From an uncultured Microcaldota archaeon (GTDB lineage: Archaea > Micrarchaeota > Micrarchaeia > Anstonellales > Bilamarchaeaceae): DNA of 42,804 nucleotides. Position numbers and translations under genes: made by a program. Shown here piece after piece: positions 1-42,804 of this stretch. Each line of letters opens with the position of its first letter. Position 1 is the stretch's first letter. The notes below the pieces were generated by a model that searched no databases, had not been told where the DNA came from, and saw only the letters and a list, made by a program, of their open reading frames with translations. Location: positions 1 to 42,804 of the forward strand of contig CAILMQ010000031.1 of NCBI GenBank assembly GCA_903835385.1. The letters run 5' to 3'.

Positions 1-315
1 GACAACATTGAAGTCTGCTCGAAGTGCGGCAAGATGCCAAGGGGGATAGAACTGAGCGGGGCAGGTTTGTTCAGGTGCACGCGCTGCAGCAACAACGCGC
101 TCACCACGGTCACGACTTCTGATTATGAAAAAATAGTGACCGCGCTCGACCAGAAGTACCATGCCGAGATGGTGGGGATGCGAATTGCGAATGTAAGAAT
201 AACCCATCCTATAAATATGAAAGCCATAGCACGGAACAAGGCCAGCAAGAAATCAAAGGCCAAACCATCTGCTAAAAAAAGCGCCAGAAAACCCGCAAAG
301 ATAAGAAAGAGATAA
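1..315 (+). CDS. Zinc-ribbon protein, 5' end outside window
   Basis: The reading frame is open from the first base of the window and ends at TAA 313-315, so the start lies upstream and the ORF-track Met at 34 is internal. The visible 104 residues begin with two Cys pairs (CSKCG and, about 20 residues later, CTRCS), the layout of a zinc ribbon. The last 35 residues are a Lys/Ala/Ser-rich basic tail (KKSKAKPSAKKSARKPAK) of the kind seen on nucleic-acid-binding proteins. A second zinc-ribbon gene follows 29 bases downstream on the same strand. I do not recognise the family; binding to RNA or DNA is inference from the tail and the ribbon. Confidence 0.7.
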   Translation, partial: DNIEVCSKCGKMPRGIELSGAGLFRCTRCSNNALTTVTTSDYEKIVTALDQKYHAEMVGMRIANVRITHPINMKAIARNKASKKSKAKPSAKKSARKPAKIRKR

Positions 316-344
316 CATCTTAGAATTTCAAAGAGAGTTTTCGA

Positions 345-503
345 ATGGCAGTGGAAAAGATAGAAATCTGCGCCAATTGCGGCAGGATAAACAAGGCGGA
401 GAGCAAGGACTTCAAATGCCCGGATTGCGGCTGCGACGTCTGCGTGGTCGTATCAAAAGACATATTCCTCCAGATGGTGAAGGGAGGATTTGCAAGGGAA
501 TAA
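345..503 (+). CDS. Small zinc-ribbon protein (52 aa)
   Basis: This gene is too short for the ORF track. It starts ATG GCA GTG at 345 and ends TAA at 501-503, giving 52 residues. It has a CANCG pair near residue 9 and a CPDCGCDVC cluster about 16 residues later, the spacing of a one-zinc ribbon, followed by a short hydrophobic and amphipathic tail. It lies 29 bases downstream of another zinc-ribbon gene on the same strand and is probably cotranscribed with it. The sequence does not match RNA polymerase subunit P or Spt4 as I know them. Function unknown; the coding call rests on the intact Cys pattern and tight spacing. Confidence 0.7.
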   Translation: MAVEKIEICANCGRINKAESKDFKCPDCGCDVCVVVSKDIFLQMVKGGFARE

Positions 504-509
504 GAGGCA

Positions 510-517
510 TTTAAATA
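510..517 (+). promoter_or_regulatory. Archaeal TATA box for the 541 gene
   Basis: The box reads TTTAAATA and its centre is 27 bases upstream of the ATG at 541. That predicts a transcript starting at or just before the start codon (leaderless). No Shine-Dalgarno sequence is visible, which agrees. Confidence 0.6.
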
Positions 518-540
518 CTCTTTTTTACACAATGTAGCGT

Positions 541-1029
541 ATGCATAGGAAAGTGAGGGTCCGGAATCCGGACTGCCGCGCAGTTGCCATTGACTGGAGC
601 ATACACCTGTCCGAACCAGGCAAATTGAAAAACGGAGTCAGGGAGGGCGAGCTGGAAATGTCTTTCCGCTCCAGGGACAAGCAGGGCCGCAAGATCTTAT
701 TCTCATTTCCGTGTGTCGTATCCGCTGACAGATGTTTTGTAAGAAAAACCGGCACTGTGAAAAGGCATAGCCAGGACGGTAGGGTTTCAGAAAAGGCGTT
801 TTCTGTTGCGGACAGGATGGTGAAGGAACCAAAAAACAAATTCTTACACATCTTTAATGACGTAGTTGAAGCAGTGGCCCGCAATTGTGGCGAGATGCTC
901 GCATCAATCCGTGGCGCGGTATCTTTGGATGGAACCTCCCTTTTGTCGCCAAAACTCATGGGAATTCCGAAAATGGTCACTGTCCGGGAGATTTCCCTTG
1001 AGGAACTGCGGAAAAACGGGCAGATTTGA
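541..1029 (+). CDS. Hypothetical protein (162 aa)
   Basis: A 162-residue soluble protein with no signal peptide or membrane segment. It opens with a basic stretch (MHRKVRVRNPD), has alternating beta-type strands in the first half (ELEMSFRSRDK, ILFSFPCVVS), a helical middle and a charged C-terminus (REISLEELRKN). I recognise no family and no catalytic motif. The start is supported by the TATA box 27 bases upstream. It appears to be a single-gene unit, followed by an inverted repeat and then an AT-rich, poorly coding stretch. The antisense ORF at 525-980 is a shadow. Confidence 0.6.
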   Translation: MHRKVRVRNPDCRAVAIDWSIHLSEPGKLKNGVREGELEMSFRSRDKQGRKILFSFPCVVSADRCFVRKTGTVKRHSQDGRVSEKAFSVADRMVKEPKNKFLHIFNDVVEAVARNCGEMLASIRGAVSLDGTSLLSPKLMGIPKMVTVREISLEELRKNGQI

Positions 1030-1031
1030 AC

Positions 1032-1075
1032 TAGGTATGAAGATATTTAGAATTTCTAAGATAGTATTATACCTA
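1032..1075. repeat. Nested inverted repeat downstream of the 541 gene
   Basis: Outer arms TAGGTAT (1032-1038) and ATACCTA (1069-1075) enclose inner arms TTAGAA (1047-1052) and TTCTAA (1054-1059). Starting two bases after the stop codon, it could fold as a hairpin marking the 3' end of the transcript. It is AT-rich without a long T run, so a terminator role is uncertain. Downstream to 1443 I see only a doubtful short ORF. Confidence 0.4.
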
Positions 1076-1164
1076 TAGAAATCCTACGGCGTTAAATCCA
1101 TTTTTAAGGGCTGTTTTTAATCTGGAAGCCTACCTGGACGGATGAAAAACATTGCGTATTTTTT

Positions 1165-1404
1165 GTGTGGAGAAACAAGTTTTTAGATTATTTGGGTATG
1201 CCAAAGTTAAAAACCCTGGTGAAATGCCCGGGCTCTTTCGCACAAATGAGATCATATAAAAAAAGTCTCTTCAATAGCTTATCAGTAAACCAAAATCCCT
1301 ATCGCGTAACCATATCAGTAAACCCACCCATGCTAACTTTTCCTGGTTTTGGGCCCATGGTACACTACTACGATATTGAGCGAGGAATCCTGATACTGGA
1401 ATAG
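1165..1404 (+). CDS. Doubtful short ORF (79 aa) in AT-rich region
   Basis: This ORF opens with GTG (an internal ATG at 1198 is an alternative) and lies in a 414-base stretch, 1030-1443, that is otherwise empty and clearly more AT-rich than its surroundings. Within it is a short imperfect duplication, seen as SVNQNPY and SVNPPM. No good Shine-Dalgarno sequence or TATA box at the expected spacing supports it. It may be a degraded gene, a recent insertion or noncoding DNA. I list it so that the stretch is described, not because the coding evidence is good. Confidence 0.25.
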   Translation: MWRNKFLDYLGMPKLKTLVKCPGSFAQMRSYKKSLFNSLSVNQNPYRVTISVNPPMLTFPGFGPMVHYYDIERGILILE

Positions 1405-1443
1405 GGCTTACGCGGGGAAAGGAGGGGGAAAGAAGGGAAAATG

Positions 1444-1920
1444 CTACTTTACTGAGGGTTTGGGTTTACTGTCTTGAGGTTTCTCTTTTGGAGGTTTACT
1501 TAATAAGTATTTTGATATGAAATAAGATAGCGTGGCTGAGATTGTCAAAATTATGCCCACAACTATCAGTTCAACTAACAGCATTGTCCAGTTTACTCCG
1601 GGTATGAGAAATGTCGAATTCGGTGGTTGGAAAACTAGTGTCTCCAAAATTGCCAGTGGAACCACTAAAGCAATAAAATATACTGGGATAAAAGTGAATC
1701 CGAAAAGCGCGGAGATTATTAAGGCGTCTTTAATCTCATAGACATTTCTATAGAAAAAGAATAGACCAGGTAAAAGAAACACGACGGGAACGACCAACAA
1801 ACCCAGACTAGGATTATAAATGCCGAAAAATATCATCAACGCGGCAGCTACCAAAAGTGAGACGATCCCGATTAGATACATCAATCCGAAATCTTTCCAG
1901 TTTATTTTCATGTTTCTCAA
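1444..1920 (-). CDS. Four-helix membrane protein, unknown
   Basis: A 158-residue protein with four hydrophobic segments: about residues 12-33, 40-57, 66-93 and 110-135. It ends in a short cytoplasmic-type tail rich in Pro and Lys (KPPKEKPQDSKPKP). There are no conserved polar residues inside the helices that would mark a transporter or enzyme, and I do not recognise the family. Its base composition is more AT-rich than the flanking genes, like the adjacent 1030-1443 stretch, so the two may form one compositionally foreign block. It appears to be a single-gene unit. Confidence 0.65.
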   Translation of the reverse strand: MRNMKINWKDFGLMYLIGIVSLLVAAALMIFFGIYNPSLGLLVVPVVFLLPGLFFFYRNVYEIKDALIISALFGFTFIPVYFIALVVPLAILETLVFQPPNSTFLIPGVNWTMLLVELIVVGIILTISATLSYFISKYLLSKPPKEKPQDSKPKPSVK

Positions 1921-1962
1921 TCTCTTTTAGTCTTTCTATCATTCTTTTAGAATATAAATATT

Positions 1963-2694
1963 TTAACCCTTTTCGTTCTTCCCCATCGTCTTCATCCAGT
2001 CATGCGCGAATACTTCGGCGTCCCCGGATTTGATGACCTCCACTATCTTCTCCGCCACGTGTTCCGCGCTATCAGGCGGATGGAACGCTTCGCCTTCCCA
2101 TTCAGGAACGTCGTTCTTTATCGTGTTCTTCTCGAAATCAGTGAGCGTCATGTAAGGATACACCACGCTGACGACGATATTGTCCTTTTTCAGCTCTTCC
2201 CTGGCAGTCAGGCTGAGGGTGGCAAGAGCGCGCTTTATTGACGAGTAAGCGCCGTTATTCGGCAGTGTCATCAGAACGGTGCCGGAACTGATATTCACGA
2301 TTGCCCCGTTGCCCTGCTTCCGCATGATGGGTATTGCCTCTTCCATGGCAACGAGCGGGCCCACGAAATCAAGGTCGAAAATCCCGCGCAGCGTCTTTAT
2401 GTCCGTCTTTTCCACCGGCGCGTCATAACCCTGTCCGGCGTTATTAATCAGGACGTCTATTCTGCCGAAATGCTTCTTCGCCTGGCGTATCATCTTCCTT
2501 ATTTGAGGCGCTTTCGTCATATCCGCCGTAATCGCGAGCGAGCCCGGAAGCTCTTTTGCGAGCGCGTCCAGCTTGTCCTTGGAACGGGCCACGAGCGCGA
2601 GTTTAGCGCCCTGTTTGGCGAGAAGCTTGGCAGTGGCCAATCCTATGCCTGATGAGGCTCCTGTGACGATTACGACCTTGTTGGCGAGTTCCAT
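1963..2694 (-). CDS. Short-chain dehydrogenase/reductase (SDR)
   Basis: Classical SDR of 243 residues, the usual length. The NAD(P)-binding TGASSGIG is at residues 11-18, the NNAG structural motif at 84-87, and the catalytic Ser near 137 with Tyr150 and Lys154 (YSSIK). The Arg at 37 in the loop after the second strand (VARSKDK) suggests NADP(H) preference. The family reduces or oxidises carbonyl or hydroxyl groups; the substrate cannot be read from sequence. A TATA element (2717-2724) is centred 26 bases before the ATG, and GGAGAG just upstream could serve as ribosome site. It is a monocistronic gene among unrelated neighbours. Confidence 0.9.
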   Translation of the reverse strand: MELANKVVIVTGASSGIGLATAKLLAKQGAKLALVARSKDKLDALAKELPGSLAITADMTKAPQIRKMIRQAKKHFGRIDVLINNAGQGYDAPVEKTDIKTLRGIFDLDFVGPLVAMEEAIPIMRKQGNGAIVNISSGTVLMTLPNNGAYSSIKRALATLSLTAREELKKDNIVVSVVYPYMTLTDFEKNTIKNDVPEWEGEAFHPPDSAEHVAEKIVEVIKSGDAEVFAHDWMKTMGKNEKG

Positions 2695-2716
2695 GGATAT
2701 TGCTCTCCCTATGAGA

Positions 2717-2724
2717 TATTTTAA
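2717..2724 (-). promoter_or_regulatory. TATA box for SDR gene
   Basis: On the minus strand the box reads TTAAAATA, about 26 bases upstream of the SDR start codon at 2694. Confidence 0.5.
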
Positions 2725-2785
2725 TCTTAGCCTGGCGGCATTACAATTAGTTCGCTCAGATATCGTCCAAAAAGGAGTTTGGCCT

Positions 2786-3418
2786 TCACTTTGCCCCTTC
2801 CTGAATCATCCTGACGCCTTTGGATATCCTCGTCTCGCACGACCTGCAGAAGCCCAATCCCCTAACTGTCATTTCCACTATGCTGTCCAGGCCGTTTTTA
2901 TTGGCCCTCATGACGCAGGAATCCTCCTCGCAGTGGCCGCTCCGGTCCATCAGGACATGGCCCATCTCATGCTTCGCGACGTACTCGATTAATTTTTCCC
3001 TGGAAGGAAGGCCCGCCCGGCGGGGCAGGCCATTGTCGATTGTGGCGGTTGAGAGGAAAGCGCATGAAGCGAACAGGCCCGAGCCCATAAGTTCCATTTT
3101 CTTGTTGCCTTCCATTGTGAACAGGCGCCGCGTCGTGATGCCAACGCCGAGCCGGTCCTTTGTGAAGAAGGATCTGTGGAGTATGTCAAACGTTCTTTCC
3201 CAGGCCAAATCGCTGATAAGATAAACGTCCGGGCGTGAAAGCAGGTCAGTCATGAACGCGCCGTACCTGACCGTGCGCATGCTCTTCCTGTCCGCACCCA
3301 TGACGTCGTATTCCACTCCCCCGTACGTCCTGAAGCTGCGCGCGGCCCTTTCAACTGCCGCGACGTCCGACTTACGGACAGATGGGGATGCCAATAGCCT
3401 CAGCTGTACGCCTGCCAT
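2786..3418 (-). CDS. amzA: Archaemetzincin-like zinc metalloprotease
   Basis: A 210-residue protein with the archaemetzincin signature in recognisable but altered form. HEMGH is at 150-154, then His162-Cys163, four residues, Cys168-Val-Met170, twenty residues, and Cys191-x2-Cys194. The family consensus is HExxHxxGxxHC, x4, CxM, about x17, CxxC. Here the third zinc-ligand His lies two residues further from the helix and the conserved Gly is displaced (GHC). The four Cys that bind the second zinc are kept. Residues 131-140 (LPRRAGLPSR) are encoded by a GC-rich palindrome and look inserted. No signal peptide. A TATA box 26 bases upstream supports the start. Family call is good; activity is uncertain because of the ligand spacing. 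Confidence 0.8.
   Translation of the reverse strand: MAGVQLRLLASPSVRKSDVAAVERAARSFRTYGGVEYDVMGADRKSMRTVRYGAFMTDLLSRPDVYLISDLAWERTFDILHRSFFTKDRLGVGITTRRLFTMEGNKKMELMGSGLFASCAFLSTATIDNGLPRRAGLPSREKLIEYVAKHEMGHVLMDRSGHCEEDSCVMRANKNGLDSIVEMTVRGLGFCRSCETRISKGVRMIQEGAK
3010..3031. repeat. GC-rich palindrome inside the archaemetzincin gene
   Basis: CCCGCC (3012-3017) and GGCGGG (3019-3024) form a perfect inverted repeat around one base, bracketed by GGCC on both sides. It encodes Pro/Arg/Gly residues that have no counterpart in archaemetzincins as I know them. It may be a small in-frame palindromic insertion. Confidence 0.45.
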
Positions 3419-3440
3419 GGGTGTATTGTGTTAGACGAAT

Positions 3441-3448
3441 TATATAAA
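3441..3448 (-). promoter_or_regulatory. TATA box for archaemetzincin gene
   Basis: On the minus strand the box reads TTTATATA, centred 26 bases upstream of the ATG at 3418, which predicts a leaderless message. Confidence 0.6.
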
Positions 3449-3486
3449 TGTAATCGTTTATGCGGCTGTTACGTTAGATGCCCTAT

Positions 3487-4140
3487 TTATCTTTTCTTGC
3501 CGCCCTTTTTCATCACTTCCTCATACGCCACATAGGAATAAACTACTGTCCCCAATGCGGCAACCAGAATCAGCCCTATGATTATGAGAAACGCGTATGC
3601 AGGCAGGACAACCGCAAAAAGCATCAAAACCCCTGCCACTTTGAACACTTTCGCACCGAGCTCGTGCGTCTTGTCCCAGACCTCGTCGCTGGAGAGCGTC
3701 CAGGGCGTCCTTATCCCTATGAACCAGTTCCTTTTGGATTTTTCAAGCAGGACGCCGACGTAAAAGAAAAGGCCCCCGAGCAGGATTGGCATGGTCAGGT
3801 TGAAGTTTATCCTAGTCCCCAGGTTCCAGAGTATAGTCTGGAGATACACCAGGAACATGAACGCCATGATGACGAGCACGAACCGGAAATAATACGTTTT
3901 GAACGTCTCTATGTTGGCGCGGAGCGGGTCTATCTTGGGAATTACGAGCAACAGCGCCAATAAAACAACAAGTATCGCGGGAAACAGGAACGCGCCGAAA
4001 AACTTAGGCATGTACCCATTGGCTTCTCCTGAAATGCCCCAGTGCGAGGCAACTGTATCGGGAAGCACTGAGTAGGCGTATGCTCCCACTGCAAATGAAG
4101 CCAGAACCAGCAAAATGGCTGCCTTTAGCTCGTTTTCCAT
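3487..4140 (-). CDS. DUF1648/SdpI-family membrane protein
   Basis: A 217-residue polytopic membrane protein with about six hydrophobic segments. The N-terminal part carries the DUF1648 pattern (LPDTVASHWGISGEANGY). The second half contains the SdpI-type segment NWFIGIRTPWTLSSDEVWDKTH, followed by two more helices and a basic tail. In Bacillus, SdpI is an immunity protein against the SdpC toxin; most homologues, including archaeal ones, have no known function. No toxin-like gene is visible nearby, so immunity should not be assumed. It ends near the archaemetzincin promoter and follows a short coiled-coil gene on the same strand, with which it may be cotranscribed. Confidence 0.8.
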   Translation of the reverse strand: MENELKAAILLVLASFAVGAYAYSVLPDTVASHWGISGEANGYMPKFFGAFLFPAILVVLLALLLVIPKIDPLRANIETFKTYYFRFVLVIMAFMFLVYLQTILWNLGTRINFNLTMPILLGGLFFYVGVLLEKSKRNWFIGIRTPWTLSSDEVWDKTHELGAKVFKVAGVLMLFAVVLPAYAFLIIIGLILVAALGTVVYSYVAYEEVMKKGGKKR

Positions 4141-4168
4141 TTTTCAATGCGCCTTTTTTGGAACCCTT

Positions 4169-4327
4169 TCAGTCCCCTTTCGCGAGCTTCTTCTTCAGCA
4201 ACGCCAGCTCGTCGTGGAGGGCATGGTTCTTCTTGGCGGGGTCCATGCGCGCCTTCTCCTCGAGCTCCTCTATCATCTTCTTCAGGTTGGCTACTTTCCT
4301 CGAGAGATCCTTTTTGCTCATTCCCAT
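4169..4327 (-). CDS. Short coiled-coil protein (52 aa)
   Basis: Too short for the ORF track. It reads ATG GGA ATG AGC AAA AAG on the minus strand from 4327 to TGA at 4171-4169. The product is almost entirely charged helix (KVANLKKMIEELEEKAR, then HDELALLKKKLAKGD) with leucines at heptad spacing, typical of a coiled coil. Met3 (4321) is an alternative start. It lies 28 bases upstream of the SdpI-like gene on the same strand, and divergent from rubrerythrin. Function unknown. The longer ORF at 4125-4346 in another frame has an implausible composition and is rejected. Confidence 0.65.
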   Translation of the reverse strand: MGMSKKDLSRKVANLKKMIEELEEKARMDPAKKNHALHDELALLKKKLAKGD

Positions 4328-4349
4328 GGGTGTTCTTCTCCAGCAAAAC

Positions 4350-4357
4350 CTTTTAAT
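4350..4357 (+). promoter_or_regulatory. TATA box for rubrerythrin
   Basis: The sequence CTTTTAAT lies about 36 bases before the ATG. It predicts a leader of roughly ten bases holding AGGGTGA, a Shine-Dalgarno sequence four bases before the start. Confidence 0.5.
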
Positions 4358-4389
4358 CCTCCTCTCCGAACTCAGTTTAGGGTGAATTC

Positions 4390-4965
4390 ATGAACACTAC
4401 CGAACATCTGGCACAGGGATTCATAGGCGAAAGCATGGCGAGGAACAGGTACACGATGTACGCCAAGGCGGCGCGCACCGAAGGCTACGAGCAGATTGGC
4501 GGGCTCTTCCTCGAAACCGCCGAGAACGAGCGCATACACGCGAAATGGTTCTTCAACATGATGAACGAGGCTGCCGCCAAGCAGGGCATGCCGAAGATAA
4601 ACGTGGGGTCCGACGTTCCGAACGTATTGGGCAACACCGTCATGAACCTCAAGGCGGCCATCGCCGGCGAGCACCACGAGTACTCGGAGATGTACCCGGA
4701 GATCGCTGAGGTGGCGGAGAAGGAGGGCTTCCAGCAATCCGCCGCCCGCGTCCGCAGCATCATGAAGGCGGAGTTCCACCACGAGGGCAGGTACCAGAAG
4801 CTCCTGGACGTGGTGGAGAAAGGGACGGTCTTCAAGAAGGGCAATAAGATATTCTGGGTGTGCCGCGAGTGCGGATACATCCACGAGGCCACCGAGCCGC
4901 CGCTCAAATGCCCGTCCTGCGACAACCCGAGGGCGTTCTTCCAGGTGCAGAGCGAGAACTACTGA
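4390..4965 (+). CDS. Rubrerythrin
   Basis: A 191-residue rubrerythrin: a non-haem diiron peroxidase that reduces hydrogen peroxide in the cytoplasm of anaerobes and microaerophiles, taking electrons through a rubredoxin-like domain. The diiron ligands are visible in GESMARNRY, ETAENERIHA, AGEHHEY and AEFHHEGRY, matching the ferritin-like four-helix domain over residues 1-145. The C-terminal rubredoxin-like site is CRECGY and CPSCDNPRAFF, four Cys for one iron. Length and domain order are normal. Its own TATA box and AGGGTGA ribosome site precede it. With msrA nearby it suggests exposure to oxidants. Confidence 0.95.
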   Translation: MNTTEHLAQGFIGESMARNRYTMYAKAARTEGYEQIGGLFLETAENERIHAKWFFNMMNEAAAKQGMPKINVGSDVPNVLGNTVMNLKAAIAGEHHEYSEMYPEIAEVAEKEGFQQSAARVRSIMKAEFHHEGRYQKLLDVVEKGTVFKKGNKIFWVCRECGYIHEATEPPLKCPSCDNPRAFFQVQSENY

Positions 4966-4975
4966 CGTCCGCATA

Positions 4976-4988
4976 TCTTTTATTTTTT
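4976..4988 (+). terminator. T-rich stretch between convergent genes
   Basis: ATCTTTTATTTTTT follows the rubrerythrin stop codon by about ten bases and separates it from the convergent lipoprotein gene. T-rich tracts of this kind end archaeal transcripts. There is no hairpin. Confidence 0.4.
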
Positions 4989-5590
4989 CAATCGGGTACC
5001 TTCAGGCCGGTGCATCTCCAGTTTATCTCCGCGGTCCTGTTCCCCTCGTACACCACGCACGCAGGAGCGCACCCTTGTTTGGCGATGTCCAGCCCCAGCC
5101 ACCAGGTCAGGGTGTTGTTGTTATAGACGCTCTCGTTCGTGAGGTTTCCCTGGCTCGTGCAGGCGCTGTCCTGCGCAATCTGGCGCGCCTCGCCGTAGTT
5201 CAAATGGCAGTTCTCCTCCCACGTCCTGTAGCATTTTTGCGTGGATTCGCACCAGGTATAGCCCGCGCTGGGTATGCAGCCGTGCGAATCCCGGTCAGAA
5301 CCCGGCAAAGGGGTATTGTTTTGCGCAGGGCCCGGCATCGGAGTGTTGTTCTGCGCCGGAGCAGGGGTGCAGTTCTCCTCCCAGGGGCGTATGCACTTCT
5401 GCGATGCATCGCACCACGTATAACCGGCGGAGGGTATGCAGCCGTGCGCGTCCCTGTCGCTTCCGGGTGGCGGGGTGTTGTTCACGGTCGCATTCTGGCC
5501 CGTTGCGTTCTGGACCGCTTGCGGTGGCTGCGTGCAGCCATAGCCGAACATAAGCAGGATAAGAATCGTTGCGATAAGGAATTTTTTCAT
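4988..5590 (-). CDS. Cys-rich secreted lipoprotein with duplicated module
   Basis: The start is placed at 5590 (MKKFLIATILILLMFGYGC), 63 bases inside the longer ORF, because this gives a proper signal peptide and a GGTGATTGG ribosome site just upstream. Cys19 sits at a weak lipobox. The 200-residue protein then carries a near-identical duplication: GSDRDxHGCIPSAGYTWC followed by QKC and WEENC, at about residues 43-74 and 97-128, joined by an Asn/Pro/Thr linker (QNNTPMPGPAQNNTPLPG). The C-terminal 70 residues hold four Cys and one Trp pair (TWWLGL) and form a separate small domain. This GYTWC...WEEC module is familiar from small surface proteins but has no assigned function that I know. It is divergent from msrA. 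Confidence 0.75.
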   Translation of the reverse strand: MKKFLIATILILLMFGYGCTQPPQAVQNATGQNATVNNTPPPGSDRDAHGCIPSAGYTWCDASQKCIRPWEENCTPAPAQNNTPMPGPAQNNTPLPGSDRDSHGCIPSAGYTWCESTQKCYRTWEENCHLNYGEARQIAQDSACTSQGNLTNESVYNNNTLTWWLGLDIAKQGCAPACVVYEGNRTAEINWRCTGLKVPD

Positions 5591-5622
5591 CCAATCACCG
5601 TAGATGGATTCAACAACAGCGG

Positions 5623-5629
5623 TTATAAA
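5623..5629 (+). promoter_or_regulatory. TATA box for msrA
   Basis: TTATAAA lies 26 bases before the ATG at 5652 and decides that start over the longer ORF beginning at 5604, whose first ATG would lie upstream of the transcript. Confidence 0.6.
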
Positions 5630-5651
5630 CCTTAATCCTGAATCCCGAGCC

Positions 5652-6137
5652 ATGGCAAAAAAGGCTGGGAAGACCGAGGCAGCCTCGTTCGCGGCAGGGT
5701 GCTTCTGGGGCGTGGAAGAGGAGTTCCGGTGCGTGAAAGGCGTGGTTGAAACCGAAGTGGGCTACATGGGCGGCACCACGAAGAACCCGACCTACGATGA
5801 GGTCTGCACAGGCAGGACCGGGCACGCTGAGACCGTGCACCTGAAATTCGATCCGAAGGAGATATCCTATGAAAAGCTTCTTGAAATCTTCTGGAACCTG
5901 CACGACCCCACGCAGCTCAACCGGCAGGGGCCTGACATCGGAGGCAATTACCGTTCCATAATCTTCTATTACTCGCCGCAACAGAAGAAACTCGCTACGG
6001 AATCAAAGGAAAAGCTGGCGAAATCAGGGAAATACAGGAACGACATCGTGACCGAGATAGTCCCGGCGACGAATTTCTGGCGCGCAGAGGAGTACCACCA
6101 GAAATACGAGATGAAAACCGGGAAAAAAGTTTGCTGA
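5652..6137 (+). CDS. msrA: Peptide-methionine (S)-S-oxide reductase MsrA
   Basis: MsrA repairs oxidised methionine by reducing the S-sulfoxide with thiol reductants. The catalytic GCFWGVEEEF has Cys17, with the expected following motifs EVGYMGG, YDEVCTGRTGHAE and FWNLHDPTQLNRQGPDIGGNYRS. The protein is 161 residues from the ATG chosen by the TATA box, a normal length for the single-domain enzyme. No MsrB domain is fused and no msrB is visible in the window. The C-terminus ends KKVC, so a resolving Cys may be present there. It shares a 61-base divergent intergenic region with the Cys-rich lipoprotein. Confidence 0.95.
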   Translation: MAKKAGKTEAASFAAGCFWGVEEEFRCVKGVVETEVGYMGGTTKNPTYDEVCTGRTGHAETVHLKFDPKEISYEKLLEIFWNLHDPTQLNRQGPDIGGNYRSIIFYYSPQQKKLATESKEKLAKSGKYRNDIVTEIVPATNFWRAEEYHQKYEMKTGKKVC

Positions 6138-6170
6138 CCAGGAAAAGGCTACTTCACATATTTATACAAA

Positions 6171-6345
6171 AATAAACATTTAAAAGCATTGGCTGCGTAA
6201 ATTATTTTGTGTCCAAGGCGTTCCGACTCGGGTGATAATCCGGTATGCGCCGGGCGACCTGCCGGATGCAAAGGCCGCGATTTGCCGGTTATGAAAACCG
6301 CTTTGGGCAGAAGCTTTATAGGATTTGGCTGACTAACATGATGGG
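6171..6345 (+). other. Intergenic region with TATA box and hairpins; possible leader or small RNA
   Basis: The 213-base gap before the 6351 gene has an AT-rich TATA-like element (ATTTAAAAG, near 6178-6186) followed by a GC-rich stretch with potential pairing. The arms GGCGT/GCGCC enclose CGGG/TCCG; CCGG (6250-6253) pairs with CCGG (6262-6265); and CGGTT (6286-6290) pairs with AACCG (6296-6300). A second TATA-like TTTATA lies near 6315, and GGGAG sits six bases before the ATG. No tRNA T-loop or known riboswitch core is recognisable. It could be a structured leader or an independent RNA. Confidence 0.3.
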
Positions 6346-6350
6346 AGAAC

Positions 6351-7100
6351 ATGGGCCGCATAGAAAAGCTTGTGGGAGAGTTGGATGATCCGGCACACAG
6401 GAGCTCCAGAAGGTATGCCGCCATAAGCCTCTGCCATGCGATTCAACAGGCAGAGGGGGCGGAGAGGGAGGACGTGGAAAGATGCGCCGTGGTACCGCTT
6501 TCCCGGCTACTTTCAGAAGTTGACACTGGGCTTCAGGCTGATGCCATAAAAGCGCTCCGGGCCGTGAAGGATAAGGGCATCAGCATAGACGCCGCGGTCC
6601 CGGCCATGGCGAAGGCGGCAGTGCGCAGCAAATCGAACTACGTACGGATTTTCGCCACGGAAATGATTGGTTCCCTGGTTGAAAGAATGCCGGAACTCGC
6701 GCCTGTCCTGCTGAAAGCCGTCCAGGACGAGGGCTTGGTCGTGGCAAGCAAAGCACTGTATCAGCTGGCAGGCGTCATAAGACGATGCGACGACAGAAGA
6801 AGGCTCGAGGACATGAGGGCGGAGCTCAACTATCCGGGAGAGGCGCGGCGGGCGAGGAGGGAGACGTGCCTCCGGGACCTGAAGGAGCTGAATGACAGAA
6901 AAGAGCGCAGGGCGATGAGAAAGGCCATCGGGCGAAGGTTTGGGGATGTACGAGAGACGGACGAGGCGAAGATAGTGAAGAAACTTATCACCATAAGAAT
7001 CTGCGAACTCGACCATCCGACCCTCAAACCGAAACGTCCGAGGCTAAAATTCTGGGATTTAGCCAAAAAATTGAGACTAAAGGCGAGCACGGCGCTTTGA
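6351..7100 (+). CDS. HEAT-like repeat protein, cytoplasmic
   Basis: A 249-residue all-helical protein. The first 165 residues consist of paired amphipathic helices of the HEAT/Armadillo type, for example LQADAIKALRAVKDKG, VRIFATEMIGSLVERM and VVASKALYQLAGVIRR. The C-terminal third is strongly basic (RRARRETCLRDLKELNDRKERRAMRKAIGRR). Such proteins are scaffolds for protein or nucleic-acid binding; no enzyme motif is seen. There is no signal peptide, unlike the HEAT proteins near 30 kb. GGGAG upstream supports the start. It converges with the 7115 gene, 14 bases away. Partner unknown. Confidence 0.7.
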   Translation: MGRIEKLVGELDDPAHRSSRRYAAISLCHAIQQAEGAEREDVERCAVVPLSRLLSEVDTGLQADAIKALRAVKDKGISIDAAVPAMAKAAVRSKSNYVRIFATEMIGSLVERMPELAPVLLKAVQDEGLVVASKALYQLAGVIRRCDDRRRLEDMRAELNYPGEARRARRETCLRDLKELNDRKERRAMRKAIGRRFGDVRETDEAKIVKKLITIRICELDHPTLKPKRPRLKFWDLAKKLRLKASTAL

Positions 7101-7114
7101 AAACAGGCGAACTC

Positions 7115-7456
7115 CTACCGCGCCCATTTGACCGATTTCCCAAGCGCGGACATGAACATGTCCCTGGCTTTTGCCGGGGCGTGGATGACGACGAACACCT
7201 TTTTAGCGCCGAAGAACAGGTCGAATACCACGCCATGGTCCGTGCACGTCTCGTGCCGGTCGGCATAATCCGACACGCGCTTGACCATGTGCCTGCCTGC
7301 TTCGGCGGTCTTCTCGATCTCGTGGCTGTAGCATACGTGCCCGAACGCCTTTTTCGTCAAATCGCCGAAGGATTTGAAGAAGTCCTGGTCCTTCGAGAAT
7401 ATGACGAAAGTGTAGTCTTTTTCGTTTCCCAGTCCGAAAACCTTGAGTTTGTTCAT
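7115..7456 (-). CDS. Hypothetical protein cotranscribed with beta-CASP nuclease
   Basis: A 113-residue soluble alpha/beta protein that begins MNKLKVFGLGNEKDYTFVIF. Its ATG immediately follows the stop codon of the upstream metallo-hydrolase (TGAATG), so the two are surely cotranscribed and probably translationally coupled. His and Cys residues in the middle (HVCYSHEIEKTAEAGRHM, DRHETCTDHG) could bind a metal, but I recognise no family. The arrangement hints at a role linked to the nuclease, which is inference only. Confidence 0.7.
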   Translation of the reverse strand: MNKLKVFGLGNEKDYTFVIFSKDQDFFKSFGDLTKKAFGHVCYSHEIEKTAEAGRHMVKRVSDYADRHETCTDHGVVFDLFFGAKKVFVVIHAPAKARDMFMSALGKSVKWAR

Positions 7457-8839
7457 TCACTTCAGCTCCACAGTTTCCCCTAGCACGGGCACATGGGTTT
7501 CGAAACCCAGCCCTTGCAGCGTTTTCTCCAGGCCAAGGGACGAGCTTTCCTCGCCATGGACTATGAACATCTTCTTTGGTCTTTCCTTGAACCCGCAGGC
7601 CCACCTCACCAGTTCCTTTGAATCCGCATGGGAGGAGAAGCTGTCTATCTGGCGCACCTCCGCCTTCACCGCGACCTCCATGCCCATCATCCTCACCACG
7701 TCCGCGCCCTCCAGGATGACCCTGCCCAGCGAGCCCTCGGCCTGGTATCCGACGAAAAGGAGCGTGTTCTCCGGCTTCCAGAGGTGGTATTTGAGATGGT
7801 ACCTTATGCGCCCGCCGGTGCACATGCCGTTGCCGGCGATTATCATGCAGGGCTTGGGATATTCGTTCATGGTCTGGGATTCCTGGGCGGTCCTCAGGTA
7901 TTTCAGGTTCCTGAAGCCGAACGGGTCCGTGAACTCCTTCCGCAGCCCCTGGCTGAAATAATTCATGTTCCTGCTGAAGATGCGGGTGGCGTCTATGGCG
8001 AGCGGGCTGTCCAGGAAAACGCTTTCCGCGGGCAATTCCCTGTCCCGGGCCATTCCATGGAGGTAATAGAGCAGCTCCTGGGTCCGCTCCACCGCGAAGG
8101 ACGGTATGAGGAGCTTGCCACCTTTCCTGAACGTCTCATCCACGACCTCGGAAAGCATGTCGCCGCGCGTCTTCACCGCGCTGTGGAGCCGGTCCCCGTA
8201 GGTGGATTCGATGAGCACGTAATCCGCGCCGCCTATGAGTGCGGGGTTGTCCAGCAGGGGCGTGTCCCACTGGCCCAGGTCCCCGGAGAACACGAGCCTG
8301 CGCGTCTTTCCGGCCTCGGTCGCAGAAAGCTCTATTATGGCCGAGCCCAGGATGTGCCCCGCGTTCCGGAACGTCATTTGCAGGCCGTCGCCGATGTTGC
8401 AGGGCGAGTCGTATGGGACCGGCCTGAACAGGCGGGACGCCGCCTGCACATCCCTGATGGTAAATAGCGGCTCCCTCGGCGGAAGCCCCATCCGCAGGCG
8501 CCGCTTGTTCTCGTGCATCGTGTCGTCCTCGTTCACGTGCGCGGAGTCCTCGAGCATGATTTTGGCCAGGTCTATGGTCGGGGGAGTCGCGATTATCCTG
8601 CCCCGGAAGCCCATCTTCACCAGTTTCGGGATAAGGCCGGAATGGTCGATGTGGGCATGAGTAAGAAGAAGGCAGGATATCTCCTTCGGCCTGAAGCCGA
8701 AGGGCTCGTAATTCAGGCGGTTTATGTCCTTCGCGCCCTGGAACATGCCGCAGTCTATGAGTATCTTCTTCCCCGCCGCTTCCAGCAGATAGCAGGAGCC
8801 GGTCACCATGCGGGCCGCCCCGTTGAACGTCAGCCTCAT
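7457..8839 (-). CDS. Beta-CASP metallo-hydrolase (CPSF/YSH1-like RNase)
   Basis: The start is set at 8839 (MRLTFNGAARMVTGSCYLLE), 144 bases inside the track ORF, because this is where the family begins and a TATA box lies 28 bases upstream. The 460-residue protein has the metallo-beta-lactamase metal site HAHIDHSG at residues 61-68. Downstream are typical beta-CASP features: GDLGQWDTPLL, ESTYGDR, IPSFAVERTQELLYYL, SGNGMCTGGRIRYHL in variant form (AGNGMCTGG), and a C-terminal SSHAD and FIVHGE. The family comprises zinc-dependent RNA endo- or exonucleases related to CPSF73. There is no N-terminal KH domain, so it is not the aCPSF1 type. It heads a two-gene operon. Confidence 0.9.
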   Translation of the reverse strand: MRLTFNGAARMVTGSCYLLEAAGKKILIDCGMFQGAKDINRLNYEPFGFRPKEISCLLLTHAHIDHSGLIPKLVKMGFRGRIIATPPTIDLAKIMLEDSAHVNEDDTMHENKRRLRMGLPPREPLFTIRDVQAASRLFRPVPYDSPCNIGDGLQMTFRNAGHILGSAIIELSATEAGKTRRLVFSGDLGQWDTPLLDNPALIGGADYVLIESTYGDRLHSAVKTRGDMLSEVVDETFRKGGKLLIPSFAVERTQELLYYLHGMARDRELPAESVFLDSPLAIDATRIFSRNMNYFSQGLRKEFTDPFGFRNLKYLRTAQESQTMNEYPKPCMIIAGNGMCTGGRIRYHLKYHLWKPENTLLFVGYQAEGSLGRVILEGADVVRMMGMEVAVKAEVRQIDSFSSHADSKELVRWACGFKERPKKMFIVHGEESSSLGLEKTLQGLGFETHVPVLGETVELK

Positions 8840-8863
8840 ATTCTTACTTTCTAATCTCCGCCC

Positions 8864-8870
8864 ATTATAA
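8864..8870. promoter_or_regulatory. Near-palindromic TATA box between divergent genes
   Basis: ATTATAA (minus strand TTATAAT) is centred 28 bases upstream of the nuclease start at 8839. On the plus strand it would place a transcript start near 8893, just ahead of GAGGGAGG (8895-8902), the ribosome site of the protease at 8913. One element may serve both directions. Confidence 0.45.
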
Positions 8871-8912
8871 GCATTGCGGGCGAGTGTTTTCGATGAGGGA
8901 GGCGTATTGTCT

Positions 8913-11900
8913 ATGGAAAAATCCCCTATAATCCTTATCATGCTGGTACTTTCCTTCAGCACCACCATTTTTGCACTGTCCAATCCCGCGGCGGTTTATT
9001 GCAACGAGATGAACAGCGAGTTCGGCGGCTATTCATACATGGTGCAAAACGATGTTGATTCAAACGAATACGGGATTTGCACGATGCCCGACGGAACGCA
9101 GTGCGATGCCTGGGCTTTCCTGAATGGCGAATGCGGCGGGAATTTCTCCTATTGCGCAAACAGCGGCTACGCGATTGCAACGGTATCGAATGGCGATTCC
9201 GAATATGCCGCCTGCATCCTGCCAGGCGGGTCCGGCGTTCCCAGCCAAATCCCCGTAGTAAAAATGATGAATCTGACCGGAAAACTCGGCAACAGCATAA
9301 CCCCCGCGGCCGTGGAGGCGCAGTTGAGCCAAATGGCCGGCGGGATGGAATCGGAATCGCAGCCCGCCCAGTCCTCGTACAACGCGACTGATTTTTCCTC
9401 CTGGGATTGGAGGGCCCCTCCGGAAGGCACTGCCTACGCGGCGTCTAATTTCCCGTATTTCGACGATTCCATGGGCTGGATGACTTCGATTAAGGACCAG
9501 CTGAGTTGCAGCAGCTGCTGGGCTTTTGGAACCCTCGGCTCGATGGAAGCCAAGTATGACATTGTCATGAACGAGTCCAGGCTCAAGCCAGACCTGTCGG
9601 AACAGGACGAGGTATCCTGCGATAATAGTTGCTACTACGACTATGGCGGCTATTGGGTTTGCCAGGGCGGCTGCGGTGGCGGATGGCCGAACGTCTCGTT
9701 ATGGAATATCCAGTACAACGGCGGCGTGGTTGATGAAAGCTGTTTTCCGTACACCGCAGGCAACGACGCCTGTTCGGACGCGTGCTCCGACCATTCGGAC
9801 AGGAATTGGAGCATAACCGGCTTCCAAAGCGCCATGCACGTGACCGACGCGGGGCTGGAACAGATGCTTGTGGACAACGGCCCGGTCATTCTCCTGGTTG
9901 ATGCCCGCACGTGGGATTCGTACAGCGGCGGGATACTGGGATGCACCCAGTACTACTCGGGCATGGACCATGTCGTGACCCTGGTCGGCTACAACGACAC
10001 AGGGAACCCGAGCACGAGCTACTGGATAATAAAGAACAGCTGGGGGGCCAACTGGGGCGAGGAAGGCTATATCAGGGTGAAATTCGATTGCGATTCCATC
10101 GGCTATTGGACTTATTATCCGGAAAGCGTCACGCCGCCGGATTTCAGGCCGACCATAGTGGTGAACGCGCCGACGGAGGACACGGTTGCCACGGACGGCC
10201 CTGTTTCGTTCAATTTTACGGTCAATAACAGGATTTTCCCGGCCTCCATATGCGACCTGATTGTCAATGGCGCAATTGCCAATACGACTTTGGCAAACAG
10301 CGGCAGCGACACTGTGATGTGTTACCAGCTGCCGCTCGGGACACGGAATAATTGGAGCATAAGGTGCTGGGAAACCGGATTCGGGATTGTCGGCTCCTCA
10401 CAAACGCAGAACCTGACCACGCCTTTCGTCTTGATACGAAGCCCTTCGAACGCCTCGTACAACGCCGCTTCGATTGCCCTTGATTACACGGTTGCCAGCC
10501 AGGACGCCTGCTGGTATTCGCTGGATGGCAATCCGAATGTCATTCTTCCCGGCTGTGGCAATACGACGCTAAATTCGCTTTCGGATGGAAGCCATTCCAT
10601 TTTTGTCTATGAGAACGATACCGAAGGCACTGCCCACCATGGCGATGTAAGCTTCACGATAGACACTGCCGCCCCGGCTGTAACCCTCAACTCCCCGGCC
10701 GACTTATTCGTATCAAACTCCTCCACGGCCGCATTCGCTTTCACTCCAACAGACAACCTGGCCCAAACAATGGGCTGCTCCATTTTCCTTGACGGAATCC
10801 TGAACCAGACCAACTCTTCGGTGGCGAACAACACCGCGGCCAGGTTCACAATTCAAGGCATGGCAGACGGAAGCCACTCATGGTACGTGCAGTGCACGGA
10901 CAACGCCAATAACATGGGTACAAGCGCAACCCGCAGTTTCACAATAGACACTGCCGCTCCGCTCGTGACCCTCAATTCACCCGCCAATCACTCAATGTCC
11001 AATTCATCCACGGTCGCCTTCAATTTCACGGCAATAAACGACCAATACGGGACAATGGGCTGCTCCATTTTCCTTGACGGAATCCTGAACCAGACCAACT
11101 CTTCGGTGGCGAACAACACCGCGGCCAGGTTCACAATTCAAGGCATGGCGGATGGAAGCCACTCATGGTACATACTGTGCTATGACGGCGCCAATAATAA
11201 GGGCACCAGCGAGACCAGGGACTTCATGATAGCCCTGACCCCCTTGCTTACAAGCCTCAGCCTCAATGCCAGTGGCATAAACAACCTCACGACCGACAAT
11301 CTCACGTGCAACTACGCCATGAACAGCTTCGCGACTGCGGCGGGAGTGTCCTGGTACAGGAACGGGGCCCCTGCCATGGCGCTGTACCTGCCGTTTGAAG
11401 GCAACTCGTCCAATGCATTGCTGGATTATTCCGGAAATGGGATCAACGGAATGAATTCGGGGGCAGTATGGAATTCAACTGCGGGTCATGAGGGCAATGG
11501 CGCTTTCCTGTTCAATGGCAGTGCCCGTTATGTCAATCTGGGCTCTCCGGCTTCTTTGAACTTCACCGGGTTTGCGAATTTCACTATAACAGCGTGGGTG
11601 AACGTGGCGGGCGGCGCAGGCACGAACAGGCCGATTCTGTGCAAGGGCGACCACCAGTACTGCCTGAAACCGGATACCGCCAATATGCTTGAATTATGTG
11701 TTTATGATACGGCCTGGAGATGCGCCGTTTCAAACGCCGCTCTGTCCACCGGGCAATGGTATTTCCTGGTTGGAAGGACGAACGGCTCGGAAGTCTCGCT
11801 TTGGGTGAACGGCGTGAAGCAAAGCACCACGGCAACGCATTCTGGAATCACGGCTGATGCCTACAACGTCACCATAGGAAGGGACGACCAGAACCCAACG

Positions 11901-12641
11901 CGCCTGTTCAATGGCACCATTGATGAAATCAGGGTGTATAACAAGACACTCTCGGCCGCGGAAATAGTGGCGCTTTACCAGAACAAGGCGAATCTCCTGG
12001 TCTCGGACGAGACCTCCAACCGGGACGTGTGGCAATGCCGCGTCACCCCATTCTCCTCAAGCGCCGCCGGTTCCACGGGCATATCGAACAGCCTCGTGGT
12101 GGGCGGCCCGCCGGCCGTGACCCTCAATTCGCCCGCCAACCTTTCACTTTTCAACGTCTCAAGCGTAACCTTCAACTTCACTGCGATAACCAATCAATAC
12201 GGGACAATGAACTGCTCCATCTTCCTTGACGGAGCCCTGAATCGGACCAACGCCTCGACAATCAACAACACCGCGACCAGGTTCACAATTCAAGGCATGG
12301 CGGACAGAAGCCACTCCTGGTATGTGCAGTGCAGGGACGGCATGAACATCACGGGCACCAGCATGGCGAGGAACTTCACCACGGACACGAAGGCGCCCGG
12401 CCTGTCAATCATTTCTCCGCTCAGTTCCACTTACAATGTTTCAACCCTGCTCCTGAACATCTCGGCATCCGACCCGCATCTGGGCAGGGTATGGTATAAC
12501 AGCGGGTCGGGGAACGTAACCTACACCAACCCAGTTAACCTGACGTTTTGCGACGGCTCACATACCATCTATGCCTGGGCGAACGACACCTTCGGGAACA
12601 TGAATAGCACCAAGGTCAGTTTCAAGATACACACGCACTAG
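8913..12641 (+). CDS. Giant secreted papain-family protease with DUF333 domain
   Basis: The start is ATG 8913 (MEKSPIILIMLVLSFSTTIFA), not the TTG at 8874; GGGAGG lies ten bases upstream and this gives a clean signal peptide. The 1242 residues contain a DUF333 domain (about 24-80, NPAAVYC...PDGTQCDAWAF), then a C1A papain domain (about 165-400) with oxyanion Gln196, catalytic Cys202 (CSSCWAFG), His353 (MDHVV) and Asn375 (KNSWG), all intact. Several beta-sandwich repeats follow (CSIFLDGILNQTN, GSHSWYVQC), with a LamG-like lectin fold near residues 822-1020 (LYLPFEGN...GTIDEIRVYNKTL). Asn-x-Ser/Thr sites are very frequent. No membrane anchor at the C-terminus. It probably degrades extracellular protein or processes surface layers; the target is unknown. 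A longer paralogue faces it at 19565. Confidence 0.9.
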   Translation: MEKSPIILIMLVLSFSTTIFALSNPAAVYCNEMNSEFGGYSYMVQNDVDSNEYGICTMPDGTQCDAWAFLNGECGGNFSYCANSGYAIATVSNGDSEYAACILPGGSGVPSQIPVVKMMNLTGKLGNSITPAAVEAQLSQMAGGMESESQPAQSSYNATDFSSWDWRAPPEGTAYAASNFPYFDDSMGWMTSIKDQLSCSSCWAFGTLGSMEAKYDIVMNESRLKPDLSEQDEVSCDNSCYYDYGGYWVCQGGCGGGWPNVSLWNIQYNGGVVDESCFPYTAGNDACSDACSDHSDRNWSITGFQSAMHVTDAGLEQMLVDNGPVILLVDARTWDSYSGGILGCTQYYSGMDHVVTLVGYNDTGNPSTSYWIIKNSWGANWGEEGYIRVKFDCDSIGYWTYYPESVTPPDFRPTIVVNAPTEDTVATDGPVSFNFTVNNRIFPASICDLIVNGAIANTTLANSGSDTVMCYQLPLGTRNNWSIRCWETGFGIVGSSQTQNLTTPFVLIRSPSNASYNAASIALDYTVASQDACWYSLDGNPNVILPGCGNTTLNSLSDGSHSIFVYENDTEGTAHHGDVSFTIDTAAPAVTLNSPADLFVSNSSTAAFAFTPTDNLAQTMGCSIFLDGILNQTNSSVANNTAARFTIQGMADGSHSWYVQCTDNANNMGTSATRSFTIDTAAPLVTLNSPANHSMSNSSTVAFNFTAINDQYGTMGCSIFLDGILNQTNSSVANNTAARFTIQGMADGSHSWYILCYDGANNKGTSETRDFMIALTPLLTSLSLNASGINNLTTDNLTCNYAMNSFATAAGVSWYRNGAPAMALYLPFEGNSSNALLDYSGNGINGMNSGAVWNSTAGHEGNGAFLFNGSARYVNLGSPASLNFTGFANFTITAWVNVAGGAGTNRPILCKGDHQYCLKPDTANMLELCVYDTAWRCAVSNAALSTGQWYFLVGRTNGSEVSLWVNGVKQSTTATHSGITADAYNVTIGRDDQNPTRLFNGTIDEIRVYNKTLSAAEIVALYQNKANLLVSDETSNRDVWQCRVTPFSSSAAGSTGISNSLVVGGPPAVTLNSPANLSLFNVSSVTFNFTAITNQYGTMNCSIFLDGALNRTNASTINNTATRFTIQGMADRSHSWYVQCRDGMNITGTSMARNFTTDTKAPGLSIISPLSSTYNVSTLLLNISASDPHLGRVWYNSGSGNVTYTNPVNLTFCDGSHTIYAWANDTFGNMNSTKVSFKIHTH
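10767..10886 (+). repeat. 120-base intragenic repeat, copy A
   Basis: This segment matches 11052-11171 with only two mismatches over 120 bases. It encodes one beta-sandwich repeat of the protease. The near-identity at nucleotide level implies a recent duplication or gene conversion. Confidence 0.9.
11052..11171 (+). repeat. 120-base intragenic repeat, copy B
   Basis: This is the second copy of the segment at 10767-10886, offset by 285 bases (95 codons, one module). A third, more diverged copy lies around 12199-12330. Confidence 0.9.
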
Positions 12642-12659
12642 CGGCTGCATTCATGCCAA

Positions 12660-13454
12660 CTAACCCCTTTTCATGCCAGCGAGGCTTTTGACTTCGAACG
12701 AGCCGTCTTCCTTTACCGAGGCACTGAACTGGCCGGCGTATTGCTGATTGAAGAATTTGGTGACCGCTTGTGCTTCCTGCTTCGTGTTTATCTCATCTTT
12801 GATGGTCCCGCCCCCCAAATTTCTGGACCTGTATATTTGCGTGGCGACGAGTTCGACGTTGAGAACGTTCACCTTGCTCCCTTCCGCAGAGGCGAACAAT
12901 CTGCCATCGGACTGCTTGTTCACGGCCTTGGCAACCGCCTCGGCCTCCTGCCTGGTGCTCGTATCATCGCTAATGGTCCGGGTCGCGTGCCTGTTCGCGG
13001 CTTCGGAGACGCTTTTGGCAAGGCCGTTCACATCCAACGCCCTGACCGTGCCGTCTTTATCTACCGAAGCCATGAATCCGCTTTCCTTCAGTCTCGCGGC
13101 TACTCCCACGGCCCCCTGATAGTTGTCAATGAGCCTGGTGGCATAATGAGCATTGCGTATGCGGTCCGTCATATCGCTGACAATGGCGTTGGCGTTCAAT
13201 ACCCTGAGGTCGCCACCTTTCATTACTGCCGTTATATACTGGCCCGGGCGTCCCGCGTTTAACGTATCGCCGACTCTTTTCGCCTCCTTCGCGTCGCCGA
13301 TTTTCACAATCACGGGTTTGGCATTCCCGCTCACGGAGTTTTGAATCGCGGGGATGGTTTTGTCCAAATCAATCGCCCTGGGAAAGCCGGGTTTCCAGGC
13401 CGGCGCCAGAGCCGTCCCTTCTTCCCGTTTTCCCTGCATCGGTGCGAATGCCAT
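12660..13454 (-). CDS. Tandem alpha-beta repeat protein between the two proteases
   Basis: The start is taken at 13454 (MAFAPMQGKREE) because GGTGGTCACG-ATG repeats the ribosome-site arrangement GGTGGGAACG-ATG of the gene at 33637; ATG 13466 is an alternative. The 264-residue product has four diverged copies of a module of about 50 residues. Each is a helix of the type TKQEAQAVTKFFNQ followed by a beta-hairpin of the type FSASVKEDGSFEVKSL. They begin near residues 50, 104, 158 and 216. The fold guess resembles SPOR-like modules, but this is inference. No signal peptide is evident. It lies on the strand of the 2018-residue protease, 54 bases after it, with its own TATA box. Function unknown. 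Confidence 0.7.
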   Translation of the reverse strand: MAFAPMQGKREEGTALAPAWKPGFPRAIDLDKTIPAIQNSVSGNAKPVIVKIGDAKEAKRVGDTLNAGRPGQYITAVMKGGDLRVLNANAIVSDMTDRIRNAHYATRLIDNYQGAVGVAARLKESGFMASVDKDGTVRALDVNGLAKSVSEAANRHATRTISDDTSTRQEAEAVAKAVNKQSDGRLFASAEGSKVNVLNVELVATQIYRSRNLGGGTIKDEINTKQEAQAVTKFFNQQYAGQFSASVKEDGSFEVKSLAGMKRG

Positions 13455-13484
13455 CGTGACCACCATGGATCATATGGTTGTAGG

Positions 13485-13492
13485 TTTTATAA
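13485..13492 (-). promoter_or_regulatory. TATA box for tandem-repeat protein gene
   Basis: The minus strand reads TTATAAAA, about 34 bases before ATG 13454. It predicts a leader of a few bases that holds GGTGGTC, so the gene can be transcribed independently of the protease upstream. Confidence 0.5.
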
Positions 13493-13508
13493 CCTCTTGG
13501 CTGCCGGT

Positions 13509-16500
13509 TCACGAGGGCCTGGACTGCTTGGCTCCGGAGACGACCCATTTGCTGTTGTTCAGCTGCATCTGGTAGCTCTGGTTTATCCACTGCGCGCTCC
13601 TGGCCACGTTGGACAGCTCCACCTCGTCGATGGTGCCGTTGAAGGTGCAGTTCGTCTGGCTGTTCCCCGCGTAGGCGATCCTCATGGGCGTGGCGTAATA
13701 GGTTATGTTCCCGGACACCGCAGAGGAGTTCGCGGACAGCGCGCCGTCTATGTATACCTTCACGGGGCTGCCCGAGTTCCAGGTCATGGCCAGGTAATGC
13801 CACCCGTTCAGGCTGATGCTGCCCGCTGTGATCGCCCGGTCGGTCCCGTTGACGGTGACCCCGGCCAAGATGTTCCTCCCGTTGCCGTTCTGCTCTATGG
13901 CGTAGGAGATGTACGGTGCCACGTTGGTGAGGGGGGTCTTGGACACGATTTTCGCGTAGTTGGTGTTGCTATTGGCCCAGTACACCCACGCCGAGACCGT
14001 GATCGCGGCCGCCGGCTCGATGCTGCTCGAGCGGCTCACGTTGACGAAATTGCCTGTCTTGTTGAATTTGAGGCTGCCGTCTATCTTCCCGGCGACCTGC
14101 TGGGACAGTGTCATGGAGCCGTTCGTGACACCGTTGTTGCCGTTCTGGGTGCTGTCCTTCATCTGCGGCGCGGTCCCGGCCGGATTCTGGCTCATGTGCC
14201 ATACGCCCCCGAACGTCGAACCCCAGACACCGCTGGCGTTCTGGCCGGAGCCCACCGCCGTGTTGTTCTTGAAATAGACCGATACCGTGGTGTTCCCGGC
14301 GTTGAGGCTCGGGATGTTGATCCAGATAGTGGCGTTCGACGAGGTGTAATTCTCTATCTCGTATGCCAATGGCGCTCCGCCGGAGTTGCATGCCGCCCCG
14401 TAGAACCTCAGGTCCGAATAGTTGGCCAGCATGTCCGTATCATGCGCCAGGCTGACCAGCGCCGGGAAGTTCGCCTGGCTGGAGCCGCTGATTATGGTCA
14501 TGTTCTTGCACCTGTCGAACGATGAGTTGGCCCAGGAGCCGGGTGAGGACACGTTTATCGTGAAGCTCCTTGTCGCCGATGCTCCGGTATTGTTCGCATT
14601 GTCCCTGCACGCCACGTACCAGGCGTGGTTCCCGTTGGCGATGCCGCTGGTATTGAACATCGCCGAGGTGTTGCTGTTCACCGACGGATTGGTCTGGATG
14701 AGCGCTCCGTCCAGGAATATGGAGCAGCTCATCACCTGGGCCAGGTTGTCAATGGCAGTGAAGTTGAACGCCGCGCTCGAAGTGTTGAATGCCGAGGCGT
14801 TGGCCGGAGAGTTCAGAGCCACTGCCGGAGCGGTGGTGTCCACCGTGAAGCTCCTGGCCGCTGAGGAACCCGCATTGTTGGAGCGGTCCCTGCACGCCAC
14901 ATACCAGGCATGGACCCCGTCCGGTATCCCTGAAACCAAGAACACCGTATTTGTGGCGTTCTGGACGGATGCATTGGTCTGAGCCTGCACGCCGTCCAGG
15001 AAGATGGAGCAGTTCATCGTGCCACTCACCGCATCAGTCGCATTGAAGCTGAATCTCATGTTCGAGACATTGCTGAGGGCTCCGGATGCCGGTGCGGCGA
15101 GGCTGACCACCGGAACGGATGCGGTCCCCCGGAGTATCCCGTAGCTCCCCGGGACCAGGTTGGTGAGCGACAGGGTGTTCGAAGCGGTGTTGGGAGTGTT
15201 GTTCAGCATGACCCAGCCGCTGTAGTTGTACTTCCAGAGCGCGAAACCGGTTTCGTTATATCCGGTCGCTTCCGCATCGGTCCAGCTCCACGTTATGGAA
15301 TCGATGGATACCTGGTCGTTGATTGTAGTGATGTTCACGAACTTCTGGGCGAACGGACCCTGCCCGGACGGAGGGGATGAGGGATTGCCGGTCCAGGTTA
15401 TGCCATAGGCTTCGTTGAGAGACAGGCTGTCGGTGATGGAGAGGTTGGTGTAGTTCTGCATGCTGCCTGAAGGGTTGTCGAAGATTAGGTTGGAGGAGTT
15501 CAATGCCATCTGGGGACCGGCATCGTATTGCATCCGCATATCCAGATTGTTCTTGAAGAAGTGCATCCCCTGCATTATCGTCAGAACGGTGTTGTGCACC
15601 AGCAAACCGGTATTGGAGTTGTTGAATGCGGCGTCGTTAGAAAGCTGATTGGAACTGCTGTTGTCCAGATAGAAGCCGTAGGCTCCGGACGAGTTGTCGC
15701 CCGTCAGATTGTTGTTGTTGCTCTGGTAGAGATAGAAGCTGATACCCGAGCTCGTTTTTGCGACGGAATTGAGGACTGTGTTGTTGGAGGTGGATATGAG
15801 GAAAATGGCAGGGTATGTTATGGAGGCTCCGGTGGAGTTGATGATGGTGTTGTTTGATCCCGCGTACAGGTAGATGCCGTAGCTCGAGTTGGATGCCCCA
15901 GTGGAGTTGATGATGGTGTTGTTGGAGCATGAGTAGAGCATGATGGCGGGGGATGAATTGGAGATTGCGACGGAGTTGGCGAGCACAACGTTGGGGCTCG
16001 AGTAGAGGAAGATGCCGTAGCCCGAGTTGGATGCCCCAGTGGAGTTGATGATGGTGTTGTTGGGGCTGAATGACAGGTAAGCGCCATACCCGGAATTGGC
16101 GGTCCAGATGGAATTCGCGATGGTGTTGTCGGAGCTGTCGGAGAGGTAGATGCCGTAACCCGTATCAGTGGTTACGGTTGAGTTGATGATGGCGTCGTTG
16201 GAGCTCCGGTAGAGGTAGACGTCGACGCCCGCGCTGGAGTTCGCGGCGGAGTTCACGATCGTGCTGTTGGGGCTTGAGTAAAGGTAGAAGCCGTAATAGG
16301 TATTGTTGTTGGCGTTGTCGCCCGTGAGGGTGTTGTTGGAGCCCAAATAGAGTTCGAATCCGGTATTCAGGTTCCCGGAGGCGCTATCGTTCGCGAGCAT
16401 GTTGTTGCTGGAGCCGGAATACAGGACGAAGCCGGTATACCCGTTCCCGGAGGCGCTATCGTTCGCGAGCATGTTGTTCGCCGAGTTGGTATAGAGGTAG

Positions 16501-19500
16501 AACCCGTAATACGCATTGTTGAAGGCAGAATCCCCTGTCAGGTTGTTGAAGGTGCCTGCGGAGAGGTAGAAACCGTAGTAGCCGTTGCTGTAGGCGGTGT
16601 CGTTGGCGAGGGTGTTGTTGCTGGCGAAGATCGCGAAACCGTCGTTGGAAGCGCCGTAAGCGGTGTCGTTGGCCAGAAGGTTGTATCCGGAGCCGCTGAT
16701 TGTGAAGCCGTAGTTGCTGCTGCCCTGGGCGATGTCGCTCATCAGCGTGTTGTTGTTGGAGCCGGAGCCCAGGTTGAATCCGTTGGTGGAATTGGCCGCG
16801 ATGTTGTTGATGAGCAGGTTGTTCGAGCTGGAGTAGAGGGCGAAGGCATTGGTGGTGCCGGAGACGTTATCGTTGCTCAGCACATTGTTGCCGCCGGAGT
16901 ACAGGTAGATGCCGTCCATAGGATTTCCGTCGAGAGCGTCATTCGTGATGTAGGCGCTGTTCGCCTCATAGCCATAGATGCCGACGCTGTAGCCGGATAT
17001 GCTCGGGCAGTTCCGTACCGTCACGTTCGTGAGGGGGCCGTCGAGGAGTATCCCGTAGGTGGTCCCGCTGGCGTTGTTACCCGTGATGCCGAATCCGTTG
17101 CAGTCAAGGACCACGTTGGAGGCGGTTATCTTCACGCAAGCGGAGCCGGTGAGAGGGTAAGCGCTGTTGGGCGCGCCGAAGAAATCGGTGGTCATGGTGA
17201 GGGTGCCGCTTGAGCTTATCACCAGGCATCCGGTCTGCACGCTGAAGTGCTGGGTCGCGCTTGTGCCGGTGTTGTTCGCGGCGTTGATGCACTGGACGAA
17301 CCAGGAATGGCTTCCGTCCCGGATACCGCTTACTTGGAACGCGGCCGAGGTACCCACAATCGTCGAGGGATTGGTCTGGCTCAGTACGCCGTCCAGGAAC
17401 AAGGAGCAATCCAGCGTACTGGATAGGCTGTCCATCGCAGTGAAGTTGAATGTCACGTTTGAGACGCCGAATACGGCCAGATCGGCTGGCGAGTCCAGGG
17501 TCACCGACGGGATGGTCGTGTCGACCGCGAAGTTGCTGATGGCGCTTGCGCCCACGTTTCCTGCATCGTCGCTGCACCGGGCGTACCAGGTGTGGTTTCC
17601 ATAGGCTATGCCGCTGATTTGGAAGACGGCCGGAACGCCATTCATCGTATGAGCGTTGGTCTGGTTCAGTACGCCGTCCAGGAAGAGCGAGCAACTCATC
17701 GTTGTGGTGAGGTTGTCCATTGCCGTGAAGTTGAAGACGACTGTCGGCGAATGCGAGGTCGAGAGATCGGCCGGATAGCCGAGGGTCACGAACGGAGGTA
17801 CCGTGTCTATCGTGAAATTCACATCGGCATGGTGGATAGTCCCGTTGGTATCGTTATAAGAGACGGCAAGGGAATGTGCCCCGTCCGGAAGGGGGCCGAG
17901 GGTGGCATTGCCGCAGCCCGGCAGCGTGACGTTCGGGTTGCCATCCAGCGAATACCAGCAGGTATCCGGATTCGCCGCGATATAATCCAAGGGAAGGGAA
18001 GAGACGTTGTAGAAAGAGCCCAATGGGCTCTGGATCGCGATGTAGAGGTTCAGGTTTTGCGTCGGTGTGGAACTGATTATCCCGAATCCGGTTTCCCAGC
18101 ACCGTATGCTCCAATTAGCCTGTTCCCCGAACTGGGGCCGGTAGCTTATCGTCGTGGGGATTCCGCTGCCCGCTAAAGTGGTATTGACTATCGCGCCATC
18201 GAAAATCAGGTCGCATGTGGAGGACGGAGAAATCCTGTTATTGACGGTGAAATTGAACAGGACCGGACCGGAGTTGTAGATCATGTCCTGCGTGGGCGAG
18301 TTCACCACGATCGCCGGTTTGAAATCCGGCGGCGTCACGCCTTTAGGGTAATACGCCCAGAGGCCGACGCCGTTGCAGCCGAATTCGATCCGGATGTAGC
18401 CGTTCTCGCCCCATCCGCTGCCCCAGCTGTTCTTTATTATCCAGTAGCTCGTGCTCGGGTTCCCTGTGTCGTTGTAGCCGACCAGGACGACCGCGTGGTC
18501 CATGTACGTCGAGGGCTGGGTGCAGGTCAACACGCCGCCGTAGTAGTACCAATTGCTCGCATCGACCAGGATGGTGAGCGGCCCGTTGTCGATGAGCATC
18601 TGCTCCAGCTGCGCATTGGTCGGACTCGAAGCGCTTTGCGAGCCGGTTATGGTCCAGGACCTGTTCAGGTAATACGGGCAGATGTTCGAACATGCGTTAT
18701 TGGTCGCGGTGTACGGGAAACACTTCTCATCCACCACGCCGCCGTTGTATTGGATATTCCATAATGATACGTTGGGGTACCCGCCGCTACAACCGTATTG
18801 GCAGGCCCCGGAATAACCCTCGTCATAGTAGCAGCTATGGTCGCAGGATACCTCGTCCTGTTCCGACAGGTCTGGCTTGAGCCTGGACTCGTTCATGACA
18901 ATGTCATACTTGGCTTCCATGGCGCCGAGGGTCCCGAATGACCAGCAGCTGCCGCACTGCCCCTGATCCTTGACAGAGGTCATCCAACCGTTCAGACTTT
19001 GGAAAAAAGGATAATTCGAAGATGCGTAAACCGTATTGGCCGGAGGGTTCCTCCAGTCCCACGCGGAGAATGCGCTCGCATTATACATGGATTGGGAATT
19101 GTACACCGGCTGCGAGGATGCGCTGACCATCCGGTTCATCTGGGTCAGCACGGCTTTCGGGGTTATGTCGCTGCCGAGTTTCGCGGTCAGGTTCATCATG
19201 TCCACGACCGGGATTCCGCTTTGAGAATCCATGGTGAGGGCTTTTGTTTTGCTGTTTGCCGTGATGCAGGCGGCGTATCTGGAAGTGCCGTTCGTCACCG
19301 TCGTGGTCCCATATCCTGTCTTCGCGCAATAGGAGAAGCTCGCGCCGCATGTGCCGTCCAGGAACGCCCAGGCGTCGCACTGCGTCCCGTCGGGCATCAC
19401 GCAGACCCCGTATAAGTTCGATTGCGCATCGCTTTGCATGGCGTATGTGTAGCCGCCGAACTCCTTGTTCATCTCGTTGCAATAGACCGCCGAAGGGTTG

Positions 19501-19565
19501 GCGAGCGCGAAAACGGTGCTGCAGGAGAAAACCATCAATACCAGGACGATCGGTAATTTTTTCAT
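13509..19565 (-). CDS. Giant secreted papain protease with beta-helix and LamG-like tail
   Basis: The start is ATG 19565 (MKKLPIVLVLMVFSCSTVFA), not the GTG at 19574; the product has 2018 residues. Order of domains: signal peptide; DUF333 (about 23-80); C1A papain domain with Gln201, catalytic Cys207 (GQCGSCWSFG), His357 and Asn379; beta-sandwich repeats to about 770; a long right-handed beta-helix of NosD type (about 776-1360) made of Asn-rich rungs such as NNTIINSTGASNSGYGIFLY; two more beta-sandwich modules; a DUF2341-like segment (near 1677); and a LamG-like domain (near 1787-2000, SAWVYWAN...FNGTIDEVELSNVA). Beta-helix and LamG suggest glycan binding. The N-terminal 400 residues are closely similar to the protease at 8913. 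No C-terminal anchor is seen. Confidence 0.9.
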   Translation of the reverse strand: MKKLPIVLVLMVFSCSTVFALANPSAVYCNEMNKEFGGYTYAMQSDAQSNLYGVCVMPDGTQCDAWAFLDGTCGASFSYCAKTGYGTTTVTNGTSRYAACITANSKTKALTMDSQSGIPVVDMMNLTAKLGSDITPKAVLTQMNRMVSASSQPVYNSQSMYNASAFSAWDWRNPPANTVYASSNYPFFQSLNGWMTSVKDQGQCGSCWSFGTLGAMEAKYDIVMNESRLKPDLSEQDEVSCDHSCYYDEGYSGACQYGCSGGYPNVSLWNIQYNGGVVDEKCFPYTATNNACSNICPYYLNRSWTITGSQSASSPTNAQLEQMLIDNGPLTILVDASNWYYYGGVLTCTQPSTYMDHAVVLVGYNDTGNPSTSYWIIKNSWGSGWGENGYIRIEFGCNGVGLWAYYPKGVTPPDFKPAIVVNSPTQDMIYNSGPVLFNFTVNNRISPSSTCDLIFDGAIVNTTLAGSGIPTTISYRPQFGEQANWSIRCWETGFGIISSTPTQNLNLYIAIQSPLGSFYNVSSLPLDYIAANPDTCWYSLDGNPNVTLPGCGNATLGPLPDGAHSLAVSYNDTNGTIHHADVNFTIDTVPPFVTLGYPADLSTSHSPTVVFNFTAMDNLTTTMSCSLFLDGVLNQTNAHTMNGVPAVFQISGIAYGNHTWYARCSDDAGNVGASAISNFAVDTTIPSVTLDSPADLAVFGVSNVTFNFTAMDSLSSTLDCSLFLDGVLSQTNPSTIVGTSAAFQVSGIRDGSHSWFVQCINAANNTGTSATQHFSVQTGCLVISSSGTLTMTTDFFGAPNSAYPLTGSACVKITASNVVLDCNGFGITGNNASGTTYGILLDGPLTNVTVRNCPSISGYSVGIYGYEANSAYITNDALDGNPMDGIYLYSGGNNVLSNDNVSGTTNAFALYSSSNNLLINNIAANSTNGFNLGSGSNNNTLMSDIAQGSSNYGFTISGSGYNLLANDTAYGASNDGFAIFASNNTLANDTAYSNGYYGFYLSAGTFNNLTGDSAFNNAYYGFYLYTNSANNMLANDSASGNGYTGFVLYSGSSNNMLANDSASGNLNTGFELYLGSNNTLTGDNANNNTYYGFYLYSSPNSTIVNSAANSSAGVDVYLYRSSNDAIINSTVTTDTGYGIYLSDSSDNTIANSIWTANSGYGAYLSFSPNNTIINSTGASNSGYGIFLYSSPNVVLANSVAISNSSPAIMLYSCSNNTIINSTGASNSSYGIYLYAGSNNTIINSTGASITYPAIFLISTSNNTVLNSVAKTSSGISFYLYQSNNNNLTGDNSSGAYGFYLDNSSSNQLSNDAAFNNSNTGLLVHNTVLTIMQGMHFFKNNLDMRMQYDAGPQMALNSSNLIFDNPSGSMQNYTNLSITDSLSLNEAYGITWTGNPSSPPSGQGPFAQKFVNITTINDQVSIDSITWSWTDAEATGYNETGFALWKYNYSGWVMLNNTPNTASNTLSLTNLVPGSYGILRGTASVPVVSLAAPASGALSNVSNMRFSFNATDAVSGTMNCSIFLDGVQAQTNASVQNATNTVFLVSGIPDGVHAWYVACRDRSNNAGSSAARSFTVDTTAPAVALNSPANASAFNTSSAAFNFTAIDNLAQVMSCSIFLDGALIQTNPSVNSNTSAMFNTSGIANGNHAWYVACRDNANNTGASATRSFTINVSSPGSWANSSFDRCKNMTIISGSSQANFPALVSLAHDTDMLANYSDLRFYGAACNSGGAPLAYEIENYTSSNATIWINIPSLNAGNTTVSVYFKNNTAVGSGQNASGVWGSTFGGVWHMSQNPAGTAPQMKDSTQNGNNGVTNGSMTLSQQVAGKIDGSLKFNKTGNFVNVSRSSSIEPAAAITVSAWVYWANSNTNYAKIVSKTPLTNVAPYISYAIEQNGNGRNILAGVTVNGTDRAITAGSISLNGWHYLAMTWNSGSPVKVYIDGALSANSSAVSGNITYYATPMRIAYAGNSQTNCTFNGTIDEVELSNVARSAQWINQSYQMQLNNSKWVVSGAKQSRPS
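15480..17235 (-). repeat. Tandem beta-helix rungs in the 2018-aa protease
   Basis: About 1.75 kb encodes rungs of 20-24 residues with recurring NNT, N-S-T, YGFYLY and GYGIYL. Several rungs are nearly identical at nucleotide level, for example two copies encoding INSTGASNSGYG. In the minus-strand protein each rung adds one turn of a right-handed parallel beta-helix. The repetition is prone to length change. Confidence 0.8.
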
Positions 19566-19617
19566 AGATGACACACCGCCGTATCTCTCGGCTTATGCGC
19601 TTGCACGCCTGATGGGT

Positions 19618-19648
19618 CCGAAGCCATCGCTCATTAGAGCCGCTTCGG
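19618..19648 (-). promoter_or_regulatory. Stem-loop in the leader of the 2018-aa protease
   Basis: CCGAAGC (19618-19624) pairs with GCTTCGG (19642-19648), and inside them GCTC (19629-19632) pairs with GAGC (19637-19640) around a four-base loop. It lies in a leader of about 95 bases between a TATA box near 19688 and the ATG at 19565. This is unusual in a window where most leaders are near zero. A regulatory role is inference. Confidence 0.45.
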
Positions 19649-19683
19649 GATCCCGCCTCATCCAACAGACTCGCACGTAATGC

Positions 19684-19693
19684 TTATAATATA
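19684..19693 (-). promoter_or_regulatory. TATA box for the 2018-aa protease
   Basis: The minus strand reads ATATTATAAG and predicts a start near 19660, about 95 bases before the ATG. The gap 19566-19761 holds no gene, only this box and the stem-loop. Confidence 0.5.
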
Positions 19694-19761
19694 TGCTAGT
19701 TTCTCACCGCATGCGCGCTGATACGGAGAAAAAGATGGTAAAAAAGCGCGGACAATGCCCG

Positions 19762-20922
19762 TCAGAGCCCGGCTTCGCTCCTGAGCTTCTTCGCCAAATC
19801 CGTCCTTTCCCAGGTGAATTCCGGCTCCTCGCGCCCGAAATGGCCGTATGCCGCGGTCTTCTTGTATATGGGCCGGAGGAGGTTGAAGTTTTTTATCATC
19901 TCGGCGGGCTTGAACGAGACGTGGTCCACAATCAGTTTCTCTATTTTCTCCACCGGAATCTTCGCTGTTCCCCGCGTGTCTATGAAGACCGAGAGCGGCC
20001 TTGCCACTCCGATGACGTAGGATATCTGCACTTCGCACTGGTCGGCGAGCCCCGCGGCCACGATGTTCTTCGCCACGTATCGCGCGGCGTATGCGCCCGA
20101 GCGATCCACTTTGGACGGGTCCTTGCCTGAAAAGCACCCTCCGCCATGATGCCCCCTTCCGCCGTAGGTGTCTATTATTATTTTCCTGCCGGTCACGCCG
20201 GTGTCCGCCGCCGGCCCTCCGAGCACGAACTTGCCGGTCCCGTTTATGACAATAATGGTATTGGAATCGAACAAGTCGCCGAGCACGGGCTTGATTACAT
20301 GCTCCGTCACGTCCTTCCTGAGTTTGTCCAAAGAAACGCTGTCATCGTGCTGCGCCGCAAGCACCGCTGTGTGGACCCTTTTGGGCTTATGGTCGTTATA
20401 TTCCAGCGTCACCTGGGTCTTGCCGTCGGGCCGTAGGTAGGGCAGCGTGCCGTTCTTCCTCACTTCTGCGAGCCTTTTTGCCAGCCGGTGCGCCAGCATT
20501 ATTGGCAATGGCATGAGCTCCGGGGTTTCGCGGCACGCATAGCCGAACATGATGCCCTGGTCCCCGGCCCCCTGCTCGTGCTCCTTGAAAACATCCACGC
20601 CCTGGGCGATGTCCGGCGACTGCTCATGGATTGAGGCGAGGACGCCGCAGGTCCTGTAATCGAACAAATACTCGGGCTTGTTGTAGCCGATGTCCCGTAT
20701 CACGTCCCTCACTATTTTCTGGAACTCGACGTATCCGCTGGTCGTGATTTCGCCCATGACCACGACTAGGCCCGCCGTTGTGGCGGTCTCCACCGCCACG
20801 CGCGATTTCGGGTCCTGTTTTATGAGCTCGTCCAGCACGGCATCCGATATCTGGTCGCAGAGCTTGTCCGGATGGCCTTCGGTAACCGACTCTGATGTGA
20901 AAAGATAGTTCTTTGAAGACAT
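19762..20922 (-). CDS. metK: S-adenosylmethionine synthetase, bacterial type
   Basis: MetK makes S-adenosylmethionine from ATP and methionine. The start is ATG 20922 ([20 protein letters not shown]), the normal MetK N-terminus, preceded by GGAGTGG and a TATA box; the track ORF extends spuriously upstream. The 386 residues match bacterial MetK in length and motifs: [28 protein letters not shown] (methionine/ATP site), [21 protein letters not shown], and the P-loop-like [16 protein letters not shown]. Most archaea instead use a distinct MAT family that lacks this sequence, so this gene is probably of bacterial origin. Its product supplies the radical-SAM enzyme LipA encoded downstream. Confidence 0.95.
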
Positions 20923-20955
20923 AAAACCACTCCGGGTCTTACTTGACCCGCCATT

Positions 20956-20963
20956 TTTATAAA
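20956..20963 (-). promoter_or_regulatory. TATA box for metK
   Basis: TTTATAAA is centred 37 bases before ATG 20922. It gives a leader of about ten bases containing GGAGTGG (20927-20933). Confidence 0.6.
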
Positions 20964-21055
20964 TGCTCGTGAAAGGAATATTCCAAAAAGAATAAGGGGA
21001 ACGCGGAGCCTGAAGGAACGAGGAGAAGAATGATAAGAAAAGGAAAGAAAAAGGC

Positions 21056-21751
21056 TTACTTCTTCCTGCTGAAGAAGAGCGCCGCGCCGACAAGCGCCGG
21101 AAGCCCCATGGACGAAAGGCAGCACGTGCTGCTGCCCGAACCGCCGCCATTATAAGCCTGGCTGAGCGAGCTCGTAAGCGAGCCCACGTCGTTTGCGCCG
21201 TAGTAGTTGCCCTTGCCAGCTGTGGCTATGGCCTGGTCGTTAGTGGCCTCGGTGGAGTTGGCGTCAAGGCCCAGCCCGACCACGTTCACGATCTTTATGT
21301 TGTTGGCCACGGCATTGGTCGCCGCGGTTACCGCGTCCGACTGCGAGTCGCAGGTCTCCTCGCCGTCCGTGAGGAGTATTATCTGGGCGCCGCTCCTGCC
21401 GGATGTCTGCGCGTAGGAGGAGGCGTAGTCTATGGCCTTTGCTATGGGCGTGCTGGATTGGGGCGTGAGCCCGGCTATCACGTCCCTTATCTGCTGCAGG
21501 TCCGTGGTGAAAGGCACCTCGGTCTTTATGTCCCCGCAGTCATAGAACACTATGAGGGACACTTCGTCCCCCGACTTCACGTTGTTCAGGAACGTGTTCC
21601 CGGCCTGCTTGGCCATGTCTATCTTTGTCGTTGAGGACCCCGTGATGCTGTCCGCCATGGAACCGGAGTCGTCGAAAATCAGGATTGTCGAAGTCGCGAA
21701 AGCAATCATTCCCAATGCCAGAAACGCCAATAATATCTTCAGTGTATTCAT
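21056..21751 (-). CDS. Exported von Willebrand factor A-domain protein
   Basis: The start is ATG 21751 ([21 protein letters not shown]), preceded by AGGTG; the GTG at 21757 is less likely. The 231-residue protein has a signal peptide or N-terminal anchor, then a complete VWA domain. The metal-ion-dependent adhesion site is DDSGSM (Asp27, Ser29, Ser31), with the later threonine (SSTP) and [10 protein letters not shown]. It ends with a Gly/Ser linker, a Cys pair and a hydrophobic segment followed by basic residues ([16 protein letters not shown]). This tail resembles a C-terminal sorting or anchoring signal, though no sortase is in the window. It probably mediates divalent-cation-dependent protein binding at the cell surface. 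It is divergent from lplB. Confidence 0.85.
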
Positions 21752-21808
21752 CAGCACACCTCTGTTTTACCAGGTAGGATACGCATATTTAGATTTATAT
21801 ACGTTGCT

Positions 21809-22111
21809 ATGATACTTCAACCGGATGGAACGATGCTGGTCCAGGAAAAGTTGTTGGGCGGAAAGCTGCTTTGCGTGGACGTCGAGTTCTCGGAAGGCCG
21901 CATCGGAAAAATACGGATAACCGGGGATTTCTTCCTGTACCCCGAGGAAACCATTGAGAGGATAGAGGAGTCGCTTGTCGGAATGAAGGCCGATGGAAGG
22001 CTCGACGTCATGATACTCTCCGCCCTGACGAAGAACCGGGCTAGGCTCATCGGAGCGTCTCCCGAAGACATAGAAAGGCTGATAAAAAGGGCGAGGAAGG
22101 CGAGCCCATGA
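21809..22111 (+). CDS. lplB: Lipoate ligase accessory subunit LplB (C-terminal-domain homologue)
   Basis: A 100-residue protein matching the C-terminal domain of lipoate-protein ligase, which in Thermoplasma acidophilum is a separate subunit needed for lipoate activation. The signature is visible as GGKLLCVDVEFSEGRIGKIRITGDFFLYPEE. Its TGA overlaps the ATG of lplA (ATGA, 22108-22111), so the two subunits are translationally coupled. The start is either ATG 21809 or ATG 21833: CATATTTA near 21783 suits the first, TTTATATA near 21795 the second. The family call is strong; that it works with LplA follows from Thermoplasma and the overlap. Confidence 0.88.
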   Translation: MILQPDGTMLVQEKLLGGKLLCVDVEFSEGRIGKIRITGDFFLYPEETIERIEESLVGMKADGRLDVMILSALTKNRARLIGASPEDIERLIKRARKASP

Positions 22112-22848
22112 GATGGCGCGTCATACCCTACGTGGAAAACGACGCATTCCTGAACATGGCCATAGACGAATCCGTTAGCGAGCGCGTGGGCTCGGGCCAA
22201 AGCCCTCCGACCATACGCTTCTACGGCTGGAAGCCGGCCGCCATATCTATAGGGTATTTCCAGTCGCTTGAACGCGAGGTGGATTTGGAAAAGTGCAGGG
22301 CTGCCGGAGTGGACATCGTGAGGCGCAGGACCGGGGGCGGGGCGGTATTCCACGAGCGCGAGATAACCTACAGCATAATCGGGAAAGAGGAACTGTTCCC
22401 CAGGGACATACTCTCGTCCTACCGCGAAATCTGCGGCTGCATCATAGACGCGCTCGGGCTCCTTGGGATAAATGCCGAGTTCAAGCCCATAAACGACATC
22501 CTTGTGGAAGGAAGGAAGATTTCCGGCAACGCCCAGACGCGGCGCGGCGGGGTTCTTCTCCAGCACGGAACCTTGCTCTATGAAGTGGACGTGGACAGGA
22601 TGTTCTCGCTGCTCCGGGTCTCGGACGAGAAGATAAAGGACAAGATGATTGCCAGTGCAAAGGAGCGGGTTACGTCCGTCCGGCAGCAGAAGAACGTTGA
22701 CATGGACGATGTTCTGGCAGCGCTGGAAAAGGGTTTCACCCAGGGAAGGGAGTACGATGCCGGCACGCTTACGGAGGAGGAGCTCGCGGATGCGAAGGGG
22801 CTCGTTGAGAGCAGGTATAAGAAACAGGAATGGAACGGGATGAGATAG
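22108..22848 (+). CDS. lplA: Lipoate-protein ligase A, catalytic subunit
   Basis: LplA activates free lipoate with ATP and transfers it to the lipoyl-domain lysine of 2-oxoacid dehydrogenase E2 proteins. The 246-residue protein has RRRTGGGAVFH at residues 72-82 (lipoate and adenylate loop) and the catalytic lysine region NDILVEGRKISGNAQTRR with Lys137. It lacks the C-terminal domain of the E. coli enzyme, which is supplied by the preceding gene, whose stop overlaps this start. The obvious acceptor is the E2 encoded at 26326-27561. It converges with the kinase gene 25 bases downstream. Confidence 0.92.
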   Translation: MRWRVIPYVENDAFLNMAIDESVSERVGSGQSPPTIRFYGWKPAAISIGYFQSLEREVDLEKCRAAGVDIVRRRTGGGAVFHEREITYSIIGKEELFPRDILSSYREICGCIIDALGLLGINAEFKPINDILVEGRKISGNAQTRRGGVLLQHGTLLYEVDVDRMFSLLRVSDEKIKDKMIASAKERVTSVRQQKNVDMDDVLAALEKGFTQGREYDAGTLTEEELADAKGLVESRYKKQEWNGMR

Positions 22849-22873
22849 GCTTGCGCTGCGGAAACCCATTCGT

Positions 22874-24793
22874 TTATTTCCCTTTGGAAAATAGTCTGTC
22901 AACTTCGGCGAATTCTGGGAGAGAACTAGAGGACGATCTCACATCTCCGAATGCCGTAATCGCGGCTTTTCTTACTTTTCTGGACACTTTGTTCCTGGAC
23001 AGCGCCACGAGGGCGTCCGCATTCTGGGTTCGTTTTGCCCATTGCAATATTTCCATGGCCATCTTTTCGCCCAATTTTCCAGGGATCGGGTCATGCTGAT
23101 GGATGACTGTGCTGTTGATGGTCCCGCGGGAGAGTTCTTTTATCGCATCCGAATAGTTTCCCTCAAGCAGATATTTCGCTATCTTGTTCTTCAGGGCGGG
23201 TTCAACGCCCGCTGCGGCAGCTTTCTTTGTTTCCATCGGGGCGGAGAAGCTCCGTACTATGCCGTAATGCGAGTCTTGCCAGAATTTCGTCATGGTCAAT
23301 ACTGTTGCGAGCGGAGCGGGCAGGCTGCTGAACTTGCCGAATCTGATAAGGATATCCCAATAACCGCCCTCGACAAGGCGCTCCACCATCAATTTTCCGA
23401 CCGCGATCCTGATGTCCTTTGGCACCGTGACGTCCATATAACAACCCTGGCCCAGGATGTGCATCAGACTCGCGTCATCTTCTTTGAAAACCGCGTCGCG
23501 TAGGTTCTCTTGCCTGGCGACCTTGAAAACGAGCGCGGTTATCGCTCCTTCCCTGACCCTTTGCGATGGATGCGATTTGGCAAGGCCAAGAAGAGTCTCA
23601 TGGCCCAAATGAGAATCTCCCCCGGCCATCTCGCTTGCTGACGGTTCGGCTCGGGGCGCTGCGAGCCTCTTCTTTTCTTCTAATTCAGATTCGAGTCGCG
23701 CAAGTTTTTTCCGGCGGGATGAACGATCTATTAACCACCCGATTCCAAGACCGCCTATCGTGCCACCGAGACCGGACAAAAGCGCAGATGAGCCATATGG
23801 AGAAACGAGAAGGGAACCCAGGACGCCCGCCCCGGCGATTATAAACGGCTTTCTATCGTGCTCTGAAAAGCCGCGTAACTGAGATATGCTGCTTTCAAGC
23901 TCTGTGATGGCTGGATCACGGGTTTCAGCATCGGTGCTTTCGATTCCGCGCAACGCGGCCTTCATCTCCCGTGCGTCCCGGAACCGTTCATCAGGGACGT
24001 AGGCCAATGCCTTCGCAAGGAATGTCTTGTCCGCCGCGGCCAGGTCATCTGGCAGCTTGAGCTTGAAACTGCCCATGTCGCACAGGTCAAAGGCGGTTTT
24101 GCCGGTCTTCAGCCAGAGATAGATCGCGCCGATTGAGAAAAGGTCCGAGCGGGCATCCCCTGTGAAACCCTGCGCCACTTCCGGAGCTGTGAACCCTAGG
24201 CTGTTTATGGCGCAGAACGTCGTGCCCGTGCTCCTGTCCGAGACCGAAAAGCCGAAATCCACGAGCTTTATGCCCCCGTCTGCGCAGAGCATCACGTTCT
24301 CCGGCTTTATGTCGCGGTGGATGATTGGCGGGTTGAGCGAATGCAGGGGCGAAACCACTTCAAGGAGCTGGGTGACCAGATTTACGCGGTCGGCAACGAG
24401 GCGGCCTTCGCCGTCCAGGGCCTCCTTGAGCGTCCTGCCCTCGATCCATTCCGTGATTATGAAGAACTTGCCGTTTTGCTCATCCGAATGATGGCCAAGG
24501 CATTTCACGACATTCGGGTGGTCTATTGATTGCAGTATGCCGGCTTCCCTTTTGGCAAGGTCGAAAATCTTGCGGTCCTTCAATTGGGTGAAATCAAGCT
24601 CTTTTATCGCGACTTCGCGCCCGCCTTCGATGTCCCTGGCCCGATAAAAGGTGCAATTGGGCATTCTTTTTTCTGTCAGGATATCGTATTGGCTGGAACC
24701 GAGGCTAAGAGTGCGCCTGGCTGGAAGGATATCTGCTTTGCTCCTTGCAGTAGCTGCCGGGGTCTGTAGCAGCAGCTGTTTGGCGCTATTCAT
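22874..24793 (-). CDS. Membrane Ser/Thr protein kinase with HEAT-like tail
   Basis: The 639-residue protein has a Hanks-type kinase domain at about residues 36-285: VAIK with Lys64, catalytic HRDIKPEN (Asp161, Asn166), DFG (Asp179), and APEVAQG. The glycine-rich loop is degenerate (LTEKRMPNCTFY has no GxGxxG), but the catalytic residues are complete, so activity is plausible. Two hydrophobic segments follow at about 317-332 and 337-355, then a charged coiled segment (RRKKLARLESELEEKK). The tail to 639 consists of helical HEAT-like units (VREGAITALVFKVAR, VRKAAITAFGDV). A TATA box 28 bases upstream supports the start. It lies directly downstream of the pyruvate dehydrogenase operon but has its own promoter. 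Substrate unknown. Confidence 0.88.
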   Translation of the reverse strand: MNSAKQLLLQTPAATARSKADILPARRTLSLGSSQYDILTEKRMPNCTFYRARDIEGGREVAIKELDFTQLKDRKIFDLAKREAGILQSIDHPNVVKCLGHHSDEQNGKFFIITEWIEGRTLKEALDGEGRLVADRVNLVTQLLEVVSPLHSLNPPIIHRDIKPENVMLCADGGIKLVDFGFSVSDRSTGTTFCAINSLGFTAPEVAQGFTGDARSDLFSIGAIYLWLKTGKTAFDLCDMGSFKLKLPDDLAAADKTFLAKALAYVPDERFRDAREMKAALRGIESTDAETRDPAITELESSISQLRGFSEHDRKPFIIAGAGVLGSLLVSPYGSSALLSGLGGTIGGLGIGWLIDRSSRRKKLARLESELEEKKRLAAPRAEPSASEMAGGDSHLGHETLLGLAKSHPSQRVREGAITALVFKVARQENLRDAVFKEDDASLMHILGQGCYMDVTVPKDIRIAVGKLMVERLVEGGYWDILIRFGKFSSLPAPLATVLTMTKFWQDSHYGIVRSFSAPMETKKAAAAGVEPALKNKIAKYLLEGNYSDAIKELSRGTINSTVIHQHDPIPGKLGEKMAMEILQWAKRTQNADALVALSRNKVSRKVRKAAITAFGDVRSSSSSLPEFAEVDRLFSKGK

Positions 24794-24817
24794 GTTATTA
24801 TATATGATTAGTAGTGC

Positions 24818-24825
24818 TTATAAAA
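24818..24825 (-). promoter_or_regulatory. TATA box for kinase gene
   Basis: The minus strand reads TTTATAAG, about 28 bases before ATG 24793. It separates the kinase from the pyruvate dehydrogenase operon and predicts a leaderless message. Confidence 0.55.
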
Positions 24826-24868
24826 CCGCACAATCCCTGAAATGGTAGGCGCTTCCGCGGCTTGCCGC

Positions 24869-26299
24869 TCATCCCTGCTTTGCTTTTCTCCTTGCCATGT
24901 GCACCGACTTCCCGAGACCCTCTTCCGCGCTCTCCATCACGCTTTCCGAGAGCGTCGGGTGCGGATGTATTGTGGCTGCTATGTCCTCCAGCTGCGCAGC
25001 CATTTCCACTGCCAGCGAAAGCTCGCTTATGAGCTCGGACGCGTTAGGCGCAGCGACGTGCGCGCCCAGTACGACTCCGGTTTCAGAATCCGCCACGATT
25101 TTGACGAATCCAGGACCGGCGTCCATGGCCCTTGCCCTGCCTGAAGCGCTCAGGGGGAACCTTGCAACCTTGATTTTGTAGCCAGCCTTGGCCGCAGCCT
25201 CCTCGCCCATGCCAGTGCTCGCAAGCTCCGGGTCTGAGAACACCACGAGCGGGATTGCCATGTTGTCAAATGCGCTTTTCTTTCCTGCTATCGCCTCTGC
25301 CGCAACCTTGGCCTCGCGGAACGCCTTGTGAGCGAGCATTGGAGCGCCGGCCACGTCTCCCACCGCGAATATGTTCGGGTCAGTGGTCCTCCTTTGCGAA
25401 TCCACTTTTATGAATCCTTTTTCATCGAGCCGGACCTGCGTCTTATCCAGCCCCAGCTCCTTTGTGTAAGGCTCGTGCCCCACTGCAATAAGCATCTTTT
25501 CGAATCGCACGTTTTTGCCCTTGCCGTCCTTGCCAACCACTTTTGCGAATGCGATTTTGCCCTTCTTTTTCCATTCCGCCACGCTGCTGTTCAGATAAAG
25601 CGCTATGCCGAGGCTTGCCAGTTTCCTCTGAACCTCCATCCCGAGCTCTGGCTCCATGTGGCGGAGTATTGAAGGGCCGCGATATACGATTGTGACCCTG
25701 CTCCCGAGCTTTGCGAACAGCGTCGCCATCTCTATTCCCACGTAGCCCGCGCCCACGACGATAATGTCCTTCGGAATCGCCTTGAGCGAGAGCGCGTCGC
25801 TTGAATCTATTATGAATTTGTGGTCGAATTCAAGGCCTTTCATCACACTGGGGACCGAGCCCGTGGCGATTATCGCGTGCTTGAACTCGTAGTCCGCCGG
25901 GCCGTGGCTTGTTTCAACGGTTATTTTGCTTGACGAGGTGAAAAACGCCCGACCTTGTACGACATCCACTCCGGAATTTTTGCACAGGCCCGCAATTCCG
26001 CTGCTAAGCCCGGAAACAACCCCGTCCTTCCATTTCTGCATTTTTCGGAAATCGAGCTTGGTTTTGGAGGTTATGCCGAGATTTTGCGAGTGGGCGGCAC
26101 TGTATGCAATGGACGCCGCATGGATTAGCGCCTTGGAAGGTATGCAGCCCTCGTTCGTGCAGACGCCGCCCAGGCTGCCCTTCTCTATCAGCACGGTCTC
26201 CAGGCCGAGCTGGCTGCACCTGAGCGCGGCCACGTAGCCGCCCGGGCCCGCCCCGATTATTGCCACATCGCAGTTGGTTGTAAGTTCGCCCACGACCAT
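24869..26299 (-). CDS. lpdA: Dihydrolipoamide dehydrogenase (E3)
   Basis: E3 reoxidises the dihydrolipoyl group of E2 and passes electrons to NAD. The 476 residues show the FAD-binding GAGPGGYVAAL near 16-26, the redox-active disulfide Cys47-x4-Cys52 in GGVCTNEGCIPSK (usually GGTCLNVGCIPSK), the NAD-binding GAGYVGIEMA, the second FAD motif IFAVGDVAGAPMLAH, and the C-terminal active-site HPHPTLSE. No lipoyl domain is fused. It is the last gene of a four-gene operon, 26 bases after E2. GC skew and codon use look like the neighbours. Confidence 0.95.
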   Translation of the reverse strand: MVVGELTTNCDVAIIGAGPGGYVAALRCSQLGLETVLIEKGSLGGVCTNEGCIPSKALIHAASIAYSAAHSQNLGITSKTKLDFRKMQKWKDGVVSGLSSGIAGLCKNSGVDVVQGRAFFTSSSKITVETSHGPADYEFKHAIIATGSVPSVMKGLEFDHKFIIDSSDALSLKAIPKDIIVVGAGYVGIEMATLFAKLGSRVTIVYRGPSILRHMEPELGMEVQRKLASLGIALYLNSSVAEWKKKGKIAFAKVVGKDGKGKNVRFEKMLIAVGHEPYTKELGLDKTQVRLDEKGFIKVDSQRRTTDPNIFAVGDVAGAPMLAHKAFREAKVAAEAIAGKKSAFDNMAIPLVVFSDPELASTGMGEEAAAKAGYKIKVARFPLSASGRARAMDAGPGFVKIVADSETGVVLGAHVAAPNASELISELSLAVEMAAQLEDIAATIHPHPTLSESVMESAEEGLGKSVHMARRKAKQG

Positions 26300-26325
26300 C
26301 CAATCATCCTTTTATCGTCCGTTAA

Positions 26326-27561
26326 TCAGACCATTTCAAGCATCAGCAGCTCGGGGTCTTCCAGGTGCCTTATTACCTCGTTCATGAAGAGCGTCGCCTC
26401 TGCGCCGTCCGCCACCCTGTGGTCAAAGGCCAGGGATATGCCCATGACCTTCCCGATTTTTATTTTTCCGTCCACCACCACGGGCGTGTCCCTTATCCTG
26501 TGCACGCCCATTATCGCGACTTGGGGAGGGCTGATTATGGGCACTGAGAACATGGAACCCACGCTGCCGACATTCGTAATGGTGAAGGTGCCTCCCTTCA
26601 GGTCATCCAATTTTATCTTCCGGGTGCGCGAGAGGTCAGCGAGTTCTGTGATCTCCTTCGCCATCTGGATTATTGATTTCCTGTCCGCGTCCTTGATTAC
26701 CGGGGCCATCAGGCCGTCCGGCGTATCCACGGCAATCGCGATGTTGTAGCGCGGCTTGATGACGATTTCCTGGGTGTCGTTGTCAAAATGCGCGTTGAAC
26801 TTGGGGTATTTCTTCAGGCCGATGACAACGGCCTTGGCTATGAATGGCAGGAAAGTGAGGTGCACTGCGTCTTTTTCCGCCTTCGCCTTTTCCCGCTCCC
26901 GCAGGGCCACAAGCCGCGTGACGTTCACCAGGTCCATGCCCACCGCGTCTGGAATATGCGCCTTGGAGTACGACATCCTGTCTGCGATTATCTTCCTGAG
27001 CCCTGAAAGCGGAATCCTCTGGTCGCCCACTTCCTGGACCAGGACGACCTTCTCCTCCTTTATGCCGACTTGCGCCCCTTCGCGCGTGACGACCCTGTGG
27101 GATGATGCCGTGCGCACGTCTTCGGCGCTTATCCTTGCTCCTGGCCCGCTGCCCTGCACCAGCTCTATGTTCACTCCGAGCTCCCTTGCGAGGGCGCGGG
27201 TGGACGGGGATGCCAGGGCGCGCCTCAGGGCTTCCGGCGCAGGCTGGGGCTGGGCAGGACCTTTCATCGCCTCCATGACCTTTGACACGGCCTCGTGAAC
27301 CGGAGTCGCATGCACGGTTTCGCCTTCCGCGCCTATGGAAACGAGAACTTCACCGACATTTATGGTTTCGCCCTCCCTATGAAATAACCTCAGGATTTTG
27401 CCTGCCGTAGGGGAAGGCAGCTCAACCACCGCCTTGTCAGTCTCCACTTCCACCAGCGCCTGGTCGTTCTTCACTTCGTCGCCCTCTTTGACCAGCCACT
27501 TCACGATTTTTCCTTCGTGGATTCCCTCGCCTACGTCCGGGAATTTGAAATCAACAGCCAT
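26326..27561 (-). CDS. pdhC: Dihydrolipoamide acyltransferase (E2) of pyruvate dehydrogenase
   Basis: E2 is the core of the complex: its lipoyl arm carries the acyl group from E1 to CoA. The start is ATG 27561 (MAVDFKFPDVGEG), the family's usual beginning, with GAGTGAT upstream; the TTG at 27573 is rejected. The 411 residues comprise one lipoyl domain (1-78) with the modified lysine Lys43 in EVETDKAVVEL, a linker, a peripheral subunit-binding domain (about 110-145, STRALARELGV...ISAEDV), and the catalytic domain to the end with DHRVADGAEA. The domain order and length are normal for a single-lipoyl E2. Lys43 is the expected target of LplA/LplB and LipA. Confidence 0.95.
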   Translation of the reverse strand: MAVDFKFPDVGEGIHEGKIVKWLVKEGDEVKNDQALVEVETDKAVVELPSPTAGKILRLFHREGETINVGEVLVSIGAEGETVHATPVHEAVSKVMEAMKGPAQPQPAPEALRRALASPSTRALARELGVNIELVQGSGPGARISAEDVRTASSHRVVTREGAQVGIKEEKVVLVQEVGDQRIPLSGLRKIIADRMSYSKAHIPDAVGMDLVNVTRLVALREREKAKAEKDAVHLTFLPFIAKAVVIGLKKYPKFNAHFDNDTQEIVIKPRYNIAIAVDTPDGLMAPVIKDADRKSIIQMAKEITELADLSRTRKIKLDDLKGGTFTITNVGSVGSMFSVPIISPPQVAIMGVHRIRDTPVVVDGKIKIGKVMGISLAFDHRVADGAEATLFMNEVIRHLEDPELLMLEMV

Positions 27562-27594
27562 GGTATCACTCAAGCCTAGCGATTCTTTATCAGC

Positions 27595-28572
27595 TCACTT
27601 TTCCGCCATTGTTTCCTTCACCGCGGCCTTCACCCTGCTCTTGTCAGGGAAGAAATAATCCTCGCCTGCGAGCAGGGGTATGATGGTGTCCCATCCTGTC
27701 ACCCTTTTAGGGGCGGCCTGCAGGTGGTAGAATGCTTTCTCGTTTATCCTTGCGATTATTTCAGAGGCGAAACCCAGGGTTTTGACAGCCTCGTGCACTA
27801 CCACGGCCCGGCCGGTCTTCCTGACGGATTCCGTAACCGTGTCCCAGTCGCATGGATTGAGCGTGCGCAGGTCCACCACTTCGGGGTTTATGCCCTCCTG
27901 CTCCAGCTCCGCAGCGGCTTCCATGACCATGGGGGTCTGTGCGCCATAGGTTATCATGGATATGTCCTTGCCTTCTTTTGCGATTCTCGCCTTTCCGAGC
28001 GGGATGGTATAGCGTTCTTCCGGAACTTCCTCCTTGTATGCGCGATAGAGCTTTTTCGGCTCAAGGAACACAACGGGGTCCTTGCTTTCCAGCGCAGATG
28101 CGAGCAGGCCCTTGGCCTCGTAAGGGGTTGAGGGCGCGACCACAACAATGCCCGGAAGATGGATGTAGAGGCTTTCGATGCCCTCGCCATGGTGCTCCAG
28201 CGCCTTTATTCCGCCTCCGTATGGTATGCGCAGCACGAGCGGCAGAGTGAACCTTCCCCTTGTCCTGTTGCGCATCCTCGCCATGTGGCAAAGCACCTGG
28301 TGATACGCCATGAAGCTGAAGCCGTCGAACTGGATTTCCGGGACCGGCCGCAGGCCCATGGCAGCCATGCCTATGGAAGTGCCGACTATGGCGGATTCCG
28401 CAAGCGGGGTGTCCATCACGCGCTCCTTCCCGTATTTGGCGTAAAGGCCTTCGGTAACCCTGAAAACCCCGCCGTCCACGCCCACGTCTTCTCCGAGAAG
28501 GATGATTTTCCTGTCCCTTGCGAGCTCCTGGTCAAGGCAGGCATTGATGGCCTGCGCCATGGTGAGTTTCAT
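27595..28572 (-). CDS. pdhB: Pyruvate dehydrogenase E1 component, beta subunit
   Basis: The beta subunit of the heterotetrameric thiamine-diphosphate enzyme that decarboxylates the 2-oxoacid and reductively acylates E2. The 325 residues include GEDVGVDGGVFRVTEGL, TPLAESAIVGTSIGMA (with the conserved Glu that activates the cofactor), EIQFDGFSFMAYHQ, and the C-terminal VDLRTLNPCDWDTV. The length is normal. Its ATG overlaps the stop codon of the alpha subunit by four bases (28569-28572), indicating coupled translation at equal levels. The gene lies 33 bases before E2. Confidence 0.95.
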   Translation of the reverse strand: MKLTMAQAINACLDQELARDRKIILLGEDVGVDGGVFRVTEGLYAKYGKERVMDTPLAESAIVGTSIGMAAMGLRPVPEIQFDGFSFMAYHQVLCHMARMRNRTRGRFTLPLVLRIPYGGGIKALEHHGEGIESLYIHLPGIVVVAPSTPYEAKGLLASALESKDPVVFLEPKKLYRAYKEEVPEERYTIPLGKARIAKEGKDISMITYGAQTPMVMEAAAELEQEGINPEVVDLRTLNPCDWDTVTESVRKTGRAVVVHEAVKTLGFASEIIARINEKAFYHLQAAPKRVTGWDTIIPLLAGEDYFFPDKSRVKAAVKETMAEK

Positions 28573-29648
28573 GGCTTGCCAGCCCCGTAGAATTTTTCCA
28601 TCTCAGCCATCTGCTCCTTCAGGTTGTCCGTTATCTCCGACCAGACGTATTTGAACATGTCGTGCGGGTCGCCTTTGTAGGCTTCCATCTTTGCGACCGC
28701 TTCGTCAATCTGTTTGGAAAACCGCTCCATGGCCCTTGCCTCGTAATTTTTCGTCCAGAGCTTTTTCTTCTGCAGGTATTTCCTGAAGCGCTCTATGGGG
28801 TCGCGCTTCTTCCATTCATTGACCTCCTTGTCGCTCCGGTACTTGGTCGGGTCGTCGGCAGTGGTGTGCATGGACATGCGGTAGGTGACCGCTTCTATCA
28901 GTGTCGGGCCCTTGCCGCTCCGGGCGTTTATGAGCGCATCGCTGACCGCCTTGTAAACCGCGAGCGCGTCGTTGCCGTCCACCTGGATGCAAGGGATTCC
29001 ATAGCCGAGCCCCTTTTGGGCTAGAGTGGCGGAAGCGCTCTGCTCGCTGCGTGGCACTGAAATCGCCCAGTGGTTGTTCACTATGACCACGACGAGCGGG
29101 ACCTGCCACACTCCTGCGAAATTCAGGGACTCGTGGAAATCCCCCTGCGACGTGCCTCCGTCACCGACAAAGGTGAGCATGGCCTGCTTCCTGCCGGCCC
29201 GCTTTAGCGCGAACGCGATTCCCACTGCGTGGGGAAGGTGGGTTCCTATAGGTATGGCGAAGGGGAATGAGTTCGTGCCTTCTGGAAAGTTCATTCCCTC
29301 CTCTATTCCCTTCCAGTACATGAACAGTTTCTCCAGCGGAACGCCCCTGGCAATGTATGCCTGGGTCTCCCTGTAGGTCGGAAGCACCCAGTCGTCCTTC
29401 CCCAGGGCGAGGGCAGCGGCAGCACCGACAGCCTCCTGGCCCAGGATTGGGGCGTATGTGCCCATCCTGCCCTGGCGCTGGAGCTTCACGGACTTGTCGT
29501 CATAGGCGCGCGTGAGGAGCATGAGCTCGAACATGGTTTTTAGAATGCCTGGAGAAAGCTTGGGCTCAAGCTTCTTGTCAGCCACGCCCTTCTCGTTCAG
29601 GATTTGGAGATAATCCACGCTCCCCTCGTAAACCCTTCTCCTAGCCAT
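28569..29648 (-). CDS. pdhA: Pyruvate dehydrogenase E1 component, alpha subunit
   Basis: The alpha subunit binds thiamine diphosphate through GDGGTSQGDFHESLNFAG...VVIVNNHWAIS, the GDG-to-NN signature. The segments RQGRMGTYAPILGQEA and MHTTADDPTKYRSDKE resemble the pyruvate-type E1alpha of Gram-positive bacteria more than branched-chain E1alpha, so pyruvate is the likely substrate, although acetoin or branched-chain acids cannot be excluded. The 359 residues are a normal length. It is the first gene of the E1alpha-E1beta-E2-E3 operon. A TATA box 24 bases before the ATG marks the promoter, and no repressor gene adjoins it. Confidence 0.93.
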   Translation of the reverse strand: MARRRVYEGSVDYLQILNEKGVADKKLEPKLSPGILKTMFELMLLTRAYDDKSVKLQRQGRMGTYAPILGQEAVGAAAALALGKDDWVLPTYRETQAYIARGVPLEKLFMYWKGIEEGMNFPEGTNSFPFAIPIGTHLPHAVGIAFALKRAGRKQAMLTFVGDGGTSQGDFHESLNFAGVWQVPLVVVIVNNHWAISVPRSEQSASATLAQKGLGYGIPCIQVDGNDALAVYKAVSDALINARSGKGPTLIEAVTYRMSMHTTADDPTKYRSDKEVNEWKKRDPIERFRKYLQKKKLWTKNYEARAMERFSKQIDEAVAKMEAYKGDPHDMFKYVWSEITDNLKEQMAEMEKFYGAGKP

Positions 29649-29667
29649 GGTTGAGAGAAAACAGGCT

Positions 29668-29675
29668 ATTTATAA
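29668..29675 (-). promoter_or_regulatory. TATA box for the pyruvate dehydrogenase operon
   Basis: The minus strand reads TTATAAAT, centred about 24 bases before ATG 29648, so the operon message is leaderless or nearly so. Confidence 0.6.
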
Positions 29676-29782
29676 AAATGTTCCGAAGCACGGGCGCGCG
29701 GTTCCGCTGCGTGCGAACCCAAAATACCGCTAGTATCAACGCTTAATAAAAGTTATCGTTTATAGTATAGCGGGGTGGGATA

Positions 29783-30460
29783 ATGGCAAGAACATATTCT
29801 TCAAGGACGAAGCAGGCTATTGTGGCGGCAGCATGCGCCGTGACCATGGCGCTTTCGGGATTCTCGCCGAAAAACGAGACGATACTGGGGCCGGGGGCGG
29901 CGCGGGCGCAGGGTTCGATGCCGTCTTTTCCATCCTCGTCCGGCTCACTGCCTTCTCAGTACGTACCCAGCATCCCATACATTCCATGGTACACGGTTCC
30001 TGATTATGGCTCCTACAGCAGGCCGAAGAGCCGCATGGAATTGAAGATTGAGGAGAAGGCCGGCGAGACGGGCCTGAGAAGCGAAGACGCCGGCACTCAA
30101 GCTCGTGCAGCCCGGGAGCTCGTGAAGATGGGAAAATCGGCCGTCCCTGCGCTCACGGAAGCGCTGAGCGACGGGAATGCCAGCGTGCGGCGGCTCGCTG
30201 CCCGTGCGCTGGGGGAGATTGCCGTTGCCAAGCCGAAGGACCCTAGTGTAATTGACATCGTTTTAGCGCTCGCCGGGCTCATGAACGACGGGAACAAGGA
30301 AGTGAAGGAGTGCGCCGCCAAGGCGATTGAAGACATCAAAAAGGCGCGGGCGCCCAGGCCGGCCCGAAGCCAGAGAAGGACATACTCTGGAAGAGCCTTC
30401 ATGCCATCCGATGTCAATATCCAGCAACAGATCATGGGCGCCGGCCATTTTCCCTACTGA
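29783..30460 (+). CDS. Exported HEAT-repeat protein A
   Basis: The 225-residue protein begins with a shared leader, MARTYSSRTKQAIVAAACAVTMALSGFSPK, almost identical to that of the next gene. It looks like a signal peptide or N-terminal anchor (basic start, hydrophobic stretch). A Pro/Ser/Tyr-rich linker follows (SMPSFPSSSGSLPSQYVPS), then two or three HEAT units at about residues 100-190 (ARELVKMGKSAVPALTEAL, VRRLAARALGEIA, VKECAAKAIEDIKKA). A basic C-terminus closes it. GGGGTGGG lies just before the ATG. Such repeats bind proteins; the partner is unknown. It and the next gene are on the same strand, 34 bases apart. Confidence 0.8.
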   Translation: MARTYSSRTKQAIVAAACAVTMALSGFSPKNETILGPGAARAQGSMPSFPSSSGSLPSQYVPSIPYIPWYTVPDYGSYSRPKSRMELKIEEKAGETGLRSEDAGTQARAARELVKMGKSAVPALTEALSDGNASVRRLAARALGEIAVAKPKDPSVIDIVLALAGLMNDGNKEVKECAAKAIEDIKKARAPRPARSQRRTYSGRAFMPSDVNIQQQIMGAGHFPY

Positions 30461-30494
30461 CCAAGAAAGCGAATAAACGAATGATGTGGAAACG

Positions 30495-31295
30495 ATGCCG
30501 AGAACTTATTCTTCAAGGGCAAAACGGGCTTTCGTCGCGACCGCGTGCGCCATGACCATGGCGCTTTCCGGCTTTTCACCTAAAACCGAGGTCATCCTCA
30601 AGCCAAGGGCGGCCTGTGCGCAGGAGGCCAAGGACAGATGGGAGAAAAACATGGAAAAGATGTACAAACTCGGTGAAATCCACGGCGCCCGCTCAAAAGT
30701 GTTCGTCCGCATTTGCGAGTCCTACCTTGAAGACCTGAAAAGCGGCGATGCGCCCAGGCAGATTAACGCCATGGAGAGCCTTTGGTATCCGTGCACTGCC
30801 GCCACCAATTTCACGAACCGGGCATACTCCGGGGTGATAAGGGCGCTCAAGGACAGGAATTTGAAAGTGCGGGCAAAGGCTTCCGAAGTGCTCGTGCATA
30901 TCCTGGACGACAGCTTGCATGACGTATACGGCATGAGAATCGTTGAGCATCCGGGGCTGTTTTTCCGGGATGCCATTTTTCCGCTGCTTGGAGCCCTGGA
31001 CGACCCGCGCGGGGGGATAGGGATGAACGCCGCCCGCGGAATCGGGAAGATCGGTGTCGATGCAGTAGACACGCTGATTGGAGCGCTGGATAGCAAGGAT
31101 TGGAAGATGCGGAAACGCGCCGCGTACATGCTCGGGACCATCCTGGATAGCGACACCTACCGGGTGGATGAAAGATACTTCTCTGATTCGAATGTCGATA
31201 ATTCGGTCCCGAAGCTCAGAAAAATGAGCCAAAGCGACCCGAATGAGGATGTCCGGAGAGCCGCGGCAAGCGCCGTAGAAAGCATTACCAAATAG
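30495..31295 (+). CDS. Exported HEAT-repeat protein B
   Basis: The start is ATG 30495 (MPRTYSSRAKRAF), which aligns with the N-terminus of the preceding paralogue; the GTG at 30486 adds nothing. The first 35 residues nearly repeat the upstream gene's leader, while the rest differs, so the leader has spread by duplication. The 266 residues contain a helical amphipathic region (EKNMEKMYKLGEI) and about four HEAT-type units (RALKDRNLKVRAKASEVLVHIL, GALDDPRGGIGMNAARGIGKIG, IGALDSKDWKMRKRAAYMLGTIL, DPNEDVRRAAASAVESI). No catalytic motif. Probably a surface or membrane-associated scaffold. It converges with lipA 16 bases downstream. Confidence 0.8.
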   Translation: MPRTYSSRAKRAFVATACAMTMALSGFSPKTEVILKPRAACAQEAKDRWEKNMEKMYKLGEIHGARSKVFVRICESYLEDLKSGDAPRQINAMESLWYPCTAATNFTNRAYSGVIRALKDRNLKVRAKASEVLVHILDDSLHDVYGMRIVEHPGLFFRDAIFPLLGALDDPRGGIGMNAARGIGKIGVDAVDTLIGALDSKDWKMRKRAAYMLGTILDSDTYRVDERYFSDSNVDNSVPKLRKMSQSDPNEDVRRAAASAVESITK

Positions 31296-31311
31296 CGGAT
31301 GCGATAGCATC

Positions 31312-32220
31312 CTATTTTCCCAGTACGCACGCTTTTGCGGCGTGGTAGGAACTTCTCACCAGCGGCCCCGAGACAACGGAACAAAAACCTAACCCGTTCG
31401 CGATTCGCGCGTAATCGTCGAATTCGCCCGGTTCCACGTATCGCTCGATTGGAATTTGTTTTTTTGTTGGCCTGAGATACTGCCCCATCGTAAGGATATC
31501 CACTTCCGCAGCGCGCAAATCCCTCATTGTTGCGATGATTTCGTCCCGCGTTTCGCCCAGGCCGAGCATGAGCGAGGACTTGGTTTTCAGTGTCCTGTGT
31601 CCGGTTCTCGGATGCGAAGCATCCGGGAAACTTGCGCCTGAAAGGCGCATGGTGTCCTGGACCTTGAACGAACGCAAAACCTCCAGCGATTTCCGATAAC
31701 TCGCCCTCGCGTCGCGGACTTTTGGCGTGAGTCGTTCGGTTGTCTCTATGTTATGGCCCAGGACGTCCACGCCAGAACGCACGAGCCCGCGAATCGCTTT
31801 TTTGTCGTTGTTGAAATCAGGGACGAGCGCTTCGACGAGAACACGGGGATTGTTTTTCTTTATGGCCTTTATGCAATTCGCAAAATGTCCCGCCCCGAAA
31901 TCAGGAAGGTCGTCGCGGTCAACGGAAGTGAGGACGACATAGCGGAGCCCGAGTTCCGAGACCGCTGCAGCGAGACGCGCTGGTTCCGTCGGGTCCGGTA
32001 TTTTCGGCTTCGGATTCGTCTTAATTGCACAAAATCTGCAGTTCCTTGTGCACTCGTTCCCGAGCACCAGGAACGTCGCGGTACCGGCTGACCAGCACTC
32101 CTGGCAGTTCGGGCAAAGCGCGCCCTGGCACACGGTGACCAATTTGTATTTCGCGAGCAGCTCTTTCATTTTGGCGCTTGCGGGATTGTAACGGATTTTC
32201 AGCCACTGCGGCTTGTCCAT
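31312..32220 (-). CDS. lipA: Lipoyl synthase LipA
   Basis: LipA inserts two sulfurs into octanoyl groups on lipoyl domains, using two [4Fe-4S] clusters and S-adenosylmethionine. The 302 residues have the auxiliary-cluster motif Cys31-x4-Cys36-x5-Cys42, the radical-SAM motif Cys57-x3-Cys61-x2-Cys64 (CTRNCRFC), LTSVDRDDLPDFGAGHF, NIETTERL, KSSLMLGLGET, and the C-terminal RSSYHA whose Ser ligates the auxiliary cluster. Between VLRSFK and LKTKSSLM there are about 19 residues more than in E. coli LipA (about residues 187-210). They are encoded by two perfect hairpins, and look inserted in frame. A TATA-like ATAAATAAAG lies about 25 bases before the ATG. The likely substrate is the E2 at 26326. Confidence 0.93.
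   Translation of the reverse strand: MDKPQWLKIRYNPASAKMKELLAKYKLVTVCQGALCPNCQECWSAGTATFLVLGNECTRNCRFCAIKTNPKPKIPDPTEPARLAAAVSELGLRYVVLTSVDRDDLPDFGAGHFANCIKAIKKNNPRVLVEALVPDFNNDKKAIRGLVRSGVDVLGHNIETTERLTPKVRDARASYRKSLEVLRSFKVQDTMRLSGASFPDASHPRTGHRTLKTKSSLMLGLGETRDEIIATMRDLRAAEVDILTMGQYLRPTKKQIPIERYVEPGEFDDYARIANGLGFCSVVSGPLVRSSYHAAKACVLGK
31590..31659. repeat. Double-hairpin element inside lipA
   Basis: CGGATGC-GAA-GCATCCG (31609-31625) and TGCGCCT-GAA-AGGCGCA (31633-31649) are two adjacent perfect 7-bp stems with the same GAA spacer. They are bracketed by direct repeats GTGTCCTG at 31590-31597 and 31652-31659. The frame stays open through the element. It coincides with residues absent from other LipA proteins. 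Confidence 0.75.
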
Positions 32221-32284
32221 GGGATGGACTGGGACGCCAAGATAAATAAAGAGCGCTTAGGCATGGCCCGCAGCCGGCATCGTG

Positions 32285-33637
32285 TCAATGGATGCTGTTG
32301 GGATCTATGCGCAACATCGCGGCTATGGCGGTCTTCTGCACGAGGTCGTCCTTGTCGTTGGCCGCCTTTATCAGCGCGGGCATCGCACTCCTGTCGCCTA
32401 TGTTGCCCAGCGCCTCGATGGCGGCCGCGCGCAGCCGGTGGTCGCCCTTGGGCACCAGCCTGAGGAGCGGCTTGACCGCCTTCTCGTCGCCTATCCGCCC
32501 GAGCGCGTCGGCGGACGCTATCTGTACCTCCAAATTGCGATTGTTCAGCCCTGCCAGCAGCGCAGGGACCGCGGCCTTGTCCATTTTCATGAGCGCGCTT
32601 GTCGCGGCTCTGCGCGTGGCGGCGTCATCGCTGCCCATCGCCTCGACGAGCTTTGAAGGTTTTAACGAATCCACGCCCTTGGCTCCGGGCGGCTTGGCGC
32701 CTCCTTTTCGGATTAGCGCTATGGCTTCGGAGCTGGCGGTTCGCACGACCTCGCTCTCGTCTTCCTTCGCCGCCCTGGCAAGCGCGGGAAGCGCTCTCTC
32801 GTCTTTGGCGCCCCCGAGCGCGGTTGCGCACCCTATCCGCACTACGGCCACTTTGTTCCCAAGCCCTTTTATCAGCGCGGGCACCGCGGCCTTTCCCATT
32901 TTCATGAGCGCGGCCTCTGCCATGATGCGCGTTGGAATGTCATCCTTTTCCATGGCGGTGATGATATACGGCGCTGCCGGAGCCCCGATTTCAGAGAGTG
33001 CGGCGCCGGCGAAAGCGTTCGCCTTGTTCCTGGTGTTGCCCAGTTCACGGACCAGCGGCGCTATTGCGGCCTGGCCGAATTTGGGGAGCGTCTCGGATGC
33101 CGCATTCTGGACCCGCTCGTCATTGTCCGCCAGTAGCCCGGATATCTCCAATGCGATGCCCTCATCTGCGCCGGATCCGAGCCTGTTCACCGCCTTCAGG
33201 GAGTTGAGCATTGCGAGCGCGCCTATGCGCACTATCACGTCGGCATGCTTGAGGCATTTACGAAGCTCGGGGATTGCCGGCTCGCCCAATTGGATAATCG
33301 TGAGTATTATCTGTGCCTGCTGTTCGCTTCCATTCGACTTGGCCGTCGGCATGGCCTTGAGCAGCAGTGGAATGATGGACGGCCCCATCGCTTCGAGTGC
33401 GTGCTGGGCCCGTAATATCTTCACCCCGTCGGTGCTGTCGAGCTGGATTATGAGCGCGTCCACCCTTTTCTTTATGCCTGCCTCGTCTTGGGCGCTTTGC
33501 TTTTGCGCCGCGGCGGCAGCCGGCATGCCGACGTTCCCAATCCTGTCAATCTTAGGCTTCCAGCACACGAGCGCGGCTGCGCACGTGAGCATCGCGGCGG
33601 TCTTCCTGATTGCGGAGTTGTATCTTGTAGCTTGCAT
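32285..33637 (-). CDS. Exported HEAT-repeat protein C
   Basis: The start is ATG 33637 (MQATRYNSAIRKTAAMLTCAAAL), with GGTGGGAACG immediately before it; the upstream ATGs of the track ORF lie within the leader. The 450 residues begin with a basic then hydrophobic leader of the same style as the two HEAT proteins at 29.8-31.3 kb and continue with about ten HEAT units covering residues 80-445, for example VRIGALAMLNSLKAV, VQNAASETLPKFGQAAIAPLVREL, TRRAATSALMKMDKAAVPALL and LRAAAIEALGNIGD. Spacing of 30-35 residues is regular, so the fold is a long solenoid resembling PBS-lyase HEAT repeats. There is no lyase partner in the window. Role probably binding or assembly. Confidence 0.88.
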   Translation of the reverse strand: MQATRYNSAIRKTAAMLTCAAALVCWKPKIDRIGNVGMPAAAAAQKQSAQDEAGIKKRVDALIIQLDSTDGVKILRAQHALEAMGPSIIPLLLKAMPTAKSNGSEQQAQIILTIIQLGEPAIPELRKCLKHADVIVRIGALAMLNSLKAVNRLGSGADEGIALEISGLLADNDERVQNAASETLPKFGQAAIAPLVRELGNTRNKANAFAGAALSEIGAPAAPYIITAMEKDDIPTRIMAEAALMKMGKAAVPALIKGLGNKVAVVRIGCATALGGAKDERALPALARAAKEDESEVVRTASSEAIALIRKGGAKPPGAKGVDSLKPSKLVEAMGSDDAATRRAATSALMKMDKAAVPALLAGLNNRNLEVQIASADALGRIGDEKAVKPLLRLVPKGDHRLRAAAIEALGNIGDRSAMPALIKAANDKDDLVQKTAIAAMLRIDPNSIH

Positions 33638-33759
33638 CGTTCCCACCATTTCAGGCATTATCATTGATAACCATTAAAAATAAGTCATGCCGGCGGGACA
33701 GCGATTCTTTTAGGGGCTACAGGTTTATAGAAAAGAAATCGGGGTGCGCCAAGGACGTT

Positions 33760-35031
33760 CTAGCGCTGGTAGCTCTTTTTCTTTCTCCAGCCGCCCTGCG
33801 CCGGCCCGGTATTGGACCTGCGCTCGCCATGGCCGTGGTGGCCTCCCTGGCCGTGCCTCTGCTCGCCGCTTCCCCTGCGGTCGCCCCCGCGCCCGTAAGA
33901 CGGACGCCCTCCGCCACGGCTGAGCGTGACATTGGGGTCTCCCCGTTTCATCCAGGCGAAATCAGGATGGTCCGAGCTGAAGCGCTCCGCCTGGCTCTCG
34001 TTCTTGTCAACGAACGTTATGGCCTTTCCTATGGCGCCCATCCTCCCGGTCCGTCCTATGCGATGAAGGTGGGTGTCGGCGTCCTGCGCCTTGTCGTAAT
34101 TCACGATGAGCCCGACGTCCTCTATGTGCAGGCCGCGCGCCGCCACATCGGTGGCGACCAGTATCCTCACCTTGCCGTCGCGGAACTTCTGCATCACGCG
34201 CTCCCTGGCAGCCTGGGACATGCCGCCCTGTATGCTGTCCGCCTGGAAGCCGCTCTCGGCCAGCCGGTATGCGAGCTTGTCAGCGAAGAATTTCGTGGCA
34301 GTGAATATTATGACCTTCATGTGCGCGTGCTCCTTGAGTATCTCCCTGAGCCTGGGCACCTTCTCGGTCCTCGCAACCTCCACGAAATGCTCGTTGATGG
34401 CCTCGGGCTTGTCCTTCTCTCCGATTTCCACGATTTCGGAAGAGCCCATATAATTGGAAGCGATTTTCATTATGTTTCCGTCAACGGTCGCCGAAAGCAG
34501 TATGACGGTGCGCTCCCGCGGGACCTGGTGCATGATACTGTCCATCTGGTCCCGGAAGCCCATGTCAAGCATGCGGTCCGCCTCGTCCAGCACGACCAGG
34601 TTGCACTCCGAAAGGTTCGCGGTCCTGCGCTCCATGTGGTCCAGCAGCCGGCCCGGTGTGGCGATTATTATGTCAGCCCCCCTCCTCAGCTCGTCTATCT
34701 GGGGGTTTATGCTCACCCCCCCATAGACAAGGCAAAGCTTGAGGTTGTAATTTGCGGCTATGGCTTTCAGTTCCTTGTGAATCTGTACTATCAGTTCCCT
34801 TGTGGGAGCCAGCACGAGCGCCTTCTTCGCAGTCCCCCGCATCAATCGCTCGATTATCCCTACGCCGAAAGCGGCGGTCTTGCCTGTCCCGGTCTTGCTC
34901 CGTACGACGACGTTGCCGCCCGCGAGTATGAGAGGTATCACCCTTTCCTGGACTTCGGTGGCGGTTTCATATTTCATATTCCTCAGCGCGTCCACTGTCT
35001 TGGGACTGAGGTTCATCTCATCAAATTTCAT
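33760..35031 (-). CDS. DEAD-box RNA helicase
   Basis: ATP-dependent RNA unwinding enzyme of 423 residues. The order of motifs is complete: Q motif (MNLSPKTVDALRNMKYETATEVQ), Walker A SKTGTGKT, PTRELIVQ, TPGRL, DEAD in VLDEADRM, SAT in LLSATVDG, ATDVAARGLHIEDV and HRIGRTGRMG. The C-terminal 55 residues are rich in Gly, Arg, His and Gln (RGGDRRGSGEQRHGQGGHHGHGERR), an RNA-binding tail like those of cold-shock helicases. It probably acts in RNA folding or decay. It is divergent from the EF-Tu-like gene, with 151 bases between them. The long antisense ORFs over it are shadows. Confidence 0.95.
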   Translation of the reverse strand: MKFDEMNLSPKTVDALRNMKYETATEVQERVIPLILAGGNVVVRSKTGTGKTAAFGVGIIERLMRGTAKKALVLAPTRELIVQIHKELKAIAANYNLKLCLVYGGVSINPQIDELRRGADIIIATPGRLLDHMERRTANLSECNLVVLDEADRMLDMGFRDQMDSIMHQVPRERTVILLSATVDGNIMKIASNYMGSSEIVEIGEKDKPEAINEHFVEVARTEKVPRLREILKEHAHMKVIIFTATKFFADKLAYRLAESGFQADSIQGGMSQAARERVMQKFRDGKVRILVATDVAARGLHIEDVGLIVNYDKAQDADTHLHRIGRTGRMGAIGKAITFVDKNESQAERFSSDHPDFAWMKRGDPNVTLSRGGGRPSYGRGGDRRGSGEQRHGQGGHHGHGERRSNTGPAQGGWRKKKSYQR

Positions 35032-35139
35032 TGTTTCACTCCATTCTGAATCAGAAATCGGGCATCTTATTACTTCTGGTGCAACGTTTTTCCTATTTAA
35101 AGCTTCTGATTTCAGCTATTGGGTTAATGCTCCAAAGGA

Positions 35140-35147
35140 TTATAAAA
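35140..35147 (+). promoter_or_regulatory. TATA box for the EF-Tu-like gene
   Basis: TTATAAAA predicts a start near 35170. That excludes the ATG at 35166 and selects ATG 35183, which has GGGGTGG six bases upstream. Confidence 0.6.
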
Positions 35148-35182
35148 GTCCTTTGGTGCAAGAAATGAATGGGGTGGGCCTG

Positions 35183-36067
35183 ATGTTTGTCGCAGTTTTG
35201 TCGGACAAGCCGGAACTTAGGGAGCAGTTCTGCAAGCTCGTTGGGAAGGAAACCAACAGGGATGACATAAGCTTCTATGCCGCTAATTTCAACGGAAGGA
35301 TAATCACGCTGGTGGAGCCCACGCTCTATCCTGACAAGATACAGCCTCTGCTCTACACGCTCTCCATGGCAGATTATGTCGTGCTTCTGGCGGACGCGCT
35401 CACGCCTAAAATAGGGGAGATAATCGTGGCGCTCAACTCGCTCAAGCTCGACAAGGGAATAATCGTCTCGAACGCACCTCTCCCCCTGGCGGGAACCGTG
35501 CTGGACAAATACGAGAAGGTCGCGGACATGAACGCGGCCAGGGAAAAGGTGCTCGCGCTCCAGGCAGGCGAGCCAGGAGAGAACGCGCTTGCGCTCGTGG
35601 ACAAGGCGTTCGCAGTGAAGTCCGTGGGGAACGTGGCTCTCGGTGTCGTCAAATCCGGGAAGCTGAAAAAGCACGACAAGCTGTTCCTGCTGCCGGACAA
35701 AAAGGAGCTGGAGGTCAGGACCATCCAGATAAACGACGCCGATTCAGAGGAGGCGAACACCGGGGCGAGGTTCGGAATCGCATACAAGGGCGACCTGCTG
35801 GAGCGCGGGATACTTGTGCCGCTCAGGAACGAATTCCAGGTCGAGAACATAGTTAACGGAAGGTTCGTGAAGAGCCCGTTCTTCAGGGACGAGCTCAAGG
35901 GCAGGATACACGCCTATTCCAACATGCAGTTCGTGGAGGGCAACGTGTTCGAGAACGAGCTGAAACTCGCCGCGCCCCTCGCGTTCGAGAAGGGCGAGCT
36001 CATCCTCGTGGTGGACGCGAGCAACCAGAAGCTGCGGATAGCCGGGGTTTTCCAGAGCAAGTGGTGA
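35183..36067 (+). CDS. EF-Tu/SelB-like protein lacking GTPase motifs
   Basis: The start (MFVAVLSDKPELREQF) is set by the promoter; the track ORF's extra 127 residues are read-through of noncoding and antisense sequence. The 294 residues have an alpha/beta N-terminal half occupying the place of a translational GTPase G domain, but with no P-loop GxxxxGK, no DxxG and no NKxD; only ADYVVLLADAL and KGIIVSNAP recall that fold. The second half is a clear EF-Tu domain 2 (GVVKSGKLKKHDKLFLLPDKKELEVRTIQINDADSEEANTGARFGIAYKG) followed by a domain-3-like barrel. It may bind tRNA or the ribosome without hydrolysing GTP. Related nucleotide-free paralogues of SelB occur in archaea; their role is unknown to me. 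Confidence 0.8.
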   Translation: MFVAVLSDKPELREQFCKLVGKETNRDDISFYAANFNGRIITLVEPTLYPDKIQPLLYTLSMADYVVLLADALTPKIGEIIVALNSLKLDKGIIVSNAPLPLAGTVLDKYEKVADMNAAREKVLALQAGEPGENALALVDKAFAVKSVGNVALGVVKSGKLKKHDKLFLLPDKKELEVRTIQINDADSEEANTGARFGIAYKGDLLERGILVPLRNEFQVENIVNGRFVKSPFFRDELKGRIHAYSNMQFVEGNVFENELKLAAPLAFEKGELILVVDASNQKLRIAGVFQSKW

Positions 36068-36162
36068 GAGCCCTGTTTCGGGCGGGCTGCTATATTGTGA
36101 TAAAAGACATACAAAAAGGTATATTTATAAATTCTTTTGGCCAATAGCATTATAGAGATGCC

Positions 36163-36708
36163 ATGGAACCCAAGACCCCGAGACCTGCGGATGTAATACC
36201 AATCAGCCCTCACGTCGCGCGACTGAGAGCTGCCGCGGCGCTTAAACCGGCATTGGTCGAGAGCCCGCGCGACGGGAGGGCAACGGGCAAGACAGTGGCG
36301 TTCTACAGTGCCAGCATCGCATTGCTGTCCTCCGAGGACCCGGAATCCGCAGTCCGCAAGTTTACGGTCGGCAGCGGGCACAAGGGGAAGTTTTTGGACA
36401 TCGGCCTGCACCAAAGGGACGGGGATAGCATAGTCAGGGGGACCAGGCAGATAATGCTCGTAGCCATAGACCCGGGCGACGGGGTGGCACTGCTCCTGGA
36501 CTGGAACGGCAATAGGATTACCCTGGCTGAAGGCGGCGAGAGCGTGCCCATAGGAAGCGGAAGATACAGGCTCCATCTCGAGCGCATAGAAAGGAGCGGG
36601 GAAGACTTCACATCATTCAGGCAACCGGGCCGGAGCGAGGCGGAGATGGCCTTCATGGACAAACATGCCGGCAGGGAATGGAAACGGAAATTCAAAGAAC
36701 TCGAGTAA
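36163..36708 (+). CDS. Hypothetical protein, possibly FHA-like
   Basis: The 181-residue soluble protein has a Pro-rich N-terminus (MEPKTPRPADVIPISP), a central beta-rich region of about 90 residues, and a charged helical tail (KHAGREWKRKFKELE). In the central region the order FTVGSGHKGKFLDIGL, DGDSIVRGTRQIML, ALLLDWNGNRITLAEGGESVPIGSGRYRLHLE recalls the forkhead-associated fold (a glycine-rich turn, an Arg/Ser loop, an Asn turn), which binds phosphothreonine. The key residues are not conserved enough to be sure. A protein kinase is encoded 12 kb away, which makes the idea worth testing. A TATA-like TTTATAAATT lies about 35 bases upstream of the ATG. Confidence 0.55.
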   Translation: MEPKTPRPADVIPISPHVARLRAAAALKPALVESPRDGRATGKTVAFYSASIALLSSEDPESAVRKFTVGSGHKGKFLDIGLHQRDGDSIVRGTRQIMLVAIDPGDGVALLLDWNGNRITLAEGGESVPIGSGRYRLHLERIERSGEDFTSFRQPGRSEAEMAFMDKHAGREWKRKFKELE

Positions 36709-36727
36709 CCTTCATCCCCCGGTTCTT

Positions 36728-37426
36728 CTATTTCTTCCAGCTCTCGAAGAACTTCATTATCTGTGTCGGCAGCAGCCAGAGGTGCGTGGGCGAATCCTCT
36801 GCGGATACGTTGGTGGCTAGCGTCTGCAGGGTGCGCAGGTGCAGCGCTCCGTGTATTGAAGAGAGTTTCCTCGCAGCCTCGGCGTAATTGTTCGCGGACT
36901 GGAACTCGCCCTCGCTCAGGATTATGGTCGCGCGCTTCTCCCGCTCGGCCTCGGCCTGCTTGGCCATGGCGCGCTTCATGTCCTCGGGAAGCTCTATGTC
37001 CTGGAGCTTTATCGCGGAAACGTCCACGCCCCAGTCCTTGGTCTCCTCGTCCACGAGCTTCTCTATTTCATTGGCTATCTTGTCGCGGTCAGCGAGGACG
37101 AAATCCAGCTCGTTGTTGCCGATGACGTCCCGAACCGCGGTCTGGGCGTATTGGGCTATCGCGAAATTGTAGTCGTAAATAGCCATGACCACCTTGAGCG
37201 GGTCCACGATTTTGTAATAAACCACGGCGGCGATTTTGACCGGAACGTTGTCCTTGGTCATGGCCTCCTGGGGCTGGATGGGAATAGTCTTCACGCGCAT
37301 GTCCAGCGTGCGGACGTCATGGAAGAACGGGATGTTCCAGGCGAACCCGGGCCCGACCACGGCGTCATACCTGCCCAGCAGGAACCGGACGCCCTTCTCG
37401 TACTGGTTTATGATTGTGAATACCAT
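36728..37426 (-). CDS. SPFH/band-7 (stomatin-prohibitin) protein A
   Basis: A 232-residue SPFH-domain protein. It begins almost directly with the domain (INQYEKGVRFLLGRYDAVVGPGFAWNIPFF) and lacks a clear transmembrane helix. The middle has VDMRVK-type strands and VPVKIAAVVYYKIVDP, followed by KDWGVDVSAIKLQDIELPEDMKRAMAKQAEAEREKRATII, the conserved stomatin segment, then a helical tail. These proteins form oligomeric scaffolds in membranes and often guard or regulate proteases. Its ATG comes four bases after the stop of SPFH protein B, so the two are cotranscribed and probably form mixed oligomers. Confidence 0.9.
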   Translation of the reverse strand: MVFTIINQYEKGVRFLLGRYDAVVGPGFAWNIPFFHDVRTLDMRVKTIPIQPQEAMTKDNVPVKIAAVVYYKIVDPLKVVMAIYDYNFAIAQYAQTAVRDVIGNNELDFVLADRDKIANEIEKLVDEETKDWGVDVSAIKLQDIELPEDMKRAMAKQAEAEREKRATIILSEGEFQSANNYAEAARKLSSIHGALHLRTLQTLATNVSAEDSPTHLWLLPTQIMKFFESWKK

Positions 37427-37430
37427 TGCA

Positions 37431-38243
37431 TCACTTCCTGGGTTCCCGTTCCTTCGGTTTGGCCTCCGGTTTGGAGTCAGGAAGCGCTTCAGGAAACTGC
37501 ACTCCCTCTATTGGAAGGACGAAGTTCATTATGTTCGTCTTGTCCGCGGACACGCTGGACACCATCTGCAGCGTCCTAAGGTGCATGGCGCCCGGGGAGT
37601 CGCTCAGTATCTTCGCAGCCAGCGCCAGCTTATCGGCTGCCATGTTCTCGCCCTCGGCAACGATGATGGATGCGCGCTTCTCCCGCTCGGCCTGCGCCTG
37701 CCTGGCCATGGCGCGCTTCATGGTGTCCGGCAGCACGATGTCCTGGATTTTTATGCCTGTTATGTCCACGCCCCATTCCTTGGAGTCCTTTTCAACCACC
37801 GAAGATATGGAATCGGCGATGGATTTGCGGTCCGTAAGGAGCTGGTCCAGCGTCCTGCTCCCGACCACGTCCCTTATGGCGGTCTGGCTGTGCTGGTAAA
37901 CCGCGGCCCGATAATCCTGGACATTGAAAATCGCCACTTCGGGGTTGTCTATCTTGAAATATACCACCGCGTTTATGAAAGCGCTCACGTTGTCCTTGGA
38001 CAGGACCTCCTGCTTCGGGATGTCTATTGTCTGTATCCTCAGGTCCACGGTGCGCATGGTCTGGAGCAGCGGGATGATGAACTGAACTCCGCTGTTCCGC
38101 ATGCCGGAGAACTTGCCCAATGTGAGGACAAGGCCCTTCTGGTAGTCGTAGATTATCCGCACGAACGAGGAAAAGACGAAAAATGCAGGGATGCCGATGA
38201 AAAACAGGCCAGTGCAACAGCCGATTATGTCTTCGCCCGCCAT
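37431..38243 (-). CDS. SPFH/band-7 (stomatin-prohibitin) protein B
   Basis: A 270-residue SPFH protein with an N-terminal membrane helix (IIGCCTGLFFIGIPAFFVFSSFV), then YDYQKGLVLTLGKFSGMRNSGVQFIIPLL and the conserved segment KEWGVDITGIKIQDIVLPDTMKRAMARQAQAEREKRASII. The C-terminus is Pro/Lys/Glu-rich (DSKPEAKPKEREPRK). It is a paralogue of the following gene and the first of the pair, so B supplies the membrane anchor. The NfeD-type protease partner usual for stomatin operons is not present in the window. Confidence 0.92.
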   Translation of the reverse strand: MAGEDIIGCCTGLFFIGIPAFFVFSSFVRIIYDYQKGLVLTLGKFSGMRNSGVQFIIPLLQTMRTVDLRIQTIDIPKQEVLSKDNVSAFINAVVYFKIDNPEVAIFNVQDYRAAVYQHSQTAIRDVVGSRTLDQLLTDRKSIADSISSVVEKDSKEWGVDITGIKIQDIVLPDTMKRAMARQAQAEREKRASIIVAEGENMAADKLALAAKILSDSPGAMHLRTLQMVSSVSADKTNIMNFVLPIEGVQFPEALPDSKPEAKPKEREPRK

Positions 38244-38292
38244 GGTGCCGGTTATCGCAGCGCATATCTAAAAACGTTTGTCTTCAGCCGGC

Positions 38293-38913
38293 TTATCGCA
38301 TCCTGTCTATGGCAAGATAGACCACGCACACGGCCGCAATGACGGCACAGAGCGCACTGAACACCATGTAGAGCGAAGGCGGCGGGCTGTCCGGAGGAGG
38401 CGCCTCGGCTGCAGCAGTAACGACGCCCTGCTTGGCCAGGTCGTTCATCTGTGCCCGGCCGGATGTAGCAGGCGCAAGTGGTGCGGCGGGCGCAGGGGCT
38501 GTAACTGGCGCGGAGGGTGCGGCAAGCGCCATGGTTTGCGACGCTTCTCCGGCGGCACCAACGGGCAGGGCATTGAACATGAGCAGCGATGATATCAACA
38601 GGCCGATGATGGACATGCCGAGCACCACCCAGACCTTGATTTCCCTGTCCGGCGTGATTATGCCGCTGCCTTTCCTCGTGAGCGCGTAGTACTTCCACTT
38701 GTGGCCCTCGTCGAACTTCTCTATGAGGCCGGCCTCCACCAGAGTGTCCAAGTGCTCCTTGGTGGATGATGCGGAAAGCTTGAGCTCGGCCGCGAGTTCG
38801 GTGAGCATCTTCCTGCGCCCGGTGAGGGCCTTGAGCAGTTTCACCCTGGAATCCACTGCCAATGCGCCGAATGCCTTCCTGTCAAGCACTATCCTGCCTT
38901 CGTCCATCGGCAT
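38293..38913 (-). CDS. Membrane-anchored winged-helix regulator
   Basis: A 206-residue protein. Residues 10-85 form an ArsR-like winged helix (VDSRVKLLKALTGRRKMLTELAAELKLSASSTKEHLDTLVEAGLIEKF, then the wing KWKYYALTRKG). A transmembrane helix follows (VWVVLGMSIIGLLISSLLMF), then an Ala/Pro-rich linker exposed outside (APSAPVTAPAPAAPLAPAT), and a second helix at the C-terminus (YMVFSALCAVIAAVCVVYLAI). It is therefore a DNA-binding protein held in the membrane. It has no Cys metal site typical of ArsR sensors. It lies 50 bases upstream of the SPFH pair on the same strand and may regulate it. Confidence 0.85.
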   Translation of the reverse strand: MPMDEGRIVLDRKAFGALAVDSRVKLLKALTGRRKMLTELAAELKLSASSTKEHLDTLVEAGLIEKFDEGHKWKYYALTRKGSGIITPDREIKVWVVLGMSIIGLLISSLLMFNALPVGAAGEASQTMALAAPSAPVTAPAPAAPLAPATSGRAQMNDLAKQGVVTAAAEAPPPDSPPPSLYMVFSALCAVIAAVCVVYLAIDRMR

Positions 38914-39007
38914 AACTAACCCTGCTGAGGTTTAAAGCGGTTTCGGAATTGTTCGGGCAGGAGCAAAGAAGGAGGAAGATGAAGAAGAAAGAAAAAAACG
39001 CCACCCT

Positions 39008-40006
39008 TTACTGGCAGGGCGCCGAAGATACCCTAGATATCTCGACCGTCGCCCAGTCCGCTTTGCCGGTGACCCCCACTGCGACCGTGGGCACGGACAC
39101 CTGGCAGGTGCCGGAAGCCGTATTAACCGTGGCGGACGACCCCTCCTGTATCTTGAGATTGTCTATGACGTTGCCATTGGCGTCATAAGCGTTCAGCAAG
39201 GCATACGTGGCTCCGTTGTCGACCATGAAATCAACCAGCGTGACCTTCGTGCCGCTCACCGACAGGCTCTCGCCCTGGTTGATGGTCCCGGAGACACTGG
39301 AGCAGAGGTAAGTGGCACCCGCATCGCTGGGGCACGGGACTGAGATTGACACATCGGCCCATTTCGCTCCGAAGGTGTATCCCGGGGCGACCTGATTGAC
39401 GGTCACGGCCATGGTTTGCCCATCCAGCTCCATATCCTTTGTCTCTCCCTGGGCGATGACCTCCTTTAGGAGGGTATTTCCGCATGAATCGAGCACCGAG
39501 ACGATCGCTCCGATCGTGCTTCCGTTGACCTCGAGGTCGTCGAGCTGGACCATGTACCCGCCCACGTTCAACGATTCTCCCTGGTTCAATATCCCTGCGA
39601 CCACCACGCCGCTGGAGCATGAGGACAACTTGCCGGATGCGACGCATGCGTCGGCCTTCGCATCGATCGCCTGCGTGCTCGGCGCAGTGTCGACGCCCTG
39701 TGCATTCGGTGCCGTGTCTATTGCCTGCGTGCTTGGCGACGTGTCAATCGCCCGTGCGTCGAGTCCCTGCGGCACGGCGACCGCACCGTCCACCGGCGCT
39801 CCCGCGTCAGGGCCAGTTACGGTATAATTGTTGTTAACCGTCGTCTTATTGACCGTCACGTGGTTCTCATCGCATCCGGCGCCAAACAGCGCGCCGCCGA
39901 GGATTGCAGTCCCAGCCAGGCGCCTGAACGCGGCGCTCTTTGGAGCAACAAGAGCATTCTGTTTTCCAACTATGCCTGCTTTCTTCAACCTTATTGGATT
40001 TTCCAT
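39008..40006 (-). CDS. Surface lipoprotein with repeat linker and two beta-domains
   Basis: The start is ATG 40006 (MENPIRLKKAGIVGKQ), chosen for the ribosome site GGGGTGG about seven bases upstream; the longer ORF from 40093 runs through the AT-rich promoter region. The 332 residues have a basic start, an Arg pair and a hydrophobic stretch ending in a lipobox (LFGAGC, Cys45). A linker of four degenerate nine-residue repeats follows (IDTSPSTQA, IDTAPNAQG, VDTAPSTQA, IDAKADA). Two copies of a beta-domain of about 90 residues complete it, sharing GxxNQGESLxVxG...GN...KWADVSIS or KADWATVEIS. The linker style resembles Asp/Thr/Pro linkers of myxobacterial lipoproteins. Role unknown; probably cell-surface. 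Confidence 0.8.
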   Translation of the reverse strand: MENPIRLKKAGIVGKQNALVAPKSAAFRRLAGTAILGGALFGAGCDENHVTVNKTTVNNNYTVTGPDAGAPVDGAVAVPQGLDARAIDTSPSTQAIDTAPNAQGVDTAPSTQAIDAKADACVASGKLSSCSSGVVVAGILNQGESLNVGGYMVQLDDLEVNGSTIGAIVSVLDSCGNTLLKEVIAQGETKDMELDGQTMAVTVNQVAPGYTFGAKWADVSISVPCPSDAGATYLCSSVSGTINQGESLSVSGTKVTLVDFMVDNGATYALLNAYDANGNVIDNLKIQEGSSATVNTASGTCQVSVPTVAVGVTGKADWATVEISRVSSAPCQ

Positions 40007-40100
40007 CTGATTTCCACCCCTTAAAGTGTTTATTATAATGGTATTTTGTATAGATGTATTTATAAAGATTCTTTTTACCACCTTTTCTAACAAAAGACTG

Positions 40101-40109
40101 ATTTAAATA
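40101..40109 (+). promoter_or_regulatory. TATA box for the 40142 gene
   Basis: ATTTAAATA predicts a start near 40131, just ahead of GAGGTG (40131-40136), a ribosome site five bases before ATG 40142. Confidence 0.6.
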
Positions 40110-40141
40110 GATTAACGCCGTTTCTTCTACGAGGTGTGAAA

Positions 40142-40489
40142 ATGTTCCACATAGGCAAGGTCATGAAAATGGTTCTTCCCAAGGGCAAGGGCGTAATCAG
40201 CGCGGACGGCTCCATACAAGCAATGGTGAAGATGTGGGATGACAACCTGCTCCTGCTTGAAGTGGACAAGAAGATAGCCAGGGACGTCCGGGAAAAGGAT
40301 TATATCATCGCGGATTACACGCCCATCGCGCCCAACTCGCCACACAGGCGCATGATAATAACCAAGATAGTACGCGGCGATTTGGGCAAGCAGATATGGG
40401 ACGAGTTCAGCAGGGAATTCGCAAAAAGGAAGAACAGGGCGGAATCCGTGCCCCAGCTTGCAGCGATGCCGATGCCGTATATAAGATAG
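40142..40489 (+). CDS. Conserved-looking small beta-rich protein, unknown
   Basis: The start is ATG 40142 (MFHIGKVMKMVLPKGKG), fixed by GAGGTG just upstream; the GTG at 40136 is rejected. The 115-residue protein has a beta-barrel-like first half (GVISADGSIQAMVKMWDDNLLLLEVD, DYIIADYTPI) and a helical C-terminal half with many Lys and Arg (IWDEFSREFAKRKNRAE). The first half could be an OB-type fold. I considered translation factor aIF-1A and rejected it because the residues do not match. It is clearly coding: own promoter, ribosome site and a compact composition. Function unknown; nucleic-acid binding is inference. Confidence 0.7.
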   Translation: MFHIGKVMKMVLPKGKGVISADGSIQAMVKMWDDNLLLLEVDKKIARDVREKDYIIADYTPIAPNSPHRRMIITKIVRGDLGKQIWDEFSREFAKRKNRAESVPQLAAMPMPYIR

Positions 40490-40490
40490 T

Positions 40491-40525
40491 CTTGGGTCTC
40501 GTGTCCTGGGTCTAGAGTCCTGGCG
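40491..40525. repeat. 14-base tandem repeat between genes
   Basis: TCTTGGGTCTCGTG, TCCTGGGTCTAGAG and TCCTGG form two and a half copies of a 14-base unit. They overlap the stop codon of the 40512 gene on the minus strand. GTGTCCTGG here also occurs at the edges of the hairpin element in lipA. Confidence 0.6.
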
Positions 40526-40727
40526 GTTTTGGAGCGCCCATAATAATGCCCGGCTTCTTTCCGGCCCAGACTTCGTAGATTGCCAGGCCCGCCTGGTTCT
40601 TTTTCACTATTTCGGTTTCGTAGCCTTCGGCCTCGTAGCGCTCGGCGATTCGGTTGGCCTCTTCTATGCCGTTCGTCCTGCCGACCATGCGCATCTGCGG
40701 CTCCGGGCCAAGAATGGGCCTGTCCAT
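40512..40727 (-). CDS. Small hypothetical protein (71 aa)
   Basis: The start is ATG 40727 (MDRPILGPEPQMRMVGR), about 23 bases after a TATA-like CTTTTAAT; the TTG at 40736 is rejected. The 71 residues contain a single helix plus strand unit (EANRIAERYEAEGYETEIVKKNQAGLAIYEVWAGKKP) reminiscent of one SPOR-like or ferredoxin-like half-fold. The C-terminal Pro-Pro-Gly-Leu is encoded by the tandem repeat at 40491-40525, so the end of the protein was probably changed by that repeat. Function unknown. Confidence 0.6.
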   Translation of the reverse strand: MDRPILGPEPQMRMVGRTNGIEEANRIAERYEAEGYETEIVKKNQAGLAIYEVWAGKKPGIIMGAPKPPGL

Positions 40728-40785
40728 GGGGAACAATCTGCAATGAGGATTAAAAGGATTTATGCGGCTGCCTGCGCAGCGCGCA

Positions 40786-41247
40786 TCAATAGCGCGTCCA
40801 AGACTGCTTCAGATAGCAGGCTCCTGAAGAAAGGTCTACCGTCCCATCATAGCTGCGCAGAACATATTTCCCATTCTCCAGATGGGCGAGTATGCCTCTG
40901 AATCTATCGCCTGCATGATATAGCTGTAAGCAAGGGCCGTATAGCATCGGTATCATGAGGGCGTCGAGTTTGCCGGCCAGGACCTCGGTCGGCACGTCTG
41001 AAAGCGAAACGCGGATGCTGTGCTGCATGCCGGCCCTGCGCACAGGCCCTCGAAGCTTGCATTGCGCATCCGAGCTGGTTCCCAGGGATGCAGTGCCCTG
41101 CACCTTGAGAATCACCCGCTCGAACAGCGGGTCGCGCTGCGCCATGAGTATCTTGGCCATGCCCATCGACCGCTCCACGTCGCTTTTGGGCTTCGTGCAG
41201 TTGATGAAGACGTACGCGCAGCCGCAGACATTTGGTTTTCGAGCCAT
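40786..41247 (-). CDS. Hypothetical protein, paralogue of the 41265 gene
   Basis: The start is ATG 41247 (MARKPNVCGCAYVFINC). The 153 residues share two blocks with the next gene upstream: an N-terminal FINCTKPKSDVE (FFNCRAPKSSVR in the paralogue) and a C-terminal FRGILAHLENGKYVLRS (FRGLIAYPRDGDYFVYRN). Between them the two differ in length and sequence. The protein has no signal peptide. It lies 17 bases after its paralogue on the same strand, so the two form an operon. The NC-x-x-PKS block may be an active or binding site. I do not recognise the family. Confidence 0.65.
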   Translation of the reverse strand: MARKPNVCGCAYVFINCTKPKSDVERSMGMAKILMAQRDPLFERVILKVQGTASLGTSSDAQCKLRGPVRRAGMQHSIRVSLSDVPTEVLAGKLDALMIPMLYGPCLQLYHAGDRFRGILAHLENGKYVLRSYDGTVDLSSGACYLKQSWTRY

Positions 41248-41264
41248 TAAAGTCACTTAAAAGA

Positions 41265-41933
41265 TTATTTGTTTCTGTACACGAAATAGTCCCCGTCTCT
41301 CGGGTAAGCGATTAAGCCGCGGAAAGGCTCGCCGTTCTCGTATAAGGCGGGGTGATACATCGTATTCACTATGCCCACGAGCTCGCCCGCCACCTGCTCG
41401 TTGGTAGCGCCCGGCATGCTCCCGCTTATCACGTAAAGGTTCCCGAAATCGTGCTGGATCGCCAGGATACTCCTGCCAGCGAACAGCTCCCTGCTCACGG
41501 CTATGGAAAGCCGTACACGCGGGTCGCAGTCCGCGTACACGAACCTGCCAGGGTCAGGCAGGAACCCGTCGGCCGGATGGAAGAAGCCGCTTTTTTCCAG
41601 GACCACGATTGCCAGTGGATTCGGAAGGCTGCCCTCGTACGGCTCCCTCTTCGTGAGATGGAAGGTCTTGGGCCCGGGCGTCAGGAATATGGCTCCATCA
41701 GCCTCCGCATCGCGGATGAACTGCCTGAGTTTCTCTTTCGCCTCGAACAGCTTGCCACGCGTTATGCACGTGGTTCCCTGGTTCACTTCCAGGACGAGCG
41801 AGTCCAATACGGGCGCGGGAATCTCCTTTGCGAGGAATGCCTTGACGTCGTTCGCCATGAATCTCACGCTGCTTTTCGGCGCCCTGCAGTTGAAGAAAGC
41901 TAACGCGTGTCCGCTATTGGGGTTTGGAGCCAT
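41265..41933 (-). CDS. Hypothetical protein with NC..PKS motif, paralogue of 40786 gene
   Basis: A 222-residue soluble protein (MAPNPNSGHALAFFNCRAPKSSVR). Beyond the two blocks shared with the downstream paralogue it contains LEVNQGTTCITRGKLFEAKEKLRQFI, GAIFLTPGPKTFHL and FGNLYVISGSMPGATNEQVAGELVGI, an alpha/beta pattern. A short stretch like VISGSMPGATNEQVAGELVGI faintly recalls VVSAVNGKLSTEAMGSIEYAL in the carbonic-anhydrase-like gene just upstream, but that may be chance. ATG 41933 is 43 bases after that gene. Function unknown; the tight array of three genes suggests a shared role. Confidence 0.65.
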   Translation of the reverse strand: MAPNPNSGHALAFFNCRAPKSSVRFMANDVKAFLAKEIPAPVLDSLVLEVNQGTTCITRGKLFEAKEKLRQFIRDAEADGAIFLTPGPKTFHLTKREPYEGSLPNPLAIVVLEKSGFFHPADGFLPDPGRFVYADCDPRVRLSIAVSRELFAGRSILAIQHDFGNLYVISGSMPGATNEQVAGELVGIVNTMYHPALYENGEPFRGLIAYPRDGDYFVYRNK

Positions 41934-41976
41934 GGAAAATCACTTATAATTAGTTATAATATGTGGCAAAGAGTAT

Positions 41977-42804
41977 TTAAAATACAAGGTTCGCTTCCCC
42001 GCTCGCCCGGTCATACTGCATTATGCTCATGCCCAGCCACCTGGTGCCGAGCTTTTTCCTTATCATCCTCTCAAGCTCGTCAGCCACTTCCCTGCTCGTA
42101 TGCATTATCACTATGTGCGGCGTTTCAGCCAGGCCCGACACATGGGAAAGCGCGTATTCAATGCTACCCATTGCCTCGGTGCTAAGCTTTCCATTCACGG
42201 CGCTCACCACGAAAACCTCGTTCTTGCCCGCGCCCACGATTTTGCGCGGATTGGTGAACCTGCCCAGGTCCAGCGGGTCGCTGACAATGATTGCGTGCGC
42301 CTGCTGGTGCGAGAGGTCCTTGCCAGCATCCCGGTCCTCGCGCATAAGCCTCATGGAGCTGGACTGCAGCTGTTCCACGAAGCCGTTTGGGTTCCCGGAA
42401 ATGAACGAAAGCCTCCTGCTGTCCAAAAGAACGGCGCTGACCTTGGCGTTCTTCTGTCTTGGTTCTGGAAGAGCCGCGATGATGTCCGCCTGGTTGCGCG
42501 CATTGGCCCCGAATATGTCGTTCGAGCCCTTCCTCTCTATTTTCACGCTGCCGAGCAGCCCGTCTTTTGCTCCAGGGTCCTGTTTTTTCGCCTTGCACGC
42601 GCCGCAGTCCACGTGGCCGCAGACTATGACTTCGCCTCCTTTGGCGAGCTTTGCGAGCGCGTCCCTGACCTCCTTGGAAGCCACGTTCCCCGCGACCTGG
42701 AGCATCAGCATGTTGCTCCCGTAGTCCTCGGTCCTGGTTATCTCGCACCTCGCATCGCTGCAGGTGACGACTATGGCTGCGTATTCCTTTGGTTCCGGAG
42801 CGGC
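41977..42804 (-). CDS. Beta-carbonic-anhydrase-like protein, 5' end outside window
   Basis: The frame stays open to the right edge of the window, so the track Met at 42711 is internal and the start is not visible. Reading from the edge, residues 11-20 are IVVTCSDARC and residues 61-70 are IVCGHVDCGAC. Together these give the zinc ligands Cys15, His64 and Cys67 and the Asp17-Arg19 dyad of beta-carbonic anhydrases, with VAGNVAS between them as in the family. The C-terminal 150 residues (VLLDSRRLSFISG, ENEVFVVSAVNGKLS-like strands, HIVIMHTSREVADELERM) are an extension I do not recognise. Carbon dioxide hydration is plausible; the extension and the neighbouring paralogue pair suggest another role may have evolved. 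Confidence 0.72.
   Translation of the reverse strand, partial: AAPEPKEYAAIVVTCSDARCEITRTEDYGSNMLMLQVAGNVASKEVRDALAKLAKGGEVIVCGHVDCGACKAKKQDPGAKDGLLGSVKIERKGSNDIFGANARNQADIIAALPEPRQKNAKVSAVLLDSRRLSFISGNPNGFVEQLQSSSMRLMREDRDAGKDLSHQQAHAIIVSDPLDLGRFTNPRKIVGAGKNEVFVVSAVNGKLSTEAMGSIEYALSHVSGLAETPHIVIMHTSREVADELERMIRKKLGTRWLGMSIMQYDRASGEANLVF

Follow-up and report, generated by a model that had tools for sequence, protein, structure and literature searches.

The palindromic elements of Rickettsia (RPEs) are about 100–150 bp in length, and within each family the sequence is recognisable and the encoded peptide is conserved (PMC10969869). REP/REPIN sequences, with TnpA-REP (RAYT), are small dispersed hairpins with a kept mismatch and many variants, apparently strand-specific, and the ends of IS200/IS605 elements, like the MITEs derived from them, have hairpin structure and insert by a short motif without target duplication. 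In a survey of Y1 transposases, only the IS200-type class was present in Archaea (PMC6006769). Heptanucleotide repeats are known in Nostoc (GGGGA(C/T)T) and in Xanthomonas (PMC4692102). The insertion described here, in the lipoyl synthase gene (lipA) of an archaeon, has a probability of about 0.7 of being a copy of a non-autonomous, dispersed element that belongs to this archaeal family, is ~48 nt long and is made up of two hairpins. As judged from the sequences, this 48-nt element is genuinely repeated and dispersed, and is incorporated into proteins.

The window (the whole stretch of DNA analysed, 42,804 nt) is from a genome of 1.287 Mb (55% GC, 88.8% complete), the genes of which were predicted with a simple codon model. 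The host is an archaeon, since its own AlaRS matches the archaeal model TIGR03683. The lipA insert consists of two layers, a 48-nt double hairpin and flanking degenerate heptamers (GTKTYCN), with the following features.

31312..32220, minus strand: lipA, lipoyl synthase, 302 aa, the insertion host (NCBIfam NF004019 and TIGR00510; PDB lipoyl synthases to E 6e-77)
31583..31603, plus strand: 5' heptamer units GTTTTCA GTGTCCT GTGTCCG (heptamer scan, array score 33)
31604..31651, plus strand: 48-nt double-hairpin element, antisense to lipA (architecture; homologous insertions of 48 bp, for which relatives show empty sites)
31605..31629, plus strand: hairpin 1, TTCTCGGATGC GAA GCATCCGGGAA, 11-bp stem with a conserved T.G wobble at pair 4
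31630..31632, plus strand: joint ACT (RCT is conserved among the own-genome copies in alignments)
31633..31649, plus strand: hairpin 2, TGCGCCT GAA AGGCGCA, 7-bp stem
31652..31658, plus strand: 3' heptamer unit GTGTCCT, adjoining the element (a heptamer-like GT... unit is found here in each own-genome copy)

The first-pass annotation had described two perfect 7-bp stems with GAA loops, bracketed by direct repeats, as an element of 70 bases. Both stems and their loops are present (within 31605–31629 and 31633–31649), but the first stem is really 11 bp with one T.G wobble, and the element proper is 48 nt in length. The direct repeats exist as two copies of GTGTCCTG (31590–31597 and 31652–31659), but these are heptamer units, and a spacing of 62 nt, not being a multiple of three, breaks the frame; a target-site duplication was rejected on both counts. 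As single-stranded DNA, the 61-nt core has a folding energy of -18.2 kcal/mol, compared with -8.05 +/- 1.76 for shuffles (z -5.8). Short-looped perfect hairpins of 7 bp are no commoner than expected by chance (292 in the genome, 296 in a Markov-3 control), so the hairpins by themselves are unremarkable. Stems of at least 9 bp are in excess genome-wide relative to the same type of control, mostly in intergenic DNA. What is remarkable is the recurring combination of hairpins, not the hairpins alone.

An alignment of more than 100 LipA homologs places 18–19 extra residues between SLEVLRSFK and KSSLMLGLGE, and none of the aligned homologs has them. The earlier estimate of about 19 extra residues, with the frame kept, is therefore borne out, the lipA reading frame being open across the insertion. 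The nearest comparison is with nine same-family genomes and one same-class genome (the genus is represented by a single genome, that of the source archaeon). Here the stretch is 46 residues long, compared with 28 in the nine same-family relatives and 27 in the same-class relative, and at the DNA level it is 138 nt compared with 81–84 nt in ten of the closest relatives. When nt 31604–31651 are deleted in silico, a perfect four-unit array, GTTTTCA GTGTCCT GTGTCCG GTGTCCT, is left behind, in an open frame that encodes KVQDTGHRTLKT. Because the heptamer array is left unbroken, the gain in lipA most likely comprises two to three heptamer-derived residues and 16 that would derive from the element. 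The empty site of lipA is a reconstruction, the genome being the only one in its genus.

In the AlphaFold2 model of LipA (mean pLDDT 88), residues about 195–211 form a low-confidence loop between a helix (175–194) and a strand (212–219), a predicted position that agrees with the surface loop proposed at first pass. In a LipA-type barrel, a helix-to-strand loop is on the face opposite the active site. The effect of the insertion on the protein is most likely neutral. Alignments to PDB structures locate the insertions in LipA, in a TtuA-like protein and in Lhr, at the resolution given by homologs too distant for exact borders. Several of the proteins flanking lipA (29783–33664 of the window) begin with signal-like sequences and contain alpha-helical repeats that look HEAT-like by eye; they are possibly a paralogous cluster.

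The first-pass annotation had also called for a genome search for other copies, and the outcome depended on the method. By DNA similarity there is no second copy of the lipA insert in its own genome, a result that would have counted as a refutation under the condition set at first pass, absence of the element from the rest of the genome. The joint and the end, CTTG...CATGG, recur elsewhere in the genome with different stem letters. A similarity search is misleading in this case because the copies share structure and joints, but differ in their stems. An architecture scan for CTTG, a perfect stem and TGG, in which hairpin 1 was not demanded, returned 11 places: six with a hairpin 1 of 10–12 bp directly upstream, one cut by a contig end, and four without hairpin 1. 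Six complete copies compare with 0.2 expected in random genomes. Hairpin 1 was present in every uncut match ending in TGGT, and in no match ending in TGGG or TGGC. The genome thus carries seven copies (including the cut one), three of them in frame in genes.

C31:31605: copy in lipA, antisense
C13:8658: copy in aconitase, sense
C32:32206: copy in GlyRS, antisense
C1:41387: intergenic copy, just 3' of tRNA-Asn
C32:35010: intergenic copy, after a tRNA
C68:107: intergenic copy
C16: copy cut by the contig end

Among the six complete copies, 10 of the 17 stem pairs show two-sided changes, and no pair shows a one-sided change. The three genic stems differ completely, so no genic copy is a recent copy of another, and the peptides added to LipA, aconitase and GlyRS are unrelated to one another. 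An ordinary, lineage-specific extension of a LipA loop in which palindromes happen to occur is scarcely credible: it would suit a disordered helix-to-strand loop and the chance-level frequency of perfect 7-bp hairpins, but it is contradicted by the architecture scan and by the 48-bp gain in aconitase (see below), the same 48-nt architecture being found in two other genes and in relatives, far above chance. Elsewhere in this genome, two predicted genes (G000 C22:5109–5192 and C22:9381–9464) each have a run of three hairpins (CATGTTGCCGGGCAACATG, ATTGTTCGAATCGTCGAACAAT, ATTGCCCGAATCGTCGGGCAAT), almost identical between the two, that may represent a further palindromic family.

Unlike lipA, where the empty site is reconstructed, aconitase and GlyRS can be compared directly with relatives lacking the insertion. 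In aconitase, 16 aa (48 bp) are absent from six relatives at 69–76% identity, and there is no heptamer array on the left side of the gain. In GlyRS the region is 132 nt, compared with 84 nt in two relatives, G088 (L291) and G071 (L294), and the 48-nt difference falls exactly between the heptamers GTTTCCA and GTTTCC. Both gains are exactly 48 bp, show no target duplication and lie directly 5' of a GTTTCC-type motif. All three genic blocks are 48 nt, followed by GTTTCCG or GTGTCCT on the 3' side, and the copies in GlyRS and lipA both sit within a heptamer array. The GlyRS loop (L206:12159–12290; L288–L301) is itself a hot spot for repeats in the family. Of 14 relatives, seven lack extra residues there and seven have different insertions; in six of the latter, the extra residues are heptamer-like (KLETGN-type).

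Whether the lipA mRNA is spliced also bears on these genic copies. An archaeal bulge-helix-bulge intron, removed to give a protein without the extra residues, would yield a LipA that better fits its homologs, and heptamers are also found within tRNA genes, where they probably lie in an intron or in the variable arm. This is nevertheless very improbable, as the predicted fold of 121 nt of the lipA mRNA has hairpins but no bulge-helix-bulge at the borders, the copies occur in both orientations, and the three genic copies are all 48 nt and open in frame, neither of which splicing needs.

The heptamers are a second repeat in their own right. A search with the flanking repeat matched a second gene with the run GTGTTCC GTGTCCT GTGTTCC ..., and a whole-genome scan with a 7-bp matrix, trained on the same arrays that it counted, found 37 GTKTYCN arrays at a score of at least 22, compared with none in a Markov-3 control. 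At a score of at least 20 there are 44 arrays, of which 23 are inside predicted genes and 15 of those antisense. Antisense units encode hydrophilic peptides (WKLETGN, RKPETGN, RTQDTGH) and sense units hydrophobic ones (VSSFQFP), and most unit types are stop-free in the frames written out; peptide character and the lack of stops may explain the antisense bias of the genic arrays. Of the 43 family genomes, 19 contain three consecutive units, as does one of 56 other relatives (reversed control, one of 99 genomes). Cyanobacterial heptanucleotide repeats are named STRR, and occur in tRNA introns. The GTKTYCN arrays are degenerate 7-bp arrays and dispersed, as in the heptanucleotide tandem repeat class, and resemble the repeats of cyanobacteria and Xanthomonas in forming inverted pairs, but the archaeal unit is GTKTYCN, is frequent in genes and tRNA genes, and lies beside a separate double hairpin. 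A literature search returned nothing on point for heptamers in Micrarchaeota, STRR or DPANN dispersed repeats.

Heptamers were also observed in or near tRNA functions. A tRNA-Leu gene (anticodon TAG; L151:2332–2458, G000 C25) carries five units (2386–2420) in what looks like the variable arm or a non-canonical intron; it was missed by ARAGORN, which misses heptamer-bearing tRNA genes, and has an Rfam match of 54.7 bits. The sequence CAGTTCAGGGTTTCCTGTTTCCAGTTCCCC occurs at L207:2403–2423 (minus strand) and L207:11844–11864 (plus strand), by eye in tRNA genes interrupted in the T loop, which suggests heptamer-bearing tRNA introns. A TtuA/NcsA-like tRNA thiolation gene (12260–13249, minus strand) has ten tandem heptamers (L127:12778–12847) encoding REQDTEHPTRNTGHTTRNTGHGTR, and a solved homolog lacks 16 residues at the heptamer site.

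Element and heptamer co-occur in 12 genomes (Fisher p 0.011 across the 43 family genomes, uncorrected for descent). Many element copies in other genera have no adjoining heptamer, and the heptamer is therefore not a general requirement; it may be favoured as a landing site, or may hitchhike. A rival account is a local origin, in which no pre-existing element was inserted and slippage and template switching within a heptamer array produced the hairpins on the spot, with inverted heptamers as stems. In several intergenic copies the arms of hairpin 1 are indeed inverted heptamers (GTTTTCAGTTTCC...GGAAACTGGAAA), and heptamer arrays do expand and contract, as in GlyRS. We nonetheless consider this improbable, because copies from many genera, unrelated in their stems, agree in their joint, their TGG end, the U.G at pair 4 and the hairpin order, because aconitase gained exactly 48 bp without an array on its left, and because many copies in relatives have no heptamers alongside.

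A first covariance model, built from the six own copies, matched homologs in other genera. A second, built from 13 copies and used to search the 43 family genomes, found the element in 17 of them, at 0–10 copies per genome. The general anatomy is a hairpin 1 of 11–12 bp with a loop of 3–4 nt, a short joint, a hairpin 2 of 6–7 bp and then TGG. Copies are most often 47 or 48 nt long, the most frequent loop of hairpin 1 being GAA and those of hairpin 2 (C)GAA(G) or (C)AAA(G). In 34 distinct copies, 97.9% of positions in the stems are paired (slid controls, 30–51%), and pair 4 is a U.G wobble in 26. Two-sided changes were seen at all 17 pairs, in 158 cells compared with 38.9 in shuffles, a count that leans towards the model as the alignment was fitted to it. 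Two copies in relatives lie inside open frames. One (L253) is in an MBL-fold hydrolase-like protein, as judged from the motif HEHCDH, with no NCBIfam match; the other (L258:501–549, minus strand, genome G292) is in a 569-aa open frame, the surroundings of which resemble a Hint/intein domain by eye. Near two contig ends (L193:1–260 and L132:1–100) a repeated GC-rich hairpin, GGCCGTGGCGCAAGAGCCACGCAACCGG, adjoins element copies, and the assembly may have stopped there at a longer composite repeat.

Such strong covariation would also be expected of a structured non-coding or regulatory RNA motif, with the genic copies incidental. Mismatches outside pair 4 are G.U in 13 cases and A.C in four, which weakly suggests that folding is important on the element strand, and two intergenic copies follow tRNA genes of the same strand. 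Against this, the genic copies are not confined to one orientation, being antisense in lipA and GlyRS and sense in aconitase, the element has no Rfam match at gathering threshold or at E<=1, and its presence is patchy, from none to 10 copies per genome. An RNA motif is, on balance, rather unlikely.

If the lipA insertion is a copy of a dispersed element, as we prefer, the element would land at a heptamer or GTTTCC, and would move as a folded single strand or as RNA, recognised by its structure. Insertion would be by an enzyme acting in trans that reads shape, and that would be other than a Y1 transposase of its own genome. By analogy with REP and IS200/IS605, a Y1 transposase would be a natural candidate. 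No Y1 transposase (PF01797) was found in this genome (88.8% complete), and the element is present in four of ten family genomes with Y1_Tnp and in 13 of 33 others (p = 1). A Y1 transposase as driver was rejected, being absent here and unrelated in its family distribution to the element. Compared with REP/RAYT, the element shares the features given above, but its foot is TCTTC/GGAGA with a variable 5' flank and no GTAG or CGTC tag, it consists of two unlike tandem hairpins rather than inverted REPs, it has genic copies, and no Y1 transposase accompanies it here. It likewise shares hairpin structure with IS200/IS605 ends and their MITEs, and its three genic copies lie by a short motif without target duplication, but it has no internal gene and is only 48 nt. 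The motif, GTTTCC/GTGTCC, is on the 3' side of the three genic copies, and is absent at many copies in relatives. With regard to MITE hallmarks, no terminal inverted repeat was seen in the element, and the two empty sites show no target-site duplication, only the exact 48-bp gain.

Genic copies would be tolerated because 48 nt preserves the frame, the frame of the element happens to be open and the landing is in a surface loop, and the inserted peptide is probably without a function of its own. Selection on the fold, or correction of the arms by template switching, could each keep stems perfect while their letters change. A bolder proposal, which we put forward tentatively and hold in some doubt, is that the element is a novel type of archaeal mobile DNA: a 48-nt double hairpin recognised by shape alone, inserted by an enzyme beside GTTTCC without target duplication, and in frame in proteins. 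Perfect stems may be maintained in it through templated repair, or because the fold is under selection.

The Rickettsia parallel drawn by the first-pass annotation holds for the manner of occurrence, with copies in frame in lipA, aconitase, GlyRS and two open frames of relatives, and others intergenic, but the element is outside every RPE family. Like RPEs, it is a short palindromic repeat found both between genes (C1, C32, C68) and in frame in unrelated, tolerant protein genes. Unlike them, it is 48 bp, has two separate hairpins with freely varying stems and no conserved peptide, and occurs in both orientations, landing beside GTTTCC motifs. Membership in any RPE family was rejected on its length, the lack of sequence-similar copies and the unrelated peptides.

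Palindromic repeats in frame in protein genes have been described before mainly from Rickettsia, and the present element is a second, independent case, in an archaeal lineage. Its empty sites are exact, its 48-nt unit is defined, a landing motif can be proposed, and its copies in relatives are numerous enough to search for a co-occurring enzyme. Ordinary DNA similarity searches miss such repeats because it is mainly their shape that is conserved. Through them, core enzymes of this archaeon (aconitase, GlyRS and lipoyl synthase) gain new loops.
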